From contig CAMBBS010000015.1 in assembly GCA_945863875.1 (NCBI GenBank), positions 1-64,000 on the forward strand: a stretch of DNA of 64,000 nucleotides, written 5' to 3'. Numbering within the stretch: the stretch's first letter is position 1; the number at the start of each line of letters is the position of its first letter. The DNA is from Desulfopila aestuarii DSM 18488 (GTDB lineage Bacteria > Desulfobacterota > Desulfobulbia > Desulfobulbales > Desulfocapsaceae). The notes beneath the pieces are model-generated. The model was not told the DNA's origin and did not search any database. It worked only from the letters and a program-made list of their open reading frames with translations. Below are positions 1-64,000 of this stretch, piece after piece. The position numbers were made by a program, and so were the translations under genes.

Positions 1-7
1 TCCCCTT

Positions 8-856
8 TCACATCCAATCCGGATGGTGATTGCGGGCTGAGCGCCACATAACTATGAGCGCCACATAAGAGCTCTTATGTGGTCGACCACATAACAGGTC
101 AATTGCCACCAGGCATTTCAGGCGGCGGTGGTAGAAAAGCAGATCGATGTAATAATCACGCCGATCAATGGTGATCCGCTTTTGCCGCGCCATAAACGCA
201 AAATCGCTCCCCAGCTCAATAATGAGTCGTTGCAATTCGGCCAAGATTGCGGATTCGAGGTCTTTTTCTGAATAGCTGTCGGACAGACCAAGAAAATCCA
301 GCACATAGGGGTCGCGGAAGGTAAGATCCGGTGAAAGTTGCCCTTGGTCGCGGAGAAGATCGAGATCTTGCCGGATGGTGTCTTCTGACTTTTTGGATAT
401 GGCTGTGCGCTCGTAGAGCAGCGAGTTAATGCGCTCTTGCAACTGGCGAACGTTCCAGCGTTCGAGACGGCAGATTTCGAGATAGAAATCACGTTTGAGA
501 GGGTCATCGACTTGAATAATCTGGCGTAAATGTGACCAACTCAATTCTGAACACAGTGTGTGCAGAATCTTCACATCAGTAAAAACTTCGGCAATACGCA
601 GGCAATAACGCAGTTGACGCCCGCTCCAACCTTTGCCAGATTCTGTGGTGAGTTGCTTTGCCAGTTCGACAATTACTTGCTTGCCGTATTCAGCCCGTTG
701 CCCTTGCAGCAACTCTACATTGACCCGATTGCCGATTTGCCAGTAGAGCTGTGTCAGCTCGGCATTGACTGCACCGGCCACCCGCCGCCGAGCGGCATCA
801 ATGAGGTGGCGCACATCGGCAAGCAGTCGGTTATTGGTTGGAATGCGGTTGATCAT
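8..856 (-). CDS. DUF1016 (YhcG-type) PDDEXK nuclease, C-terminus lost
   Basis: 282 codons. Residues 1-150 match the DUF1016 N-terminal helical domain (LYWQIGNRVNVE, then GWSGRQLRYCLRIAEVF and LSWSHLRQI). Residues 190-255 match the start of the PDDEXK nuclease fold (FMARQKRITID, YYIDLLFYHRRLKCLVAIDL). Family members continue with a lysine completing the (D/E)xK motif and about 80 more residues. Here the frame runs straight into the palindromic repeats at 38-94 and the last 33 residues are unrelated. The nuclease is therefore probably inactive. The start overlaps the HigA-like gene by 26 nt, so the two are translationally coupled at the end of a minus-strand gene string. Confidence 0.8.
   Translation of the reverse strand: MINRIPTNNRLLADVRHLIDAARRRVAGAVNAELTQLYWQIGNRVNVELLQGQRAEYGKQVIVELAKQLTTESGKGWSGRQLRYCLRIAEVFTDVKILHTLCSELSWSHLRQIIQVDDPLKRDFYLEICRLERWNVRQLQERINSLLYERTAISKKSEDTIRQDLDLLRDQGQLSPDLTFRDPYVLDFLGLSDSYSEKDLESAILAELQRLIIELGSDFAFMARQKRITIDRRDYYIDLLFYHRRLKCLVAIDLLCGRPHKSSYVALIVMWRSARNHHPDWM
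38..94. repeat. Cluster of CCACATAA / TTATGTGG palindromic repeats
   Basis: The octamer CCACATAA occurs at 44-51, 61-68 and 87-94 and its reverse complement TTATGTGG at 75-82. The 61-82 segment is a perfect 22-bp palindrome (arms CCACATAAGAG) and 75-94 is a perfect 20-bp palindrome, TTATGTGGTCGACCACATAA. A 14-nt direct repeat starting TGAGCGCC is at 38-51 and 55-68. The cluster begins where the neighbouring DUF1016 protein stops resembling its family, so it probably marks the end of an inserted or rearranged element. Such alternating short arms look like recombinase-binding sites, but no recombinase is visible in the window. Confidence 0.75.
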
Positions 857-1121
857 TTTGTTTCATTTCGATTTTTGCCGATGCTACCTTTACATCGTAG
901 CTGCTTTGCAGGCTCTTCCAGAAATCCGGCGTGCTATTGAAGAATTTGGCAAGGCGAAGGGCGGAATCGGCAGTGATGCCGCGTTGCCCGTTGAGAATCG
1001 CGGTAATTCGGTTGGTCGGTACGGCCAGCGCCTTGGCAAAAGCATTGGCAGACAGATTCAGTTCTTCCAATTCGCCTTTGAGGATTTCACCGGGATGGAT
1101 TGCTCGCATTTTGTTAGCCAT
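831..1121 (-). CDS. HigA-family antitoxin-like HTH protein
   Basis: About 96 residues with the HigA/VapI arrangement: IHPGEILKGELEELNLSANAFA, a Cro/C1-type helix-turn-helix (about residues 20-50), and FWKSLQSSYDV near the C-terminus. HigA proteins bind DNA and neutralise the HigB mRNA interferase, but no higB-like ORF is adjacent. The partner here is the DUF1016 nuclease gene, which overlaps its 3' end. I chose ATG at 1121 because AAGGAG lies 6 nt upstream. An ATG at 1127 abuts the same AAGGAG directly and is less likely; it overlaps the stop of the U32 gene. Confidence 0.8.
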   Translation of the reverse strand: MANKMRAIHPGEILKGELEELNLSANAFAKALAVPTNRITAILNGQRGITADSALRLAKFFNSTPDFWKSLQSSYDVKVASAKIEMKQNDQPHSNQ

Positions 1122-1123
1122 GT

Positions 1124-2965
1124 TCATCTCCTTCTCAATACCGTCATTTCACATTTTGCACAATCGAAGCCAAGCTCATACTCCCCGGTCTTGTCGCTCA
1201 TGGTCAGCGGCCCGGCAAGGCCAACGGCGTTGCTGCTCATTTTCGGACAGATGTCCAGCTGCGCTTTGATGCAATATTTGCAGGTCATCAGCGCGCAACC
1301 GGCAACATCCGCGGCGCGAAGTGTTTTTGGGTCGATCCTCGCCACACCATGCCGCCGGTAAAAGGCAGCTGCCTTCCCATTGGCGATATTGTCGAGATAG
1401 CTCACCTCCCCGTTTGGCCAGGGGAAATCATTGGCCGTTAACTCGGCCCGCTCAACCTGGTACTGCTGCAGCCTTGTTTCCTGATGATGGGCAAACCCCT
1501 TCCGCCGCAGATCATTGAAGACCGCTGCGGGAAAAAACAGCCCCGGCCGCAGGTGCACACGCACCTCAGCAACCGAAAAAATAGAGCCGCCACTTTTTCT
1601 CAGTTGTTTTTCCGCCAGTTCGGCGACCATGCCGGCCTGTCTTGCCTCCGCCTTTTCTACCGTGGCGGTGGTCGCCGATTCTATGCCATCCTCATCTTTC
1701 ATCAGCAACTGCAGGCCGCCTACGGTTTCCCGCAGCTCAAGGTGCAGCCGTATGGTCCGGCACTGTTCACTTTGAGTGAGCAGCTTGGTGAAAGCGGTGT
1801 CGGCGTTACGATATATCGTCGTTCCGCCGGCCAGGTGGACCGGATCTTTCGGGTAAATTTTATTGCCCTCAACCCGGTTGACCTTTATGCCGACCAGTGC
1901 ATCTTCCGCAGTGAAGAAACAGAGACCATCCCCATTGTTGACAACTTCTGTCGTCTGCAGCGTAAAAAAACGATTTTCCGTGTGGAGCACCCGGCCCAGT
2001 TGCTGCCCGGTTGCCTTCGGGCTATATATGGCCCCGGGTTTCTTGCGCCGACTGTTTTCCCGGTTGGTCAAAAAATAATCGGTCCTGCCCCGGCTAAACG
2101 ATTTGGCGGGATCCGGGGTAAAGCCAAAGCTGCAGCTGCCGGAAGACGCCCGTTGCCGGCTCGTGTCCGCGGCAAGCAGTGTGTCGAGGGCCTGGCGGTA
2201 GAAGGCGGTGACGTTCTTCACATACGAGTCATCTTTCAGGCGTCCTTCAATCTTAAACGAACTGATCCCGGCCTCGATGAGTGCGCCAAGATGATCGGCA
2301 AGGTTTAGATCTTTGAGGCTGAGCAGGTAGCGGTCCCTGGCCAGGATTTTCCCCTGCCCATCGCGCAGGGTGAAGCTATGCCGGCAGAACTGGGCGCACT
2401 CCCCCCGGTTGGCGCTGCGCCCGGCCATCACCTCGCTGATATAACACTGGCCGCTGTAGGAGACACAGAGCGCGCCGTGCACGAAAAACTCCAGCGGCAC
2501 ACTGGTGGCGGCGCGAATCTCCCTGATCTGGTCAAGACTCAGCTCCCTGGCCAGCACGACCTGACGAAAGCCGACCTGTTCCAGGAAACGGACCTTGGCC
2601 ACCGTCCGGTTATTCATCTGGGTGGAACTGTGCAGGGGGATGGGCGGCAGTTCCGTTTCGAGCAGCCCGACATCCTGGATGATCAGGGCGTCGACACCGA
2701 TGTTGTACAGTTGATGACAGAGCCCTGCGGCACGCTCGAGTTCGCGATCGTCAAAGATGGTATTCAGGGCAACATAGACCCTTGCCCGGAACTGATGGGC
2801 GTGGGCGGCCAGCTTTTCGATATCGGCCAGGCTGTTGCACGCGGCGGCCCGGGCGCCAAATTGCGGGCCGCCGATGTAGACGGCATCGGCACCATGCTGT
2901 ATGGCGCTGATGCCACAGGCAAGATTTTTGGCCGGGGCAAGGAGTTCAATTTTTTTTAGGGGCAT
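1124..2965 (-). CDS. Peptidase U32 family protein (RlhA/TrhP-like)
   Basis: 613 residues. The U32 core (about 1-290) has the AADAVYIGG-like opening and the family signature FFVHGALCVSYSGQCY followed by RSANRGECAQFCR. A second DUF3656-like part follows, and the C-terminus carries a cysteine cluster (LMTCKYC, DICPK, DCAKCE) that could hold a metal or Fe-S cluster. U32 proteins were named as collagenase-like peptidases, but E. coli RlhA and TrhP are needed for hydroxylation of 23S rRNA or tRNA uridine. The length and two-part structure fit the RlhA type best. It lies 24 nt after the DOMON-like gene, so co-transcription is likely. The exact substrate is not readable from sequence. Confidence 0.85.
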   Translation of the reverse strand: MPLKKIELLAPAKNLACGISAIQHGADAVYIGGPQFGARAAACNSLADIEKLAAHAHQFRARVYVALNTIFDDRELERAAGLCHQLYNIGVDALIIQDVGLLETELPPIPLHSSTQMNNRTVAKVRFLEQVGFRQVVLARELSLDQIREIRAATSVPLEFFVHGALCVSYSGQCYISEVMAGRSANRGECAQFCRHSFTLRDGQGKILARDRYLLSLKDLNLADHLGALIEAGISSFKIEGRLKDDSYVKNVTAFYRQALDTLLAADTSRQRASSGSCSFGFTPDPAKSFSRGRTDYFLTNRENSRRKKPGAIYSPKATGQQLGRVLHTENRFFTLQTTEVVNNGDGLCFFTAEDALVGIKVNRVEGNKIYPKDPVHLAGGTTIYRNADTAFTKLLTQSEQCRTIRLHLELRETVGGLQLLMKDEDGIESATTATVEKAEARQAGMVAELAEKQLRKSGGSIFSVAEVRVHLRPGLFFPAAVFNDLRRKGFAHHQETRLQQYQVERAELTANDFPWPNGEVSYLDNIANGKAAAFYRRHGVARIDPKTLRAADVAGCALMTCKYCIKAQLDICPKMSSNAVGLAGPLTMSDKTGEYELGFDCAKCEMTVLRRR

Positions 2966-2989
2966 AATCTATACAGAGCATGACATGGG

Positions 2990-3580
2990 CTAAACGGCTG
3001 AGCTCGCCGTTACTCCCGGCAGCGTCAGGAGAAAACTGCGGCGATCGTGAAAGTCCGGCTGAGGTCCAGGGTGGTCAAGGGCCCAATAGCTGCTCCTCCC
3101 GTCCGCAGTCTCGATGACCGCGGCGACGCCGATGTCCAGTTGGCACGCACCGCCGAGAAGGGTGCCGATGTTCAAGGTACAGGCCATTGACAGGAGGTCA
3201 GCCTCCTTGACGACCTGGCAGAGGGGCTGGGCGATCGCCCTTTCTTCCCGCACGGTGGTGCGATAGCCGGCAAAATGATAGACGTTCCAGCAGCCGCCCG
3301 GGCTGAGGTTGAGCTCCCAGTAGGCGGCTTTGCCCGGTATTGCGAAAAACAACTCAAAACAGGTATGTTGCCAGAGTTCATGGCGGCGACCGGCCTGGGC
3401 GATTGAGGCCATTGACGACAGGTTGAGACCATCCAGCGAGCCTTGCAGCCGATATTCAATGACAAGGCCAGCGGATGTTCTGGACAGCGAACCGCCAAGG
3501 GACAGCTTCTCCCCCAGCACGCCTTGGGCAAAGGGCCGCAGCTGAAAAGACGCCCCCGGCTGCTGTTCAACGTTTCGCAC
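2990..3580 (-). CDS. DOMON-like domain protein
   Basis: 196 residues starting with GTG, 17 nt after the ferredoxin stop. The sequence resembles bacterial DOMON-like (carbohydrate-binding beta-sandwich) proteins: residues around 70-100 contain LWQHTCFELFFAIPGKAAYWELN followed by SPGGCWNVYHFAGYR, and near the end YWALDHPGPQPDFHDRRSF, both typical of this family. There is no signal peptide or membrane helix, so it is probably cytoplasmic. The biochemical role of the family is unknown. The position between ferredoxin and U32 genes does not settle it. Confidence 0.75.
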   Translation of the reverse strand: MRNVEQQPGASFQLRPFAQGVLGEKLSLGGSLSRTSAGLVIEYRLQGSLDGLNLSSMASIAQAGRRHELWQHTCFELFFAIPGKAAYWELNLSPGGCWNVYHFAGYRTTVREERAIAQPLCQVVKEADLLSMACTLNIGTLLGGACQLDIGVAAVIETADGRSSYWALDHPGPQPDFHDRRSFLLTLPGVTASSAV

Positions 3581-3597
3581 CTGCGCCCCCGTCTTTT

Positions 3598-3795
3598 CTA
3601 TTCCTCTTCCACCTCAATACAATCAACGGGACAGGCGGCAGCGGCATCCTCAATACACTCTTCCTCTCCGGAATGTGCTTTATAAACAAAGGCCTTTTCG
3701 GTTTCATCGTCAAAACCGAAGACATCGGGACAAAGCTCTACGCAGCTTTGACATCCAATACACTCATCTTCATCTATTGTAACCGTAAGTACCAT
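3598..3795 (-). CDS. Monocluster [4Fe-4S] ferredoxin
   Basis: 65 residues, acidic. Cluster ligands are predicted at C12, C15, C18 (CIGCQSC) and C54 (ACPVDC). C22 (ELCP) and C47 (EECIED) sit where D. gigas ferredoxin forms its structural disulfide. Such ferredoxins carry low-potential electrons in sulfate reducers and clostridia, and may serve NfnAB encoded nearby at 7.4 kb. The ATG at 3795 is preceded by GGAG. It is the first gene of the minus-strand string that continues through the DOMON-like, U32, HigA-like and DUF1016 genes. Confidence 0.92.
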   Translation of the reverse strand: MVLTVTIDEDECIGCQSCVELCPDVFGFDDETEKAFVYKAHSGEEECIEDAAAACPVDCIEVEEE

Positions 3796-3946
3796 CTATA
3801 ATCTCCAAAACAATAATTCATTGAACAGGCCTTGAAAATAGCGCGGCCACCCAGTACGTTTTTTATGCGGCAAAGACGATTTCGCTTCCCTGCATTTTTG
3901 TTTATATCTGTATTTTCACCATAATCAATAAAAAAGAGACAGTCGG

Positions 3947-5524
3947 CTAGACAAAAACGCTCTGCCCATGAAACGGCACGACGACATTGAACCCCTCCCG
4001 GCGCAGGTATTCGGCAAAACCCTGGGTCTGCTCTTCTTCCCCATGCACCAGGGCAATCTTTTTAATGACAAGATTTGACTCCTTCAGCACCCGGGTCATT
4101 TCCTGACGGTCCCCGTGGGCACTGAACCCGCCCAGGGTAACGACTCGTGCTTTCAAGGGATAGTCCTTGTTGTAAAAACGGACCATCGGCGGCTCCCCCC
4201 GCCGGCCATCAGCCTGGTATTTCTCACCCAGTTCCTGCAACCGCCGGCCAAAGGTGTTTTGCCCCATATACCCGACTATCAGTACCGTATTGCGCTCATC
4301 ATGGATCTTATGTCGCAGATGATGCAGGACCCGCCCGCCCTCACACATGCCCGATCCGGCCAGGACAATATGGGATTTGCTTTCCCGGTTTAAGGCCATC
4401 GATTCCTCCACGCTCTGGACAAACTTCAGCTGTTCGAAATCAAAGGGATTAAGGCCTTTTCTCAAAAACGATTCGTGGGTTTCCTCATCATATGTCTCCG
4501 GATGCTCGCCAAACACATTGGTCATATCCGTGGCCAGCGGACTGTCAACCCAGACCGGCATCGGCGGAATTTCCTTGGCCAGGAAAAGCTCATGCATAAA
4601 ATAGAGCAGCTCCTGGGTTCGCCCATAGGCAAAGGCCGGGATAATCACCGAACCGCCCCGGGCGAAGGTTTCGGTCAGCACCTTTTTCAGCATCGGTTTC
4701 ATATCGGTGACCGGCTCATGTACCCTGCTGCCGTAGGTACTTTCCATGATCATCAGATCGATATCTCTGTGCTCCTCGGCAAAATCAAGGGTTGGATCTT
4801 TAATGATCGGCTTGTCAAAACGTCCGAGGTCACCGGAGTAGAGCACGGTTTTTGTCTGACCCTCCGCCTTGTACTGGATGACCGACATGGCCGAGCCGAG
4901 GATATGACCGGCGCCATAAAAAGTACAAAAGAGCTCCGTGCCGATGGTCACGGTCTGATGAAGCGGCACCCCTTGAAAATAGCCGAGCGACTCTTCCGCC
5001 TCGGCCAGGGTGTACAGGGGGGTGATACGTTCCAGGTTATTTTCACGCAGCAGTTTTTCCACGACATCGAGACGCAGATCATGGTCTCCCGATTTGAGCA
5101 GGGCCTTTATCTCCTGCTGGTCGGCGGCGGAAATTTTTGCCTGCTCCCCCCCGGTTTTCAACTTGGCCAGAAAAACCTTGGCCGTCTTATAATTGAGATA
5201 GGCGGCATCACCTTCCTGGATTTTGGCCGAGTCCCTGAGCAGATACTTACAGGCATGGGCGGTGGCCCTGGTACAGAAGATGTGCCCGCTGAAGCCATCC
5301 CTGGTGAGCATGGGGATGCGGCCGGAATGGTCGATATGGGCATGGGACAGCACCATGTTGGTGAAAATTTTCGGATCAACAGGGAGAACGCGGTTCTTTG
5401 CCTCGGTCTCCTTTCGCCTGCCCTGAAAAAGACCGCAGTCGAGTAAAGTAGTGTCCCGGTCAGTGACCACGGTGTGAAACGAACCGGTCACCTCTCCTGT
5501 CGCGCCATAGAATGCAACGTGCAT
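3947..5524 (-). CDS. Beta-CASP metallo-beta-lactamase-fold hydrolase / RNase-like protein
   Basis: 525 residues. The zinc motif HAHIDH (in MVLSHAHIDHSGRIPML) is near residue 60, and further metal ligands are GAGHILGSAM and YSGDLGR. The beta-CASP domain follows (DSPLATDMTNVF, GSGMCEGGRVLHHLRH) and an RMMBL-type end carries FSAHGDRQ. This is the architecture of CPSF73/YSH1-like nucleases, which cut RNA; many bacterial members lack a known substrate. ATG 5524 has AAGGAG six nt upstream. It is separated from the ferredoxin gene by about 150 bp and probably has its own transcript. Confidence 0.88.
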   Translation of the reverse strand: MHVAFYGATGEVTGSFHTVVTDRDTTLLDCGLFQGRRKETEAKNRVLPVDPKIFTNMVLSHAHIDHSGRIPMLTRDGFSGHIFCTRATAHACKYLLRDSAKIQEGDAAYLNYKTAKVFLAKLKTGGEQAKISAADQQEIKALLKSGDHDLRLDVVEKLLRENNLERITPLYTLAEAEESLGYFQGVPLHQTVTIGTELFCTFYGAGHILGSAMSVIQYKAEGQTKTVLYSGDLGRFDKPIIKDPTLDFAEEHRDIDLMIMESTYGSRVHEPVTDMKPMLKKVLTETFARGGSVIIPAFAYGRTQELLYFMHELFLAKEIPPMPVWVDSPLATDMTNVFGEHPETYDEETHESFLRKGLNPFDFEQLKFVQSVEESMALNRESKSHIVLAGSGMCEGGRVLHHLRHKIHDERNTVLIVGYMGQNTFGRRLQELGEKYQADGRRGEPPMVRFYNKDYPLKARVVTLGGFSAHGDRQEMTRVLKESNLVIKKIALVHGEEEQTQGFAEYLRREGFNVVVPFHGQSVFV

Positions 5525-5561
5525 AGCTGCTCCTTGTAGAGTTCCTTCCTCTCCTGCCTTC

Positions 5562-5586
5562 GGTGGTGGAATTCTTCTCCACCACC
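5562..5586. other. Inverted repeat upstream of the beta-CASP gene
   Basis: A perfect 9-bp stem, GGTGGTGGA and TCCACCACC, with a 7-nt loop. It lies between the methyltransferase gene and the beta-CASP gene. No T-run follows on either strand, so it is not a clear terminator. It could be a leader structure of the beta-CASP mRNA. Confidence 0.4.
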
Positions 5587-5702
5587 CCTGATATCAGATC
5601 TTCCCATAACAAGCCGCTAAGCAAAAGGCAAACGGCAATGCCCTTGGTGATGCGGTAATGTCGGTAATGTCCAGGAGTCGGTCCGAGAATTGACAGGCCG
5701 CC

Positions 5703-6527
5703 TCAGGATATCCGCGCATCGATGCAGATCCGGTAGGTTTTTGGTGCGCAGTGCCCGCATCTGGTGATGGCGGTCGAAAGAACCGTCCGGTTGACAGCGG
5801 CACAGGCAGCGGCGATTTTTTCACATGATGCAGCAAACAGTTCCGGACGCTGCAGGGCATAAAAATGTAACACTCCGCCCGCCCTGACTGCCTGGAGACC
5901 GCATGGCAAAAACTCTTCACCTCCGGCCGGCAGGGGCATGATTACCCGGTCATAGGTTGCGGCCAGCGCCGGCACCACCTCTCTGACATCACCGAGATAG
6001 AGGTGGATGTTTTTTTGTTTTTTATTGCGCCGAAGGTTTTCCCGGGCATAGGCATGGGCCTCCGGGTTCTTTTCGATGCCGACGACGGATTTCGCCTCAC
6101 TGTATCTGGCAATGATCAGTGGAAAAGGGGCGATCCCGGAAAAAAGCACGAGAACCGACTCCCCCGGTTGCACCAGCGCGGCGAGCCTTCTTCTTTCATT
6201 GCCGCTTCTGACGGAATAATAGACGGTTTCCGGATTGACAAGCAGGCGGACACCAGACTCCACCACCTCCGTTTCTTTTCTGTTTTCACCGGCGAGAACC
6301 TGCAGGGGGATGGTTCTGAACTCCCCCCCATAATTTCCGGCTCTCTTGGCAACGACCCTGATCTTTTTGTTACTGCCAAGGACGGCCTCGGCAATCAGCT
6401 GCTCCTTTGCCGCCAATTCCGCCGGGATGATTATGATGGCCATATCGCCCACCATATCATAGGCGCCGACCAGACAGGCCAGCTCGCCGGCGGACAGGCT
6501 GTCTTCCAATCTCTTTTTCAGCTTCAT
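5703..6527 (-). CDS. Trm5/TYW2-like SAM-dependent methyltransferase
   Basis: About 274 residues from ATG 6527. The sequence follows the archaeal/eukaryal Trm5 order: YDMVGDMAIIIIP (D2 domain), GNYGGEFR, VNPETVYYSVRSGNERRR, then a Rossmann fold with VLVLFSGIAPFPLIIA (SAM loop), VVGIEKNPEAHAYARENL and YDRVIMPLPAGGEEFL (NPPY-like position). Trm5 makes m1G37 in tRNA; TYW2-like members act in wybutosine synthesis. Bacteria normally use TrmD for m1G37, so the role here is uncertain. The frame is open upstream to 6644, but only a TTG starts there and ATGs at 6599 and 6560 have no ribosome-binding site. The start at 6527 is chosen from where family similarity begins. Confidence 0.75.
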   Translation of the reverse strand: MKLKKRLEDSLSAGELACLVGAYDMVGDMAIIIIPAELAAKEQLIAEAVLGSNKKIRVVAKRAGNYGGEFRTIPLQVLAGENRKETEVVESGVRLLVNPETVYYSVRSGNERRRLAALVQPGESVLVLFSGIAPFPLIIARYSEAKSVVGIEKNPEAHAYARENLRRNKKQKNIHLYLGDVREVVPALAATYDRVIMPLPAGGEEFLPCGLQAVRAGGVLHFYALQRPELFAASCEKIAAACAAVNRTVLSTAITRCGHCAPKTYRICIDARIS

Positions 6528-6655
6528 CTCGAAGAACCCCGGCAAACGGCGCGTCCACATGAGAAAAAAAAACAGCGCCAGAGAACCAAGAGTTCCCATG
6601 ACGCTGTGACAATCTGTGTCCAGACCTCGAGGGGAGTGGACCAAATGAGTCTGTA

Positions 6656-6856
6656 TCAGATTTTGACTACATTCTCCGCAGCGGGACCTTTAGCTCCGTC
6701 CACAATATCAAATTTCACCCGTTCTCCTTCTTCGAGGGACTTAAAACCTTCCATCTTGATAGCCGAATGATGAACAAAAACATCCTTTCCTCCGTCCTGC
6801 TCAATAAAACCGAATCCTTTAGAATTATTGAACCACTTCACTGTACCTTCTGCCAT
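6656..6856 (-). CDS. Cold-shock domain protein
   Basis: 66 residues from [19 protein letters not shown], with RNP1 (KGFGFI) and RNP2 (DVFVHHSAI) intact. It is a single OB-fold that binds single-stranded RNA/DNA and acts as an RNA chaperone. AGGAG lies six nt before ATG 6856; an upstream ATG at 6883 is less likely. The nearly 500-bp gap to nfnA holds its promoter, transcribed divergently from nfnA. Confidence 0.95.
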
Positions 6857-7351
6857 GACATGCTCCTTTGACGCATTATGCAATTATGACTTTTTATACC
6901 ACATAAAAGTCACCCGATTTTTTCCTTATACCCTCCCCGTCGTAAAATACAAATAAAAAAATCACCTCACGGCTATCTTAATTGAACTTATCTATGAGTT
7001 TAACCCACTCTTATATGACCAGAAAACGCCTTGGCCTGGCCATTACCCGAACCATCTATTTGACCCATTTAGCCATCAGCGTTAGCAACGGCGCCAACAA
7101 AACACCCCCTGACCGCTACGGGAAAATGGACTCTAGCTGTTGATGTTACAGGACATCCACTCTGCCCGCCGCCGGCTGGCTGTTTTATTTTTTCGCAATT
7201 ACAACTATCTGACATCTTCGCCTTTTATCACCAGGCGACAATAGAGGTTGATTTAATAACGACTTTATGATTACTTATTCCTGAAAAATCGCTCGAATTA
7301 AAATATTTTTTTGCTTGTGAAATTCAATGTTTTTTACACCAGGAGGAAAAA
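6857..7351. other. Intergenic region between csp and nfnA (divergent)
   Basis: 495 bp, AT-rich, with no ORF showing coding character. It must contain the leader and promoter of the cold-shock gene on the minus strand and of nfnAB on the plus strand. I could not assign a convincing -35/-10 pair. AGGAGG just before 7352 is the nfnA ribosome-binding site. No riboswitch or RNA gene was recognised. Confidence 0.6.
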
Positions 7352-8188
7352 ATGTTTAAGATTGTCAAACGCGAAGAAATGGCTGAGGGGACGGTTATCC
7401 TCAACGAGATCGAGGCACCTTTAATCGCCAAGAAGGCCAAACCCGGTCAATTTGTCATTCTCAAAGCCAACGAGGAAGGCGAAAGAATCCCTCTGACCAT
7501 GGCCGATACCGACCCGGTAAAAGGCACCATCACCATTATTTATATGGTGGTCGGAAAATCAACGGCAATTTTCAGGGATCTCAAGATCGGCGACTGCTAC
7601 CAGGATGTCATCGGCCCCTTGGGCAAGGCCACCCACCTTGAAAAGGTCGGCAAGGTGATCTGTGTCGGCGGTGGTACCGGCGTCGCCGTACTGCACCCGA
7701 TCACCCGGGGCTTAAAAGAAGTCGGCAACGATGTCACCTGCATCATTGGTGCACGCAACAAAGGTTTGCTCATCCTGGAAGAACAGATGAAGGCGGCCTC
7801 CCATGACCTTCGCGTTTGTACCGATGACGGTTCCTATGGCCACCACGGCTTTGTCACCGACGTCCTGAAAGAGGCCCTGCAGGCCGGGGATATCAACCTG
7901 GTGGTCGCCATTGGTCCCGTGCCGATGATGAAGGCGGTCAGCAATCTGACCAAGGAATTTAATGTTCCGACCCTGGTCAGCCTCAACCCGATAATGGTTG
8001 ACGGTACCGGCATGTGCGGCGGCTGCAGGGTTACCATCGGCGGTGAGACAAAATTTGCCTGCGTGGACGGTCCCGAATTTGACGGCCATAAAGTCGATTA
8101 CGATGAGTTGATCCTCAGGCTGAGAGCCTATCAGGAAGACGAGAAAAAAAGCCATCAGGCCTACTGTGCCCTGCACAATGCCGGCTGA
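7352..8188 (+). CDS. nfnA: NfnA: small subunit of NADH-dependent ferredoxin:NADP+ oxidoreductase
   Basis: 278 residues of the PyrK/sulfide-dehydrogenase-like FNR family. There is an FAD-binding barrel (about 1-95, RIPLTMAD), an NAD-binding fold (CVGGGTGVAVLHP) and a C-terminal [2Fe-2S] motif, DGTGMCGGCRVT with a later C (FACVDGPEF). With NfnB it forms the flavin-bifurcating complex that reduces NADP+ using NADH and reduced ferredoxin. The gene has a strong AGGAGG site and lies 91 bp before nfnB, the usual pair order. SudB-type sulfide dehydrogenase is the alternative name for the same fold. Confidence 0.9.
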   Translation: MFKIVKREEMAEGTVILNEIEAPLIAKKAKPGQFVILKANEEGERIPLTMADTDPVKGTITIIYMVVGKSTAIFRDLKIGDCYQDVIGPLGKATHLEKVGKVICVGGGTGVAVLHPITRGLKEVGNDVTCIIGARNKGLLILEEQMKAASHDLRVCTDDGSYGHHGFVTDVLKEALQAGDINLVVAIGPVPMMKAVSNLTKEFNVPTLVSLNPIMVDGTGMCGGCRVTIGGETKFACVDGPEFDGHKVDYDELILRLRAYQEDEKKSHQAYCALHNAG

Positions 8189-8279
8189 GGTGACGAGACT
8201 TTTCCGCTCTCTTTGTGAAGTTTACCAATCTGGTGATTCATCTTATCATCGTGGATAACGATTTTCTACGGAGGACATT

Positions 8280-9692
8280 ATGGCAGCAACAGCTGAGAAG
8301 AATGTGAAAAATCCCAGGCAGCCCATGCCTGAGCAGGATGCAAAAATACGCGCTCGAAATTTCCTTGAGGTACCCACCGGCTACACCATGAAAATGGCCC
8401 AGGCCGAGGCCGCCCGTTGCCTGCAGTGCAAAAAACCCGCCTGTGTCACCGGCTGCCCGGTCGGCGTCGACATTCCCGGCTTTATCGATCTCATCGCCCA
8501 GGGCGATATGACCGGGGCTATCCGCAACCTGTGGACGAAGAATGCCCTGCCGGCAGTTTGCGGCCGGGTCTGCCCCCAGGAAGTGCAGTGTGAAGGAAAC
8601 TGCATAGTCGGCAAGAAAGGCGAGCCCGTTGCCATAGGTAACCTTGAGCGCTTCTGCGCCGATTACGAAAGAGAGCACGGCACGGGTGAGCTGCCCCCGA
8701 AAGCAGGCCCCACCGGCAAGAAGGTTGCCGTTGTCGGCTCCGGCCCATCGGGGCTGACGGTGGCCGGCGATCTCATCACCAAAGGCCATGACGTCACCAT
8801 CTTTGAAGCCTTCCATAAACCGGGGGGGGTCTTGGTCTACGGCATTCCCGAATTTCGACTGCCGAAGGCTATTGTCGCCCAGGAAGTACACTTTCTTGAA
8901 CGACTTGGCGTCGACCTGCAGTGCAATGCGGTCGTCGGCCGAACGGTATCCCTCGACGAACTTTTCGAGCAGGGATACGACGCCATCTATGTCGGCGTCG
9001 GTGCCGGCCTACCGAGATTCATGAACATCCCCGGGGAAAACCTGGTCGGCATCCTTTCCGCCAATGAGTACCTCACCCGGGCCAATCTCATGAAGGCCTA
9101 CAAATACCCCGAAGTCGATACACCCATCCCGATCGGCAAGAATGTGGTCGTCCTTGGTGCGGGCAACGTGGCCATGGACTCCGCCCGGACCGCCATGCGC
9201 CTTGGCGCCGAGAGTGTCAAGATCGTCTATCGGCGCTCCCGTGATGAAATGCCGGCCCGTAAGGCGGAAATTCACCATGCGGAGGAGGAAGGCATCGAAC
9301 TCTTTCTGCTGACAAACCCGACAAAATATCTCGGCAACGACAAAGGCCGGCTCACCGGCATGGAATGCCTGCGCATGGAACTCGGCGAACCGGACGCATC
9401 GGGCAGGCGCCGGCCGGTGGCCGTCAAGGGCTCCGAATTTGAAATCGCCTGTGACCTGTGCATCGTTGCCGTCGGCTCGGGTGCCAACCCCCTTCTCACC
9501 AGCGAAACCCCGGATATGAAACTCAATAAATGGGGCAATGTAATGGCCGATGCAAAGACCGGCAAAACCACCAAAAAAGGTGTCTGGGCCGGTGGCGACA
9601 TTGTCACCGGAGCGGCAACGGTCATCCTGGCCATGGGTGCCGGACGCGATGCCGCCAATTCAATTGACGATTATTTGACCCTTGGCTGGTAA
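8280..9692 (+). CDS. nfnB: NfnB: large subunit (GltA/NADPH-dependent glutamate synthase small-chain family)
   Basis: 470 residues. The N-terminal [4Fe-4S] region has ARCLQCKKPACVTGCPVGVDI and CGRVCPQEVQCEGNC (about 40-110). Two Rossmann folds follow: GSGPSGLTVAGDL for FAD and VVLGAGNVAMDSARTAMRLG for NADPH, with GGDIVTGAATVI near the end. The sequence alone also fits the glutamate synthase small subunit, and databases often label it gltA. No large glutamate synthase gene is nearby and nfnA precedes it, so the bifurcating transhydrogenase role is preferred. A strong terminator follows. Confidence 0.9.
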   Translation: MAATAEKNVKNPRQPMPEQDAKIRARNFLEVPTGYTMKMAQAEAARCLQCKKPACVTGCPVGVDIPGFIDLIAQGDMTGAIRNLWTKNALPAVCGRVCPQEVQCEGNCIVGKKGEPVAIGNLERFCADYEREHGTGELPPKAGPTGKKVAVVGSGPSGLTVAGDLITKGHDVTIFEAFHKPGGVLVYGIPEFRLPKAIVAQEVHFLERLGVDLQCNAVVGRTVSLDELFEQGYDAIYVGVGAGLPRFMNIPGENLVGILSANEYLTRANLMKAYKYPEVDTPIPIGKNVVVLGAGNVAMDSARTAMRLGAESVKIVYRRSRDEMPARKAEIHHAEEEGIELFLLTNPTKYLGNDKGRLTGMECLRMELGEPDASGRRRPVAVKGSEFEIACDLCIVAVGSGANPLLTSETPDMKLNKWGNVMADAKTGKTTKKGVWAGGDIVTGAATVILAMGAGRDAANSIDDYLTLGW

Positions 9693-9748
9693 GATTCTCC
9701 GCCGATTGCCGGCTCTGATGTCAACCACGTTTCCTTTTTGGTTTCTCC

Positions 9749-9793
9749 AACCGGCAATCCTGGGCGCACCGCGCGACAGGATTGCCGGTTTTT
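9749..9793 (+). terminator. Rho-independent terminator of nfnAB
   Basis: A perfect 14-bp stem (AACCGGCAATCCTG at 9749-9762, its complement at 9777-9790) with a 14-nt loop and a run of five T. A separate copy of GATTGCCGG at 9704-9712 can pair with the left arm (9751-9759), so an alternative fold that disrupts the terminator is possible. Confidence 0.9.
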
Positions 9794-10319
9794 GCGCAGC
9801 ACAGCTCTTTTTCGCCCTCTCTTGTTCTTCCATCTGATTTCCGCGCGGCTGCAGCACACCTCATAATCATTTCTGAAAGGACCATTCACTGAAATGAATA
9901 CAGGGCACCGCCCCTCCAACTCCCTGTAATACGGATATTAAAGACATTTCTTAACAACAATTTCATGCCGCACCGCCGGGTCAGGAACAGCGAGACACCA
10001 CGGGACAAAGGCGTCGCCCGTTGTGCATCATGTGCCTTTTTCTCTCCAGCAACAGCCCAGGCCGACAAAAACCCCCTCGCCTGGCGCAATTTGGTATAAA
10101 AAAGGACCGAGGCCGCACAATGCGCACACTCGGACGGCGTCACCGGCACCGGATCCAACAACATATAATACTTTTAAGTCCTCGTTTGCCCACAAGAAAT
10201 AAATTCTTGACAGGCAATGGAGCGGCCTGTTAATGAATGGTTATTCATAATTCTTTTGTTGAGGTGTGCGCTGCGCAGCGGCCGCATGGTATGGAAAAAA
10301 GCAGTGAGAGGAATTAATA
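9794..10319. other. Intergenic region upstream of nuo operon
   Basis: 526 bp without an ORF of coding character. It contains a sigma-70-like promoter candidate near 10207 and an AGAGG site before nuoA. Nothing else was recognised; no RNA gene signature was seen. Confidence 0.6.
10207..10234 (+). promoter_or_regulatory. Candidate sigma-70 promoter of nuo operon
   Basis: TTGACA at 10207-10212 is a perfect -35 hexamer. After 16 nt, GTTAAT at 10229-10234 matches the -10 consensus at four of six positions. It lies about 85 nt before nuoA. The -10 is weak, so the call is tentative. Confidence 0.4.
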
Positions 10320-10679
10320 ATGTCAACCGAACTGATTCTTTCGGCAGTAGCACTCATCGGTATTGCTGCTCTTGTTCCCTGCTTTATGATAGCGACGACG
10401 ATTCTCGGGCCGCGATCCAAGGGGAAAATGAAAAATGAAGCCTACGAGAGTGGTGTCGGCCCGATCATTGGAACGGTTGATCAGAAGTTCAGCGTCAAAT
10501 TCTACCTCCTCGCAATTCTCTTCCTGATATTCGACATAGAGGCAGTCTTCATGTATCCATGGGCTGTCTGCGTCCGTGAACTTGGCTGGTTCGGATTTAC
10601 GGAGATGGTGGTCTTCATGCTGCTGCTTCTTACTGGACTCATCTACATTCTTAAGAAAGGGGTGCTCAATTGGCGTTAG
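10320..10679 (+). CDS. nuoA: NADH-quinone oxidoreductase subunit A
   Basis: 119 residues with three membrane helices and the family motif KFYLLAILFLIFDIEAVFMYPWA (helix 2, about residues 60-82). NuoA sits at the junction of the membrane and peripheral arms of complex I and helps line the quinone entry. It is the first gene of the nuoA-N operon. Its end overlaps the TTG start of nuoB by 10 nt. Confidence 0.96.
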   Translation: MSTELILSAVALIGIAALVPCFMIATTILGPRSKGKMKNEAYESGVGPIIGTVDQKFSVKFYLLAILFLIFDIEAVFMYPWAVCVRELGWFGFTEMVVFMLLLLTGLIYILKKGVLNWR

Positions 10680-11182
10680 GATTAGAATCAAGTCTCGGCG
10701 ACACAGTGATAACCACCAAACTTGATGAGGTCATCAATTGGGGTCGGCAATATTCACTGTGGCCATTCGTATTCGGAACCGCCTGTTGCGCCATCGAATT
10801 CATGAGCGCGGCGGCGAGTCAGCACGACATATCCCGCTTTGGAGCAGAGGTGGTCCGCTTTTCTCCTCGCCAGGCGGATCTGCTCCTGGTCTGCGGCACC
10901 ATCAGTTATAAGCAGGCGCCTATTCTCAAGCGTATCTATGAGCAGATGCCTGATCCCAAATGGGTGATCTCCATGGGTGCCTGTGCATGTTCCGGGGGAA
11001 TATATGATAACTACTGCACCGTGCAGGGAATCGACACCATAATCCCCGTGGACGTTTTCATCTCTGGCTGTCCCCCTCGACCGGAAGCTGTTCTGGACGC
11101 TCTGATTAAGATCCAGGATCAGATTAAAGGCGAAACTGTGCTCAAAGACCGCCATAAAGACTTTAAAGGGATTCTCGACTGA
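10670..11182 (+). CDS. nuoB: NADH-quinone oxidoreductase subunit B
   Basis: 170 residues. It holds the N2 [4Fe-4S] cluster: tandem cysteines in FGTACCAIEF (about 36-37), then GACACSG and a final C in SGCPPRPEA. N2 is the last cluster before quinone. The start appears to be TTG at 10670, with AAGGGGTG upstream, overlapping nuoA. The C-terminus (VLKDRHKDFKGILD) is of normal length. Confidence 0.95.
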   Translation: MALGLESSLGDTVITTKLDEVINWGRQYSLWPFVFGTACCAIEFMSAAASQHDISRFGAEVVRFSPRQADLLLVCGTISYKQAPILKRIYEQMPDPKWVISMGACACSGGIYDNYCTVQGIDTIIPVDVFISGCPPRPEAVLDALIKIQDQIKGETVLKDRHKDFKGILD

Positions 11183-11183
11183 T

Positions 11184-12899
11184 ATGAATACGACGGCTTT
11201 AGAAAAAATCCAAGCCGCGTTTCCGGACGCGATCTGCAAGGTTGTTCTGGAATCAGTGGTTCTTGATGTGCGACCGGAAAACCTGGAGAGCACGCTCTCC
11301 CGGCTAAAAAACGAGCCGGAATTCAACTGCGGCCTGATGGTCGATGTCACGGCAATCGATTACCTCGAGTATCCGCAGCCCCCGGCAGCCAGATTCTATG
11401 TGGTCTATACCCTGCGCAACTGGGAAAAAAATATTCTCGTCCAGGTGCGCACTCCAGTACTCGACCCGCAGGCAGGCATTACCAGCGCGACGCATCTCTG
11501 GGGGGCGGCACTCTTTGGCGAGCGAGAGGTGTATGACCAGTACGGCATCCACTTCCAGGGCCATCCCGACCTCAGGAGGATACTCAATCACTGGCAGTTC
11601 GAAGGACATCCCCTGCGCAAGGATTATCCCATCGGAAAAGGGCAGATCTGTTACGAGACCGACAGCCTGGAAAAGGAAATTCGCGCCAGGCTGGCCAAAA
11701 AGGGCGTCGACGATGCGACCTTGAAAGACATCAACACCCAGGTGATGTTCCTCAACCTCGGACCTTCTCATCCGGCCACCCATGGCGCCATCCGCATCCT
11801 GACCGCGCTGGACGGCGAGACCATTCTCGCCAACGTCAATGAAGTCGGCTACCTGCACCGGGGTTTTGAAAAAACCGCCGAGAACAGAACCTACAATCAG
11901 ATTATCCCGCTCACCGACCGGCTCAACTACTGTTCGTCGATGCTGAACAACATCGCCTATGCGAAGGCGGTTGAATCGTGGCTGGGCGTGACGATAACCG
12001 AACGGGCCCAGTTCATGCGTGTGGTGCTCTCCGAGTTTTACCGGGTCCTCGATCATCTGGTCTGTCTCGCCGCCGCCCTGGTTGATATGGGTGGTCTGAC
12101 AAACTACTGGTACCTCTATAATGAAAAGGAGGCCGCCTACGACCTGATCAGCCGCCTGACCGGTGCACGACTCACCAGTTCTTTCACCCGTATCGGCGGC
12201 ATGTATCGTGATTTTTATGACGGCTGGGAAAAAGATCTGGAAGTACAGCTTCGTGGTATAGAAAAAGGTATCGGGGATTCCCTGAAACTGGTCGAAACCA
12301 ACCGTATTGTCCATGACCGGACCCAGGGCGTCTGTATACTCACCGCGGAAACCGCCCTGAATTACGGCTTTACCGGCCCGACCCTTCGAGCGAGCGGCGT
12401 GCCCTTTGACCTGCGCAAGGACGCCCCCTACTATAACTACGAGTCCTTCGACTTCGAGGTACCGGTCGGCTCCAACGGCGACATTTATGACCGCTTCATG
12501 ATTCGTTTTTATGAGATGGCCCAGTCCATCCGGATCATTCGCCAGGCGATGAAACACATCCCTGAAGGGCCGATCAACATCAAGGATTCCCAGGTAGTTC
12601 TGCCGGCAAAACAGCAGGTCTACAGCAACATTGAGGGATTGGCCAACCACTTCAAACTGATTTTCGAGGGCGTCAAGGCCCCTGCGGGGGAATGGTATGA
12701 CTCCTTTGAAGCGGCCAACGGCGAACTGGGTTTCCATTTTGTCTCCGACGGATCCGGCAAGCCCTACAAACTGAAGGTGCGACCGCCCTGTTTTTACATC
12801 ATGGGCGGTTTTCATAAAATGGTTGAAGGGAACATGATAGCAGACGCCGTCATCAACCTGAGTTGTATCAATATCATCGGTGGGGAGCTGGACAGATGA
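11184..12899 (+). CDS. nuoCD: NADH-quinone oxidoreductase subunit C/D fusion
   Basis: 571 residues. Residues 1-160 are the NuoC 30-kDa domain (LWGAALFGEREVYDQYGI, HPLRKDYP) and about 185-571 the NuoD 49-kDa domain (LNLGPSHPATHGAIR, GYLHRGFEKTAENRTY). The C-terminus is DAVINLSCINIIGGELDR. NuoD forms the quinone-binding cavity with NuoB. The C/D fusion is also found in E. coli and several other lineages. The stop overlaps the nuoE start as ATGA. Confidence 0.95.
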   Translation: MNTTALEKIQAAFPDAICKVVLESVVLDVRPENLESTLSRLKNEPEFNCGLMVDVTAIDYLEYPQPPAARFYVVYTLRNWEKNILVQVRTPVLDPQAGITSATHLWGAALFGEREVYDQYGIHFQGHPDLRRILNHWQFEGHPLRKDYPIGKGQICYETDSLEKEIRARLAKKGVDDATLKDINTQVMFLNLGPSHPATHGAIRILTALDGETILANVNEVGYLHRGFEKTAENRTYNQIIPLTDRLNYCSSMLNNIAYAKAVESWLGVTITERAQFMRVVLSEFYRVLDHLVCLAAALVDMGGLTNYWYLYNEKEAAYDLISRLTGARLTSSFTRIGGMYRDFYDGWEKDLEVQLRGIEKGIGDSLKLVETNRIVHDRTQGVCILTAETALNYGFTGPTLRASGVPFDLRKDAPYYNYESFDFEVPVGSNGDIYDRFMIRFYEMAQSIRIIRQAMKHIPEGPINIKDSQVVLPAKQQVYSNIEGLANHFKLIFEGVKAPAGEWYDSFEAANGELGFHFVSDGSGKPYKLKVRPPCFYIMGGFHKMVEGNMIADAVINLSCINIIGGELDR

Positions 12900-13402
12900 G
12901 CGATCGTTCACAACTGATTTCGACAGGGACACCATTCCAGTTCGACAAGGAAAGGGATGCTGAATTCGAGAGGCTTATCAAACGTTATCCGACCAGAGAG
13001 TCGATGATTCTTCCTGCCCTGTGGCTGATACAGGAACAAGAGGGCTGGATAAGTCAGGAAGCAATGGCCTACGCCGCCGACCGCATCGGAACCTTCGCCA
13101 GCAAGGTGTACGAGGCGGCGACCTTCTACACCATGTACCATCTGCATCCGATGGGCAGAAATCATATCTGCGTCTGCCGCACCCTGTCCTGCTGGCTGCG
13201 CGGCAAACAGGAAATTGTGGACTATCTGAAAAACGAAATAGGCTTGCAACCCGGCCAGATAAGTGACGATGGGAAGTTCAGTCTGGAAGAGGTGGAATGC
13301 CTCGGTCACTGCGGTACCGCTCCGGTTGTTCAGGTCAATGGCGAATTCCACGAGAACATGGACGTGGACAAGCTGAAATCGCTGCTGGCCACATTGAAAT
13401 AA
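12896..13402 (+). CDS. nuoE: NADH-quinone oxidoreductase subunit E
   Basis: 168 residues in the 24-kDa thioredoxin-like family. The [2Fe-2S] cluster N1a ligands are C-x4-C in CVCRTLSCW and C-x3-C in VECLGHCGTAP. The start is ATG 12896, overlapping nuoCD by four nt; the longer frame from 12863 lies inside nuoCD and is rejected. With NuoF and NuoG it makes up the NADH dehydrogenase module, so this complex I has its own NADH input. Confidence 0.95.
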   Translation: MSDRSQLISTGTPFQFDKERDAEFERLIKRYPTRESMILPALWLIQEQEGWISQEAMAYAADRIGTFASKVYEAATFYTMYHLHPMGRNHICVCRTLSCWLRGKQEIVDYLKNEIGLQPGQISDDGKFSLEEVECLGHCGTAPVVQVNGEFHENMDVDKLKSLLATLK

Positions 13403-13416
13403 GGAGGCGGACGAAG

Positions 13417-14691
13417 ATGCAAGTCAAGATTCTCAGTGCCAAGTTCGATATAAAAGACGCCAACAAGATCAAAGTTGCCAAAAAGCACGGCGCCTATTCC
13501 ACCCTCGACAAGGTCTTTTCCATGCCACCGGAGGACGTCATCGAGCTGGTGAAAAACAGCGGCCTGCGCGGCAGAGGCGGGGCAGGTTTTCCGGCCGGGG
13601 TCAAATGGAGTTTTTTGCCGAAAAATACCGGGAAGCCGGTCTATCTGGCGGTCAACTCCGATGAATCGGAACCGGCCACCTTCAAGGATCGATATATCCT
13701 CGTCAAAGACCCGCACATGATGATCGAGGGCATCATCATCTGCAGCTATGCCATCGGTTCCCATGATACCTATATCTATATCCGCGGCGAATACACCACC
13801 CAGGTGAAAGTACTCCAGGCGGCGATAGATGAAGCCTACAAGGCCGGATATCTCGGCGACAAGGTCGCCGGCCGGGATTTCAAACTCAACGTCACCGTCC
13901 ACCGCGGCGCCGGGGCCTATGTCTGCGGGGAAGAGACCGCACTCCTCGAGTCCATCGAGGGCAAAAAAGGTCAACCGCGCAGCAAACCGCCGTTTCCCGC
14001 GGTGGCCGGTCTCTACGGCTGTCCGACGATCATCAACAATGTGCAGAGTATAGCCTCGCTGCCGTTTATCATTGCCAAGGGAGCCGAGGCCTACAGGGCC
14101 TACGGCACGGAAAAAAGCCCCGGCACGCATCTGTTCGGTATCTCCGGTCACGTGGAAAAGCCGGGCATGTACGAGCTGCCGCTCGGTTTGCCTCTCCTCG
14201 AGGTCATTGATAAGGTTGCCGGCGGTGTCTGGAAAGGCCGGAAACTCAAAGGGGTCATTCCAGGCGGAAGCTCAACGCCGGTGCTGCTGCCCGAGGAAGC
14301 GAAAACGGTCACCCTCGATTACGAGTCCATGGCCGCGCACAAGACCATGTTTGGTTCCGGCGGCATCGTCGTCCTCGACGAAACCGTCGACATCGTCCAC
14401 CTGGTGAAAAACCTCATCGACTTTTATCACCACGAATCCTGCGGACAATGCACTCCCTGCCGGGAGGGCCTCGGCTGGATGTTGAAGATTGTCAAAAAAA
14501 TACTGCGCGGCGACGGCAGCATGGCGGATGTCAACCTGCTGCGTGAGCTGTGCGATAATATCGAGATGAAGACAGTATGCGTTTTATCGGCTGCCTGCAC
14601 CATGCCGGTGCGCAGTTATCTGGATAAGTTCAGGCACGAATTTGAGGCATATGTGGCCAAGAACGATTCTTCAGCAGCAGAAGCGAAATAG
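13417..14691 (+). CDS. nuoF: NADH-quinone oxidoreductase subunit F (NADH-binding)
   Basis: 424 residues. The FMN/NADH site shows GLRGRGGAGFPAGVKW (about 45-60) and GAYVCGEETALLESIEG. The N3 [4Fe-4S] cluster uses ESCGQCTPCREG plus a later C (SAACTMP). Start ATG 13417 has AAGGAGG ten nt upstream; the frame upstream of it is within nuoE and is not used. It is the hydride-accepting subunit of complex I. Confidence 0.96.
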   Translation: MQVKILSAKFDIKDANKIKVAKKHGAYSTLDKVFSMPPEDVIELVKNSGLRGRGGAGFPAGVKWSFLPKNTGKPVYLAVNSDESEPATFKDRYILVKDPHMMIEGIIICSYAIGSHDTYIYIRGEYTTQVKVLQAAIDEAYKAGYLGDKVAGRDFKLNVTVHRGAGAYVCGEETALLESIEGKKGQPRSKPPFPAVAGLYGCPTIINNVQSIASLPFIIAKGAEAYRAYGTEKSPGTHLFGISGHVEKPGMYELPLGLPLLEVIDKVAGGVWKGRKLKGVIPGGSSTPVLLPEEAKTVTLDYESMAAHKTMFGSGGIVVLDETVDIVHLVKNLIDFYHHESCGQCTPCREGLGWMLKIVKKILRGDGSMADVNLLRELCDNIEMKTVCVLSAACTMPVRSYLDKFRHEFEAYVAKNDSSAAEAK

Positions 14692-14705
14692 GAATAAGGC
14701 ACCCC

Positions 14706-16268
14706 ATGGCTGACAAGATAAAACTTTTTGTAAACGGAGTCGAAGTCGAGGTCGAGGCTGGCAAAAACCTGATCGACGCCGTCGGTGCTGTCGGCATCGA
14801 AATACCCCATTTATGTTACCATCCGGCACTGGGTGCCGACGGCAACTGTCGCATGTGTCTGGTCGGCATTGAAGACGGCCGGCCGCCGCTGGTCCCGGCG
14901 TGCAAAACACCGGCCATGGCGGGCATGAAGGTATTACTCGACGCGGCGCACATAAAAAAGATCCAGCACGATGTGATGGAATTGGAATTGATCAACCATC
15001 CCACCGACTGCCCCGTCTGTGATCAGGCCGGGGAGTGTAAGCTGCAAGACTACTACATGGCGTTCGACCAGGCCGAGAGCCGAATGAACGTCCCCCAGGT
15101 GGTCAAAGGCAAGAAGATGGATTTCGGCGCCGGGGTGGTGCACGATCAGGAACGCTGCGTCGTCTGCGGCCGCTGTGTCCGCTTCTGCCGCCAGATCACC
15201 AAGACCGGTGAGCTGGGTATCATCAACAGAACCGATGACGCCCGGGTGAACATTTTCCCTGGCAGACCGCTCAGCAACCGCTATGCCGGCAACGTCGTCG
15301 ACCTCTGTCCCGTTGGTGCCATGACCAGCAGGGATTTCCGCTTTAAACAGCGGGTCTGGTTTCTGAAAAAGGCGCCGGGCATCTGTCACGGCTGCGCCAA
15401 AGGCTGCAACATCACCATCGATCACAATCGGGAAAAATATAAAGACGATATCATTTACCGTTTTCGGCCACGGCTCAACGAACAGGTCAATGGCTACTTC
15501 ATCTGTGATGCCGGGCGATTGAGCTATAAGGCGGAAAACGAAGGACGACTCACCGAAGCACGGCTCGGCAATAAAGCCCGGCCGATCGACGATGTCCTCG
15601 CCGCCTGCACCAGGGAAATTGAACGGGCGGAAAAAATTGCCCTCGTTCTCTCACCAAACTGTTCTCTTGAGCAGATGGCCGCCGTGCAGGCCCTGGCCGA
15701 AAAACTCGGCGCATTTCTCTCCGGGTACAGTGATGGTTACATCAAGCCGGGAGACGGTGACGGCTATCTTATCCAGGACGACAAGGCGGCCAACCGGGCT
15801 GGTCTCGGTCTGCTCGGCATCGACTGCAGCCGCGAAGCATTCGAATCCGCGGTACAGCAGGCACAACTGCTCATCAACTTCAACAACGACCTCACCCGCA
15901 GCTACAAAGAGAGCGATCTGAAAAAACTGCTCCAGGGGACCAAGGTCATCGCCGTCAGCAGTCATGACACGCCAGGCACCGCTCTGGCCGATCTGGCCAT
16001 ACCCGTTGCATCCTACAGTGAATACGCGGGAAGCGTCGTAAACTGTGACAACATTCTCCAGAGCTTTGCCAAGGGTCTGAGCAAAAACAACGATCTTGCC
16101 GATATCTGCGCCATTGCCGTTCAGCTTGGCTCGCCGCTTGGGAGCCCCAAGGAAAGATTCGCTCTCCTCCAGCAATCCATCAGCGCGCTCAAGGACTTAG
16201 AACCTGACAAGATCCCGGCACAGGGATTGAACTTAAACGATAGCGAGGCTGCCAATGTCACTGCTTGA
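14706..16268 (+). CDS. nuoG: NADH-quinone oxidoreductase subunit G, shortened C-terminal domain
   Basis: 520 residues. Cluster motifs in order: [2Fe-2S] N1b (CYHPALG, CRMC, C), HxxxC N5 (HPTDCPVCDQAGEC), N4 (CVVCGRCVRFC, DLCPVG) and C-x2-C-x3-C (CHGCAKGC, about 225-232) with a later C (YFICDAGR), matching the extra N7 site of E. coli and Thermus. The molybdopterin-oxidoreductase-like C-terminal half is only about 270 residues against about 600 in E. coli (908 aa). The core electron path is intact. The 3' end overlaps nuoH by 14 nt. Confidence 0.93.
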   Translation: MADKIKLFVNGVEVEVEAGKNLIDAVGAVGIEIPHLCYHPALGADGNCRMCLVGIEDGRPPLVPACKTPAMAGMKVLLDAAHIKKIQHDVMELELINHPTDCPVCDQAGECKLQDYYMAFDQAESRMNVPQVVKGKKMDFGAGVVHDQERCVVCGRCVRFCRQITKTGELGIINRTDDARVNIFPGRPLSNRYAGNVVDLCPVGAMTSRDFRFKQRVWFLKKAPGICHGCAKGCNITIDHNREKYKDDIIYRFRPRLNEQVNGYFICDAGRLSYKAENEGRLTEARLGNKARPIDDVLAACTREIERAEKIALVLSPNCSLEQMAAVQALAEKLGAFLSGYSDGYIKPGDGDGYLIQDDKAANRAGLGLLGIDCSREAFESAVQQAQLLINFNNDLTRSYKESDLKKLLQGTKVIAVSSHDTPGTALADLAIPVASYSEYAGSVVNCDNILQSFAKGLSKNNDLADICAIAVQLGSPLGSPKERFALLQQSISALKDLEPDKIPAQGLNLNDSEAANVTA

Positions 16269-17541
16269 TTATGTAATGATTGCCATTCGCGTTGCCTTCA
16301 GCGCTTTTGTCCCGCTCTGCTTTGTCGCAGTCTGCGTCTGGATGGAGCGCAGGGGGGCCGGATATTTTCAGGATCGTTCCGGCCCGAACCGTGCCGGTAT
16401 CTTCGGTTTCAGAGCGGCCGGCCTGGTGCAGAATCTCTCCGACGGCATTAAGCTGGCATTCAAGGAAGATGTCATCTCCGCGCATATCAAACATAAATTC
16501 TTCTTTGTTATCGCTCCGGTAATCGTCTTTTTTACCGCCATTGTCTCCTTTGCCGTCGTGCCCTTTGCCGACACTCTGGTTTTGGGCGGGAAAAGCTACA
16601 TCATGCAGGGCATACCGCTCGATCTCGGTATTCTCTGGTTTCTCGCCCTGGCCGGTTTTTCCGTGTACGGCATTATTCTCGCCGGCTGGTCATCGTCGAA
16701 TAAATACGGCATCCTCGGCAGTCTACGGTCGGCGGCCCAGGTCATCAGCTACGAGATTCCCATGGGGCTGGCCATCATCAGCCTGCTCGTCGTCTACGGT
16801 ACCGTCAACCTCAACGAAATGGCCCAGTTTCAAGGCAAGCTGCTGTTCGGTTTCCTCCCGATGTGGGGGGCCCTGCTGCAGCCTCTCGGCATGGTTATTT
16901 TCATTATTGCCGCCTTTGCTGAGTGCAACCGAAACCCATTTGACCTGGCCGAGGGCGAGAGTGAGATCGTCGCCGGCTTCCATGTCGAATACAGCGCCAT
17001 GAAATTTGCCGTGTTTTTTATGGGGGAATATGTCGCCATGTTCGCCTCAAGCGCCATCATCGTCACCCTGTTCTTCGGCGGCTATCAGATCCCCTTTCTC
17101 GCCACCGAAACCCTCATAAACTTCGCCAAACCGGTTGCTTTTTTGCTGATGGTCGCTCTGCCGGTGGTCATCTATTTCTTTACCGGATGGATCAGACGGA
17201 GCAACGTCAGTCATTATCCCCGGGAAAATGATCCGCGCGTGTTTGAAGCAAATGTCTATATCAAATGTTTTTGGGGATTGACCATTTTCTTAGAACTGGT
17301 CCTGCTGGCTATCCTGTTCAGTACCTCGGGGGGAGCCGCCGCCGGTATCTTCGTCGCCCTGCTGCAGATCTGTACGCTGCTTCTGAAAGTGACGATGATG
17401 ATTTTCGTCTTTATCTGGGTACGCTGGACCCTGCCCCGTTTTCGATATGACCAGTTACAGAAACTTGGATGGCAGACGCTCCTACCATTGGCTCTTCTGA
17501 ACATCTTTATCACAAGCGCAGTTGTCGTGGCGTTGAGCTAA
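16255..17541 (+). CDS. nuoH: NADH-quinone oxidoreductase subunit H, extended form
   Basis: 428 residues, about 100 longer than E. coli NuoH (325). The conserved quinone-site parts are present: MERRGAGYFQDRSGPNRAG (about 30-48), LADGIK-like LSDGIKLAFKED, and AECNRNPFDLAEGESEIVAGFHVEYS (about 222-247). The extra length lies after about residue 275, where additional hydrophobic segments precede the usual end (VRWTLPRFRYDQLQKLGW). It is a membrane subunit linking quinone chemistry to proton pumping. The gene overlaps nuoG. Confidence 0.93.
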   Translation: MSLLDYVMIAIRVAFSAFVPLCFVAVCVWMERRGAGYFQDRSGPNRAGIFGFRAAGLVQNLSDGIKLAFKEDVISAHIKHKFFFVIAPVIVFFTAIVSFAVVPFADTLVLGGKSYIMQGIPLDLGILWFLALAGFSVYGIILAGWSSSNKYGILGSLRSAAQVISYEIPMGLAIISLLVVYGTVNLNEMAQFQGKLLFGFLPMWGALLQPLGMVIFIIAAFAECNRNPFDLAEGESEIVAGFHVEYSAMKFAVFFMGEYVAMFASSAIIVTLFFGGYQIPFLATETLINFAKPVAFLLMVALPVVIYFFTGWIRRSNVSHYPRENDPRVFEANVYIKCFWGLTIFLELVLLAILFSTSGGAAAGIFVALLQICTLLLKVTMMIFVFIWVRWTLPRFRYDQLQKLGWQTLLPLALLNIFITSAVVVALS

Positions 17542-17623
17542 CCCCGCCAGACGGGAGAAGGAGCCATCAGAAATCGTGAGAAATGGCCTGATTGTTTCGC
17601 AGCGGTTCCTAAAGGAGAATGAC

Positions 17624-18148
17624 ATGGGTGCACAAGTCAAAACAATAGAAAGGAAGGGTTCGAGTCTGCAGGAAAGGCTCTACCTCCCCGAGATTTTCAA
17701 AGGAATGGCCACCACCTTCGGCCACTTGTGGAGAAATCTACTCGATAATAGAAAACTGTACGTCCGGCATTACCCGGAGGTGCAGCCGGAGATCCCGGTT
17801 CGCTGGCGTGGTCGTCACCGACTGACGACGCACGAGGACCAGACGGTGAAATGTGTCGCCTGTTTTATGTGCCAGACCAACTGTCCGGCCAACTGCATCA
17901 TGATTGAAGCGGGGGAACGACTCGACGGCAAGGCGGAAAAAATGCCGGTCAAGTTCAATATAGACCTGCTGGAGTGCATTTATTGCGGTTATTGCGTTGA
18001 AGCCTGTCCTGTGGATGCGATCCGCATGGATACCGGGATTTTCTCCGTTACTGACAACAATAGGGAATCCTTCGTTCTTGGGCTCGAGGAGTTGTTGACA
18101 ACCCCTGGAGCCTTTTCCGAAGAAGAATATAAGAAAGGGGGCGCTTGA
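17624..18148 (+). CDS. nuoI: NADH-quinone oxidoreductase subunit I
   Basis: 174 residues, 8Fe ferredoxin type. Clusters N6a/N6b are bound by CVACFMCQTNCPANC (about 78-92) and CIYCGYCVEACPVDA. ATG 17624 follows AAAGGAG by seven nt; the frame open from 17576 is not needed. It bridges NuoG and NuoB in the electron path. Confidence 0.95.
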   Translation: MGAQVKTIERKGSSLQERLYLPEIFKGMATTFGHLWRNLLDNRKLYVRHYPEVQPEIPVRWRGRHRLTTHEDQTVKCVACFMCQTNCPANCIMIEAGERLDGKAEKMPVKFNIDLLECIYCGYCVEACPVDAIRMDTGIFSVTDNNRESFVLGLEELLTTPGAFSEEEYKKGGA

Positions 18149-18152
18149 TATC

Positions 18153-18662
18153 ATGTCTGCAGAGTGGCTATTTTATGTGTTTTCCGTGCTGTCTGTTCTT
18201 GGCGCCTCGGGGTTGGTTCTTTTTCGCCACCCGATGAGCGGGGCGATGAGTCTGATAGTGACAATGATCTCCCTGGCGGGGCTGTATGCGCTCTTGTCCG
18301 CCAAATTGATTTTTGTCCTGCAGCTGATCGTCTATGCCGGGGCCATCATGTCCCTTATCCTCTTTATCATCATGTTTCTGAATATTCAGACCATTGATCT
18401 GCCTGAGGAAAAGGGTCGTTTTTACTATCTCGTCGGCGGCATAATCCTGATTTCCCCCATCGCCTCCTTCCTTATCAAGGTGGTGAAGAGTCTGCCCGGC
18501 AGTGAAGCGACGATTGTCGGCTCCGGTTTCGGCGGGGTCAAGGAGGTTGGATTGGTGCTCTTTCAAGACTGGTTATTGCCTTTTGAAATTGTTTCCCTTC
18601 TCCTGCTCGTGTCTCTGGTTGGTGCGGTCGTACTTGCAGGGAAGAGGAGGTTGAACAAATGA
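18153..18662 (+). CDS. nuoJ: NADH-quinone oxidoreductase subunit J
   Basis: 169 residues with five predicted membrane helices. The helix-3 region AKLIFVLQLIVYAGAIMSLI carries the conserved glycine of the pi-bulge helix important for coupling. It overlaps nuoK by four nt. Confidence 0.94.
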   Translation: MSAEWLFYVFSVLSVLGASGLVLFRHPMSGAMSLIVTMISLAGLYALLSAKLIFVLQLIVYAGAIMSLILFIIMFLNIQTIDLPEEKGRFYYLVGGIILISPIASFLIKVVKSLPGSEATIVGSGFGGVKEVGLVLFQDWLLPFEIVSLLLLVSLVGAVVLAGKRRLNK

Positions 18663-18955
18663 TCCAGAATTATCTCATTCTCAGTGTCATTCTCTTTTCC
18701 CTGGGCATACTTGGTGTGATATCCAGACGGAATGTCTTCACGGTATTCATGTCCATCGAACTCATGCTCAATGCGGCCAACCTGTCGTTTATAGCCTTTT
18801 CACGACTGCACGAAAGCATGGATGGCCAGGTTCTCGCCTTGCTGGTCATGGCGGTGGCCGCAGCCGAAGCTGCGCTGGCTCTCGCGGTAGTTATACTGCT
18901 TCATAAGCACAAGGGTAAACTGGATACCAACGTATTCAGCCTGTTAAAAGGGTGA
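18659..18955 (+). CDS. nuoK: NADH-quinone oxidoreductase subunit K
   Basis: 98 residues with three helices. Conserved FMSIELMLNAANLSF (about 31-45) contains the buried glutamate, and a second glutamate lies in AVAAAEAALALAVV; both are part of the proton channel. The gene overlaps nuoJ and precedes nuoL by four nt. Confidence 0.95.
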   Translation: MIQNYLILSVILFSLGILGVISRRNVFTVFMSIELMLNAANLSFIAFSRLHESMDGQVLALLVMAVAAAEAALALAVVILLHKHKGKLDTNVFSLLKG

Positions 18956-18959
18956 TTTC

Positions 18960-20873
18960 ATGGAACATACTGCTACATATCTCGGATTAATTCCCCTGTT
19001 TCCGCTTATCGGAGCGCTGGTGATCGGGCTGTTGCACATGCTCACCTGCAGAAAGAATCCTTTATCGGAGATGCTCTATGGCGCTTTGGCCTGTATCGGT
19101 CCGGTTCTATCGTTTTTCCTCGCCCTGGTGGTTTTTTACCACCTGAAAGGCCTTCCGGCGGACGAACGGATGCTGACGCATAACGCCTATATTTGGTTTG
19201 CCGTCGGCGATCTGCATGTCAATATGGGCTTTCTTGCCGATCCGCTCAGTTCCCTGATGCTGCTGTTCGTCACCTTTATCGGTTCGCTGATCCACATATA
19301 TTCTATCGGCTACATGGCCAAGGATAAAAATTTCGGCAAATTTTTCGCTTACATGAACCTCTTCCTCGGTTCCATGCTGATCCTCGTTCTTGGCGGCGGC
19401 CCGGTGGTGATGTTTGTCGGCTGGGAAGGTGTCGGCCTGTGCTCCTATCTGCTCATCAGCTACTACAGTGAAGATACCGACAATGTCCTCGCCGGTAACA
19501 AGGCGTTTATCGTCAACCGTATCGGCGATCTCGGGTTTGTTCTCGGCATGTCCGTATTGTTCTGGGCAATCGGCGCCGGCGGCTTTGACTATCTCTCCCT
19601 GAAGGCAAATGCACACAGCCTTACTCCGGCAATAGGCGTCGCCGTCTGTTTGCTGCTCTTTGTCGGCGCCTGCGGTAAATCGGCGCAGATTCCCCTGTAC
19701 GTCTGGCTGCCCGACGCCATGGCCGGTCCTACTCCGGTCTCCGCCCTCATCCATGCCGCTACCATGGTCACCGCCGGTGTCTACATGGTGGCCCGGTTCA
19801 GTTTTATCTATGCCCATTTCCCCAGCGCCGGCATGGTTGTCGCCTGGGTTGGCATCCTCACCGCACTCCTTGCGGCGATATTTGGCATGTTTCAGAAAGA
19901 CATCAAAAAGATTCTCGCCTATTCCACCGTCAGTCAGCTCGGCTATATGTTTGCCGCGGTCGGTGTCACCGCCTACTCCGCCGGCATCTTCCACGTCTTC
20001 ACCCATGCGTTTTTTAAAGCCCTGCTCTTCCTCGGCGCCGGCTCGGTCATTTATGCCCTGCATCATCAGCAGGACATATGGAAAATGGGCGGGTTGAAGG
20101 ATAAAATGCCGCGAACCTACTGGACCATGCTCATTGGCGCCCTGGCCCTTTCCGGCGTGCCGCCGTTCTCCGGATTTTTCAGCAAGGATGAAATCCTCTT
20201 TTCCGCCCTGGCCAATGGTCATACCGGAATATGGTTTATCGGGGTGCTGGTAGCCGGTATGACCGCCTATTACACCTTCCGCATGATCTTCCTCGTTTTC
20301 CATGGCAAGCCCCGGGATCAGCAAGCCTTTGATCATGCTCACGAGCCGCCGGCTGTCATGACTATTCCACTGGTCATCCTCGCGGTCGGGGCGGCATTTG
20401 CCGGCGTGCTGAATCTTCCGGCCATCTTCGGTGGCTCGCTCAATGTTTCACACTGGCTGGCGCCAAGTGTCGTCGAGCATCATCCCCATGTCAGTGTCTG
20501 GCTCGAACTTCTCGCCATGCTGGCCAGCATCGGGGTCGTCGCCGTCGGTATCTATATCGCCTTCAAGAAATTCGCCGAGGGTGCGGAAGAACCGGTATTC
20601 ACCGGTTTTGCCAAGGTCGGCTACAACAAGTTTTATGTCGATGAGATTTACAATGCTCTCTTTGTCCAGACCTACAAAGGTTTCGGTTCGGTCATTAGCC
20701 GCTTTCTCGAACCCAATGTCACCGACAGTCATGTCAGGTTCACCAGCTGGCTGTACCAAAAAGCCGGCAACGCTTTCAAGGCCCTGCAGGTCGGCTATGT
20801 ACGGATTTATGCTATATATATGGTTATAGGATTGAGTCTCATGAGTCTCTTCCTCTCTCAATCGATCAACTAG
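18960..20873 (+). CDS. nuoL: NADH-quinone oxidoreductase subunit L
   Basis: 637 residues, an antiporter-like proton-pumping subunit. Conserved GWEGVGLCSYLLI (about 155-167), the broken-helix area LPDAMAGPTPVSALIHAATMV (split lysine/histidine proton path) and KKILAYSTVSQLGYM are all present. The long C-terminal part includes the lateral helix characteristic of NuoL. It is followed directly by nuoM. Confidence 0.95.
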   Translation: MEHTATYLGLIPLFPLIGALVIGLLHMLTCRKNPLSEMLYGALACIGPVLSFFLALVVFYHLKGLPADERMLTHNAYIWFAVGDLHVNMGFLADPLSSLMLLFVTFIGSLIHIYSIGYMAKDKNFGKFFAYMNLFLGSMLILVLGGGPVVMFVGWEGVGLCSYLLISYYSEDTDNVLAGNKAFIVNRIGDLGFVLGMSVLFWAIGAGGFDYLSLKANAHSLTPAIGVAVCLLLFVGACGKSAQIPLYVWLPDAMAGPTPVSALIHAATMVTAGVYMVARFSFIYAHFPSAGMVVAWVGILTALLAAIFGMFQKDIKKILAYSTVSQLGYMFAAVGVTAYSAGIFHVFTHAFFKALLFLGAGSVIYALHHQQDIWKMGGLKDKMPRTYWTMLIGALALSGVPPFSGFFSKDEILFSALANGHTGIWFIGVLVAGMTAYYTFRMIFLVFHGKPRDQQAFDHAHEPPAVMTIPLVILAVGAAFAGVLNLPAIFGGSLNVSHWLAPSVVEHHPHVSVWLELLAMLASIGVVAVGIYIAFKKFAEGAEEPVFTGFAKVGYNKFYVDEIYNALFVQTYKGFGSVISRFLEPNVTDSHVRFTSWLYQKAGNAFKALQVGYVRIYAIYMVIGLSLMSLFLSQSIN

Positions 20874-20886
20874 GTAAGGTGTAAGA

Positions 20887-22410
20887 ATGTTTGAATATGC
20901 CCTTTCAGTCATGATCTTTTTGCCCATCCTCGCCGGACTGGCAATGCTCCTCTTCCCCATCAGTCGCGGAGCATCTCGAATCGCGGGAATGATCGTTTCC
21001 CTGGTTGTTCTCCTCATGGGTATTGAACTGTTCCTCGGTTTTAGCGGAACAGGTGGTATGCAGTACCTGGAAAATCGCCCCTGGATCGAATCCCTCGGCA
21101 TCCGCTACGGCCTCGGGGTCGACGGTATCAGTCTTCTGGTCCTCATGACCAGCGCGGTATTGTTCCCCATGGTCTTTTCCATATTCACCACCCGGAAAAA
21201 AGGCTATTACGCGAACCTGCTCATCGCCCAGGGGTCGATGATCGGTGCCATCTGCGCCACCGATTTAGTGCTCTTTTATATCTTCTGGGAAATTATGCTG
21301 CTGCCGATCTTCTTCATGATCGGTATTTACGGCGGGCCAAAACGCCTGCCGGCCACGCTGAAGATCACCATCTACACCATCGCCGGCTCCCTGTTGATGC
21401 TCGCCGCCCTGGTGTATGTCGGGGTCTCCTATCATAACCAATTCGGTGCCTGGACCTTTGATATAGTGCAACTGGGCGCCCTTAACCTGGGTGGCGGTTT
21501 TGCTGTGCTCGCCTTTTTCATGTTCATGGCCGCCTTTGCCATCAAGATTCCGCTTTTTCCCTTCCACACCTGGCTGCCCGACGCCTATACCGAGGCACCG
21601 ACCGCGACCACCTTCGTTCTTTCGGCGATTATGGCCAAAATCGGCGTCTACGGTGTTATCCGTTTTGTCGTGCCGGTGTTTGAGATCGAATTCGCCCGGT
21701 TTGCCATCCTCTTCTCTTTGGCCGGCGTGGTCGGCATGATGTACTGCGGGCTCGCGGCAATTGCCCAGAAAGACATGAAAAGAATGCTCGCCTTCTCTTC
21801 CGCATCGCATATGGGCATCATCGCGGTCGGCGTCTTCTGCATGAATGTCCAGGCGCTGACCGGCAGTCTCTTTCAGATTGCCGCCCACGCCACCAGTACC
21901 GGCGTGCTGTTTCTTTTCGTCGGCCTGATGGAGGAGAGAATGGGCAGCAGGGACATCGGCGACCTCGGTGGAATTGCCTACCGGGCACCAATCTTTGCGA
22001 CATTTTTTGCCATAGCCATGCTTGCTTCGGTCGGTCTGCCCGGCACCAGTGGTTTTATCGGCGAATTTCTCATCATCCTCGGTGCTGTTAAATTCAACGG
22101 CTTCATCGGTTTTCTGGCTGGGACGTCGCTTATCATCGGCGTCTGCTATATGCTGTGGATGTTTCAGAGGGTTTTCTTTGAAAAAACCAACGAGCGCACG
22201 CTGCAGTTTGCCGACCTTAAGGTCTCTGAAGTATTGACCTTTCTCCCCGTTATCGTCCTCATTATGGCCATGGGAATATTCCCCCAGGCCTTTATTACAA
22301 AAATCGAACCGGCCGCCCAGCTCCAGGTTGCACAAATCTTCCCGACGACCCAAAGCGACGTTGCCGAAACCACCGTCCTGACCCCTGGACACACTAACAC
22401 TAAGAATTAA
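20887..22410 (+). CDS. nuoM: NADH-quinone oxidoreductase subunit M
   Basis: 507 residues of the Mrp-antiporter-like family with about 14 helices. Motifs: YIFWEIMLLPIFFMIGIYGG (proton-channel glutamate), FHTWLPDAYTEAPTATT and KRMLAFSSASHMG. It lies 13 nt after nuoL and 15 nt before nuoN, in the usual order. Confidence 0.95.
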   Translation: MFEYALSVMIFLPILAGLAMLLFPISRGASRIAGMIVSLVVLLMGIELFLGFSGTGGMQYLENRPWIESLGIRYGLGVDGISLLVLMTSAVLFPMVFSIFTTRKKGYYANLLIAQGSMIGAICATDLVLFYIFWEIMLLPIFFMIGIYGGPKRLPATLKITIYTIAGSLLMLAALVYVGVSYHNQFGAWTFDIVQLGALNLGGGFAVLAFFMFMAAFAIKIPLFPFHTWLPDAYTEAPTATTFVLSAIMAKIGVYGVIRFVVPVFEIEFARFAILFSLAGVVGMMYCGLAAIAQKDMKRMLAFSSASHMGIIAVGVFCMNVQALTGSLFQIAAHATSTGVLFLFVGLMEERMGSRDIGDLGGIAYRAPIFATFFAIAMLASVGLPGTSGFIGEFLIILGAVKFNGFIGFLAGTSLIIGVCYMLWMFQRVFFEKTNERTLQFADLKVSEVLTFLPVIVLIMAMGIFPQAFITKIEPAAQLQVAQIFPTTQSDVAETTVLTPGHTNTKN

Positions 22411-22425
22411 GGCAGGGTAACCACT

Positions 22426-23835
22426 ATGCATGATTTTTTGTCCTTCCTCCCTTTTCTCATCATCGGTGCAGGTGCCATCCTGTTGATGCTTCTCTCTGCC
22501 TTTGAGAAGATCCAGGTCGAGATCGCCTCCTTTGTCAGCATGGGATTCTTTGGTGCTGCTTTTTTTGCCCAGTTGCTCGTCGGCTGCGGTCCGGAGGCCA
22601 GTCTCTTTGCCAAGGTCTTCAACGGCATGCTGGTATCCAGTAATTTTACCATGGTTGCCGGACTGATCATCCTGGGCTGCGGATTTTTCACGGCAGTGAG
22701 TAGTCATAGTTATTTCAAGGTCAATCTGTTCTGCACCCTGGAATTCTACTGCATTATGATGTTTGCCGCCTGCGGCATGCTCCTCTTAACTATGGCGCAG
22801 GAACTCATCACCGCCTTTATCGCCCTGGAAATCATGTCTCTCTCCATATACATCCTCGTCGGCTATGACCGGGCAAATGTCACCGCGACCGAGGCGATCC
22901 TCAAGTATCTGATACTCGGCGCCTTCGCCGGGGCCTTTTTTACCATGGGCACCGCGCTTATTTATGGCGGAGCAGCGACGACAAAATTTGTGGAAATCAG
23001 CACGGCTATCAGTTCCGGTTCCGCCTCCCAGCCGCTGCTTCTGGCCGGTGTGTTTTTTGTCTTTGTCGCCTTGCTCTTCAAAGCGGCCGCCTTCCCCTTT
23101 CATGCATGGGTCATCGATGTTTACGAGGGTGCTTCCGCACCGGTAACCGGTTTTATGGCAACTGCCCTGAAAACTGCCGTCTTCGCCGTCTTTGCCAACT
23201 TTCTCGCACTCAGCGGCGAGCTGCACAGCGGCTGGATCACCTTCCTCTTCTGGGTTTCCGTGCTGACCATGTTCGGCGGCAATCTCGTCGCCATTGGCCA
23301 GAGCAGTCTCAAAAGAATGCTCGCAGCCTCAGGTATCGTCCATTCCGGCTACCTGCTCATTGCCCTTGTGGCCATCAGTGCCGACCATTTCACCGGCAGC
23401 GCCATTGGCTATTATCTTGCCGCCTACGCCGTCAGTACCCTGGGTATCTTTGCCGCCCTGTCCTACCTTGGCGGGGAGGGAGAAAAACGGGCCACATTCG
23501 ATGATTTCAAAGGGTTGGCCAAGGTGCGTCCTTATTCCGCCGCGGCGATTACGGTCTTTCTTCTGTCGATGGCCGGCATTCCGCCGACCGCCGGCTTCAT
23601 GGGGAAATTTTATATTATCACCAGTGCCATCTCGGCCGGACAAACAGCTCTCGCCGTACTTCTTGTCGTCAGCAGCGCCTTTTCCATGTGGTATTATCTG
23701 CGCCTCATCATTAATATGTATTTCCATGAGGCAGAGGACAGCTTTGAGAGTATCGGTTCGCCTCTCGCCGGTGCAGGTACCCTGGCGCTGGTTGTCTGTG
23801 TGTTCGCCATCGGCCTCTACCCTATTGTTCTTTAG
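22426..23835 (+). CDS. nuoN: NADH-quinone oxidoreductase subunit N
   Basis: 469 residues, the third antiporter-like subunit. Motifs: ALEIMSLSIYILVGYDR (about 130-146), FKAAAFPFHAWVIDVYEGASAPVTGF and LKRMLAASGIVHSGY. It completes the nuoA-N set. A spacing of about 110 bp to the CBS-domain gene suggests read-through. Confidence 0.95.
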   Translation: MHDFLSFLPFLIIGAGAILLMLLSAFEKIQVEIASFVSMGFFGAAFFAQLLVGCGPEASLFAKVFNGMLVSSNFTMVAGLIILGCGFFTAVSSHSYFKVNLFCTLEFYCIMMFAACGMLLLTMAQELITAFIALEIMSLSIYILVGYDRANVTATEAILKYLILGAFAGAFFTMGTALIYGGAATTKFVEISTAISSGSASQPLLLAGVFFVFVALLFKAAAFPFHAWVIDVYEGASAPVTGFMATALKTAVFAVFANFLALSGELHSGWITFLFWVSVLTMFGGNLVAIGQSSLKRMLAASGIVHSGYLLIALVAISADHFTGSAIGYYLAAYAVSTLGIFAALSYLGGEGEKRATFDDFKGLAKVRPYSAAAITVFLLSMAGIPPTAGFMGKFYIITSAISAGQTALAVLLVVSSAFSMWYYLRLIINMYFHEAEDSFESIGSPLAGAGTLALVVCVFAIGLYPIVL

Positions 23836-23947
23836 GTATACAGCTTTTCCTGTTGCGCGGAAAAAGGATTCGGAGTGAAAACTGTCAAACTCTTCAGTAC
23901 GGCAAAACGACTTGTCGGCCGGCTGATCTAAACGTGGAGTCTGAGAT

Positions 23948-24388
23948 ATGAAAGTAAAAGATATTCTAGCGGTCAAAGGAAGCCGGGTCGTCACCGTTGA
24001 GCAGAGCACCGCCGTCCTCGATGCGATGTCGATTTTTTCCGCAAATCGGGTCGGTTCTCTGCTCGTCGTCGACAAGGAGGCCAATATCCTCGGCATTATT
24101 GGCGCCCGTGATGTCCTGATGGCGGTCATCAATCACCTTGAGGAGATTAAAACACTCACCGTTGAGAGAATCATGAGCACCAACCTCATCGTCGGAACTC
24201 CGGATGACAAGCTGGATTACATTCTCTCGGTCATGACGGAAAACAGGATCCGCCACGTGCCTATTTTTCAGGGCAGGGAACTGAAAGGACTGGTGTCCAT
24301 TGGCGATGTCGTCAAGGCGCAGCTGAAGGAAACAAAGGTGGAGAATAAGTACTTGAAAGATTATATCGCCGACAAATATCCCGGCTGA
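23948..24388 (+). CDS. Two-CBS-domain protein
   Basis: 146 residues made almost entirely of a CBS pair: about 1-65 (MKVKDILAVKG, SLLVVDKEANILGIIGARDVL) and 70-130 (VERIMSTNLIVGTPDDKLDYILSVM, RHVPIFQGRELKGLVSIGDVV). CBS pairs bind adenine nucleotides or SAM and sense energy state. It is the last gene before a terminator downstream of nuoN, so it may be co-expressed with complex I. No output domain is attached, so it probably acts by protein interaction. Confidence 0.85.
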   Translation: MKVKDILAVKGSRVVTVEQSTAVLDAMSIFSANRVGSLLVVDKEANILGIIGARDVLMAVINHLEEIKTLTVERIMSTNLIVGTPDDKLDYILSVMTENRIRHVPIFQGRELKGLVSIGDVVKAQLKETKVENKYLKDYIADKYPG

Positions 24389-24438
24389 GCGTCAACAGCG
24401 GGGATATTTGCCCCGGAACTCCGCTCGAAGTTGACCGT

Positions 24439-24489
24439 CAACAAAAAAGCTTTCTTGCCCGCGGCCGGGCATGAAAGCTTTTTTTGTTG
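24439..24489. terminator. Strong terminator after the nuo/CBS operon
   Basis: Left arm CAACAAAAAAGCTTTC (24439-24454) and right arm GAAAGCTTTTTTTGTTG (24473-24489) enclose a GC-rich inner stem (GCCCG/CGGGC). The run of seven T on the plus strand and of six A on the left make it potentially bidirectional, serving also the convergent symporter gene. Confidence 0.88.
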
Positions 24490-24526
24490 TGTGCAGCTGT
24501 AAACCAGCCGATACTGACAGCAGGCC

Positions 24527-24572
24527 GACGGTGCACTGGCATGCGCTGAACAGGTCATGCCAATGCACCGTC
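24527..24572. repeat. 17-bp inverted repeat between convergent operons
   Basis: GACGGTGCACTGGCATG (24527-24543) pairs with CATGCCAATGCACCGTC (24556-24572) with one mismatch and a 12-nt loop. It lies three nt beyond the stop of the alanine symporter gene. No T-run follows, so it may protect the 3' end of that mRNA rather than terminate it. Confidence 0.6.
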
Positions 24573-24575
24573 GCA

Positions 24576-25928
24576 TCAGCCATTTTTCTTGTCATCAAAA
24601 TACTTCTTCGTTTCCGAAACAACAACCGGGGTCAAAAACAGCAGACCTATAAGGTTTGGAATGGCCATCAAACCATTCATCGTATCGGAAAGATTCCAGA
24701 CGAAACTGAGTTTGGCCATCGCACCCACGCCGACAAAGATGACAAAAGTTATACGGTAGGGCATTACCGCCTTTACCCCGAAAAGATATTCAATCGACTT
24801 TTCACCATAATAACACCAGCCAAGAATGGTCGAGTAGGCAAAGAGAATGATGCCGATCGACACCACATGGGCTCCCCCGGGCATTTCCGCGGCAAAGGCC
24901 ATGGTCGTCAAGGCGGCACCGGTTGAACCATTGGACCAGAGGCCGCTGAGGATGAGAACCAGTCCGGTCATGGTACAGACGATGATGGTATCGATAAAGG
25001 TCTGTGTCATGGAAACCAGGGCCTGAGTAATCGGGCTTTTCGTCTGGGCTGCAGCTGCAGCGATGGGGGCGCTCCCCAGACCGGATTCGTTGGAGAACAC
25101 CCCGCGGGCCACGCCCATCCTGATGGCTAGCATGATGCTTGCCCCGGCAAAACCACCAACGGCGGCGGTGGGATTAAAGGCCTGCTTGACGATAAAGACC
25201 AAGGCGGCCGGAACTTCGGTTATATTGGCAAGAATGATATACATCGCACCGGAGACATAAAAAACTATCATTATCGGCACGAGAATACCGGTCACCTTGC
25301 CGATTTTTTTGATGCCACCCAGCACGACGGCAGCGGTACAGGCCATGAGGATTATTCCGGTGACCATATGGGGAATTTTGTAGGTTGTGGCCACTGCGTC
25401 GGCAACCGAATTGGATTGCACCATGTTGCCGATGCCAAAGGCAGCAACCGAGGCAAAAACAGCAAAAACAGTGCCAAGCCAGGGCATCTTCAAGCCTTGC
25501 GAGATATAGTACATCGGGCCACCACTCATCTCGCCGTACTCATCGACAACCCGGTATTTCACCGCCAGAACCGCCTCGGCATACTTGGTGGCCATGCCGA
25601 CAAGCCCGGTAATCCACATCCAGAATAAGGCACCCGGTCCACCGACGGCTATGGCGGTGGCCACGCCGGCAATATTACCGGTACCGACGGTTGCCGACAG
25701 GGCGGTCATCAGGGCCTGAAAATGGGTAATATCACCCGGCTCATCGGTGTCCTCTTTCCTTTTCACCAAGGCCAGGTAGAGAGCATAGCCAAGTTTTCTG
25801 AACTGGAGACCACGCAGCGCAAAAGTCAGCCAGAAGCCGGTTCCAACCAACAGTATCAGCATTGGCGGTCCCCAGGCAAAAGCGCCTATTTTTCCCACGA
25901 CCATATCCAGTGTACTCACAAAATCCAT
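24576..25928 (-). CDS. Sodium:alanine symporter (AGCS family)
   Basis: 450 residues with about 10-11 membrane helices. The AGCS signature [30 protein letters not shown] (about 94-123) and [20 protein letters not shown] are present, as is [19 protein letters not shown] further on. These proteins take up alanine or glycine with Na+ (or H+). It is the second gene after ald, 80 bp downstream on the same strand, so the pair imports and deaminates alanine. Confidence 0.9.
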
Positions 25929-26008
25929 TGGTTCTCTCCTTTGGTAGGTACAGCATGATTAAGTTAGATCCTGTCAATAATCGGATCACCTGTCCAGCTT
26001 CCACATGT

Positions 26009-27121
26009 TCACAGCACCTCTGTCACCGGTGTATACTCGAGGCTAAAGGCATCGGCCACCCCTTTATAGGTGACCTTCCCCTGGACTATATTCAGACCGG
26101 TCTTTACCCCATGGTTGTCCTGGGCGGCCTTTTTCCAGCCCTTATTGGCAATCTGCACCGCATAGGGAAGAGTTGCATTGGTCAACGCCATGGTCGAGGT
26201 AACCGGAACCGCACCGGGCATATTGGCGACACAGTAGTGAATAACCCCATCGATCACATAGACCGGATCCTGATGGGTGGTTGCTTTTGACGTTTCGAAA
26301 CATCCGCCCTGATCAATGGCCACATCGACGATGACCGCCCCTTTTTTCATCAACTTGAGCATCTCGCGAGTGACAAGTTTAGGAGCCTTGGTACCGGCAA
26401 CCAGCACGGCACCGATAACCACATCGGCATCGAGAACCAGCTCACGAAGAATGGTCGGGTTGCTCATCATCGGGAAACAGTTTTTCGGCATAACCTCGGA
26501 GAGATAGCGGAGCCGGTCGAGGTTCGTATCGAGCAGATACACTTTTGCCCCAAGGCCGCAAGCCATCTGGGCCGCATTGGTGCCGACGACACCGCCTCCG
26601 ATAACCACAACACTCGCAGGAGCGACCCCGGTCACTCCACCTAACAGTATTCCCCGACCACCGTAGAAGCGCTCAAGATATTTTGCCCCTTCCTGCATGG
26701 ACATCCGCCCGGCGACCTCACTCATCGGCGTAAGCAGAGGCAGATCACCCTTGGCGCCTTCCACCGTCTCATAGGCGATGGCGATGGATTTATTTTTGAC
26801 AAAAGCACGGGTCAGCTGCTCATCGGGGGCAAAATGAAAATAGGTGAAAACAATCTGTCCTTCGCGGACCAGATCATATTCGGACGGCTGGGGCTCTTTG
26901 ACATGCATGACCATGTCGCACTGCGAGTAGATTTCCGCCGGGGTGCCGACAATTTTGGCCCCCGCGGCAAGATAGGCATCATCGGCAAAACCACTGCCTC
27001 CACCGGCCGACTTCTCCACCATGAGCGCGTGGCCGTTGGCCACCATAATCTCAACGCCGGTCGGCGTCATGGCCACTCGATTTTCCGCTACTTTGATCTC
27101 TTTTAAAATTCCAACTTTCAT
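26009..27121 (-). CDS. ald: Alanine dehydrogenase
   Basis: 370 residues, the normal length. Conserved parts: MKVGILKEIKVAENRVAMTP, VEKSAGGGSGFADDAY, MHVKEPQPSEYD (catalytic Lys/His area) and the NAD-binding VVIGGGVVGTNAAQMACGLGA. It converts L-alanine, NAD+ and water to pyruvate, NH4+ and NADH. The NADH can feed the nuo complex encoded nearby. It is the first gene behind the -24/-12 promoter at 27231-27246. Confidence 0.96.
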   Translation of the reverse strand: MKVGILKEIKVAENRVAMTPTGVEIMVANGHALMVEKSAGGGSGFADDAYLAAGAKIVGTPAEIYSQCDMVMHVKEPQPSEYDLVREGQIVFTYFHFAPDEQLTRAFVKNKSIAIAYETVEGAKGDLPLLTPMSEVAGRMSMQEGAKYLERFYGGRGILLGGVTGVAPASVVVIGGGVVGTNAAQMACGLGAKVYLLDTNLDRLRYLSEVMPKNCFPMMSNPTILRELVLDADVVIGAVLVAGTKAPKLVTREMLKLMKKGAVIVDVAIDQGGCFETSKATTHQDPVYVIDGVIHYCVANMPGAVPVTSTMALTNATLPYAVQIANKGWKKAAQDNHGVKTGLNIVQGKVTYKGVADAFSLEYTPVTEVL

Positions 27122-27230
27122 TTTCCCAACCTCCTGGTTAAAGTGTTATTTTCCCCGGATCATGGGGAGATAAAGAAAAGTACCCGCATGCATTCCGACC
27201 AAGCCTGCAGGCTTCCGCTACGGATCCCTT

Positions 27231-27246
27231 TGCAATCTACCGGCCA
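27231..27246 (-). promoter_or_regulatory. Sigma-54 (-24/-12) promoter of ald operon
   Basis: On the minus strand the sequence is TGGCCGGTAGATTGCA. It matches the consensus TGGCACGNNNNTTGCW at all but two positions, with GG and GC exactly 10 nt apart. The predicted transcript starts near 27220, about 100 nt before the ald ATG at 27121. A perfect 14-bp palindrome AAGCCTGCAGGCTT (27201-27214) lies just after the start point. The next gene upstream encodes a sigma-54 activator, which supports the call. Confidence 0.75.
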
Positions 27247-27357
27247 TTTTCAGAGGTAAGTGTGACGAGCACCTCCATCTTTGGTGAGAATAATATTTTT
27301 AATAATGAAATCAGGATGAAAGATCGTATATTTTCTTTCTAAAAGCAGACCGGCGAT

Positions 27358-27413
27358 GGCACAAGATTTTTTGTGCCGATGTGAGAAAAAATCAGATGGT
27401 AACTTTAATTACC
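27358..27413. promoter_or_regulatory. Candidate activator binding sites upstream of ald
   Basis: Two inverted repeats with a 6-nt spacer: GGCACAA-N6-TTGTGCC (27358-27377) and GGTAA-N6-TTACC (27398-27413). Their centres are 38 bp apart and lie about 150-185 bp upstream of the predicted ald start point. The arm-N6-arm layout resembles TyrR boxes (TGTAAA-N6-TTTACA). They probably bind the TyrR-like protein; this is inferred. Confidence 0.4.
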
Positions 27414-27453
27414 GGTGACAAATCATTACAGCCCTATGTCATTGTCATATTGA

Positions 27454-29079
27454 TCAAAATACACCTGGTGTATTTTCGTTCCACCGGTCCTTTTTGTTTC
27501 CGCACGACAGCTGGTACTTGTCAATCTTCTTTAACAATGCCGTGTGGGAAAGGCCAAGCATTTTTGCTGCCTGGCGGATGCTTGGGGTTGCATTAAGCGT
27601 TTCCATCAGGATTTTGGTCTCGAGGCTGCCGATGTGTCTTTTCAAGGATCCGCCGCCGTTTTCAGAAAGGACGGCGCAGTTACGGTTAAAGCGATGTAAC
27701 GTTTCATGGCTTGGCCGGATGGCCTCCCCGCCAATATGGTCGGTATCACTGAGCACCGAGGCCCGTTCAATCATGTTTTTTAACTCCCGGACATTTCCAG
27801 GCCAGGTATAATTGTACAGTTTGGCCATGGCATCGGTACCGATGGTCTGCCCCGGCTTGCCAAGTTTTCGATTAAACTGTCGGAGAAAATCTTTGGCGAG
27901 AAGGGAGATATCCATGAGTCTTTCTCTCAGAGGCGGTATCTGAACGGTCAGGACGTTGATGCGGTAAAACAGATCTTCACGAAAGCGCTTTTCCTGCACC
28001 ATTTCCCGGAGATTCTTGTTCGTTGCCGTAATAACCCGGGCGTTCACCGGTATCTCCTCAAAACCTCCGATTCGGCGAACCAGCCCATCCTGCAGCACGC
28101 GGAGAATTTTCGCCTGCGGCCCCGGGGGCATATCGCCGATTTCATCGAGAAATATCGTCCCATCGCCCGCTGCCTCAAAAAGTCCCGGTTTGCCCTTTTT
28201 TCGCGCCCCGGTGAAGGCACCGTCGACATAACCGAACAGTTCACTTTCAATGAGCGCTTCCGGAAGAGCTGCACAGTTTATCGGAATAAAAGGTCCTGGC
28301 CGGCCACTCTCAAAATGCAGGGCTCTGGCAAAAAGTTCTTTGCCGGTGCCGCTTTCACCGGTAATGGAGACAATGGTCCCGGTGTCGGCAATTTTCCGGG
28401 CAAAGGTAATGAGATTTTTCATAGCCGGACTCTCACCGAGGAAATCATCAAAGGTCACGGAGAGAGGGGTCGAGACGGCATCGACCATCTCTTTCACCTC
28501 TTTCAGGTTGTTGATTAACAGAACCGCACCGACAAAATTGCCCCGAGAGTCATTGATCGGTTTGGCGGAGCCATAGAACTCAACCCTGCCGGTGCTGGTG
28601 ACCAGTGATTTCCTTCTGCTGACCGGGATCCTTTTCTGCAGACAGTCAAGCAGAATGGAATCCTTGGGACTGATTTCCGAGATGTGCCGATCGATAATAC
28701 TTTCGTAGGTCAGGCCAAGGGTACGGCAGGCAACGTTGTTAATTGTATTGATCATGCCCCTGGCATCCACGGAGATAATGCCCTCACTCATCCCGTCAAA
28801 GAGGGTGCGAAACCACCGCTGCCTTCTTTCCTGCGGCAGGTGCCGCAATTCGACCTGACTTTCGATCTGCGGCAGGGTGGCAAACAGGGCGAGCAGGGAG
28901 GCCTTGTCCAGATTGTGCTCTTGCTTTTCGATCTCAATGGAAATCTTGGCGAAGCCGTTTTTCTGCTCCACCTCCATCGCGACAATATTCAGGCTCTGAC
29001 CACACATCAGACGAGCGATATCGTAGACGATGCCGATCCTGTCTTTAAAAAGAAGCTCAAACTTCAAATTTCCATCCAT
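27454..29079 (-). CDS. TyrR-type sigma-54-dependent activator (ACT-PAS-AAA+-HTH)
   Basis: 541 residues from ATG 29079, which has AGGTGA upstream; a TTG at 29097 is an alternative. Domains: ACT about 4-76 (LLFKDRIGIVYDIARLM), PAS about 88-190, AAA+ about 210-440 with Walker A GESGTGKE, GAFTGA (287-292), Walker B FLDEIGD and LRERLMDI, and a C-terminal helix-turn-helix (AAKMLGLSHTALLKKIDKY). The intact GAFTGA means it can contact sigma-54, unlike E. coli TyrR. ACT domains sense amino acids, so alanine or a related ligand is likely. The next operon downstream is ald-symporter with a -24/-12 promoter. A 21-bp palindrome (27456-27476) overlaps the stop codon. Confidence 0.9.
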   Translation of the reverse strand: MDGNLKFELLFKDRIGIVYDIARLMCGQSLNIVAMEVEQKNGFAKISIEIEKQEHNLDKASLLALFATLPQIESQVELRHLPQERRQRWFRTLFDGMSEGIISVDARGMINTINNVACRTLGLTYESIIDRHISEISPKDSILLDCLQKRIPVSRRKSLVTSTGRVEFYGSAKPINDSRGNFVGAVLLINNLKEVKEMVDAVSTPLSVTFDDFLGESPAMKNLITFARKIADTGTIVSITGESGTGKELFARALHFESGRPGPFIPINCAALPEALIESELFGYVDGAFTGARKKGKPGLFEAAGDGTIFLDEIGDMPPGPQAKILRVLQDGLVRRIGGFEEIPVNARVITATNKNLREMVQEKRFREDLFYRINVLTVQIPPLRERLMDISLLAKDFLRQFNRKLGKPGQTIGTDAMAKLYNYTWPGNVRELKNMIERASVLSDTDHIGGEAIRPSHETLHRFNRNCAVLSENGGGSLKRHIGSLETKILMETLNATPSIRQAAKMLGLSHTALLKKIDKYQLSCGNKKDRWNENTPGVF

Positions 29080-29584
29080 GTTTTCACCTGTCGACAAGGA
29101 GCTGTCAGTCAGCTCTGCACCATATCTTACCCCTCACTTGGCAGAAAAACGAGTTTAAATTGTCCCGGCCGGTCTGGCCGGTGCTGCACCCCAGGGCCCC
29201 GGGCCTACGGGCAAACATGCTGAGAAGAAAGCGTGTCCAAATATTTGCAAAAGTGTAAAGCAAACCGACAAGGTCAGACGTGCCGACGCCTTGCCTGTCC
29301 GGAGAGCAACGGCCAGAAATGTCCAAACTGCGGAGACAGTCGTCGAACAGCACCGGATTTGCTTAGGGGTCGATTTTTCGGCATGATTCATGCTACAGTA
29401 AATAGAACAAACTGGTAAAAACCTCAATCTTCGGATGGCTAAGCCGTTGTCAACACATAACCCGGCCGATGGGAAACCCGGAACGGCATAAGGTGCCGTA
29501 ACGAAATGGGTTACCATGGCCTGGTTATTTGGTAACGGCTCCTAAGCTGAAAACTTCATCTGCGTCGTTACTGCAACCATAGCT
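29080..29584. other. Divergent intergenic region with inverted repeats
   Basis: About 500 bp between the TyrR-like gene (minus) and the fusion-protein gene (plus). ORFs here lack coding character. Near the plus-strand gene are ACGGCA-N5-TGCCGT (29483-29499) and GTTACCA-N13-TGGTAAC (29510-29536). They could be operators or leader hairpins of the gene at 29585. I found no good -24/-12 element and no recognised riboswitch. Confidence 0.5.
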
Positions 29585-32227
29585 ATGCTCGAACAGGATA
29601 GGCTTAGACAGAGCCTCTATACGTCTGAACTTTTTAAAGACCTTGACGCCGGGGTGGTGGGACAGCTCGTCGATGCCGCCCATTGGCAAATCGTCGAACA
29701 GGGTCACTATGTCTACCGGCAGGGCGAGAATAACCGCCGTTTTTATATCGTTGCCGGGGGAGAAGTGGAGCTGACCATGAACGTGGCGGACGACGGCCAA
29801 CTGATCGTCAGCCATATTGGGCCGGGAGGCCACTTCGGCGAAACATCACTGCTGACCAACCGCACGAACTGCATCAATGCCCGGGCCCTCACCCGCCTTA
29901 CCCTGGTGTATTTTGATGCCGAAACTTTCCACACGCTGCTCCAGGCCAACCATGGCATAGAGCATCAGCTCACTCTTGCCCTGGCCAATCGCCTGCGGGT
30001 GTCCTTTCATGACCATGCAGACTCCCTGAGAAAAATGCAGCAGAGCCCGATGGGTGCCGATCACAATCTCGATGCGACTTTTTTTGCCGATTTGCCGTCA
30101 TCCCATTTACCAGAAAAAGTTTCCCTGAGCAAAGACGGCAAGATTCGCCTGCCGGAATCAACCATTTTACGCCAGATCATGAAGGCAGTCAGCCGATTCG
30201 CTGACAACCTCGAACCGATCCTGATCACCGGTGAGGCCGGGACTGGGCGGCGAATGGTTGCCCAGGAAATCCATCGGGCCAGCGCCTGCAAAAATGGTCC
30301 CTACACCGAAATCGATATCCGCAGCATCGACCCGGAGCAACTGGAGGGAGAGCTTTTCGGCTATAAACGGGAGGCATTCGCCTTCTCGCAAATCGAGCAA
30401 CTCGGTGTTTTCGAGCGGTTACATGGCGGGACGGTGGTTCTTTATAATGCCGAACACCTGGAACCGGACGTCCAGCGGCAGCTGGTCACACTCATCAGAA
30501 AAACGTCCCTCACCATGACCGGCAACGGGAGCGACGTATTACTGCATTCCCGAATCATCTTCATCTGTACCGACACCCTGCGCCGGCAGGACGGTCATAA
30601 CCGCCTGCTGCCGACGCTCTATGCCCTGGTGGCCAAGCAGCATTTCCAGGCAGCTCCGCTGCGGATGCATCGCCGGGATATCCCACGTCTGGTGCAGTAT
30701 TACCTCAAGCGTTACAGCCGGCAGTATGGCAAGACCATCAAGCAGGTGGATGACCAGACCCTGGGCATGTTCATGAACTACGACTGGCCGGGCAATCTGA
30801 CGGAAATGACCAGCGTCATCCAGCGGGCGGTGATTCTCGGCAAAAACAACGAGCCCCTCAATGATCAGGTACTTTTGGGCATACCGAAGTCCGAAGGCAA
30901 ATGGGAATTCAATCTGCTGCGGCTGCCGGCCATCCGGGCATTGCTCACCAGCCGGTTCTTTCCGGTGCTGCCGCGGATGATAGTCGGCGTTTTTCTCGCC
31001 TTTATTCTCGCCGCGCTGTTCCTTGGTCCAGTCACCGCCGAAAAAAATATCGGCTTGACTTTGAGCTGGGTGGTCGGCTGGCCGCTGCTCATATTCACCT
31101 TCTTTTTCCTGGCCCGGACCTGGTGCAGTGTCTGCGGTTTGTCCGTGCCCGGCTGGCTGGCGCAGCACGTCATCAAACCGGAACGACCAACGCCGCAGTT
31201 CATCAAACAGTATTCCGGCTGGATCATGACCGTGCTGTGCATTTTCCTGTTTTGGCTGGAAACCACCTGGGACGCCTACCATTCCCCCCGGCTCACCGCC
31301 TGGATCATCTCCTCCATCACCCTGGCGGCGTTATTTTTCAGTGTGTTTTTTAAGCGCCGGGTCTGGTGCCGATATCTTTGTCCGCTCGGTGCCCTGAATG
31401 CTTTGTTTTCCATGCCCTCCATCCTGGAACTGAGGGCCAACACGCATATGTGCATGAATCGCTGTACCGATCACCTCTGTTATACCGGTGAGGGCGGGGT
31501 CGCCGGCTGCCCGATGTTCCGCCATCCTTTCCTGGTGGACAACAATCGAGATTGCATCCTGTGCATGCAATGCGTCAAGAACTGCAAGTTGAACTCGATT
31601 CACCTCAACCTTCGCCTCGCTCCCCAGGAGTTATGGAACCAGCAATCGCCGCGTCTTGCCGATAGTTTTCTGGTGGTCAGCCTGGCGGCCATCTTTTTTC
31701 CATTCACCATCAACCAGAACTACCCTGGGGTAATCGACAGCTGGGCCGCTGGTCTGCACAGCCTCGGCTTACCCCATAGCCCACCGCTGACCGCCAGCAT
31801 ACTTTTTTTTACCTGCATTGCCATCTATCTCTGCGGTTACGCCGCCTTGTCGCAGATCATGGCCCGGCTCACCGGCAACAGCTGGAGGGTAACCGCATCA
31901 ATCTTTGGCTACGGCATGATTCCGCTGGTGCTTGGTGCTTTCATGGCCGCGCATCTGGAAATTTTCGTCGGCAGCCTCTGGCTGCTGGCCGACAATGTCA
32001 AAGACCTGATCGGCATGGGCGGGGAGTATACGCCCAGACGGATGATGAGCCATGACGCCACCTTCATTCTTCAGTTCATCACCGTTGCCGGCGGCCTGCT
32101 CGCCTCGCTTTATGCGACCAAGCGCATCATCTCGCGGCTGCTCATGGCTCGGCCTTCGTGGAAGATGTTTATGCCGCCGGCCTTTCTCCTCTGCCTGTCG
32201 GCGGTGGCCTATCTCTGGCTGGGATGA
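29585..32227 (+). CDS. cNMP-binding/degenerate AAA+/NapH-like membrane Fe-S fusion protein
   Basis: 880 residues. Residues 10-140: cyclic-nucleotide-binding fold (YRQGENNRRFYIVAGGEVEL, GGHFGETSLL). Residues 185-430: sigma-54-activator-like AAA+ domain ending in YDWPGNLTEM. It is altered at key sites: Walker A is GEAGTGR with Arg for Lys (222), the GAFTGA position reads EAFAFS, and Walker B DE is replaced (VVLYNAEHL). No HTH follows. From 455 to the end there are several membrane helices with NapH/NosR-like motifs WCSVC (513/516), WCRYLCP (595/599), C623, C627, C632, C642 and CILCMQCVKNC (657-667), enough for two [4Fe-4S] clusters. It is probably an inner-membrane redox protein controlled by the N-terminal part. 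Partners are unknown; it stands alone between divergent and convergent neighbours. Confidence 0.85.
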   Translation: MLEQDRLRQSLYTSELFKDLDAGVVGQLVDAAHWQIVEQGHYVYRQGENNRRFYIVAGGEVELTMNVADDGQLIVSHIGPGGHFGETSLLTNRTNCINARALTRLTLVYFDAETFHTLLQANHGIEHQLTLALANRLRVSFHDHADSLRKMQQSPMGADHNLDATFFADLPSSHLPEKVSLSKDGKIRLPESTILRQIMKAVSRFADNLEPILITGEAGTGRRMVAQEIHRASACKNGPYTEIDIRSIDPEQLEGELFGYKREAFAFSQIEQLGVFERLHGGTVVLYNAEHLEPDVQRQLVTLIRKTSLTMTGNGSDVLLHSRIIFICTDTLRRQDGHNRLLPTLYALVAKQHFQAAPLRMHRRDIPRLVQYYLKRYSRQYGKTIKQVDDQTLGMFMNYDWPGNLTEMTSVIQRAVILGKNNEPLNDQVLLGIPKSEGKWEFNLLRLPAIRALLTSRFFPVLPRMIVGVFLAFILAALFLGPVTAEKNIGLTLSWVVGWPLLIFTFFFLARTWCSVCGLSVPGWLAQHVIKPERPTPQFIKQYSGWIMTVLCIFLFWLETTWDAYHSPRLTAWIISSITLAALFFSVFFKRRVWCRYLCPLGALNALFSMPSILELRANTHMCMNRCTDHLCYTGEGGVAGCPMFRHPFLVDNNRDCILCMQCVKNCKLNSIHLNLRLAPQELWNQQSPRLADSFLVVSLAAIFFPFTINQNYPGVIDSWAAGLHSLGLPHSPPLTASILFFTCIAIYLCGYAALSQIMARLTGNSWRVTASIFGYGMIPLVLGAFMAAHLEIFVGSLWLLADNVKDLIGMGGEYTPRRMMSHDATFILQFITVAGGLLASLYATKRIISRLLMARPSWKMFMPPAFLLCLSAVAYLWLG

Positions 32228-32250
32228 CAAGGCAGGGTGGCCAGAGACCG

Positions 32251-33450
32251 TTATGCCGCTGCCGATTTCGCCAGCCAGGCTTCAAGACGGTCAAAGGCCT
32301 CATCTATCACCTGGGGCTCGCCGCCAAACGACAGACGCAGGTGATGCTCGCCACCGGTGCCGAATGAGCCGCCCGGAATGGTGATCACCCTGGCCTCTTG
32401 CAGGATTCGGGTGGCGATCTCCTGGGAGGAGGCCTGCGAGAAAAGATATTTGGCCATGATGTAAAAGGCCCCCTTCGGCGGGACATAGGCAAAGGAGCTG
32501 CTCAGTCTATCAAGCCGTGCACAACACAGCTCTTTTCGTTTGACCAGTTCGGCCCGCATGGCCGCGACACAGCTCTGATCGCCGTCAAGGGCGGCAAGGG
32601 CGGCGAACTGCGACGGGGTCGGCGCACAGATTGTCGTCGCGTCATGGACCTTCATGATCTGCTCCATCCATCCTCCGGCCGCAGCCACCCAGCCTACCCG
32701 CCAGCCGGTGAGGGCGTATTTTTTCGACAGCGAGTAGATCGAGATGACATGGTCACGGAACTCGTCCATGCTCAGCGGGCTGAGCGGCATGTCGCCATCA
32801 TAGACCATATAATCGTAGGCCTCGTCGGTGATGATGACAAAGTTGTCGGCCACCGCCTGCCGGCAGAGGGCAAGGGTTTCGTCATCACTGAAGACCGTGC
32901 CGGTCGGGTTGCCCGGATTGCAGAGGATGAGCGCCCGGGTCCGGGGCGTTATCGCCGCTCGGATAGCCGGCAGATCCAGGCCCCAGGTGTCGGTCAGCGG
33001 TACAAATCTGGGGCTGCCCCCGGCGAGGGTGATCTGCTCGATATACGAGGCATAGGTCGGGGAGGGCAGGATGACTTCATCACCGGTATCGACCACCGTC
33101 AGAATGGTCGTCAGCAAGGCCTCCATGCCGCCAACGGTGACACAGATCTCCCTTTCCGGGTCAACACGGATGTTTTTTTCCGCCAGCAGATAGGCGGCGA
33201 TCCGTCTTCGCAGGGCGGCCATCCCGGTCTGCAGGGAATATTTCCCGCTGCCGGGATCCTCCTGCAGCACCCGGGTGACCGCCTCAACAATGTGTGTGGG
33301 CGTGGCAAAAGAAGGGACACCCTGGCCAAGGGAAACACAACCCTCGATACCGGCGGCGACCAGCGCCATTTCCTTGGTGGCGGACGGAGCGATGTTGCGT
33401 ACCCGCCGGCTGACCGGATAACGATGGGGGAAGTGTGCAGCAGAAAGCAT
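32251..33450 (-). CDS. Class I/II PLP-dependent aminotransferase
   Basis: 399 residues, fold type I. Conserved: LGQGVPSFATP, YSLQTGMAALRRRIA, NPGNPTGTVFSDDE, TDEAYDYMVYDG and the PLP lysine in SLSKKYALTGWRVGW. The substrate cannot be read from sequence; aspartate/aromatic-type transaminases are closest. It is the last gene of a minus-strand operon with an FAD oxidase (9 nt upstream) and an amino acid ABC importer, which suggests it transaminates the imported compound. Confidence 0.88.
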   Translation of the reverse strand: MLSAAHFPHRYPVSRRVRNIAPSATKEMALVAAGIEGCVSLGQGVPSFATPTHIVEAVTRVLQEDPGSGKYSLQTGMAALRRRIAAYLLAEKNIRVDPEREICVTVGGMEALLTTILTVVDTGDEVILPSPTYASYIEQITLAGGSPRFVPLTDTWGLDLPAIRAAITPRTRALILCNPGNPTGTVFSDDETLALCRQAVADNFVIITDEAYDYMVYDGDMPLSPLSMDEFRDHVISIYSLSKKYALTGWRVGWVAAAGGWMEQIMKVHDATTICAPTPSQFAALAALDGDQSCVAAMRAELVKRKELCCARLDRLSSSFAYVPPKGAFYIMAKYLFSQASSQEIATRILQEARVITIPGGSFGTGGEHHLRLSFGGEPQVIDEAFDRLEAWLAKSAAA

Positions 33451-33459
33451 GGTATCGCC

Positions 33460-34860
33460 TCAGCAAGGGGGAAAGATTTTTCCCGGATTGAGAATCAGGT
33501 TGGGGTCAAAGAGCTTCTTGATGTTTCTCTGCAGCTGGATACTGCCCGCGGAAAGTTCCATACTCAGATAGGGCGACTTGGCGATGCCGATGCCATGCTC
33601 GCCGGAAATCGTCCCCTGAAGGCGCAGGGTCAATTCAAGCAGGGCTCTGGTCCCCGCCCGGGCCATCTCTTCAAGGGCCGGATCCTGGGTGGTGATATTC
33701 AAATGAATATTGCCGTCGCCGGCATGGCCGAAGGCAAAGACCTCGATACCGTACTGCCGTTCATAAGCAGGCAGCGCATCGACCAGTTCGGCGATGGCGG
33801 TCAAGGGGACGACGATATCCTCCGGGATATACAGTTTGGCATAGTCGTGGATACGCAGACTGACCTGACGCCGCACCGCCCAGATTTTCTGCCGCTCCTC
33901 CGCACTGGCCGCCTTGATCAGCTGGACCGCTCCGGCCTCGCCGGCAAGCGAACAGATGGCTTCCATTTCCACGTCAATCTGGCCCTGCGGGCCGTCTATC
34001 TCGATAATCAGCATGGACGGCTTGCCGCCGGGCAGACTGCAGGGCAGCAGTTCGCCGATGAGGGCGAGGCATTTATGGTCGAGAAATTCTATGGCGCTGG
34101 GCAGATGTCCGCCAGCCATAATCGCCGCCACGGCCTTCATCGCCGACACCATGTCGCTGAAGACGCACATCATGCCGGTGGTCGCCGCCGGTCTGGGCAG
34201 AAGTTTTAAAATGAGCGAGGTGATCACCGCCAGGGTGCCCTCGCTGCCGACCAGCAGATTGGTGAGGTCATAGCCAACCACGCCTTTTCTGGTCTGTACC
34301 CCGGTGCTGATCAACTGGCCGCCCGGCAGCACCGCCTCCAGTCCAAGGATATAATCACGGGTAGTGCCGTATTTGACACAGGCCGGGCCGCCGGCATCGG
34401 TGGCGGCATTGCCGCCGATGGTGCTCTGGTCCATGCCCGCCGGATCCGGCGGATAAAACAGGCCTGCCGCATCGGCTGCCCGGCGAACCGTCTGGCTGAT
34501 CACCCCCGGCTGCACCTGCATGATGAAATTTTTCGTGTCAATCCGCTCGATCCGGTTCAGCCCCATGGTCGACAGCACCACGCCGCCCAGCGACGGCAGG
34601 CAGCCGCCGGCTAGACCCGAGCCGCCACCCCGGGGGGTCACCGGGAAACGGTAGACGTTCGCCAGTTGCAGCAGGGCCTGCACATCAGCAACGCTTTTCG
34701 CCCGGACCACCAGCTCCGGGGTGAAACGCAGGGTGGAGGCATCGCCGGCATATTCGGCAAGGGTATCGGGGGCGGTGACGACGGCCTCGGCGCCGAGCCT
34801 CGCCCGGATGGCCGCGGTTATTTCTTTGGTAATAGGTGCATAGTGCGGATAGTGCGACAT
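33460..34860 (-). CDS. GlcD-like FAD-binding oxidase (2-hydroxyacid dehydrogenase family)
   Basis: 466 residues. The PCMH-type FAD domain shows VTPRGGGSGLAGGCLP (about 75-90), DPAGMDQSTIGGNAATDAGGP and GLEAVLPGGQLI. The C-terminal FAD_oxidase_C domain has FAFGHAGDGNIHLNI and GTISGEHGIGIAKSPYL. Family members oxidise glycolate, D-lactate or other 2-hydroxyacids and pass electrons to a carrier. The gene ends 9 nt before the aminotransferase, so the two may interconvert a 2-hydroxy-, 2-oxo- and amino acid. Confidence 0.9.
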   Translation of the reverse strand: MSHYPHYAPITKEITAAIRARLGAEAVVTAPDTLAEYAGDASTLRFTPELVVRAKSVADVQALLQLANVYRFPVTPRGGGSGLAGGCLPSLGGVVLSTMGLNRIERIDTKNFIMQVQPGVISQTVRRAADAAGLFYPPDPAGMDQSTIGGNAATDAGGPACVKYGTTRDYILGLEAVLPGGQLISTGVQTRKGVVGYDLTNLLVGSEGTLAVITSLILKLLPRPAATTGMMCVFSDMVSAMKAVAAIMAGGHLPSAIEFLDHKCLALIGELLPCSLPGGKPSMLIIEIDGPQGQIDVEMEAICSLAGEAGAVQLIKAASAEERQKIWAVRRQVSLRIHDYAKLYIPEDIVVPLTAIAELVDALPAYERQYGIEVFAFGHAGDGNIHLNITTQDPALEEMARAGTRALLELTLRLQGTISGEHGIGIAKSPYLSMELSAGSIQLQRNIKKLFDPNLILNPGKIFPPC

Positions 34861-34892
34861 AACAGGTACACGAAAACTTGTAGAACAGGCGG

Positions 34893-35561
34893 TCAGTTGT
34901 GGCCGAAGCCGGGCACATACAGGCGCTGTTCGATTTTTTTCAAAATGACCATGGCCAGACTGACCAGGCCAAGATAATAGAGGCCGAGAATGGTGAAGAC
35001 CTCGGTGAAGCGAAAGTACTCGGTGGCGATGGTTTTCCCTTCTCCGGTCAGCTCGACACAGGTGACGATAAAGGCCAGGGAGGAATATTTTATCAGGTAG
35101 ATGATCTCATTGCCGCAACCGTGGATGGCCCGGCGCACCGCCTGGGGGACAATAATCCAGAAAATTACCTGCAAGGTGGTAAACCCCAGGGCCTGGGCGC
35201 CAAGATATTGGCCGCTTTTAATCGACAGCAGGGCCCCGCGTACATATTCCGACTGGTAGGCGCCGCTGCACAGGGTAAATCCGACCACGGCCGCCACATA
35301 GGGCGACAGGTAGATTCCGATATTCGGCAGGCCGAAGTAGAGGATAAACAGCTGGATGACCAGCGGCGTGCCGCGAAATATTGCCGCATAGGTGTCGCCG
35401 ATGGCCTTGACCACCGGATCGCCGAAGGTGCGGAGAGAACCGGCGATGATACCGATCAGCACCCCGCCGATGGCCGAGGGGATGATCAGGGCAATGGACA
35501 TGAGCAGCCCCCGGTTCAGACTGGTCAGCAGCTCCTGGTAAAAGGGCGACAGTTCGAACAT
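34893..35561 (-). CDS. Polar amino acid ABC transporter permease (second subunit)
   Basis: 222 residues from ATG 35561, which overlaps the ATPase stop as TGATG. Five or so helices and the HisM/HisQ-type EAA-like loop (GAYQSEYVRGALLSIKSGQYLGAQALGFT) are present. It forms a heterodimer with the permease at 36325-37005. Importers of this family take up glutamine, histidine, cystine, arginine and similar substrates. Confidence 0.92.
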   Translation of the reverse strand: MFELSPFYQELLTSLNRGLLMSIALIIPSAIGGVLIGIIAGSLRTFGDPVVKAIGDTYAAIFRGTPLVIQLFILYFGLPNIGIYLSPYVAAVVGFTLCSGAYQSEYVRGALLSIKSGQYLGAQALGFTTLQVIFWIIVPQAVRRAIHGCGNEIIYLIKYSSLAFIVTCVELTGEGKTIATEYFRFTEVFTILGLYYLGLVSLAMVILKKIEQRLYVPGFGHN

Positions 35562-36328
35562 CAGCCGTCCACCTCGGCAAGTTCGTTGAGACGGTCGCAA
35601 AACCCCTGGGACCTGCTCGTGTTGCCGGCGGCCAGTAAGGCAGCAGGCGGGCCCTGTTCGACGATTCGGCCGTTTTCCATGAAGAGTATTTCGTCGGCCA
35701 GATTGTAAATCAGGCTTATCTGGTGGGTGGCCATGATCATGGTCATCCCCTTGACCGCCAGCCCCTTGATGACGGCGATCACCTCGCCGATCAAGGTCGG
35801 ATCGAGGGCCGAAGTCGGTTCATCGAGCAAGAGTATCTTCGGATCCATGGCCAGCGCCCTGGCAATGGCCAGTCGCTGTTTCTGGCCGCCGGACAGCTGC
35901 GCCGGATACAGCGCCTCCTTGTCACCCAACCCCACCTGGTCAAGTTCCAGCCGGGCGCGTTGCCTGGCCTGGTTTTTATCCATCTTCTTTACCCTGCGCA
36001 GGGCAATGGTGATATTATCCAGGGCGGTGAGATGGTCAAACAGATTGAAGTCCTGAAAAATCATGCCGACCTGCTGTCTCAGCCTGTAGAGATCCTGCTT
36101 GCGGCGAAAATCGATCGTTTCGTTCTCCAGCTCGATTGCCCCGGCATCCGGCACGACCAGACAGTTGATGCACTGCAGCAGGGTGCTTTTGCCTCCGCCG
36201 GAGGGGCCGATCAGCACCTTGATCTCCCCTTTGGCCAGCTTGACACTGACCGCGTTGAGAATGGTGTTGCCGCCAAAAGATTTGCTGATATCGGTCACCC
36301 GGAGAATCTGATCTGTTTCGGTCATCAT
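35561..36328 (-). CDS. Polar amino acid ABC transporter ATP-binding protein
   Basis: 255 residues, GlnQ/HisP type. Walker A GPSGGGKST (about 42-50), signature LSGGQKQRLAIARALA and Walker B ILLLDEPTSALDP are intact, followed by the H-loop MATHQ. It overlaps both flanking permease genes by a few nt, so the three are translationally coupled. Confidence 0.95.
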   Translation of the reverse strand: MMTETDQILRVTDISKSFGGNTILNAVSVKLAKGEIKVLIGPSGGGKSTLLQCINCLVVPDAGAIELENETIDFRRKQDLYRLRQQVGMIFQDFNLFDHLTALDNITIALRRVKKMDKNQARQRARLELDQVGLGDKEALYPAQLSGGQKQRLAIARALAMDPKILLLDEPTSALDPTLIGEVIAVIKGLAVKGMTMIMATHQISLIYNLADEILFMENGRIVEQGPPAALLAAGNTSRSQGFCDRLNELAEVDG

Positions 36329-37005
36329 TGGTTGCCTTGGTGCGAGTAGCCGGGAATACGGAGATGCCTCTCCAGCCTTCGAAGGGCGATCACCCCCGCC
36401 CAGGTGAGCAGAAAATAGATAATTCCCGCGGTGATGTACAGAGACAGGTGCTGATAGGTGCGGGAGGCGACAAACTGCGTCCTGGCCATGATCTCCGGCG
36501 CGCCGATGACAAAGGCCAGCGCCGAATCCTTGAGGATGATGGAATATTCATTGGACCAGGCCGGGATGGACATTCTGAGAATCTGTGGCAGCACGATGTT
36601 TTTTATCGCCTGGAGCTCACTCATGCCAAGGCCGATCGCCGCATTGAACTGTCCCTTCGGCAGGGACAAAATAGCCCCTCGGAAAATATTCGCCTGATAG
36701 GCCCCGGTGGTCATACCGAGGACGATGGTCACCGCGGTAAAAGCGCTGAATTGCAGATCGAGAAAATTAAACAGGCCAAAATAAAAGAGAAAGAGCAGCA
36801 CCACTACCGGCACGCCCCTGAAGATCCACACATAGGCGGTGAGCAGGTATTTAACGAACCTGTTACCATAAACCAGACCGACCGCCATGCAGATACCAAG
36901 TACCAGCCCCAGACACATCGCCGCAACAACTATGCCGATGGTCAGAAATGACCCCTGGAGGAGATACGGCAAGGAATCAAAGACAACGGATAAGGCGTGT
37001 GGCAT
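36325..37005 (-). CDS. Polar amino acid ABC transporter permease (first subunit)
   Basis: 226 residues with five or so helices. The coupling loop is GAYQANIFRGAILSLPKGQFNAAIGLGMSE. It follows the binding-protein gene after 136 bp containing a terminator-like hairpin, and overlaps the ATPase gene by four nt. It pairs with the second permease. Confidence 0.92.
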   Translation of the reverse strand: MPHALSVVFDSLPYLLQGSFLTIGIVVAAMCLGLVLGICMAVGLVYGNRFVKYLLTAYVWIFRGVPVVVLLFLFYFGLFNFLDLQFSAFTAVTIVLGMTTGAYQANIFRGAILSLPKGQFNAAIGLGMSELQAIKNIVLPQILRMSIPAWSNEYSIILKDSALAFVIGAPEIMARTQFVASRTYQHLSLYITAGIIYFLLTWAGVIALRRLERHLRIPGYSHQGNQ

Positions 37006-37091
37006 CGAGTTACCTGCAGAGTGGAGACCAGAAAGTTCCAGCCGTATCGGCTGCGAGAGCCATGCCGGCTATAATGGCTGTGCTTGCTTTG

Positions 37092-37130
37092 AAAAAGACG
37101 GGCGCACTCCTGCTTGGATCTGCGCCCGTC
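37092..37130 (-). terminator. Hairpin with T-run between binding-protein and permease genes
   Basis: On the minus strand GACGGGCGCA and TGCGCCCGTC form a perfect 10-bp stem (37121-37130 with 37097-37106), a 14-nt loop, then five T. It would stop most transcripts after the binding-protein gene, giving more of that protein than of the membrane subunits, as is common for ABC importers. Confidence 0.85.
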
Positions 37131-37141
37131 TCTTGAAACTG

Positions 37142-37891
37142 CTATTTGTCCAGTTCGTACTTTTTGATCAATTCGGTCCACTCCGGCGTTGCCATCAGTT
37201 TCGTCAACGCCTTGTTTACTTTTTCAAGCAGCTCTTTATCATCCTTACGCACCGCGTAGCCGAATTCTTCCGCATGCATGCCGAAGGTGCCAACGAGCTG
37301 GACATCTTTTTTGGAAGCGGCGTCTTTTGCCGGCGCATCATCCATTGCCGCCGCGTCGATCCTGCCGTTCAAGACATCCTCGACAGCGAGCGGAGAAGAA
37401 CTGTAGTAGCGAAGTTCCAAATTCCATCCTTTCTTGGCCGCTTCTTCTTTCAGCCACTTGGCCTCGGATGTTCCCTGCTGCACGCCGACTGTTTTCTTGC
37501 CGGTGAGGATGTCATCGATGGTCAGCGGGGAGCCTTTCTTGGCGACCATCACCTGTTTGATGACCCAGTACGGTACGGAAAAGTCTACCTTTTGCGCGCG
37601 TTCCTCGGTGATACTCATGCCGGAAGCGATGATATCGATTTTTTTGGTAAGAAGACTGGTAATAATGCCATCCCATTCGATCGGCTGATGGCTGACCTCA
37701 ACGCCTATCTCCTTGGCCACCCAGTTCATCGCCTCGACATCAAAACCGCTGGGCTGACCGGTCTGGTCAATGTAGGCAAAGGGTGGAAAATTCGCGTCGA
37801 TGCCGTTCACCAATTTCTCGGCCGCTAAAGCGTGACCGGCGCATACCAGGGCCAGAAGACTACAAAAAAGCAGCACATTTTTTTTAACCAT
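37142..37891 (-). CDS. Amino acid ABC transporter substrate-binding protein
   Basis: 249 residues, SBP family 3. A Sec signal peptide (hydrophobic core LLFCSLLALVCAG) ends near ALA-AE at about residue 24. The mature protein begins with the typical VNGIDANFPPFAYID and has GFDVEAMNWVAKEIG, SGMSITEERAQKVDFSVPYW and VGVQQGTSEAKWL. It is the first gene of a six-gene operon (binding protein, permease, ATPase, permease, FAD oxidase, aminotransferase). The ligand is a polar amino acid, not further specified. Confidence 0.93.
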   Translation of the reverse strand: MVKKNVLLFCSLLALVCAGHALAAEKLVNGIDANFPPFAYIDQTGQPSGFDVEAMNWVAKEIGVEVSHQPIEWDGIITSLLTKKIDIIASGMSITEERAQKVDFSVPYWVIKQVMVAKKGSPLTIDDILTGKKTVGVQQGTSEAKWLKEEAAKKGWNLELRYYSSSPLAVEDVLNGRIDAAAMDDAPAKDAASKKDVQLVGTFGMHAEEFGYAVRKDDKELLEKVNKALTKLMATPEWTELIKKYELDK

Positions 37892-38056
37892 TTTCCCCTT
37901 CCTTTGTTGTTCATTGCGTTTGGCTGTTGCCGAACTGGTGTTTCATGATTGTTTTTTGTCAACGGATACCAGGAAATTACCCGGTCTCCCGCACGAATTA
38001 TAAGGCTACCATCTTAGCTATTTTTGCCGGCCCGGGCAAGTTTTTTCAAGAATCAA

Positions 38057-41000
38057 TCACTGAGTATGCCGTTGTTCTCTTTTTTGCCGCAGCTCCCGTC
38101 TTTTTTCTGTGATATCCCAGAGTACAGGAATAATGACGATGGTCAGAAAGGTCGCCGTACACAGGCCGGTGACAAAGGTCATCGCCATACTGCCCCAGAT
38201 AAGTGCATATTCCGGAATGCCGAGAGCCATGGGCAACAACCCCAGGGTGGTCGTCAACGTCGTCAACAGAATCGGCCGCAGGCGGATATGCGTTGCCCAC
38301 AAAAGGGCGTCGCGCCGGCCCATGCCCTTGAGGTAACATTTATTGATAAATTCGACCAGCACCAGGGAATCATTGACCACCACCCCGGTAACCCCGATGA
38401 CCGCGACAAAGCTGTTGATGGTAAACACGGTTCGGGACAGGCCGGTGCCGAAAACCACTCCGGTCAGGGCAAAGACCACCGCGGCAATAATGATCAACGG
38501 CTGCAGATAGGATTTAAACTGGGCGGCGAGAATCAGATAGATAAACACCAGGGCAATGACAAAGGCATAGGCCAGCGAGGTGAAAGACTTCTGGGTGGAC
38601 TCATACTCTCCGGAAAAATTGAGTGAAGCGCCGGGATATTCGCTTCTGATTGTCGAGTAGAACGTGCCGACCCTTTTCACCACCATGGCACTGGTCAGCG
38701 GCGCCCCGGTCTGTAAATTGGCGGTCAGGGTAATGGCCCGCTGCCGCTGAAAACGATTGAGGTAGCCCGGTTCAAAACTGTATTCCGGCCGGCACAGATC
38801 ACCGAGGCGCAGCTCCCCTGCAGGTGAATCAACGACCAGCATATCCAGTGCGGCGGCCATCGGCATGGCCGCCTCGTTGGCGGTTTTCAGTCGGATATCA
38901 ATCACTTCCTCCGGCAATTTCATCTCGCCGACTATCTGCCCCTGCAGTGCCGAGGCGGCAAGTCCAGCGACATCGGCAAGAGATAAGCCCCATTCCGCGG
39001 CTCGTTCGGCGTCGATCTTTATGCGAAACACCCGGGCATCACTGCCCTGGTCGTCGCGGAAATCGACGAGCCAGGGCGAGATCTCCCGGTCTTCGCGAAG
39101 ATAGTCGCCCATGGCCCGGGCCAAGGCCGACACACTGGCCGAGTCCTGCCCGAGAACGCGGATATTGACATCCTTGCCCGACGGCGGCCCGTCTTTTTCC
39201 GGACGGACAGACAAGGCGAACCCCTCGGGTAAAAGGGGCTCGAGCATGGTCCGCACCGTCTCAAGATGGGCGACGACATCGTTTTCGGGAAAGTCGGCGA
39301 AATGCCTTTTGCCGACGGAAGGCAGGGTGACGGCGACATAGCCAAGATTGTTGCCGTATTGGGGGCTGAAATCCTCATTGATATAATAGCCGGCAAAACC
39401 GAGGGCCGATTCCGCCTGTCCCTCACGGTCCTGAGAGATCCGGCCGGCCATTTTTTTGATCAGCGCATGGGTCGTCTCAAGGGGTGTTCCGGCAGGTCCG
39501 GTCAGTTCGGCGTAAAAAAGAGAGTAGTTGTCGGGAAAAAACTGAATGCGGATGAGGCCGGTTCTGCCCTGCAGGGAAAGGACAAAGATGCCCATGGCCA
39601 GGAGAAATACCAGGCCGAGCAGGCCAAGCGAGCTTTTACGAAAGCGCAGCGCCAGCAAAAGTAATCGATGAAACATCGACCGTGTCAGGCGCATACTCCA
39701 GCCCTCCTGGGCCGTAGTGAAGAAGGCCGTCTCTCCATCCGAGCGGTCCCCACGGCCTTCAGGGACCACAACGCGGCGGGGCCCGAATTCCACATAATGG
39801 CAGGGCAGCATAAGCAGGCACTCGAGCAGGGAGGCCGTCAAGGCAAAGGCGATGGTTTTCGGGATGATGGCGAAAAAGTCGCCGACCATGCCGGTCATGA
39901 TCAGCATCGGCAGAAAGGCCACGATGGTGGTCAGCGTCGCGCTGATGACCGGCAGAAAAACTTCCGCGGTGCCGTCGATTACCGCTTCGACCTTGGGTTT
40001 TCCGGCCTGCAGATGGCGATAGATGTTTTCAACCACGACAATGGCATCATCGACGATAATGCCGGAGACGAGCACGAAGGCGAAAAGCGACACCTCGTTG
40101 ATGGAATTACCCGTCGCGTACATGATCACCATGGTGACCAGGAAGGCAAAAGGAATGCCGACGGTGGTCAGGGCGGCATTCCGGAATCCCATGAACAGCC
40201 AGATGATTGCGCAGACCAGGATGATGCCAAGCAACAGGTTGACGCCGAGTACCCGGATCGAATCCTCAATTTTGGTACTCGAATCCTGGGTGACGGCAAG
40301 ACTGATATCGTGTCCGGCATAGATCGGCTGCAGTTCGCGGACCGCCTCCCGGACACGCTCGGCGATAAAAAGGGCATTGCCGTCCGCATGCTTGAGGAGT
40401 TGCAGGGTGACACAATCCGCCCCGTTGACGGAGGCCTTGATGAAGGGATCGACATAGGAAAAATAACCGTCCTCGGCAACGTCACCGAGGCGCACGAGGG
40501 AGCCGTCGCCGTCGCGGCGGATGATCGCGGCAAACAGATCATCTCTGCCGGTGAACTGCTCATCGACCCTGACTACAAATTCCCCCAGTTTAGTCGCGGC
40601 ATGACCGGCCGGCAGGGTGATGTTCGCCTTGCGCAGGGCCGCCGCGACGTCCATAAAGGTCAGGCCGGTTCTCTTCAGTTTGTCCTCCGAGAGGATAATG
40701 TGAAATTCACGGGTATAATCGCCGCTGACCTTCACCTCTTTTACTCCGTCTATCTGGGCCAGGGTTATTTTTATTTCTTCGGCAACAAGGGCAAGGGTGA
40801 CATTTTCATGTTCGCCGGCGACATTGACGCTTATGGCGGGAAACCAGTCATTGACATCAAGAAAATTAAAGAGGGGCGGTTCCGTCCGTTCCGGCAGATC
40901 GCCGACCATAGACAGAACTTTTAAACGTACATCGTCAAAACGCTTCTCGTAATCACTGTCGTCGACAAACTTGATGACGATAGTGGACCGCTCCCGATAA

Positions 41001-41254
41001 CTGCTCGACCGGACATATTCTACATCCTCGAGATCCTCCAGCCCCTCCTCGATTTTCCTCGTGACCAGCGTCTCGACCTCTTCCGGTGAAGCCCCTGGCA
41101 GATAGGTATTGACGTACATTTTGCCGAATTGGATATTGGGATAGCGCTCCACCGGCATGCGCAGCAGGGTCAAGGCCCCGATTACCATCAGTAAGACAAA
41201 GAGCAGATTGAAAAAAACCTTCTGTGCCAGGGTAAAGGTGATAAATCGCTGCAT
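38057..41254 (-). CDS. RND efflux transporter permease (HAE1-like)
   Basis: 1065 residues, the normal length for a proton-driven trimeric RND pump. TM4 carries the paired aspartates in VSGIIVDDAIVVVENIYRH; the N-terminus has MPVERYPNIQFGKMYVNTYLPGASPEEVE and the second half NSFVAVIGVTGVVVNDSLVLVEF. It exports drugs or other small molecules across both membranes. The adaptor gene lies 9 nt upstream. No outer-membrane TolC-like gene is in the window, so the pump must use a channel encoded elsewhere. Confidence 0.93.
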   Translation of the reverse strand: MQRFITFTLAQKVFFNLLFVLLMVIGALTLLRMPVERYPNIQFGKMYVNTYLPGASPEEVETLVTRKIEEGLEDLEDVEYVRSSSYRERSTIVIKFVDDSDYEKRFDDVRLKVLSMVGDLPERTEPPLFNFLDVNDWFPAISVNVAGEHENVTLALVAEEIKITLAQIDGVKEVKVSGDYTREFHIILSEDKLKRTGLTFMDVAAALRKANITLPAGHAATKLGEFVVRVDEQFTGRDDLFAAIIRRDGDGSLVRLGDVAEDGYFSYVDPFIKASVNGADCVTLQLLKHADGNALFIAERVREAVRELQPIYAGHDISLAVTQDSSTKIEDSIRVLGVNLLLGIILVCAIIWLFMGFRNAALTTVGIPFAFLVTMVIMYATGNSINEVSLFAFVLVSGIIVDDAIVVVENIYRHLQAGKPKVEAVIDGTAEVFLPVISATLTTIVAFLPMLIMTGMVGDFFAIIPKTIAFALTASLLECLLMLPCHYVEFGPRRVVVPEGRGDRSDGETAFFTTAQEGWSMRLTRSMFHRLLLLALRFRKSSLGLLGLVFLLAMGIFVLSLQGRTGLIRIQFFPDNYSLFYAELTGPAGTPLETTHALIKKMAGRISQDREGQAESALGFAGYYINEDFSPQYGNNLGYVAVTLPSVGKRHFADFPENDVVAHLETVRTMLEPLLPEGFALSVRPEKDGPPSGKDVNIRVLGQDSASVSALARAMGDYLREDREISPWLVDFRDDQGSDARVFRIKIDAERAAEWGLSLADVAGLAASALQGQIVGEMKLPEEVIDIRLKTANEAAMPMAAALDMLVVDSPAGELRLGDLCRPEYSFEPGYLNRFQRQRAITLTANLQTGAPLTSAMVVKRVGTFYSTIRSEYPGASLNFSGEYESTQKSFTSLAYAFVIALVFIYLILAAQFKSYLQPLIIIAAVVFALTGVVFGTGLSRTVFTINSFVAVIGVTGVVVNDSLVLVEFINKCYLKGMGRRDALLWATHIRLRPILLTTLTTTLGLLPMALGIPEYALIWGSMAMTFVTGLCTATFLTIVIIPVLWDITEKRRELRQKREQRHTQ

Positions 41255-41263
41255 GGGGTATCA

Positions 41264-42295
41264 TCAACCCTGCGGCTGATCCTGCTCCGGGGCCGCGGCC
41301 GCGGCCGCTGGAAAGAGAAGAAAGGATTCGCCGGCGGCCAGATCTCTTCCGGTGACAATCGCCTCCTGGCCATGGGCGTCGGTGCCGAGCAAAATTACTT
41401 TTTTGCGCCGGCCGTCGGCTTGTACCAGCCAGTGTGCCTCGTACCGGCTGACGAGCGCGCTCATCGGCACGACAAAGGAACCGGTTTCCTCCTTGCCGAC
41501 AATGGTGAGATTGACCCGCAGGCCGCCGCGCGGCTCCACGGCCGGGGAAAATGTCTGCGGCGAAACAATGAGATCAACGGGGATTTTCCTGCTCTTTACA
41601 TCAAAACCGGGAGAAACACGATGGATCCGTGCCTCTGCCGTCACCTCAAGCTCGGGGAAGCGGAAGGTGATCGTCTCCATCGTGCGTAGGAGATCGAGTT
41701 CTTCGTAGCTGAGCATAAAACTGACGAGCAATTGCCGAAAATCGCCCAGCCGCATCACCGCCTCCCCCTGGTGCACAAAAGCACCCTCTTCAACAAACCG
41801 TTCGACCACCTGCCAGCCGGGAGGCCCGCGCAGGGTATGCCGGTCGAGCATCTCCTTCTGCCGCGCCCCTTCATTGACCAGATCCTGCAAGGTGAGTTCG
41901 AGGATATCGGCGCGAAGCGATGCCTCGTCAAAGGTGGCCTGGGCAGCGGATTTATTTTCCATCAGGGTTGTATAACGGGCAAGCGTCTTCTTCTCGAGCA
42001 GCAGCTGTCGACCGGCCTGCTCCCGGGCTATGTTGTTTTTTACCAGATCCAGCCGGACCAGGGTGCTGTCCAGCTCCGCCACCACCCCGGATGGGGGCAC
42101 GGTATCGCCGAGATCGACGTGGATGTTGCTGCATCGGCCGCTCACCTCCCCGGCTATGGCGACTTCCGCTTTCGCTCTGGTGAAACCGGTCAGCTGAAGA
42201 GAACGTTGATACGGCCGGAGCTGTACTGTTTCTTCGGCCGCGGCAATGGCGCACAGAGAGAATAAAACCATAAGAAACACACTCGATATACGCAT
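41264..42295 (-). CDS. RND periplasmic adaptor (membrane fusion protein)
   Basis: 343 residues from ATG 42295, with AAGGAAG upstream; the frame is open to 42382 but the Sec signal (MRISSVFLMVLFSLCAIAAA) begins here. The order is lipoyl/barrel part (AEVAIAGEVSGRCSNIHVDLGDTVPPSGVVAELD), coiled-coil hairpin (about 75-140), the second barrel half (LRGPPGWQVVERFVEEGAFVHQGEAVMRLGD) and a beta-barrel domain. It joins the RND pump to an outer-membrane channel. Confidence 0.88.
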   Translation of the reverse strand: MRISSVFLMVLFSLCAIAAAEETVQLRPYQRSLQLTGFTRAKAEVAIAGEVSGRCSNIHVDLGDTVPPSGVVAELDSTLVRLDLVKNNIAREQAGRQLLLEKKTLARYTTLMENKSAAQATFDEASLRADILELTLQDLVNEGARQKEMLDRHTLRGPPGWQVVERFVEEGAFVHQGEAVMRLGDFRQLLVSFMLSYEELDLLRTMETITFRFPELEVTAEARIHRVSPGFDVKSRKIPVDLIVSPQTFSPAVEPRGGLRVNLTIVGKEETGSFVVPMSALVSRYEAHWLVQADGRRKKVILLGTDAHGQEAIVTGRDLAAGESFLLFPAAAAAAPEQDQPQG

Positions 42296-42615
42296 AGATC
42301 TTCCTTTATCTTTACCCATCCGGCGCCGTCCATTTTGTCGAACACTGTCTTTTTTCAGCAGGCCGTCCGGCCTTATCTGCATACTATAGCCGATCTGTAC
42401 AACATGTAAACGTTCACCGGCACCGAATCTGTTTTGTCTTCAACCTGACAGCATAGCGCCGGACATGACGCAATGTTCCCCCGGCAAGGGGAAACAGTTG
42501 CCGCAATAGCTCCGATGGTCTAAAATGAGACGTCTTTTTTGCACAAGCAAGGGGGGGGGCGACCGCCCCTGTTCTTTCACCACCCACCTGCAACCAGGAT
42601 TGAGGAGCAACCGCC
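42296..42615. other. Divergent intergenic region with a G9 tract
   Basis: 320 bp between the efflux adaptor (minus) and the heme-oxygenase-like gene (plus). It contains nine consecutive G (42551-42559), which continue into a GGGGCG/CGCCCC hairpin, 57-65 nt before the start codon. GAGGAG at about 42603 is the ribosome-binding site of the plus-strand gene. No clear -35/-10 pair was found. Confidence 0.6.
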
Positions 42616-43947
42616 ATGGTTTCCGCGAAAGATGATATCCGCCGAAGTCCGGCAAAACAGCTGATGGAAAAACTGCAGGAAGCAACGATCGGCTGCCATA
42701 AGAGGCTTGAATCCCTGCCGTATTTTTCTACTCTCATCGAGCATACCTTGCCTTTGACCTGCTATGTGCACCAGTTGCAGGCGCTGGCGATTATCCATGG
42801 TGTTTTTGAAAGTGAGATCATTGTTGCAGAACATGGCCCGGTGCGGAGGATCTGGCGCGACAGCATGAAAAAACTGCCGCTCCTGCTCGAGGATCTGGCA
42901 TTTTTCAGGCCTCGACACAGGGCGATGCATAGCCATATCCTCGATCTAGCCGGCGACATGAGCGACAGGATCCGCCGGCTCCGGCTTGAACACCCACCGG
43001 CACTGCTCGGCTATCTCTATGTTCTGGAGGGCTCCACGCTCGGCAACAGCATGCATCAGCCGGACATCTCCACAACCTTTCACCTGCCCCAGCTGCACGG
43101 ATGCAGATACTATTCCAGCTATCGGCAACAGGTGCACGAGCGGTGGCGCGATTTCTCCAGGGCAATGAACGATACGCTCACCGACGAGGACTCCCATGCC
43201 CCTATCATCACCGCCGCGCTTGAGGCTTTTGCCGAACTGGAAAAAATTTATCAAGCCCTCTATCCCCTTCGTCAACAGAACGGGGCGCCGAACGCGTCCG
43301 GCCGTATTAGGCAAATAAATCCCGAAGCGGGCAATCATCCAATGCCCGGGGATGAACGGGAAACGGCTGCTGCTCTTCGGGCAAGCACCCGGGTCTGGCA
43401 CGAATTCCCGTACTATGCCCATCGCTTCGGCGAACGGGGAAGGCGTTTTTCCGACAGTGACACGTGCTGGCTGGCAACCTTGAGCCAATTAGACCAGGAA
43501 AGTGTCAACAGGCAAACCGCATGGCTGAGCCGACTTCTGGCCGCCAGGGGCATGCCCTCTGTCATGCTCGAGCATGCCCTCGATGCCCTCTGTGAAGAAC
43601 TGACCGGTGTGCTTCCTGCCGCCCGGTCCAGCTATGAAAAGCTAGGCACTGCCGCGGCAGGTCTCAGGGCGGCGCGTCAGAAATGGATTCCGCAGGAACG
43701 CTGCCGGGAGCTATGCGAAAAGTTCGACCGGCAGATTGGTACGACATTGGCTGAGGAGCATAAAAAAACAGCATTATTGCTGGTATCGGCAGTCGCCGAT
43801 GAGTACAATGGAATAAAGGGTACGGTTGCACGTCTGGTCACCTGGATGACGGAGAAAAACCGCTTTTCCGATCTCTTTCTCACCGCTGTCAAGAAAACGC
43901 TCAGCGACGCTGAAAATATTGCCGACCATAAAAGCCCGAAAGAGTAG
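42616..43947 (+). CDS. Heme-oxygenase-like protein with unknown C-terminal domain
   Basis: 443 residues. Residues 10-220 match bacterial biliverdin-forming heme oxygenases of the BphO type: a proximal histidine candidate H28 in IGCHKRLE, and the distal-helix motif LGYLYVLEGSTLGNSM (131-146). Heme oxygenase cleaves heme to biliverdin, CO and iron. Residues about 250-430 form a second domain I do not recognise; it begins with WHEFPYYAHRFGERGRRFSDSDTCWLATL. It is followed by a cobalamin-binding protein, a kinase and a response regulator, so it may supply or sense a tetrapyrrole for signalling. Catalysis is not proven. Confidence 0.8.
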   Translation: MVSAKDDIRRSPAKQLMEKLQEATIGCHKRLESLPYFSTLIEHTLPLTCYVHQLQALAIIHGVFESEIIVAEHGPVRRIWRDSMKKLPLLLEDLAFFRPRHRAMHSHILDLAGDMSDRIRRLRLEHPPALLGYLYVLEGSTLGNSMHQPDISTTFHLPQLHGCRYYSSYRQQVHERWRDFSRAMNDTLTDEDSHAPIITAALEAFAELEKIYQALYPLRQQNGAPNASGRIRQINPEAGNHPMPGDERETAAALRASTRVWHEFPYYAHRFGERGRRFSDSDTCWLATLSQLDQESVNRQTAWLSRLLAARGMPSVMLEHALDALCEELTGVLPAARSSYEKLGTAAAGLRAARQKWIPQERCRELCEKFDRQIGTTLAEEHKKTALLLVSAVADEYNGIKGTVARLVTWMTEKNRFSDLFLTAVKKTLSDAENIADHKSPKE

Positions 43948-44007
43948 TCAAGACGGTTGTCCCAGGTGACCCCGGGACACGAAACCATGGACAAGAGGAA
44001 GGCGGGG

Positions 44008-44640
44008 ATGGTGGATGAAAAAGTGTTTGCTCTGTACCTGGAAGCCCTGCTCAAAGGAAACCGATCGCAGTGCGGGCAGCTTGTCGATCGCCTTCTTGAA
44101 GCAGATATCGATATAAAAGATCTGTACACCGGCCTTTTTCAAGACAGCCTCTATCGGGTCGGCGAACTCTGGGAAAACAATACCATCTCCGTCGCCACGG
44201 AGCATGTTGCCACGGCAATTACCGAGGGATTGCTCAGCCGACTCTATCCGCGTATCTTCGCTGCCGAGCATTGCGGCAAAAAGGCCGTTATCTCCTGTGT
44301 CGCCAATGAGTGGCACCAGATCGGCGGCAAAATGGTTGCAGACATCTTCGAGCTGAACGGCTGGGATACCGATTTTATTGGCGCCAACACCCCGGTTGAC
44401 GATTTAGTTCGGCATATCGACCTGGTCGGCCCCGACGTTCTCGGCCTGTCGCTGAGCCTGTACAGTAATATGGAGGTCCTCTTGCAAACCATTGCCACCA
44501 TACGCTCGCATTTTCACGAGCTGCATATTTTTTGCGGTGGCCAGGCTTTTCGCTGGGGAGGACTGGAAAAACTGCGGCAAATTACCGGGACGGAATATAT
44601 CCCGTCCCTGCATGTTTTGGAACAGACGCTTGTCAACTAA
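44008..44640 (+). CDS. CarH-like cobalamin-binding (B12) sensor protein
   Basis: 210 residues from ATG 44008, with GAGGAAGG five nt upstream; ATG 43987 is possible. Residues 1-85 form a helical cap with the W-x9-EH motif of CarH-type photoreceptors (W55, E65, H66 in LWENNTISVATEH). Residues 90-210 are the B12-binding Rossmann domain with E-x-H-x-x-G (EWHQIG, axial ligand H103), followed by GANTPVDDL and LSLSLYSNM. There is no MerR DNA-binding domain. The residue after W55 is Glu, where CarH has the His that binds cobalt after light exposure. Its output is probably the adjacent kinase. Confidence 0.88.
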   Translation: MVDEKVFALYLEALLKGNRSQCGQLVDRLLEADIDIKDLYTGLFQDSLYRVGELWENNTISVATEHVATAITEGLLSRLYPRIFAAEHCGKKAVISCVANEWHQIGGKMVADIFELNGWDTDFIGANTPVDDLVRHIDLVGPDVLGLSLSLYSNMEVLLQTIATIRSHFHELHIFCGGQAFRWGGLEKLRQITGTEYIPSLHVLEQTLVN

Positions 44641-44764
44641 TCTTGGTAAACAGCAAGGAAGCCGGGAGCAGCTGGGAGTATCTTCACGCTATGAATGTAA
44701 AAATCACTCTCTGCTTTGTTATTTTTTTCTGACAGCCTGCCAAGAATAAGGTTCTGAAATCTAA

Positions 44765-46024
44765 ATGAAAACCCTGCAGACAAACCGACAGATCGACCGG
44801 CTGCTCATCGATTACGTGATGTGTGAGGCGGCTGTCATTGCTCTAGTCATCAATGCATCCGGAAAAATTGAGCAGACCAATGCGCACATGGACAGACTGG
44901 CCGGCGGCTCAGTGGTCGGCAGATCCTTTGCCGCGCAGATCATCGATTTTCACGACACCTTTGACATCGATAAATATCTTCCGGCAAGCGAGCGGCCTTT
45001 CCTGTTCAATATCAAAACACACCACGGGCTGCCCCAGACCTACTACTTTCATTTCCATCGTCTTCTCGACGACAAAATCCTCGCCATCGGCCAACAGGAT
45101 GCCGGAGAAACGGAAAATATGCGCAGTACCCTGGTCGGACTGAACAATGAACTGAACAATTTAACGCGTCAGTTGCAGAAAAAAACAGCCGCGCTGGAAA
45201 GACTCGACGCCCAGAAGAACCAGTTTTTCGGCATAGCCGCCCATGACATCCGCCAGCCCCTCAGTGTCATTAAAATGTTCAGCGAATTTCTCGACACTGA
45301 AACCACCGAGCAACTCAGCAGCTCGCATCGTGAGTTTCTCGGCTATATCAGAAAATCCGCCCTGTTGATGGAGGATATCCTCAATGATTTCCTTGATTTT
45401 TCTGTCTTTGAAGCCGGCCAGCTGACCCTGCACAAGTCGCCAACCGACATCACCCCCTGGCTGGCGCAAGCAGTACTGCCGAGCAGCATGCTGGCGTCGC
45501 AAAAGGGCGTTGAGATTGTCGTTACGCCTCCAAATGACGGGTCACTTCTATTTATCGACACCTCGAAAATGGCCCAGGTTGTCAACAACCTCCTCGGTAA
45601 TGCCTTAAAATTCTCCCATTCGGGCGATCGGATTGTGGTCGAGCTGTTCTTTTCCGATACGGAAATAGTACTCAGCGTGCAGGATCAAGGCCCTGGAATT
45701 TCCCGAGAAAACCAGCAACGCCTGTTTGAACCATTTGTCAGGCTGCATGCTGCGCCGCGGCTGAGTGAGAAAAGTTCGGGCCTCGGCCTGGCGATTGTTA
45801 AAAAAATAGTCACCGCCCATGGCGGACGGGTATGGGTGGAAAGCGAACCGGGCCAGGGGGCCACCTTTTTTGTGGCACTGCCGCGAACAGACCCGGCAAC
45901 TCCCGCCGGAAACGTAAATAAAGACAGATTGACAAACAAAAATCAGGTAAGTACTCTGCTCCGCAAAAAAGCGATAGATAATTCCCAGGAGCCCCCTGCC
46001 CCAAAAAGCGTATTGCCTCAATGA
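44765..46024 (+). CDS. PAS-type sensor histidine kinase
   Basis: 419 residues without membrane helices, so cytoplasmic. Residues 18-112 are PAS-like (VIALVINASGKIEQTNAHMDRLAGG), then a coiled coil (118-150), HisKA with phospho-acceptor H160 in AAHDIRQPL, and HATPase with NLLGNALKFSHSG, DQGPGISRENQQRLFEPF and GLGLAIVKKIVTAHGG. A polar tail of about 40 residues follows. The stop overlaps the response regulator gene by four nt, so they form a cognate pair. The soluble form suits input from the neighbouring B12 protein. Confidence 0.9.
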   Translation: MKTLQTNRQIDRLLIDYVMCEAAVIALVINASGKIEQTNAHMDRLAGGSVVGRSFAAQIIDFHDTFDIDKYLPASERPFLFNIKTHHGLPQTYYFHFHRLLDDKILAIGQQDAGETENMRSTLVGLNNELNNLTRQLQKKTAALERLDAQKNQFFGIAAHDIRQPLSVIKMFSEFLDTETTEQLSSSHREFLGYIRKSALLMEDILNDFLDFSVFEAGQLTLHKSPTDITPWLAQAVLPSSMLASQKGVEIVVTPPNDGSLLFIDTSKMAQVVNNLLGNALKFSHSGDRIVVELFFSDTEIVLSVQDQGPGISRENQQRLFEPFVRLHAAPRLSEKSSGLGLAIVKKIVTAHGGRVWVESEPGQGATFFVALPRTDPATPAGNVNKDRLTNKNQVSTLLRKKAIDNSQEPPAPKSVLPQ

Positions 46025-46650
46025 TTAATATTATCACAGCAGACGACCATGCCCTGATTCGTAAAGGAATCAAGCATATCCTGTCAAAAACCGCCGATAT
46101 GCGGATAATTGACGAGGCGGAAGACGGCCGACAGCTGCTCAAAAAGCTTCGCAGTGCGCACTATGACCTTATTCTCCTGGATATTACCATGCCCGGCATG
46201 GATATTTTTGAGCTGGTCAGAGAAATAAAACATCTCCAACCGGATCTGCCGATCCTCGTCCTGTCGATGCTGCCGGAAGAACAATTCGGCCTGCAGCTGT
46301 TGAAGGCCGGCGTCAATGGCTATCTCAATAAATCCTCGGATCTGAACAACCTGGTCAATGCAGTCCAGCAGATAATCTCCGGGCAAAAATACATCGGCCC
46401 GGCCCTTGCCGATAAACTTGCCCAAGCCCTGCTGCAAAAGAGCGACGCTCCGCGACATGAGTTGCTGTCGGAGCGAGAATTCCAGGTGCTCTGCCTTATC
46501 GCCAAGGGTATAACCGTCTCGGAGATCGCCGAACAGCTTTTTCTCTCGGTGAAAACCATCAGTACCTATCGAAGCCGGATACTGGCCAAGATGGACATGG
46601 ACAACAGCGCCCAGCTCACCTACTATGCCATCCAGAACCGCCTGGTCTGA
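46021..46650 (+). CDS. NarL/FixJ-type response regulator
   Basis: 209 residues. The receiver (1-120) has the acidic pair D8-D9, phospho-acceptor D54 (LILLDITMPGM) and the later K (YLNKSSD). A LuxR-type helix-turn-helix follows (LLSEREFQVLCLIAKGITVSEIAEQLFLSVKTISTYRSRI). It is translationally coupled to the kinase gene. It probably controls transcription of this cluster or distant genes. Confidence 0.93.
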   Translation: MINIITADDHALIRKGIKHILSKTADMRIIDEAEDGRQLLKKLRSAHYDLILLDITMPGMDIFELVREIKHLQPDLPILVLSMLPEEQFGLQLLKAGVNGYLNKSSDLNNLVNAVQQIISGQKYIGPALADKLAQALLQKSDAPRHELLSEREFQVLCLIAKGITVSEIAEQLFLSVKTISTYRSRILAKMDMDNSAQLTYYAIQNRLV

Positions 46651-46828
46651 CCGCTAAACCCCCCTCCCCCAACAGTTCACCTCCCGTCCCGTAGGACAAA
46701 CCCGGACAGACTTTTCCGTTTTTGTCCTATATTTTTTCTCTGCATAATCCTTTACCATTAATCTTCTGGTTCTTTCGGTTTGCGAAAGATTTTCTTACCG
46801 TATTTTTCCGCGCCCCGACGTTGTCACT

Positions 46829-49768
46829 ATGCCTACTCCAACGACCGTATCACCAGCGGCAGAAGTGCCGAAAACCCATGTCGAGCAAGCCCTCCCTGCC
46901 GCCGAGCCGTTTTATATCGTCGGCATCGGTGCATCCGCCGGAGGGCTTGAGGCCCTGGAGCAGCTGTTCCAGAACATGCCGGCAAACAGCGGCATCGGCT
47001 TTGTCGTCATTCAGCATCTCTCGCCGGATTACAAAAGCCTCATGGTCGAGCTGCTGTCAAAACATACATCCATGCGCGTACTCCGCGCGGAAAGTGATAT
47101 GGCGGTACTGCCGGACCGTATTTATCTCATTCCCCCCAAAAAAAGCATGACCATCCTGTATGGTTGCCTGCAGCTGAAAGAAAAAGATCCGGCCATCCCG
47201 GTCAATCTGCCGATCGACATTTTTTTTGCTTCTCTGGCCAGAGACAAGGGCGATCGAGCTATAGGCATTATCCTCTCCGGCACCGGAAGTGACGGCACGC
47301 GCGGTGTCCGGGCCATCAAGGAAGCGGGCGGGATGATCATGGTCCAGGAAGAACATTCGGCAAAATTCAACGGCATGCCGCGCAGCGCCGTGGCCACCGG
47401 GGTTGCCGATTTCATTCTGCCCGCCGAGGAGATGCCCGGCGATCTCATGGACTATGTGCAGCATCGCCGCAAACCGGCGGCAACAATTCTCCCGTTCACC
47501 AGCCTGTCGGACGACGACACGCTTGGGAAGATTTTTCAGCTCGTCAAAAACCAGACGAATATTGATTTTTCCAACTATAAACCGAGCACTGCGGGGCGAC
47601 GCATCCAGAGACGCCTGCACGTCAACCGCATCGAGACCCTCGCCGACTACCTGCAGCACATCATGCGCACACCGCGAGAGGTCTCGCAGTTATACAATGA
47701 GATGCTCATCGGGGTGACCAATTTCTTCCGGGACCCGGAAACGTTCGATAAACTTGAGAAGGATATCATCCCGGAATTATTCCGGGACCGGGATCGCAGA
47801 AACCCTATCCGGGTCTGGTGCAGCGGCTGCTCGACCGGAGAGGAGGCCTATTCCCTCGCCATTCTTTTTAAAGAGGCGATCGATTCCTGTGGACGACCGG
47901 TCGATGTAAAGATCTTTGCCACCGACATTGACCGGGACTCGCTCGAATTCGCCAGCGCCGGGGTATTTCCGGAAAGTATCGCCGCCGACCTGTCACGGGA
48001 ACGTCTGCAACGCTATTTTCGCAAGGCCGCCGGTAAGTACCGTATCTCGCGGCAGATCCGCGAGATGGTTGTTTTTGCCCCGCACAATCTCATCAACGAT
48101 CCACCTTTTACCCGCATCGATCTCATCAGTTGCCGAAATCTGCTCATCTATCTGCAACCGGTGCTGCAGCAAAAGATTTTTTCCTTCTTCTGTTTTTCAT
48201 TAAACCCGACTGGTTACCTCATGCTCGGCAGCAGTGAAAGCATTGGGGATTTTAACGATCAGTTTCGGACATTGAGCAGCAAGGGGAAGCTGTACCAGCT
48301 TCGCAGTGAAGGCAAAAAAGGCCTGTCGGCGCAGCTCAGTCTAGCCGGTGTGCAGCAGGGCACGTCCCTGGCCATGCCAAAATCACAGCACCTCCAACGA
48401 AAAAAAGATAAAGGCGAGGTCCTCGAGGTCATCTGCCGGGCCCTGATTGAATCACAGGGGAAATCGTGCATCGTGGTCAACGACCTGTTTCAATTGACCT
48501 ATGTCTTTGGCGAGGTGAACGACTTCATTTCCTTTACCACCGGTGAAGCCAGTCTGGATATTTTGTCCCTCGTCCCGAAACCGCTGTCACTGGTGTTGAG
48601 TACAACCTTGCATCGCGCCCGGAAGGAGAACAAAACAATCGTTTATAAGGGCGTTGTTCTCAATAAAGGCGCAGACACCCGGACCCTCAATGTCAGTGTA
48701 CAAAAGATGCTGGTCGACGACAACCAGCGCAGCTACTATTTTATTTTCCTCGAAAGTGTTGATAGAGTCCTCAATGACCAGGAGGTCTCGGCGGTTCTCG
48801 ACCTGCAGGAGCAGGCGGGTCGCAGGGTAAACGACCTGGAAAATGACCTGCAGTTCAGCCACGAAAATCTCCAGGCGACCATCGAGGAGATGGAGACCTC
48901 CAACGAGGAACTGCAGGCGACCAACGAAGAACTCCTCTCCTCCAACGAGGAACTGCAGAGCACCAATGAAGAACTGCAGTCGGTCAACGAGGAACTGTTC
49001 ACAGTGAACAACGAATATCAGAACAAGATCCAGGAATTGACTTCGGTAAACAATGACATAGATAATTTACTCCGCTGTACCGATATCGGTTCAACCTTTC
49101 TTGACAAAGAGTACATCATCCGCCGCTATACCCCCGCTGCCGCACAGTACGTCAATATCATAGAAAAAGATATCGGCCGCTCCTTCTTTGATCTCACCCA
49201 CCAGCTGCTCTACAAAACGTTCGCCGATGATGTTCGTTTTGTCATGGCCAGCAGTGAAATGGTCGCCACCGAAGTAAAACATAAAGAGGGCAACCCGGTC
49301 CTCATCAAAATTTTTCCTTATCTTGATGAACAGCAGAACATCAGCGGCGTTGTCATAAACTTCGTCGATCTTTCCGCCATCGCCAAAATTGAGCTGGAAT
49401 TGCTGCAGATGCACAAGGAAAAAGACATTATCCTCGATTCTCTGCCCGAGGCCGTCTTGTATTATAATCCCCAGCTGGAAGTTATCTGGGCGAACCAGAA
49501 GGCCTTCTTGACCCTGGAAATGACGGCAAAAGAACTGATTGGCCGGCGCGCCGGGCAGATCTGGCAAAACGATGCCAAGAGTACGGCGATATCTCCGGCC
49601 GGGCAGGCACTGGAAAAAGGCATTCCATGCGCACATACCCTAGAGAAAGGCCAGGGTAAAAAATGGTATGTCCAGTCCATTCCGGTCCATGACGCATGCG
49701 GATCAATACGAGCAATTATCCAGACTGCCCGTCCGGTTGACTTTGAAAATCACAAGGCGCTGCCATGA
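46829..49768 (+). CDS. CheB-CheR-PAS fusion protein
   Basis: 979 residues. CheB methylesterase domain about 28-215 (Ser in [12 protein letters not shown], His in [10 protein letters not shown], Asp in [11 protein letters not shown]), without a receiver. CheR methyltransferase about 230-500 ([43 protein letters not shown]). Then a long coiled coil (about 650-760) made of repeats like [13 protein letters not shown], and PAS domains to the C-terminus. Such fusions are thought to modify receptors or act as sensory scaffolds outside classical chemotaxis. Its stop overlaps the hybrid kinase gene by four nt, implying a shared pathway. No strong ribosome-binding site precedes the chosen ATG. Confidence 0.9.
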
Positions 49769-51840
49769 GTACACGCGGGGATAATCTCAAATTTGATTCG
49801 TTGCGCACCTTGGCCGAACAGATTGTCGGGAACAAAACAGACGACAAAATAGCCGTGGCACACGATGAGGTGAAAACTCTGCTCCATGAACTGCAGGTCT
49901 ATCAGGCGGAACTGGAGGTACAGAACGAAGAATTACGCAGCCTGCAGAACCAGCTGGAAACAAGTCGCAACAGATATTACGAACTGTTTGACTGCGCCCC
50001 GGTCGGCTACATCATCATCGACGCACACTTTGCCGTCACCGAAATCAATTCGACCGCGCTGGAACAGCTGGGAAAATACCGGCAGGAAATGGTCAATCGC
50101 TCCCTGCTGCATATCGTCAGCAGCAAGGATCACAGCCGCATGGTCTCCTTCCTGCGCACCATCGCCCGAAGCAATGAACGCCATGAAATCCTCGTCGAAT
50201 TAATCCGCGCCGACGGTTCGATTATCAATGCGCGCCTCGACGCCGTCCGTTCCGAAGGCAAAACGGAGGCCAACGATCATCATCTCCTCACCTTAACGGA
50301 TCTTACCGAACTGCAGAAGGCCCAGGATGCCCTCGAAAAAAGTGAGAGTATCTATCGCACCCTGGTGGACTATTCCGTCGATCATATTTTCCTCCTGGGC
50401 ACCGATGGAATATATCTAGCGAGCAACGATAATGTCGGCCATCTCGGCTATCAAAGCGGCAGGGAGCTGGTCGGCCGACATTTCAGCGAGGTCTATCCAG
50501 AGGACGTGGCGGAGCTGTACCACCTTAAATTCGGCCAGGTTGTCACCAGCAAGAGACCTATTACCTTTGAACACGATTTAAAAACCGACGCGCAGCGCAT
50601 CTTTCACCATGACCGCCTCTATCCGATTTTTAAGGGAAAGACGTTATGGGCCGTCGGTGGGATCTGCCGAGACACCACCGAACAAAAAATCGCCCAGAAA
50701 AAAAATGACCAGCTGATCGCTGATCTGCAGCAAAAACAAAAAATAGAATCCCTCGGCACCCTGGCCGGAGGCATCGCCCACGATTTCAACAATATTTTAA
50801 CGGCGGTACTGGGCTACACCGAACTCTCACTCGAAGGAATAGAAAAAGGCACGCGCATGGAAGAAGATTTGAAAAAAGTTTTGCAGGCGGGAATCAGGGC
50901 CAAAAATCTGGTGGCACAAATTCTTGCCTACTCCCGTAAATCAAACGAAGAACTGCATCCCGTCCGCATAGATGAAATGGCCCAGGAAGTATTGAAGCTC
51001 ATCCGGCCTTCCCTCCCCTCCTCAATCGACATTATTTTTGCTGCCGAGAGCAATGCAAAAATTTTGGGTAATGCCACCCAGGTCCACCAGATATTGATGA
51101 ATCTGTGCAGCAACGCGGCCCATGCCATGCAGGAAAAAGGTGGTGTTCTGACAATCGGCATCAAGGATGTACACCTGGAGAAAGGTGACTATGTCGAGAT
51201 ACAGGTGTCCGACACCGGCCTCGGCATACCACCCGCGATCATTGACAAGGTCTTTGATCCCTATTTTACCACCAAGGGGTTGGGGACAGGCACCGGCATG
51301 GGTCTTTCCGTCGTCCTCGGCATAGTTGAGAGTTATGGCGGGGCAATTGATTTGGAGAGCCGGCAGGGCCAGGGTACCACTGTGCATATTTATATACCGG
51401 TTATCCAGCATGGGAGCGATTCCCCGCTGCTGCAACAATCGAAACCGCTGGACCCGGGCAAAGGACGAATTCTCTTTATCGACGACGAGGAGACCATTGT
51501 GGCGATGAACAAGCGTATTCTCGAACGTTTGGGGTATCAGGTAACAGGGTATGCCAGCAGCCTCGACGCTCTGGAATGTTTTCGCCGGCAACCAAATTCT
51601 TTTGATTTAATACTTACCGACATGACCATGCCGGGAATAAACGGCGAGGATCTGGCCCTTGCGGCGATGCAAATCCGCGCCGATATACCGATTATCCTCT
51701 GCAGCGGCTACAGCTACATCATGACCCCCCAGCGGGCAAAGGAGCTCGGCATTAAGGCCTTTTTCATGAAACCTGTCGACAAAAGAGAACTGGCGCAAAC
51801 CCTGGGAGAAATTCTCAATCCTGCCGAAATTGATGCGTAA
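49765..51840 (+). CDS. PAS hybrid histidine kinase with receiver domain
   Basis: 691 residues, cytoplasmic. The N-terminus has a coiled coil (LLHELQVYQAELEVQNEELRSLQ), then two PAS domains (about 70-185 and 195-310), HisKA with GGIAHDFNNILTAVLGY, HATPase (LMNLCSNAAHAMQ, DTGLGIPPAIIDKVFDPYFTTK) and a receiver at about 570-685 (FDLILTDMTMPGING). The FNN-type H-box is typical of kinases with attached receivers. It is coupled to the CheB-CheR gene and has no DNA-binding output of its own. Confidence 0.92.
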   Translation: MSTRGDNLKFDSLRTLAEQIVGNKTDDKIAVAHDEVKTLLHELQVYQAELEVQNEELRSLQNQLETSRNRYYELFDCAPVGYIIIDAHFAVTEINSTALEQLGKYRQEMVNRSLLHIVSSKDHSRMVSFLRTIARSNERHEILVELIRADGSIINARLDAVRSEGKTEANDHHLLTLTDLTELQKAQDALEKSESIYRTLVDYSVDHIFLLGTDGIYLASNDNVGHLGYQSGRELVGRHFSEVYPEDVAELYHLKFGQVVTSKRPITFEHDLKTDAQRIFHHDRLYPIFKGKTLWAVGGICRDTTEQKIAQKKNDQLIADLQQKQKIESLGTLAGGIAHDFNNILTAVLGYTELSLEGIEKGTRMEEDLKKVLQAGIRAKNLVAQILAYSRKSNEELHPVRIDEMAQEVLKLIRPSLPSSIDIIFAAESNAKILGNATQVHQILMNLCSNAAHAMQEKGGVLTIGIKDVHLEKGDYVEIQVSDTGLGIPPAIIDKVFDPYFTTKGLGTGTGMGLSVVLGIVESYGGAIDLESRQGQGTTVHIYIPVIQHGSDSPLLQQSKPLDPGKGRILFIDDEETIVAMNKRILERLGYQVTGYASSLDALECFRRQPNSFDLILTDMTMPGINGEDLALAAMQIRADIPIILCSGYSYIMTPQRAKELGIKAFFMKPVDKRELAQTLGEILNPAEIDA

Positions 51841-52089
51841 AAAGAGTTGACGATTTTGTCTCACCGAGCTGAAGGACGCCTTATCATATCCACGCCCACA
51901 ACCAACCGGCGGTTGAAAAAATTATCGACGCCGGCGACCTGGCACTATTCTTATTCGACCATATTGTTTGCTGCTCTTTAACAACAAGCTCTCCCGGGAA
52001 CGGTGGTCTTTCTCAAATCCATGTCTTTGGCGCGACGAGAGTAACGGCCAAAGCCGCTCTCGACGTCTGATAAATCACAGGTGAATGCT
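51841..52089. other. Intergenic region with a start-less open frame
   Basis: About 250 bp. A plus-strand frame stays open from about 51884 to a TGA at 52068-52070 (includes QPAVEKIIDAGDLALFLFDH) but has no start codon or ribosome-binding site. It may be a gene remnant or chance. AGGTGA before 52090 serves the amidase gene. Confidence 0.3.
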
Positions 52090-52905
52090 ATGCCGGCTAT
52101 GACAATCGGTTTGTCGCAAATGAACTCCCGCGACAACAAACAGGACAACCTTGCCGCCGCCGAAAGCTCCATCGAGCACCTGGCGAAAAAGGGGGCAACA
52201 TTGATTATGCTGCCGGAAAATTTCAATTTTATGGGCCCGGAAGCGGTCCGGCGGGACAACGCGGAACCCCTCGGCCAATCGCCAAGCCTCGACCGGATAC
52301 GCCATCTGGCCGCCAGGCTGAAGGTCCATGTGCATATCGGCAGCTTTATGGAGCAGGACGGCAGCCGGTTTTTCAATACCGGCCTCGTCTTCGATGACAC
52401 GGGGGAGCAAATCGCCAGGTACCGAAAAATCCATCTCTTTGATGTAGAAATCCCCGGCGGCAAGAGCTACCGCGAATCGGATACCATTTCCCCGGGCAGC
52501 GAGTTGGTTACTTTCTCCATCGGGAGGTTTACCTTCGGCATGGCCACCTGTTATGACCTGAGATTCCCCGAACTCTTCCGACGCCTGGCGGATATGGGCG
52601 CCGATGTGCTCCTGCTGCCGGCGGCCTTTACCCTGCAGACCGGCCGGGACCACTGGGAACTGCTGCTGCGGGCCCGGGCCGTGGAGAATCTGTGCTGGGT
52701 CGCCGCCGCCGGACAATGGGGACCGTCTCCCCCGGATAATCTGACCTTCGGCAGAAGCATGGTCATCAACCCCTGGGGGCTGGTTGTCAGCCAGGCACCG
52801 GACGGGGTGTCAACCATAACCGCCGAGCTCGACCTTGACACCATGCGGGGAATACGCACGAGGTTTCCCGCGCGCAGCCATATCCGGCGGGATCTTTTTT
52901 CCTGA
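52090..52905 (+). CDS. Carbon-nitrogen hydrolase (Nit/omega-amidase family)
   Basis: 271 residues from ATG 52090 with AGGTGA upstream; a GTG at 52081 is less likely. The nitrilase triad is present: Glu in LIMLPENFNFMG, Lys in YRKIHLFDVE and Cys in MATCYDLRFPELFR. Bacterial Nit1/Nit2-like enzymes hydrolyse deaminated glutathione or 2-oxo-acid amides as metabolite repair. The substrate cannot be fixed from sequence. It is a single gene after the signalling cluster. Confidence 0.9.
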   Translation: MPAMTIGLSQMNSRDNKQDNLAAAESSIEHLAKKGATLIMLPENFNFMGPEAVRRDNAEPLGQSPSLDRIRHLAARLKVHVHIGSFMEQDGSRFFNTGLVFDDTGEQIARYRKIHLFDVEIPGGKSYRESDTISPGSELVTFSIGRFTFGMATCYDLRFPELFRRLADMGADVLLLPAAFTLQTGRDHWELLLRARAVENLCWVAAAGQWGPSPPDNLTFGRSMVINPWGLVVSQAPDGVSTITAELDLDTMRGIRTRFPARSHIRRDLFS

Positions 52906-53003
52906 GAGGTTTGTCGGTTACTTCCCTCCCTGCAGCTGGTCAATCCCCACCCGGTCAACACCCGCCGTCTTTTTCCGGTCGGATTGCACGGCATCACCGG
53001 TTT

Positions 53004-53318
53004 TTATTTCCTCGATGGCAGACCATGCACCAGCGTCAGAGATACCATGGAGGTTCCCGCCCTTCTAAATGCGGATATCGCCTGATAATCGGCATCCGCA
53101 TACCAGTCTTTCGCCGCCTGCTCTGAAGGGAATTTGAAAATGATAATACGTCCTTCACGGGGAGAATGACCTTCAAGGTGGATCGGCCGATCGTCGTAGG
53201 TGACAAACTCGCCCTGGTGTTTTTTGAGGATTGGAAAAAATTCTTTCTCGTATTTTCGATAGGTATCTGCATCGGTCACGATCAGATTGACAACCATGTA
53301 TACTGGAATATCTGCCAT
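53004..53318 (-). CDS. DUF1330 family protein
   Basis: 104 residues, ferredoxin-like (dimeric alpha/beta barrel) fold expected. Matches include VYMVVNLIVTDADTYRKYEKEF, HLEGHSPREGRIIIFKFPS and AAKDWYADADYQAI, all typical of DUF1330. The function of the family is unknown. It stands alone, convergent with the amidase gene. Confidence 0.85.
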   Translation of the reverse strand: MADIPVYMVVNLIVTDADTYRKYEKEFFPILKKHQGEFVTYDDRPIHLEGHSPREGRIIIFKFPSEQAAKDWYADADYQAISAFRRAGTSMVSLTLVHGLPSRK

Positions 53319-53590
53319 AGTTTCACCTTTATCCTTTGAGACGAATTAATAATCGTACAAGTCATGCGGGCTTTCATCGGCGCAAAAAATCAATGCGACG
53401 ACGCACTCTAGCAGGATATAAATGGAAATTCAAACAGTTGGTGAGTGATATCTGAAAATGAAGGGAGGAAAGATCCCGAAGGTCAGAAAGCTCATCCTCA
53501 GGATAAATATTTCTTTTCTTGTAATTTTGTGATAGCGTTTTCACATAAATCAGTTCTTTATATGTAATAAAAATAACTATTAGTGAACAT

Positions 53591-54010
53591 ATGAGCTACA
53601 AAAGAATCCATGTACGCGTCCCAATCCAGGGGGAAGCTCTCCTGCTCTCCTGCAAAGACACCTCCATCAAGGCGCAGACAATTGACATCAGCCATGGAGG
53701 GGTCGCCATAACCAGCCCTGATGAGCCCCTCACCGAAGACACCTACGACATCATCATAACATTCAAGGATAGAAAAAAAATCAAGCTTGCCGCTTATCTC
53801 GTCAGGCAGGAGGACGGGGTTTTAGGATTTAAAACCGACAAGATAGACAGGGATAGTTTGCAAATCATTACCGACCTTGTTTTTGCATATCAAGAAACAA
53901 ACGATTTCATTAAACAAATCGACGAGCACAACCTTTTCGGTCAATCTTTTGTCGATGAAGAAGGTAAAGAGCTCGATATTACGTTTAATGTTGATTTGGA
54001 AAAACCGTAA
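53591..54010 (+). CDS. PilZ-domain protein
   Basis: 139 residues. The c-di-GMP motifs are RIHVRVPI (RxxxR, residues 5-9) and DISHGGVAI (D/N-x-S-x-x-G, about 33-40). The PilZ barrel extends to about residue 90; the rest is polar. It probably responds to c-di-GMP. Local base composition is lower in GC than its neighbours. About 100 bp separate it from the MOT1-type transporter gene. Confidence 0.82.
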   Translation: MSYKRIHVRVPIQGEALLLSCKDTSIKAQTIDISHGGVAITSPDEPLTEDTYDIIITFKDRKKIKLAAYLVRQEDGVLGFKTDKIDRDSLQIITDLVFAYQETNDFIKQIDEHNLFGQSFVDEEGKELDITFNVDLEKP

Positions 54011-54113
54011 TATTGCGTATAATCCACTCGATATCACTCTTTTTTCAACGTCTTATCGTCAATCTTTTCTCCCTTCGCTTATCGTAAAAAGAGAAAAAAA
54101 CAAGGTGACTCTT

Positions 54114-55331
54114 ATGGATGCAGGGCACAACGACAAGACGCGCTCCCCTGCCGGCTCGCGCCTCCTGCGGTTTGACCGGGTGGAGATGGGTGGTGCCTTT
54201 GGCGATCTGGGCACCTTGCTGCCGATAGTTGTCGCCATGATTTTTATCAACAAATTGAGCCCCTCTTCGGTCTTCTTAGCCTTTGGCCTCTTTTACCTGG
54301 TGTCCGGATACTATTATCGTTTACCGATCCCCGTGCAGCCGTTAAAGGCGGTCGGCGCTATCGCTATTGCCTATCCAGCTGTCATCACCGAATCGGTCAT
54401 CGGGGCTTCGGGCGTCATTTTCGGAGCCTTCCTGCTGGTGCTTGCCCTGTCCGGCATGATTGACCGCATCGCCAGACTTTTTTCTCCGGCCGTTGTCCGG
54501 GGCATTCAGTTTACCCTGGGACTGATTTTCCTCAAAAAGGGTATCGAACTGATTATCGATAGGGATATTTTCATGTCCGGGCTGCCGGGAAAATTCGCCG
54601 GCTATCCGGTTAATCTGCTCATCGGCATTGCCGTCTTCTGCCTGGTGCTGCTCCTGCTTGACAACAAGCGATATCCGGCGGCGCTGGCCGCTCTCGCTGT
54701 TGGCATCGTTTCCGGTATTGCGCTGGGTGGTTTTGCCGGACAGACGCTTTCTTTCGGACCAACGGAGATGCAGCTTATCAAACCGACCATGGCCGATTAC
54801 TGGACCGCCCTGATCATGTTAATCCTGCCGCAGATTCCCCTGACCATCGGCAACGCCTGCGTAGGAACCGCCGACACCTGCAGCAGCCTCTTTACCGGCA
54901 ATCCGCAGCTTGCCAAGGCCAAGGCCGGCAAATTCGCCTTTTCCATGGGGATAATGAATCTGCCCGCCGGCTTGCTCGGCGCTGTACCGATGTGCCATGG
55001 CACAGGCGGCCTGGCGGCACATTACCGATTCGGGGCCAGAACCGGCGGTGCACCAATCATGATCGGTATCTTTTTTGTGGTCATGGCTCTGCTCTTCGGC
55101 GAACTAGGCTTCTCCCTGCTGGCCGCGATTCCCAAGTCGGTTCTCGGGGTTCTTCTGGTCTTTGCCGGGCTGGAACTCTGTCCGCTGTTGAGAAACCTGA
55201 AGACCAATGAGGAATATTTTATTGCCCTGCTCATCGCCGGTATCGCCCTGGTTGTCCCGAACATGGGCTGGGCCTTTGCCATCGGCATCGTCACGGATCT
55301 TTTTATGAGAAAAATGAAGATCAAGATTTAA
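54114..55331 (+). CDS. MOT1-type sulfate/molybdate transporter
   Basis: 405 residues with about 10-12 helices. The two family repeats are visible: GGAFGDLGTLLPIVVAM (about 26-42) with PIPVQPLKAVGAIAIAYP, and LPQIPLTIGNACVGTADT with MGIMNLPAGLLGAVPMCHGTGGLA. No STAS domain is present. The frame is open from 53877 but that part overlaps the PilZ gene; ATG 54114 has AAGGTGA upstream. It probably imports sulfate or molybdate, fitting other sulfur-anion transporters nearby. Confidence 0.88.
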   Translation: MDAGHNDKTRSPAGSRLLRFDRVEMGGAFGDLGTLLPIVVAMIFINKLSPSSVFLAFGLFYLVSGYYYRLPIPVQPLKAVGAIAIAYPAVITESVIGASGVIFGAFLLVLALSGMIDRIARLFSPAVVRGIQFTLGLIFLKKGIELIIDRDIFMSGLPGKFAGYPVNLLIGIAVFCLVLLLLDNKRYPAALAALAVGIVSGIALGGFAGQTLSFGPTEMQLIKPTMADYWTALIMLILPQIPLTIGNACVGTADTCSSLFTGNPQLAKAKAGKFAFSMGIMNLPAGLLGAVPMCHGTGGLAAHYRFGARTGGAPIMIGIFFVVMALLFGELGFSLLAAIPKSVLGVLLVFAGLELCPLLRNLKTNEEYFIALLIAGIALVVPNMGWAFAIGIVTDLFMRKMKIKI

Positions 55332-55511
55332 CCTGGAAACCAGGGACCACTTCCAGAGGCACCTTTAAGGACCGGGCGTCATGACAGATTGACGCCGTCT
55401 GCGCCGCCCGCTTCTTACCCGAGTGGATTATTCTTCCAACTCTTATGCCATAGCCTTGGGCTACCTGGTTGACATTCTCCCCGGCCTGAAGACCGAGGAA
55501 TCCACCAGCAC

Positions 55512-55895
55512 CTATGCATGAGCATAGGCTTCTGGGCAGTTGCTTTGGTGGATTCCTGCTGCTGGCGGCCGGACGGCACCACTCACTCCACAGGCGAAGG
55601 GGCCATGGCCTGCCCTTTTGATATTGATGGCGCCAACCGGATCGGCGTGTTCCTCGAAACCGCATTCCAGGCCAGCTGGAAACCCTGCGGGTATCGAAAG
55701 GAATCGATGCCCTGGCCTTTTTTCTTGAACCGGGGAAACCGCTGCGGATTCTTTTTATCGAACGCCTCCTTGAGACCCTTGTCGAGAAAGCTCATGGTTT
55801 GTTGCAGGGCTTGCGATTGCGCCCCGGCGAACCAGATCGTCCCCTCTTCCTTCTTCCCGCCGGTTGCCGGAACAATTGCTGCTGATCTTGTTTGA
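55512..55895 (-). pseudogene. tnpB: tnpB remnant (IS605 OrfB), internally deleted
   Basis: The first part reads WFAGAQSQALQQTMSFLDKG, then FDKKNPQRFPRFKKKG and DSFRYPQGFQL, the N-terminal quarter of TnpB. Near 55682 it jumps, with a change of frame, to ECGFEEHADPVGAINIKRAG and ACGVSGAVRPPAAG, the last zinc-finger knuckle and C-terminus, ending in TAG at 55512-55514. The RuvC catalytic core in between is missing, so no RNA-guided nuclease can be made. CTATGC-ATGA-GCATAG overlaps the stop. Confidence 0.8.
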
Positions 55896-55954
55896 CCTTC
55901 AGTCTCTATTTATTTGCCTTGCGTATCTTCACAAGGTAAATTATACTTTGGTCT

Positions 55955-56213
55955 ATGGAGAAAAACACCGAGATTCGAACAGGTAGACATTGCGTTTTCA
56001 ATATGCACGTCCATCTGGTGTTTGTGACCAGATAGCGGAAAAAAGTGTTGGACGGAAAAGCTATCGAAACACTCCGGGAAGCGTTATCCCGGGATAGCCG
56101 AAAGGTATGACAAAGATGTTCTGGGGAGTCCGAGCTACTTTGCACCTTCCTGCGGCACTGCGCCGATCTCCATTATCCGGCACCATGTCGAACAGCAACA
56201 GACACCGGAGTAA
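55955..56213 (+). pseudogene. tnpA: tnpA remnant (IS200/IS605 Y1 transposase), internally deleted
   Basis: It starts TGRHCVFNMHVHLVFVT, the N-terminus of Y1 transposases, then has TAG where a tyrosine codon is normal (T-R-stop-R-K-K), and continues with LDGKAIETLREA. After a deletion and +1 shift it resumes as YPGIAERYDKDVLGSPSYFA and GTAPISIIRHHVEQQQTPE, the C-terminus, ending at TAA 56211-56213. The HUH and catalytic tyrosine region is lost. Confidence 0.82.
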
Positions 56214-56329
56214 CAGCTTACCCCCTGTAGCCCCGACCTGAAGGACCGGGCTTTACCGCGCGTTTTTGGTAAAACAGCTTAACAGTGCTGTGTTCCCTCT
56301 ATAATAAACCTATATAACAGCTTATTCCT

Positions 56330-57091
56330 ATGCATCTCACCTTTTTACTGGCCGGGGCCATTTTCCTGATCTCGCTGTTGCTGACGATGGTCGGCCTGGG
56401 CGGAGGCCTGATATTTTCCCCTCTCTTTGTTATTCTCGGCATGGCCAAGACCGAGGCGGCATCAGCCTCGCTCTTTCTCAACCTGATCGGCGCCGCTTCC
56501 GCATCTTATGCCTATTCACGCAAAAAGATGGTCGATTTTTCCATGGCTATTCCGCTGATTATCGCATCGAGCCTTGCCGCACCCATGGGCTCCTATTTGA
56601 ATGTGCGACTGGATATCAAACCCTTTCTGCTTATCATGGCCGGTGTCCTGGCCCTGGCCGGTTTGCGCATGTTACTGCCGCCACCGGTTCAGGTCGACAA
56701 TGCCGACATCAGAGCATCACAAAAAATTGCCGGGGGTATCGCTATCGGCGCCTGCATCGGACTTCTCGGCGGCTTGCTCGGTATCGGCGGCGGTGTTCTT
56801 ATTGTGCCTCTGTTAATCTATGTCTTGAAAACACCAACAAAAATTGCCGCTGCGTCGTCAACCTTCATCGTCTGTTTTTCATCCCTGACCGGCTTTCTCG
56901 GCTACGTCTCCATGGAACAGATCAACTGGGCCTTCATCCTGCCGGCCGCGGTAGCCTCATTTATCGGCGGCCAGGCCGGCGCTCGGATTATGAGTACTCG
57001 CCTCAAAGGAAGAAGCATTCGTATCATGTTTAGTTGTATTCTGTTCCTCTTAACCATCAAAATGGTCCACCAGTTCTTTGTCAGCCCCTGA
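56330..57091 (+). CDS. TauE/SafE family sulfite/anion exporter-like permease
   Basis: 253 residues with about 8 helices in two repeats (TMVGLGGGLIFSPLFVILGM and GGLLGIGGGVLIVPLLIYVL). TauE/SafE proteins move sulfite, sulfoacetate or similar anions; the substrate cannot be set here. The ATG has no strong ribosome-binding site. It begins 116 bp after the decayed IS element. MOT1 and YeeE-type transporters nearby make a sulfur compound plausible. Confidence 0.85.
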   Translation: MHLTFLLAGAIFLISLLLTMVGLGGGLIFSPLFVILGMAKTEAASASLFLNLIGAASASYAYSRKKMVDFSMAIPLIIASSLAAPMGSYLNVRLDIKPFLLIMAGVLALAGLRMLLPPPVQVDNADIRASQKIAGGIAIGACIGLLGGLLGIGGGVLIVPLLIYVLKTPTKIAAASSTFIVCFSSLTGFLGYVSMEQINWAFILPAAVASFIGGQAGARIMSTRLKGRSIRIMFSCILFLLTIKMVHQFFVSP

Positions 57092-57171
57092 GAGGCCGAA
57101 ACGGCTCAGGGAGTCACAGAGGTGAGTGAAAATTTTTTTACCCAATCAGTTACCCAATCGGGATAGAGGAG

Positions 57172-58164
57172 ATGGGAGTGCAGAATGCGAACAATGTGGC
57201 CATCGAAGTGCGAGGGCTTGCCAAACGGTTTGGGGAGGTGCAGGCGGTTGCGGAGGTCGGCTTCGACGTTTATCCCGGCGAACTTTTCGGCTTTCTCGGC
57301 CCCAACGGCGCCGGCAAGACGACGACCATCAACATCCTCACCGGGCTAGCTCGACCGGATGCCGGGACCATCCAGATCGACGGCATCGACTGCGTGAAAA
57401 ACCCGCGGGCCGCCCAGCATCTGATCGGCGTGGTACCGGACGAAAGCAATCTGTATCCGGAACTGAGCGGTTTTGACAACCTCTGTTTCTGTGCCGCCCT
57501 GTATGGCATGGGTAAGACTGAGCGACAGGCCCGGGCGCGGGAACTGCTGGAGCTCTTTGATTTAACCAAGGCGGCCGGGCGAAAGTTTGCCGGCTATTCA
57601 AAGGGCATGAAACGCAAGCTGACCATTGCCGCCGGCATCATACACAAGCCGAAGATCCTCTTTCTGGACGAACCGACAACAGGTATCGACGTGAGCAGCG
57701 CCCGGCAACTGCGCCAGCTTATCGATGAACTGCACCGGGGCGGTACGACCATTTTCCTCACCACGCACTATATCGAAGAGGCGGAGCGGCTCTGCGATCG
57801 CATTGCCTTTATCCTGTCCGGCCGCATTGCCCGAATCGACACTGTCGCCAACCTGGTCGAGCCGATCCGCGACAAGCATGTCATGCATATTGCGTTTGCC
57901 GGTAAGTGCAATGACATCATCGGAAAAATCGCCGACACCTTCCCCGCCCAGAAATTCATCAGCACGCAGCAAAACCTCCTTCGCGTCGAGGCCGACGGGC
58001 CGATCCGTGTTGGTCCGCTGGTACGCTTTCTCGAGGATCAGGGCTGTGAAGTGTCCGAGGCGAAAAAAATTAAACCGAGCCTGGAAGATGTCTTCGTCAC
58101 CATCACCGGCGTTGAGATGGATGCCATGCGCAAGGAAAAAGAAAAAAAGGGAGGAAACCAATGA
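57172..58164 (+). CDS. ABC exporter ATP-binding protein
   Basis: 330 residues, CcmA/DrrA-like. Walker A GPNGAGKTT (about 44-52), signature YSKGMKRKLTIAAGI, Walker B ILFLDEPTTGIDV and H-loop LTTHY are intact. A C-terminal extension of about 100 residues follows (VSEAKKIKPSLEDVFVTITG). AGAGGAG abuts ATG 57172, so GTG at 57178 may be the true start. It overlaps the permease gene by four nt. The substrate is unknown. Confidence 0.92.
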   Translation: MGVQNANNVAIEVRGLAKRFGEVQAVAEVGFDVYPGELFGFLGPNGAGKTTTINILTGLARPDAGTIQIDGIDCVKNPRAAQHLIGVVPDESNLYPELSGFDNLCFCAALYGMGKTERQARARELLELFDLTKAAGRKFAGYSKGMKRKLTIAAGIIHKPKILFLDEPTTGIDVSSARQLRQLIDELHRGGTTIFLTTHYIEEAERLCDRIAFILSGRIARIDTVANLVEPIRDKHVMHIAFAGKCNDIIGKIADTFPAQKFISTQQNLLRVEADGPIRVGPLVRFLEDQGCEVSEAKKIKPSLEDVFVTITGVEMDAMRKEKEKKGGNQ

Positions 58165-58898
58165 AACTGTGGATCGCCTTCTGGAGTATTTTGCAAAAGG
58201 ATATGCGCACCTATTATCTCAAGCCGCCGAATATCAGCTGGGGCATCATTTTCCCGCTGGCCTGGACAAGTATGTTTTTTATCAAGTCCGGCAGCGATCT
58301 GGAAAAAATTATCACCGTGCTGCCGGGTGTCGTCGCCGTGTCCATTCTCTTCGGCACCACCTCGATGCTGGCGGTGACGGTGACCTTTGAAAAGAAAAAC
58401 CGGTCCTTCGAACGGCTGCTGCTTGCCCCCCTGCCCTTTGAGATCCTCATGCTGGCGAAAACCAGCGGCGCCATCCTTTTTGGTATAGCAAACGCCTTTG
58501 TCCCGGTCGTCATGGCCTCTTTTCTCGTCGATCTTTCGCAGCTGGCATGGGGCGCATTTTTTTCCGCCGTTGTCCTGATTGCCGTGGCATCGGCATTTCT
58601 TGGCCTGTTCATTGCCGTGGCGGTCAGTGAGGTCTTTGAAGCCCAGACTTTCTCCAACTTTTTCCGTTTTCCGATGATCTTTCTCTGCGGCCTGTTCTTT
58701 CCCATCGAAAAACTGCCAATATTACTCAAACCTCTCTCCTATGTACTGCCCCTGACCTATGGAGTCGATGTGCTGCACGGTAGCATCCACGGTCAACACC
58801 GCATGCCGTTTGCCATCGATCTGATCATTCTCGGCGCCTTCTGTATAGCCTTGTTCCTGGCCAGCCTGCACAATATCAGAAGGCGCTGGATTGCCTGA
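58161..58898 (+). CDS. ABC-2 type exporter permease
   Basis: 245 residues with six helices of the ABC2_membrane family (FEKKNRSFERLLLAPLPFEILMLAK, MIFLCGLFFPIEKLP, LSYVLPLTYGVDVLHGSI). It works with the ATPase encoded just upstream; the overlap ATGA shows translational coupling. Related transporters export drugs, lipids or polysaccharide precursors, and the sequence does not distinguish these. Confidence 0.9.
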   Translation: MKLWIAFWSILQKDMRTYYLKPPNISWGIIFPLAWTSMFFIKSGSDLEKIITVLPGVVAVSILFGTTSMLAVTVTFEKKNRSFERLLLAPLPFEILMLAKTSGAILFGIANAFVPVVMASFLVDLSQLAWGAFFSAVVLIAVASAFLGLFIAVAVSEVFEAQTFSNFFRFPMIFLCGLFFPIEKLPILLKPLSYVLPLTYGVDVLHGSIHGQHRMPFAIDLIILGAFCIALFLASLHNIRRRWIA

Positions 58899-59010
58899 TT
58901 GCCGAGCCGCAGAGGAAGACGTTGATTAAATGTGGCAACAAATAGTATACTCCGTCTCGCGATAATAGATTAATTGTGCAAAATCCTGATGGTTTCAAGC
59001 AAAACTCCCA

Positions 59011-59016
59011 TATAAT
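59011..59016 (+). promoter_or_regulatory. Candidate -10 element of ilvE
   Basis: A perfect TATAAT lies 21 nt before the GTG start of ilvE. The expected -35 position (GATGGT, 17 nt upstream) is a poor match. Tentative. Confidence 0.3.
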
Positions 59017-59036
59017 TTTACCTAGCAGAGGTCAAC

Positions 59037-60101
59037 GTGAACATCACATTTAAAAAAGCGGAAATCCTGAAAGAACACCCCGAGGACTCGACCCTCGGCT
59101 TTGGGACAATCTTTACAGATTATATGTTCAATATGGATTACAGCCCCGAAACAGGGTGGCATAAGGCCCGTATTGAACCTTATGGCCCGATTGCCATGGA
59201 TCCAGCGACCATGGTTCTGCATTACGGACAGGCTATTTTTGAAGGCTTGAAGGCCTACCGCACCGACAGTGGTGACGTGCAGCTTTTTCGGCCAAAGGAT
59301 AATTTAAAACGTCTCAACAAATCAGGACATATGCTTTGTATGCCGGAACTTGACGAGGCTTTTCTTCTGAAAGCGCTTAAAGAACTTATAAAGGTTGAAA
59401 AAAGCTGGGTCCCGGCCGCGACGGGAACGTCGCTGTATATTCGACCGACCATCATCGCCACCGACCCTTATATTGGCCTTCGTTCCTCGAATACCTACAG
59501 ATTATTTATCATTCTGTCTCCGGTCGGCGCCTATTATCCCGAAGGCTTTAATCCGGTGAAAATCTGGGTAACGACAGAATATGTCCGCGCGGTACGGGGC
59601 GGCGTCGGCGAGGCAAAAACCGCCGGAAATTATGCGGCGAGCCTCTATGCGACGGAACTTGCCCACAAAGACGGATATACCCAGGTCATGTGGCTGGACG
59701 GAGTCGAGCTGAAATATGTTGAAGAAGTCGGCTCCATGAATATCTTTTTTGTCATCGGTGACGAACTGATTACCCCGGCATTAAATCGAAGCATCCTCGC
59801 CGGCGTGACACGGGACTCGGTGATAAAACTGGCTGGGTCCTGGGGCCTTAAAGTTGTTGAGAGAAAGATCAGCATTGATGAAATCTATGCAGCGCATGCC
59901 ACGGGGGAACTGAAAGAGGTTTTCGGTTCGGGAACCGCAGCCGTCATCTCCCCGGTTGGGAACATTAAATATAACGGCAAGGAAATCATCATTAACAATG
60001 GCCAGGTCGGGCAGCTTGCCGCCAAACTGTTCCACCATCTTATGGACATTCAATACGGTAGAGCGAACGACGAGTTCAACTGGATCGAGCCGCTCCAATA
60101 A
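59037..60101 (+). CDS. ilvE: Branched-chain amino acid aminotransferase
   Basis: 354 residues from GTG 59037 with AGAGG upstream; class IV PLP fold. Motifs: HYGQAIFEGLKAYR, IRPTIIATDPYIGL, the PLP lysine in GEAKTAGNYAASL, WLDGVELKYVEEVGSMNIFF and GSGTAAVISPVG. It catalyses the last step of valine, leucine and isoleucine synthesis, or the first of their breakdown. It is a single gene ending at a good terminator. Confidence 0.95.
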   Translation: MNITFKKAEILKEHPEDSTLGFGTIFTDYMFNMDYSPETGWHKARIEPYGPIAMDPATMVLHYGQAIFEGLKAYRTDSGDVQLFRPKDNLKRLNKSGHMLCMPELDEAFLLKALKELIKVEKSWVPAATGTSLYIRPTIIATDPYIGLRSSNTYRLFIILSPVGAYYPEGFNPVKIWVTTEYVRAVRGGVGEAKTAGNYAASLYATELAHKDGYTQVMWLDGVELKYVEEVGSMNIFFVIGDELITPALNRSILAGVTRDSVIKLAGSWGLKVVERKISIDEIYAAHATGELKEVFGSGTAAVISPVGNIKYNGKEIIINNGQVGQLAAKLFHHLMDIQYGRANDEFNWIEPLQ

Positions 60102-60124
60102 CATTTCACCGGCGAAAAAACTCA

Positions 60125-60161
60125 GGGGCCTTTTCCTCACCGGAAGAAGGCCCCCTTTTTT
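60125..60161. terminator. Terminator after ilvE
   Basis: GGGGCCTT and AAGGCCCC form an 8-bp stem, extendable with G-U and T-A pairs, followed by six T (60156-60161). It lies 24 nt beyond the ilvE stop and between convergent genes. Confidence 0.85.
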
Positions 60162-60189
60162 CAAGCGCGGTGCAGACCCTCAACACAGT

Positions 60190-60780
60190 CTACAATATGA
60201 TCATCTCATCCTTGGCATAAATCACCGCCAGCATCGTTGCCGGTGCATCGCCATGGCATAAGACCACATGGGGCATGGTTGAATCGTAGTAAATGGAATC
60301 TCCGGGGTTGAGGATTTCCGTTTTATCCAACAGGCGGATTTCGACCTGTCCTTCGAGAATAAAAAGAATTTCCTCACCAATATGCTGATTTGGCTCAACC
60401 GGTTGTGACCCCATCGGCCTAAGCGTCACGAGAAAAGGCTCCATGTGCCTGTTTTTTTTCTGCTGGCCCAGAGACTCATAGCTGTATCCGCCGGACGTGC
60501 CGTCGGTTGAATTAAAGCGAGAGACGGTTTTTCTGTTGCCGCTTCTGACGATGCAGTAGGCAGAGTCGCCGCTCTCTCCGAAAAAGTCGCCCACCGAGAT
60601 GCCGAACACTTTCGCCAGGCTGACAATATTGCCAAGAGGCGGAGAGACCATATGCCGTTCAATACCGGAAATGGTCGATTCGGATATGCCGGACTGTTCG
60701 GCAACATCGGTTATCGACAGTCCTTTTGCTTTTCTCAGACCCCTGATCCTTTCTCCAATTTTCCTATCTTTACCTGGCAT
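60190..60780 (-). CDS. XRE-family regulator with cupin domain
   Basis: 196 residues from ATG 60780 (AAAGGAGAG upstream). Residues 5-65 are an XRE helix-turn-helix (IRGLRKAKGLSITDVAEQSGISESTISGIER); about 115-190 form a cupin barrel (VEPNQHIGEEILFILEGQVEIRL, LNPGDSIYYDSTMPH). Regulators of this type (PuuR/SutR-like) sense small metabolites. It lies 207 bp downstream of two YeeE/YedE genes on the same strand, so it may regulate them. SutR of E. coli controls sulfur genes, which would fit, but the assignment is inferred. Confidence 0.9.
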   Translation of the reverse strand: MPGKDRKIGERIRGLRKAKGLSITDVAEQSGISESTISGIERHMVSPPLGNIVSLAKVFGISVGDFFGESGDSAYCIVRSGNRKTVSRFNSTDGTSGGYSYESLGQQKKNRHMEPFLVTLRPMGSQPVEPNQHIGEEILFILEGQVEIRLLDKTEILNPGDSIYYDSTMPHVVLCHGDAPATMLAVIYAKDEMIIL

Positions 60781-60987
60781 TGTCTCTCTCCTTTGGGGGC
60801 GGTTGTGAGGCATGCTGCCGTAGGCCTCATTTATCGGGGTGAAGAAAATTACTCGCTGCACCGATACTGTTGTCAAGGCACATGATTTTACTTTATCTGC
60901 ATCAGCTTTGCCAACATTAACCCGATTTATGTCCGATGAAGCGTACCCTTATGCCGATTTTCCGAGCCAACCCCAGACCCTGCGACC

Positions 60988-61518
60988 TTACAGTCCCTTT
61001 TTCTCAAACCAGACGAACGCTGCCAGAGTACCCGCCCAGAACACCGCAACAATAACCCATGGCGACACCAGCAGCACCTCCGGCAGGCCTATTTTTCCGA
61101 AATCCTTCCAGGCCAATACCGTTGTTTTGAAAAAGGGATAGAGTTCGGCATAGAGTGCCGCTCCGGCAATCATACCAACGATGGCAAAGGCGGCATGCCA
61201 GCGTCCTTCGCCTAATGCTCCAAGGGAGGTGCCAGGACAAAAGCCCATGATCGCCCATCCGGCACCAAAAAGAGCGCCGCCAACCAGAATGGCGCCGACA
61301 TTCATCGGCTTATGGCTCAGGGTTGTGATCCCCTGGTCCGCCAGGAAAAGAATGCCCACCATGCCGACGAGAATTGCCGAAAGCATGAATTTGAAAATGG
61401 TCATATCCTGCAGCAGCATGGCGCCAACTTGCTTCTCAAAACGAAGCACTCGGCCTTTTTGCAGCAGGAAGCCAAACAGTATACCGGTGATCAATCCCAG
61501 CCATTGCTCTATGTTCAT
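60988..61518 (-). CDS. YeeE/YedE family half-size transporter (second)
   Basis: 176 residues from ATG 61518 with AGGAGG upstream; the frame open to 61737 lies inside the partner gene. Four or five helices; conserved cysteine in GWAIMGFCPGTSLGALGEG and a preceding GGALFGAG, the family signature. Full-length YeeE (TsuA) takes up thiosulfate using such cysteines. This and its neighbour together probably make one transporter. The start overlaps the partner's stop by four nt. Confidence 0.85.
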   Translation of the reverse strand: MNIEQWLGLITGILFGFLLQKGRVLRFEKQVGAMLLQDMTIFKFMLSAILVGMVGILFLADQGITTLSHKPMNVGAILVGGALFGAGWAIMGFCPGTSLGALGEGRWHAAFAIVGMIAGAALYAELYPFFKTTVLAWKDFGKIGLPEVLLVSPWVIVAVFWAGTLAAFVWFEKKGL

Positions 61519-62057
61519 AATGACCTCCTGCGATAGACAAATGTCGCAACCACCACACCGACAGCAAAAAACATTACCAGTGCCACAAAAGAACTGACCG
61601 AGAGCTGCATCATCCCGCTGAGACCGTGACCACTGGGGCAGCCGTCTGCCATACGGGCTCCCACCATGGCGACAATTCCACCAAAAAACGCGCCGGCCGC
61701 CCTTTTCCCGACGGAGGCGCCAAAGCGCTGCTGCCATATCGGGGGAATATGCTCTATTTTAAAACTCTTATCAGTCATTGAAGAAATCAATGCTCCTAGA
61801 AAAATGCCCACGACCAGCATGAACTGCCAATCGACCTTTACCTTTGTTTTTACAAAATATTCGTTCGCCAAGACCTGGTCGGCGGCAACACTCCTCTCAA
61901 CAAGACCGGCGGCGCGGACAAAGGTGGTCGAAGCCCCTAAGTAGCTGGTCTTGCCAAGAAGCGCTGTGCTTGCATAGACCGAGACAATAGCCAACAGTCC
62001 GAGAAGCGCGCCGGCGAGGTAGGGACTCCAGCCGTTGTTCTTTTTTTTCGAAGACAT
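61515..62057 (-). CDS. YeeE/YedE family half-size transporter (first)
   Basis: 180 residues from ATG 62057 (AAGGAGG upstream). Helices at about 10-30, 75-90, 110-130 and 150-175; the signature is GARMADGCPSGHGLSGMMQL, with the conserved cysteine. It is the first gene of the pair. A role in thiosulfate or other sulfur-compound transport is inferred from the TsuA family. Confidence 0.85.
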   Translation of the reverse strand: MSSKKKNNGWSPYLAGALLGLLAIVSVYASTALLGKTSYLGASTTFVRAAGLVERSVAADQVLANEYFVKTKVKVDWQFMLVVGIFLGALISSMTDKSFKIEHIPPIWQQRFGASVGKRAAGAFFGGIVAMVGARMADGCPSGHGLSGMMQLSVSSFVALVMFFAVGVVVATFVYRRRSL

Positions 62058-62158
62058 CGTATTTCCTCCTTTAGTTGATTTTTTCAGCCGAATAAATATG
62101 ACCACAATATAGTTTTACCCAAGACGATTTTCCAGTCGATCTAGAAAAAAATAGTGCC

Positions 62159-63130
62159 ATGGAACAGGTTGATGGCACAAGACTCTTTGAATTGAAGGTC
62201 GTTGGTGGTAAAAAGGCCGATCTTCATGGTCTATTTTTTAACATCAACGAAGATTATTTAGTTAACCACCTGAACATCAGCGGTGTTGATGTGGCAGGGC
62301 AAGAATATGGCAATGCTTCAAACTTTAAAAATGGTAATAATGTCAAAGGCCATGGCCTTAGACCTTATGATGTCAGTGTAGATTTAGGTACGGCAGGTAT
62401 TGGAAAGGATATGGTTAATAGCACATTTTTTGTATTGGAGAGCACGACTGGTGTTGGTCTAACACTTGATCTCATAGTCCAGGTTGAATTTTCGTCGCGA
62501 AAAACGAGTGTTGGCCAGAAAATCACAGCTATTGCTCCTGCAGCACCCGACGCTATTGATGATGTCATCGTTGCCGATGAAGACACGGCTACCAGTCAGG
62601 GTTCGCCGAACAGTAACCTTATTGCAAATGACACCGATATGGATGGCGATATCCTGACCATCGTTGCCGTCAATGGTGACAATACCCTGGCCGGCAGACA
62701 GTTCACTCTATCGACGGGTGGGCTGCTGATTGTCAATAACAGCGGAAATTTCGATTTTGAGCTGAATAATCAAGGGTTTGACACGGCTACTGTAGAAATT
62801 ACCGTTAACGGGGTCAATGATCAACCTATCGCACAAGACGTTGATGCCGCCGTCGGGGAGGATGATGATAGCGTGAGCGGCTCCTTTGCCGGAACGGATA
62901 TCGACACCACCGACCAGCTTAGCTTCGAGATAATTGGCTTGCCCGTGGATGAGTTCGGTCATCAATACGGAGAGGTAGTTAATAATGGGAACGGCACCTT
63001 TACCTTCAGCCCATTGGACAATTTTCAGTTTCTCGATACGGGAAAGTCGCGTGATGTCTCCTTCCAATACGTTGCCATTGACGATAGCGGGACGGCAAAC
63101 ACCACAAGCGTCGCAAAAACAATACAGTGA
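62159..63130 (+). CDS. VCBS/Ig-like surface protein, first fragment
   Basis: 323 residues. Residues 1-125 match a domain found in RTX-type calcium-binding proteins (ADLHGLFFNINEDYLVNHLNISG, VDLGTAGIGKDMVNSTFF). Residues 130-218 are a cadherin/Ig-like repeat (ANDTDMDGDILTIVAVNGD, ELNNQGFDTATVEITVNGVNDQP) and 219-323 a second one (GSFAGTDIDTTDQLSFEI, FTFSPLDNFQF). It stops at TGA 63128 exactly where family repeats continue; the next frame carries on as VTVSGDYDAP. One base appears to be missing near 63127. The start has no ribosome-binding site or signal peptide. Base composition is less GC-rich than the rest, suggesting acquisition. Confidence 0.7.
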   Translation: MEQVDGTRLFELKVVGGKKADLHGLFFNINEDYLVNHLNISGVDVAGQEYGNASNFKNGNNVKGHGLRPYDVSVDLGTAGIGKDMVNSTFFVLESTTGVGLTLDLIVQVEFSSRKTSVGQKITAIAPAAPDAIDDVIVADEDTATSQGSPNSNLIANDTDMDGDILTIVAVNGDNTLAGRQFTLSTGGLLIVNNSGNFDFELNNQGFDTATVEITVNGVNDQPIAQDVDAAVGEDDDSVSGSFAGTDIDTTDQLSFEIIGLPVDEFGHQYGEVVNNGNGTFTFSPLDNFQFLDTGKSRDVSFQYVAIDDSGTANTTSVAKTIQ

Positions 63131-63756
63131 CTGTCAGTGGCGATTATGACGCACCCATTTCCCTGACCAACAGTTTGGTGTTTGAAACTGAAAATCAAAG
63201 CATGTGGGCAAGCGGTCGTGCGTTAGTTTTAGAGCCTGATTTACCGTTCCTGGGTTTGCAATGGACAAGGGCGCAAACAGAAAAAACAGCCACAATCGTT
63301 CCGAGTTATACATTCTCCGGTGCTGTTCTTGACGGTCTGGCAGAGGCCGCCGGTTGGGTTGCAAATGCTGCGCAAGATGCTTGGGATTGGATTAGCGGTA
63401 ATGATAGTGAGGATATTGAAGTACCGAGTTCAATTACCACACCAGGAGTCAGTTTGACCGGTTGGACTTCGGGGAAAGTTGGCTTACAACCTTATTTTTC
63501 AATGACCAGTGGCGATGTAGACAGTCAATTACCTGTTGATATCGCATTTTTGATGCCCAGACAAGTCGAACAAGGCCAAACCATCACAATTGAGACCGGG
63601 TACAGCCTGGATGGTGGCGCCACCTATAATACCGCCAGTCCCAATGCTTCGATGGGACTTGATTTAATTTTTCAATTTGACGCTGGTGTATCCGCTGGTA
63701 TTGGGGGGTACCAACTATACCATCATCGATCTACCTGCCATCAATCAATCGTTTAA
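63127..63756 (+). CDS. VCBS/Ig-like surface protein, second fragment
   Basis: Continuation of the preceding gene in another frame, not an independent gene. The segment to about 63706 reads as extracellular beta-rich sequence (VTVSGDYDAPISLTNSLVF, YTFSGAVLDGLAEAAGW, GQTITIETGYSLDGGATYNT). At a run of six G (63703-63708) the sensible frame shifts again; residues after AGIGG are noise. With five G the protein would read IGGTNYTIIDLPAINQSF. There is no ribosome-binding site at 63127. Confidence 0.65.
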   Translation: MTVSGDYDAPISLTNSLVFETENQSMWASGRALVLEPDLPFLGLQWTRAQTEKTATIVPSYTFSGAVLDGLAEAAGWVANAAQDAWDWISGNDSEDIEVPSSITTPGVSLTGWTSGKVGLQPYFSMTSGDVDSQLPVDIAFLMPRQVEQGQTITIETGYSLDGGATYNTASPNASMGLDLIFQFDAGVSAGIGGYQLYHHRSTCHQSIV

Positions 63757-64000
63757 TGTAATAGATTTTTCTGCAGATGATATTGCATTGTCCTTAGATT
63801 TTGAAGGTAAAGTAAGCGGCGCTGATCTTGGTAATTACACCGTCGGCATCCCGGTAATCAATACTGTCGGAACTCCTGATCCGATCGGATCTAATACGAC
63901 GCTTACCAGTTCCGGTGAGGACACCATTATGTCTCTTACTCTAGATGTCGACGGATTTCTCTCCGGGGCTGTCGGCCTGGCGACAGGCGTACCTCTCCCA
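63707..64000 (+). CDS. VCBS/Ig-like surface protein, third fragment, runs off the window
   Basis: After the six-G run the original frame is restored and stays open to the window end: GTNYTIIDLPAINQSFNVID, LSLDFEGKVSGADLGNYTVG, TIMSLTLDVDGFLSGAVGLA. This confirms that 62159-64000 is one large gene with two compensating frame breaks. The 3' end is outside the window. Confidence 0.6.

Follow-up and report, generated by a model that had tools for sequence, protein, structure and literature searches.

A membrane iron-sulfur protein of Desulfopila aestuarii carrying a sensor domain and a sigma-54-activator AAA+ domain without its catalytic residues

The stretch of DNA analysed in this study (hereafter the window; 64,000 nucleotides) carries a gene for one continuous chain, in which a soluble sensor, a domain of the sigma-54-activator AAA+ type and a membrane Fe-S module follow one another (Table 1). 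The coordinates that a first-pass annotation had assigned to this 880-residue open reading frame proved to be correct. Pfam recognised four families in the window protein, namely cNMP_binding (residues 37-122, 7e-17), Sigma54_activat (residues 192-346, 1e-25), AAA_lid_14 (residues 360-422, 8e-16) and Fer4_5 (residues 572-609, 1.5e-7). No HTH family matched at E<=1, and what comes after the lid is a series of membrane helices. FMN_bind and FixG_C gave no match at the same threshold, and Pfam detected neither a flavin or haem domain nor a metal-binding soluble domain in the window protein.

Table 1. Features of the gene, with positions counted along the window and residues along the encoded protein.
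Feature	Position	Strand	Remarks
Whole gene: sensor, pseudo-AAA+ and membrane Fe-S module	29585..32227	+	880 aa
CRP-type cyclic-nucleotide-binding fold, residues 1-140	29585..30004	+	Pfam; CRP/GlxR fold matches; cassette Arg replaced by Asn
Variable linker, residues 141-190	30005..30154	+	low identity, pLDDT low in part
Sigma-54-activator AAA+ core without catalytic residues, residues 191-358	30155..30658	+	Pfam, motifs, fold
Walker A, GEAGTGRR	30230..30253	+	Gly-rich loop retained, Lys replaced by Arg
EAFAFS at the GAFTGA position, residues 263-268	30371..30388	+	motif alignment
Tyr-Asn at the Walker B Asp-Glu position, residues 287-288	30443..30448	+	motif alignment
AAA+ lid, residues 359-430	30659..30874	+	sensor II Arg replaced by Thr406; no HTH after it
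Conserved segment joining the lid to the first membrane helix, residues 431-460	30875..30964	+	mean identity 0.72 (A) and 0.71 (B)
Membrane Fe-S module, residues 461-880	30965..32224	+	about 9 membrane helices
First cysteine motif CX2C, C514 and C517	31124..31135	+	93/93
Second cysteine motif CX3CP, C595 and C599	31367..31384	+	92/93
Eight-cysteine stretch, C623-C667	31451..31585	+	two [4Fe-4S] clusters predicted, cytosolic side
C-terminal membrane helices, residues 691-880	31655..32224	+	hydropathy, model

An AlphaFold model of the whole protein, based on an alignment of 62 sequences, reached a mean pLDDT of 77 and a pTM of 0.55, and the membrane part modelled alone reached 83 and 0.85, respectively; the Fe-S stretch is partly of low confidence in these models, with pLDDT below 50 in places. 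The folding alignments drew on 61 of 68 family loci, leaving out six that are cut or partial (L078, L080, L087, L103, L107 and L110) as well as L051, a near copy of L050. The predicted AAA+ part resembles NtrC1 and PspF (Z 22-23 over 231-243 residues), and the predicted N-terminal part resembles CRP-type proteins (Z 18-20 over about 150 residues). The latter match, together with that in Pfam, bears out the cNMP-binding-like domain proposed in the first-pass annotation.

The fusion is widely shared. Relatives at E<=1e-60, near-full-length in each case, were found in 29 of 57 genomes (the host genome included), and the host genome encodes a paralogue with 47% identity over residues 4-874. Given these relatives and the paralogue, we rejected an assembly artefact, a frameshift or chance as the source of the gene; the fusion, which the first-pass annotation had allowed might be an artefact absent from relatives, is real. 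A pattern scan of genome contigs, our sole look outside the phylum, confirmed 92 stretches, and the best 80 of these 92 comprised 68 family loci (L047-L114) and 12 weak NapH-like matches. Fifty of the 68 loci came from Desulfobulbaceae, Desulfocapsaceae or their genera (Desulfobulbales in the NCBI taxonomy), the others bearing wider names, and the closest relative among the best 80 of the 92 stretches shared 81% identity over the membrane part.

Two groups were distinguished, A with the window protein and B with the paralogue. A tree built on the membrane part placed group A in a clade of 20 rows (support 100/99) and group B in one of 32 rows (99/98), and joined the two at 99/78. The same tree warns of long branches outside the two groups. 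Within the 57 genomes, where the groups were separated by identity, group A (at least 54%) was present in 14, all of which also had a group B match, a partial one in G022. Among the relatives searched, group A was thus never seen without group B (14/14 genomes), and as far as co-occurrence can suggest, the group A protein may therefore modulate its group B counterpart or belong to it as a subunit.

The AAA+ domain had been described beforehand as lacking the Walker A lysine, the Walker B acids and the GAFTGA loop, and all three losses hold, the window protein having GEAGTGRR, Tyr-Asn in place of Asp-Glu, and EAFAFS at these positions. Two further losses, on which the earlier description was silent, are those of both arginine fingers and of the sensor II arginine (WPGNLTE for WPGNVRE). 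For the family as a whole, 116 sequences were reduced to 93 by removing exact duplicates and joined by 12 distant copies; L087 and L147, which have no Walker region, were not evaluable, leaving 103. Near-duplicates are still in this set, so the counts refer to sequences and not to independent events. Not one of the 103 has the Walker B Asp-Glu pair (a single Asp remains in L045 and L200, and a single Glu in L034), an arginine finger, or GAFTGA, to which L209 comes nearest with GAFTFS. The sensor II arginine is lost in 101, being kept only in L131 and L132, and the Walker A lysine position holds Lys in 58, Arg in 44 and Thr in one, that is, the lysine is lost in 45. Relatives with intact ATPase motifs were accordingly absent from the 103 evaluable sequences of the phylum, as were relatives with an HTH from 12 family proteins scanned with Pfam, and the reading of a disabled domain survives on both counts. 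As a control, we took from the host genome 14 activator loci (L013 and L015 included), which were chosen without the GAFTGA pattern, as high-scoring matches and not as a random draw. All 14 have the Walker A lysine, the Asp-Glu pair, both fingers and the sensor II arginine, and their loop reads GAFTGA or GSFTGA in 12, GSFTGS in one and GAYTGA in one. Judged from these motifs, a disabled ATPase is a trait of the family. All 12 family proteins scanned score above the Pfam cut-off for Sigma54_activat, yet the Walker B pair, the fingers and the GAFTGA loop are missing from all of them; a match to that family is therefore not evidence of a transcription regulator.

Losses of this extent, with Walker B, the L1 loop and the fingers gone everywhere, the sensor II arginine in 101/103 and the Walker A lysine in 45/103, could be those of a decaying activator relic that became attached by chance to a functional membrane protein. 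Nevertheless, the mode of evolution of the AAA+ part speaks against decay. Across the ten closest pairs within group A, its dN/dS by the NG86 method was 0.06-0.25 in eight and about 0.6 in the other two, each of which includes the divergent L064; the linker evolves far quicker. Gaps are few in the AAA+ core (fraction 0.018 in group A and 0.000 in group B), a LYNAE-like replacement of Walker B, defined by a loose pattern, recurs in 23/23 distinct group A sequences, and the sensor-AAA+-membrane fusion is retained across many families of the phylum. Judged from these ratios, the AAA+ domain of group A is mostly under purifying selection; the relic reading is largely refuted already, and we find it hardly credible. 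Both the conserved losses and the selection on the AAA+ part indicate that the domain is selected for a function other than hydrolysis, and as the glycine-rich loop is retained, nucleotide binding is possible. Identity within group A is 0.76 in the lid and 0.72 in the junction, against 0.79 in the Fe-S part. In group B the lid and the junction, at 0.71 each, equal the Fe-S part, and the AAA+ core (0.48) lies below the lid and the membrane part.

The sensor is the exchangeable piece of the architecture. According to Pfam, fusions with the AAA+ domain carry cNMP, GAF (L129) or FHA plus cNMP (L144) domains, so that, as far as domain matches can tell, relatives exchange the sensor but retain the dead AAA+ domain and the membrane part. 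In L134, L209 and L210 the N-terminus is extended by a stretch that we take to resemble the MshEN domain, although Pfam did not detect that domain there. The phosphate cassette differs between the groups. The position of the arginine that holds the cyclic phosphate, which we presume to be the one known from CRP and PKA, is occupied by Asn in the window protein, and among the 20 group A rows only L062 has the arginine. The 32 group B rows have Arg (19), His (9) or Gln (4) there, and the arginine is found in nine of ten rows outside the two groups. With the cassette arginine lost and the Walker A lysine replaced by arginine, two ligand-binding positions are altered in group A.

In the membrane module, where the first-pass annotation had counted at least ten cysteines, 12 are invariant in 31/31 near relatives (514, 517, 595, 599, 623, 627, 632, 642, 657, 660, 663 and 667), and C552 is present in 30/31. 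The eight-cysteine stretch occurs in the window protein and in 92/93 family sequences; its spacing is not classical, and the clusters are predicted ones. The one exception for this stretch and for the second motif, L110, is a truncated sequence. Among the 12 further distant copies, CX2C and CX3CP were each found in 11 and the eight-cysteine pattern in eight. The pattern is missing from L181 and L189 and present only with looser spacing in L199 and L200, and for this reason not every member of the wider family would have the clusters. Hydropathy gave about nine membrane helices, and in an N-inside topology the family means of Lys plus Arg were 5.7, 3.0, 3.4, 9.0, 2.5 and 3.1 in the loops that would be cytosolic, and 0.9, 0.5, 1.1 and 2.5 in those of the opposite side. 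From hydropathy and these positive-inside counts, all 12 cysteines are predicted to lie on the cytosolic side, and hence no path across the membrane is visible.

The kinship of this module to NapH and NosR, as proposed in the first-pass annotation, was found at the level of the family, in which NapH models matched 62/62 members and NosR models 39/62 (E<=0.001), but the window protein itself stays far under the model cut-offs. It matches NapH/MauN in NCBIfam at 1.9e-11, and scores 44-45 bits on the NapH/MauN models (TIGR02163 and NF007013), the cut-offs being 213 and 234. Fold searches with residues 442-880 by Foldseek (best E 0.67) and VIA (best Z 5.3 over 65 residues) gave no convincing solved relative of the module, and the best sequence-profile match to a solved structure had an E of 0.012 over a ferredoxin-like stretch of 16 residues.

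The membrane module also exists by itself. Across the phylum it was found at E<=1e-40 in 59 of 395 genomes, the host genome included, with 69 matches, 33 in frames of 453-528 aa, which represent the stand-alone form, and 36 in frames of more than 600 aa. We examined 34 of the 36 long frames (all except G196:C18 and G167:C108), and 27 of them carry the dead AAA+ domain, L147 from the lid onward only, and seven do not; L201, L202 and L206 among these seven were judged by eye only. Among the frames without the AAA+ domain, Pfam identified cytochrome c (L203), YHS (L204) and cupredoxin/COX2 (L207) domains. Occurrence of the module alone or with such partners fits a redox module. The YHS and cupredoxin/COX2 fusions lend themselves to another account: the protein may be a CcoG/NosR-type reductase in the membrane that maintains a metal or an enzyme in its reduced state, the sensor and AAA+ part serving as a platform for assembly. 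NosR and CcoG are indeed helpers of copper enzymes, but the window protein has none of the metal-binding soluble, FixG_C or FMN-binding domains sought by Pfam, and we regard such a maintenance role as quite unlikely.

The surroundings of the genes differ among the forms. Among the 21 group A loci, some with short flanks, no neighbour cluster was shared by more than five. The group B gene follows prs in 31 of 37 loci, with leuB-type, rsmG and hisD genes upstream. The stand-alone form lies after trp genes in six of 20 loci, and a gene of a cluster represented by a GGDEF protein lies within about 3 kb in eight of 20. The 20 distant fusion loci have no general neighbour in common; an NtrC-type regulator is near four of them (L180, L182, L188 and L199; that of L180 confirmed by Pfam), and an ABC-type ATPase near three. 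A conserved redox partner, which the first-pass annotation proposed to seek among the neighbours in other genomes, was recognised at none of the group A, group B, stand-alone or distant loci. A divergent regulator at 27454-29097 of the window was considered as a partner and rejected, as it sits with alanine genes and is not conserved beside group A. Upstream of the gene, the best candidate sigma-54 promoter agreed at 7/10 positions, a score matched by 20% of single-base shuffles, and the sigma-54 consensus was not enriched across the window.

A different account involves genuine activators, for which the host genome has many candidates (53 Sigma54_activat matches, 45 at E<=1e-50). If the membrane module senses redox state, the dead AAA+ part could poison or tether the rings of a sigma-54 activator, making the protein a redox-controlled membrane anti-activator. 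The AAA+ core and lid share the activator fold, their losses are of the kind expected of a dominant-negative subunit, potential targets are plentiful, and an NtrC-type regulator recurs near the distant fusions as described above. By other means, NifL restrains NifA, and PspA restrains PspF. Nevertheless, an activator is near only five of 21 group A loci, which is little for genomes so rich in activators, and the AAA+ core, as seen in group B, is less conserved than the lid and membrane part. This anti-activator role is in our judgement unlikely. Direct regulation through sigma-70 by a non-canonical, membrane-located regulator would have a precedent, since some GAFTGA-less activators control sigma-70 promoters without ATP hydrolysis, as stated in PMC10274813, but with membrane helices in the place of the HTH it is very unlikely for the window protein.

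We tentatively prefer to see the window protein as an Fe-S protein of the membrane that transfers electrons and is gated by a cytosolic signal, with the pseudo-AAA+ part acting as the relay. The N-terminal sensor would change state upon a cytosolic signal, and the pseudo-AAA+ core and lid, possibly oligomeric and possibly holding a nucleotide without hydrolysing it, would relay the change. It would then pass through the conserved lid junction to the membrane module, and there permit or block the passage of electrons between the two predicted cytosol-facing [4Fe-4S] clusters and either the quinone pool or a partner in the periplasm. In favour of this reading we count the losses and the selection seen in the AAA+ part, the high conservation of the lid and junction, the exchange of sensors in front of a constant AAA+ and membrane part, the invariant cysteines, the occurrence of the module alone or with cytochrome c, YHS or cupredoxin domains, the quinol-oxidising role proposed for the NapH membrane segments, and the co-occurrence of group A with group B. 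Against it stand the lack of a recognised conserved redox partner, the predicted cytosolic position of all cysteines, the dN/dS near 0.6 in the two pairs with L064, a membrane module with no convincing solved relative by fold, the first motif CX2C, the absence or looser spacing of the eight-cysteine pattern in four distant copies, and the loss of the cassette arginine in 19/20 group A rows. The first-pass annotation had likewise supposed that the AAA+ part was repurposed as a regulatory or docking module controlling transmembrane electron flow. The conserved and non-catalytic nature of the domain agrees with the repurposing, and the control of flow across the membrane would be more speculative, as all 12 cysteines are predicted to be cytosolic, Pfam detects no flavin or haem domain in the window protein, and no conserved redox neighbour was recognised; docking and gating are indistinguishable here. 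It is attractive to speculate further on a new class of ligand-gated membrane redox proteins, in which a retired activator ring serves as the relay by which interchangeable cytosolic sensors (cNMP, GAF or FHA) determine whether electrons pass through the membrane Fe-S module; in this lineage the less degraded paralogue B and the more degraded A would perhaps make up a mixed ring. We consider this possible but rather doubtful. If gating through the pseudo-AAA+ relay is genuine, sulfate reducers and their kin would control membrane electron flow post-translationally by a cytosolic sensor, and the family would illustrate a route from a transcription motor to a non-catalytic relay.

The first-pass annotation knew of no characterised protein of such design, and we found no description of the sensor-AAA+-membrane Fe-S architecture in the open-access literature searched, which lacks most subscription papers. 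Several known systems resemble parts of it. CcoG/RdxA/FixG, the cupric reductase, is likewise a membrane polyferredoxin, but its FixG_C domain is not found in the window protein. NapH/MauN share the membrane helices, the paired cysteine motifs and the two predicted [4Fe-4S] clusters; in contrast to them, the window protein has a cytosolic sensor and AAA+ domain in front and more C-terminal helices, and the first motif of its family is CX2C, where NapH, NosR and RdhC have CX3CP. The membrane segments of NapH have been proposed as a quinol-oxidising domain (PMC5928378). The same paper describes a comparable membrane module both in NosR/NirI, with cysteine motifs and C-terminal [4Fe-4S] sites, and in RdhC (PceC). 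RdhC differs in having no 4Fe-4S motifs, and NosR and RdhC both carry an exocytoplasmic flavin domain, unlike the window protein without its FMN-binding domain. The sigma-54 activators, or bEBPs (NtrC1, PspF, NifA, FleQ and VpsR), share the fold of the AAA+ core and lid (Z about 20-23), but the family is devoid of the Walker B Asp-Glu, the fingers and GAFTGA, and the window protein is membrane-bound and has no HTH. The GAFTGA-less NtrC proteins of Caulobacter and Rhodobacter have likewise lost the sigma-54 loop (PMC10274813), yet they are transcription factors, whereas the window protein has no HTH with which to act as one. A survey of 37 activators in Desulfovibrio vulgaris reported two with GAFTGA changes that possibly block sigma-54 binding, and its main text, as far as available, contains none of the terms '4Fe-4S', 'cNMP' and 'cyclic nucleotide' (PMC4641369). 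The component parts of the window protein are of known kinds, and it is their combination that seems to be new.

The membrane Fe-S module also occurs without a fusion partner (L151 and other frames of 453-528 aa), and in this stand-alone form it is widespread across the phylum. Matches of the stand-alone module to the NapH models were weak. Among 20 loci of this form, 6 had adjacent trp genes and 8 had a GGDEF-type gene close by. Pfam identified further fusions of the module in other members of the phylum, namely to a cytochrome c domain (L203), a YHS domain (L204) and a cupredoxin/COX2 domain (L207).

In two distant copies of the fusion protein (L181 and L189), the eight-cysteine pattern predicted to bind two [4Fe-4S] clusters was absent. 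These copies may have lost the clusters while retaining the sensor, the catalytically dead AAA+ domain and the membrane part. In three other relatives (L134, L209 and L210), the N-terminal 60 residues ahead of the cNMP domain have what we take to be a resemblance to MshEN, a c-di-GMP-binding domain; a Pfam scan of this stretch gave no match.

At most loci of group B, the clade of the same-genome paralogue, the gene comes immediately after prs, and the upstream region also contains leuB-type, rsmG and hisD genes; this is an unexpected location for a redox protein. Elsewhere in the host genome, a fragment of a sigma-54 activator is interrupted by internal stops and is likely a pseudogene.

Coordinates of the genes discussed in this part
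Feature	Position	Strand	Remark
Sodium:alanine symporter	window 24576-25928	-	
Alanine dehydrogenase	window 26009-27121	-	adjoins the activator
PAS-sigma54-HTH activator	window 27454-29097	-	ACT-like N-terminus; Pfam
Group B paralogue	L017 8184-10820		directly behind prs
Sigma-54 activator fragment	G000:C34:15261-15575		internal stops

The sigma-54 promoter consensus TGGCAC-N5-TTGC has a single perfect match within the window (25462-25476, minus strand), which falls within the symporter gene and is probably a chance match. The symporter, alanine dehydrogenase and activator genes lie together at 24576-29097. This gene set is reminiscent of Desulfovibrio vulgaris, for which an alanine dehydrogenase under sigma-54 control has been reported (PMC4641369).
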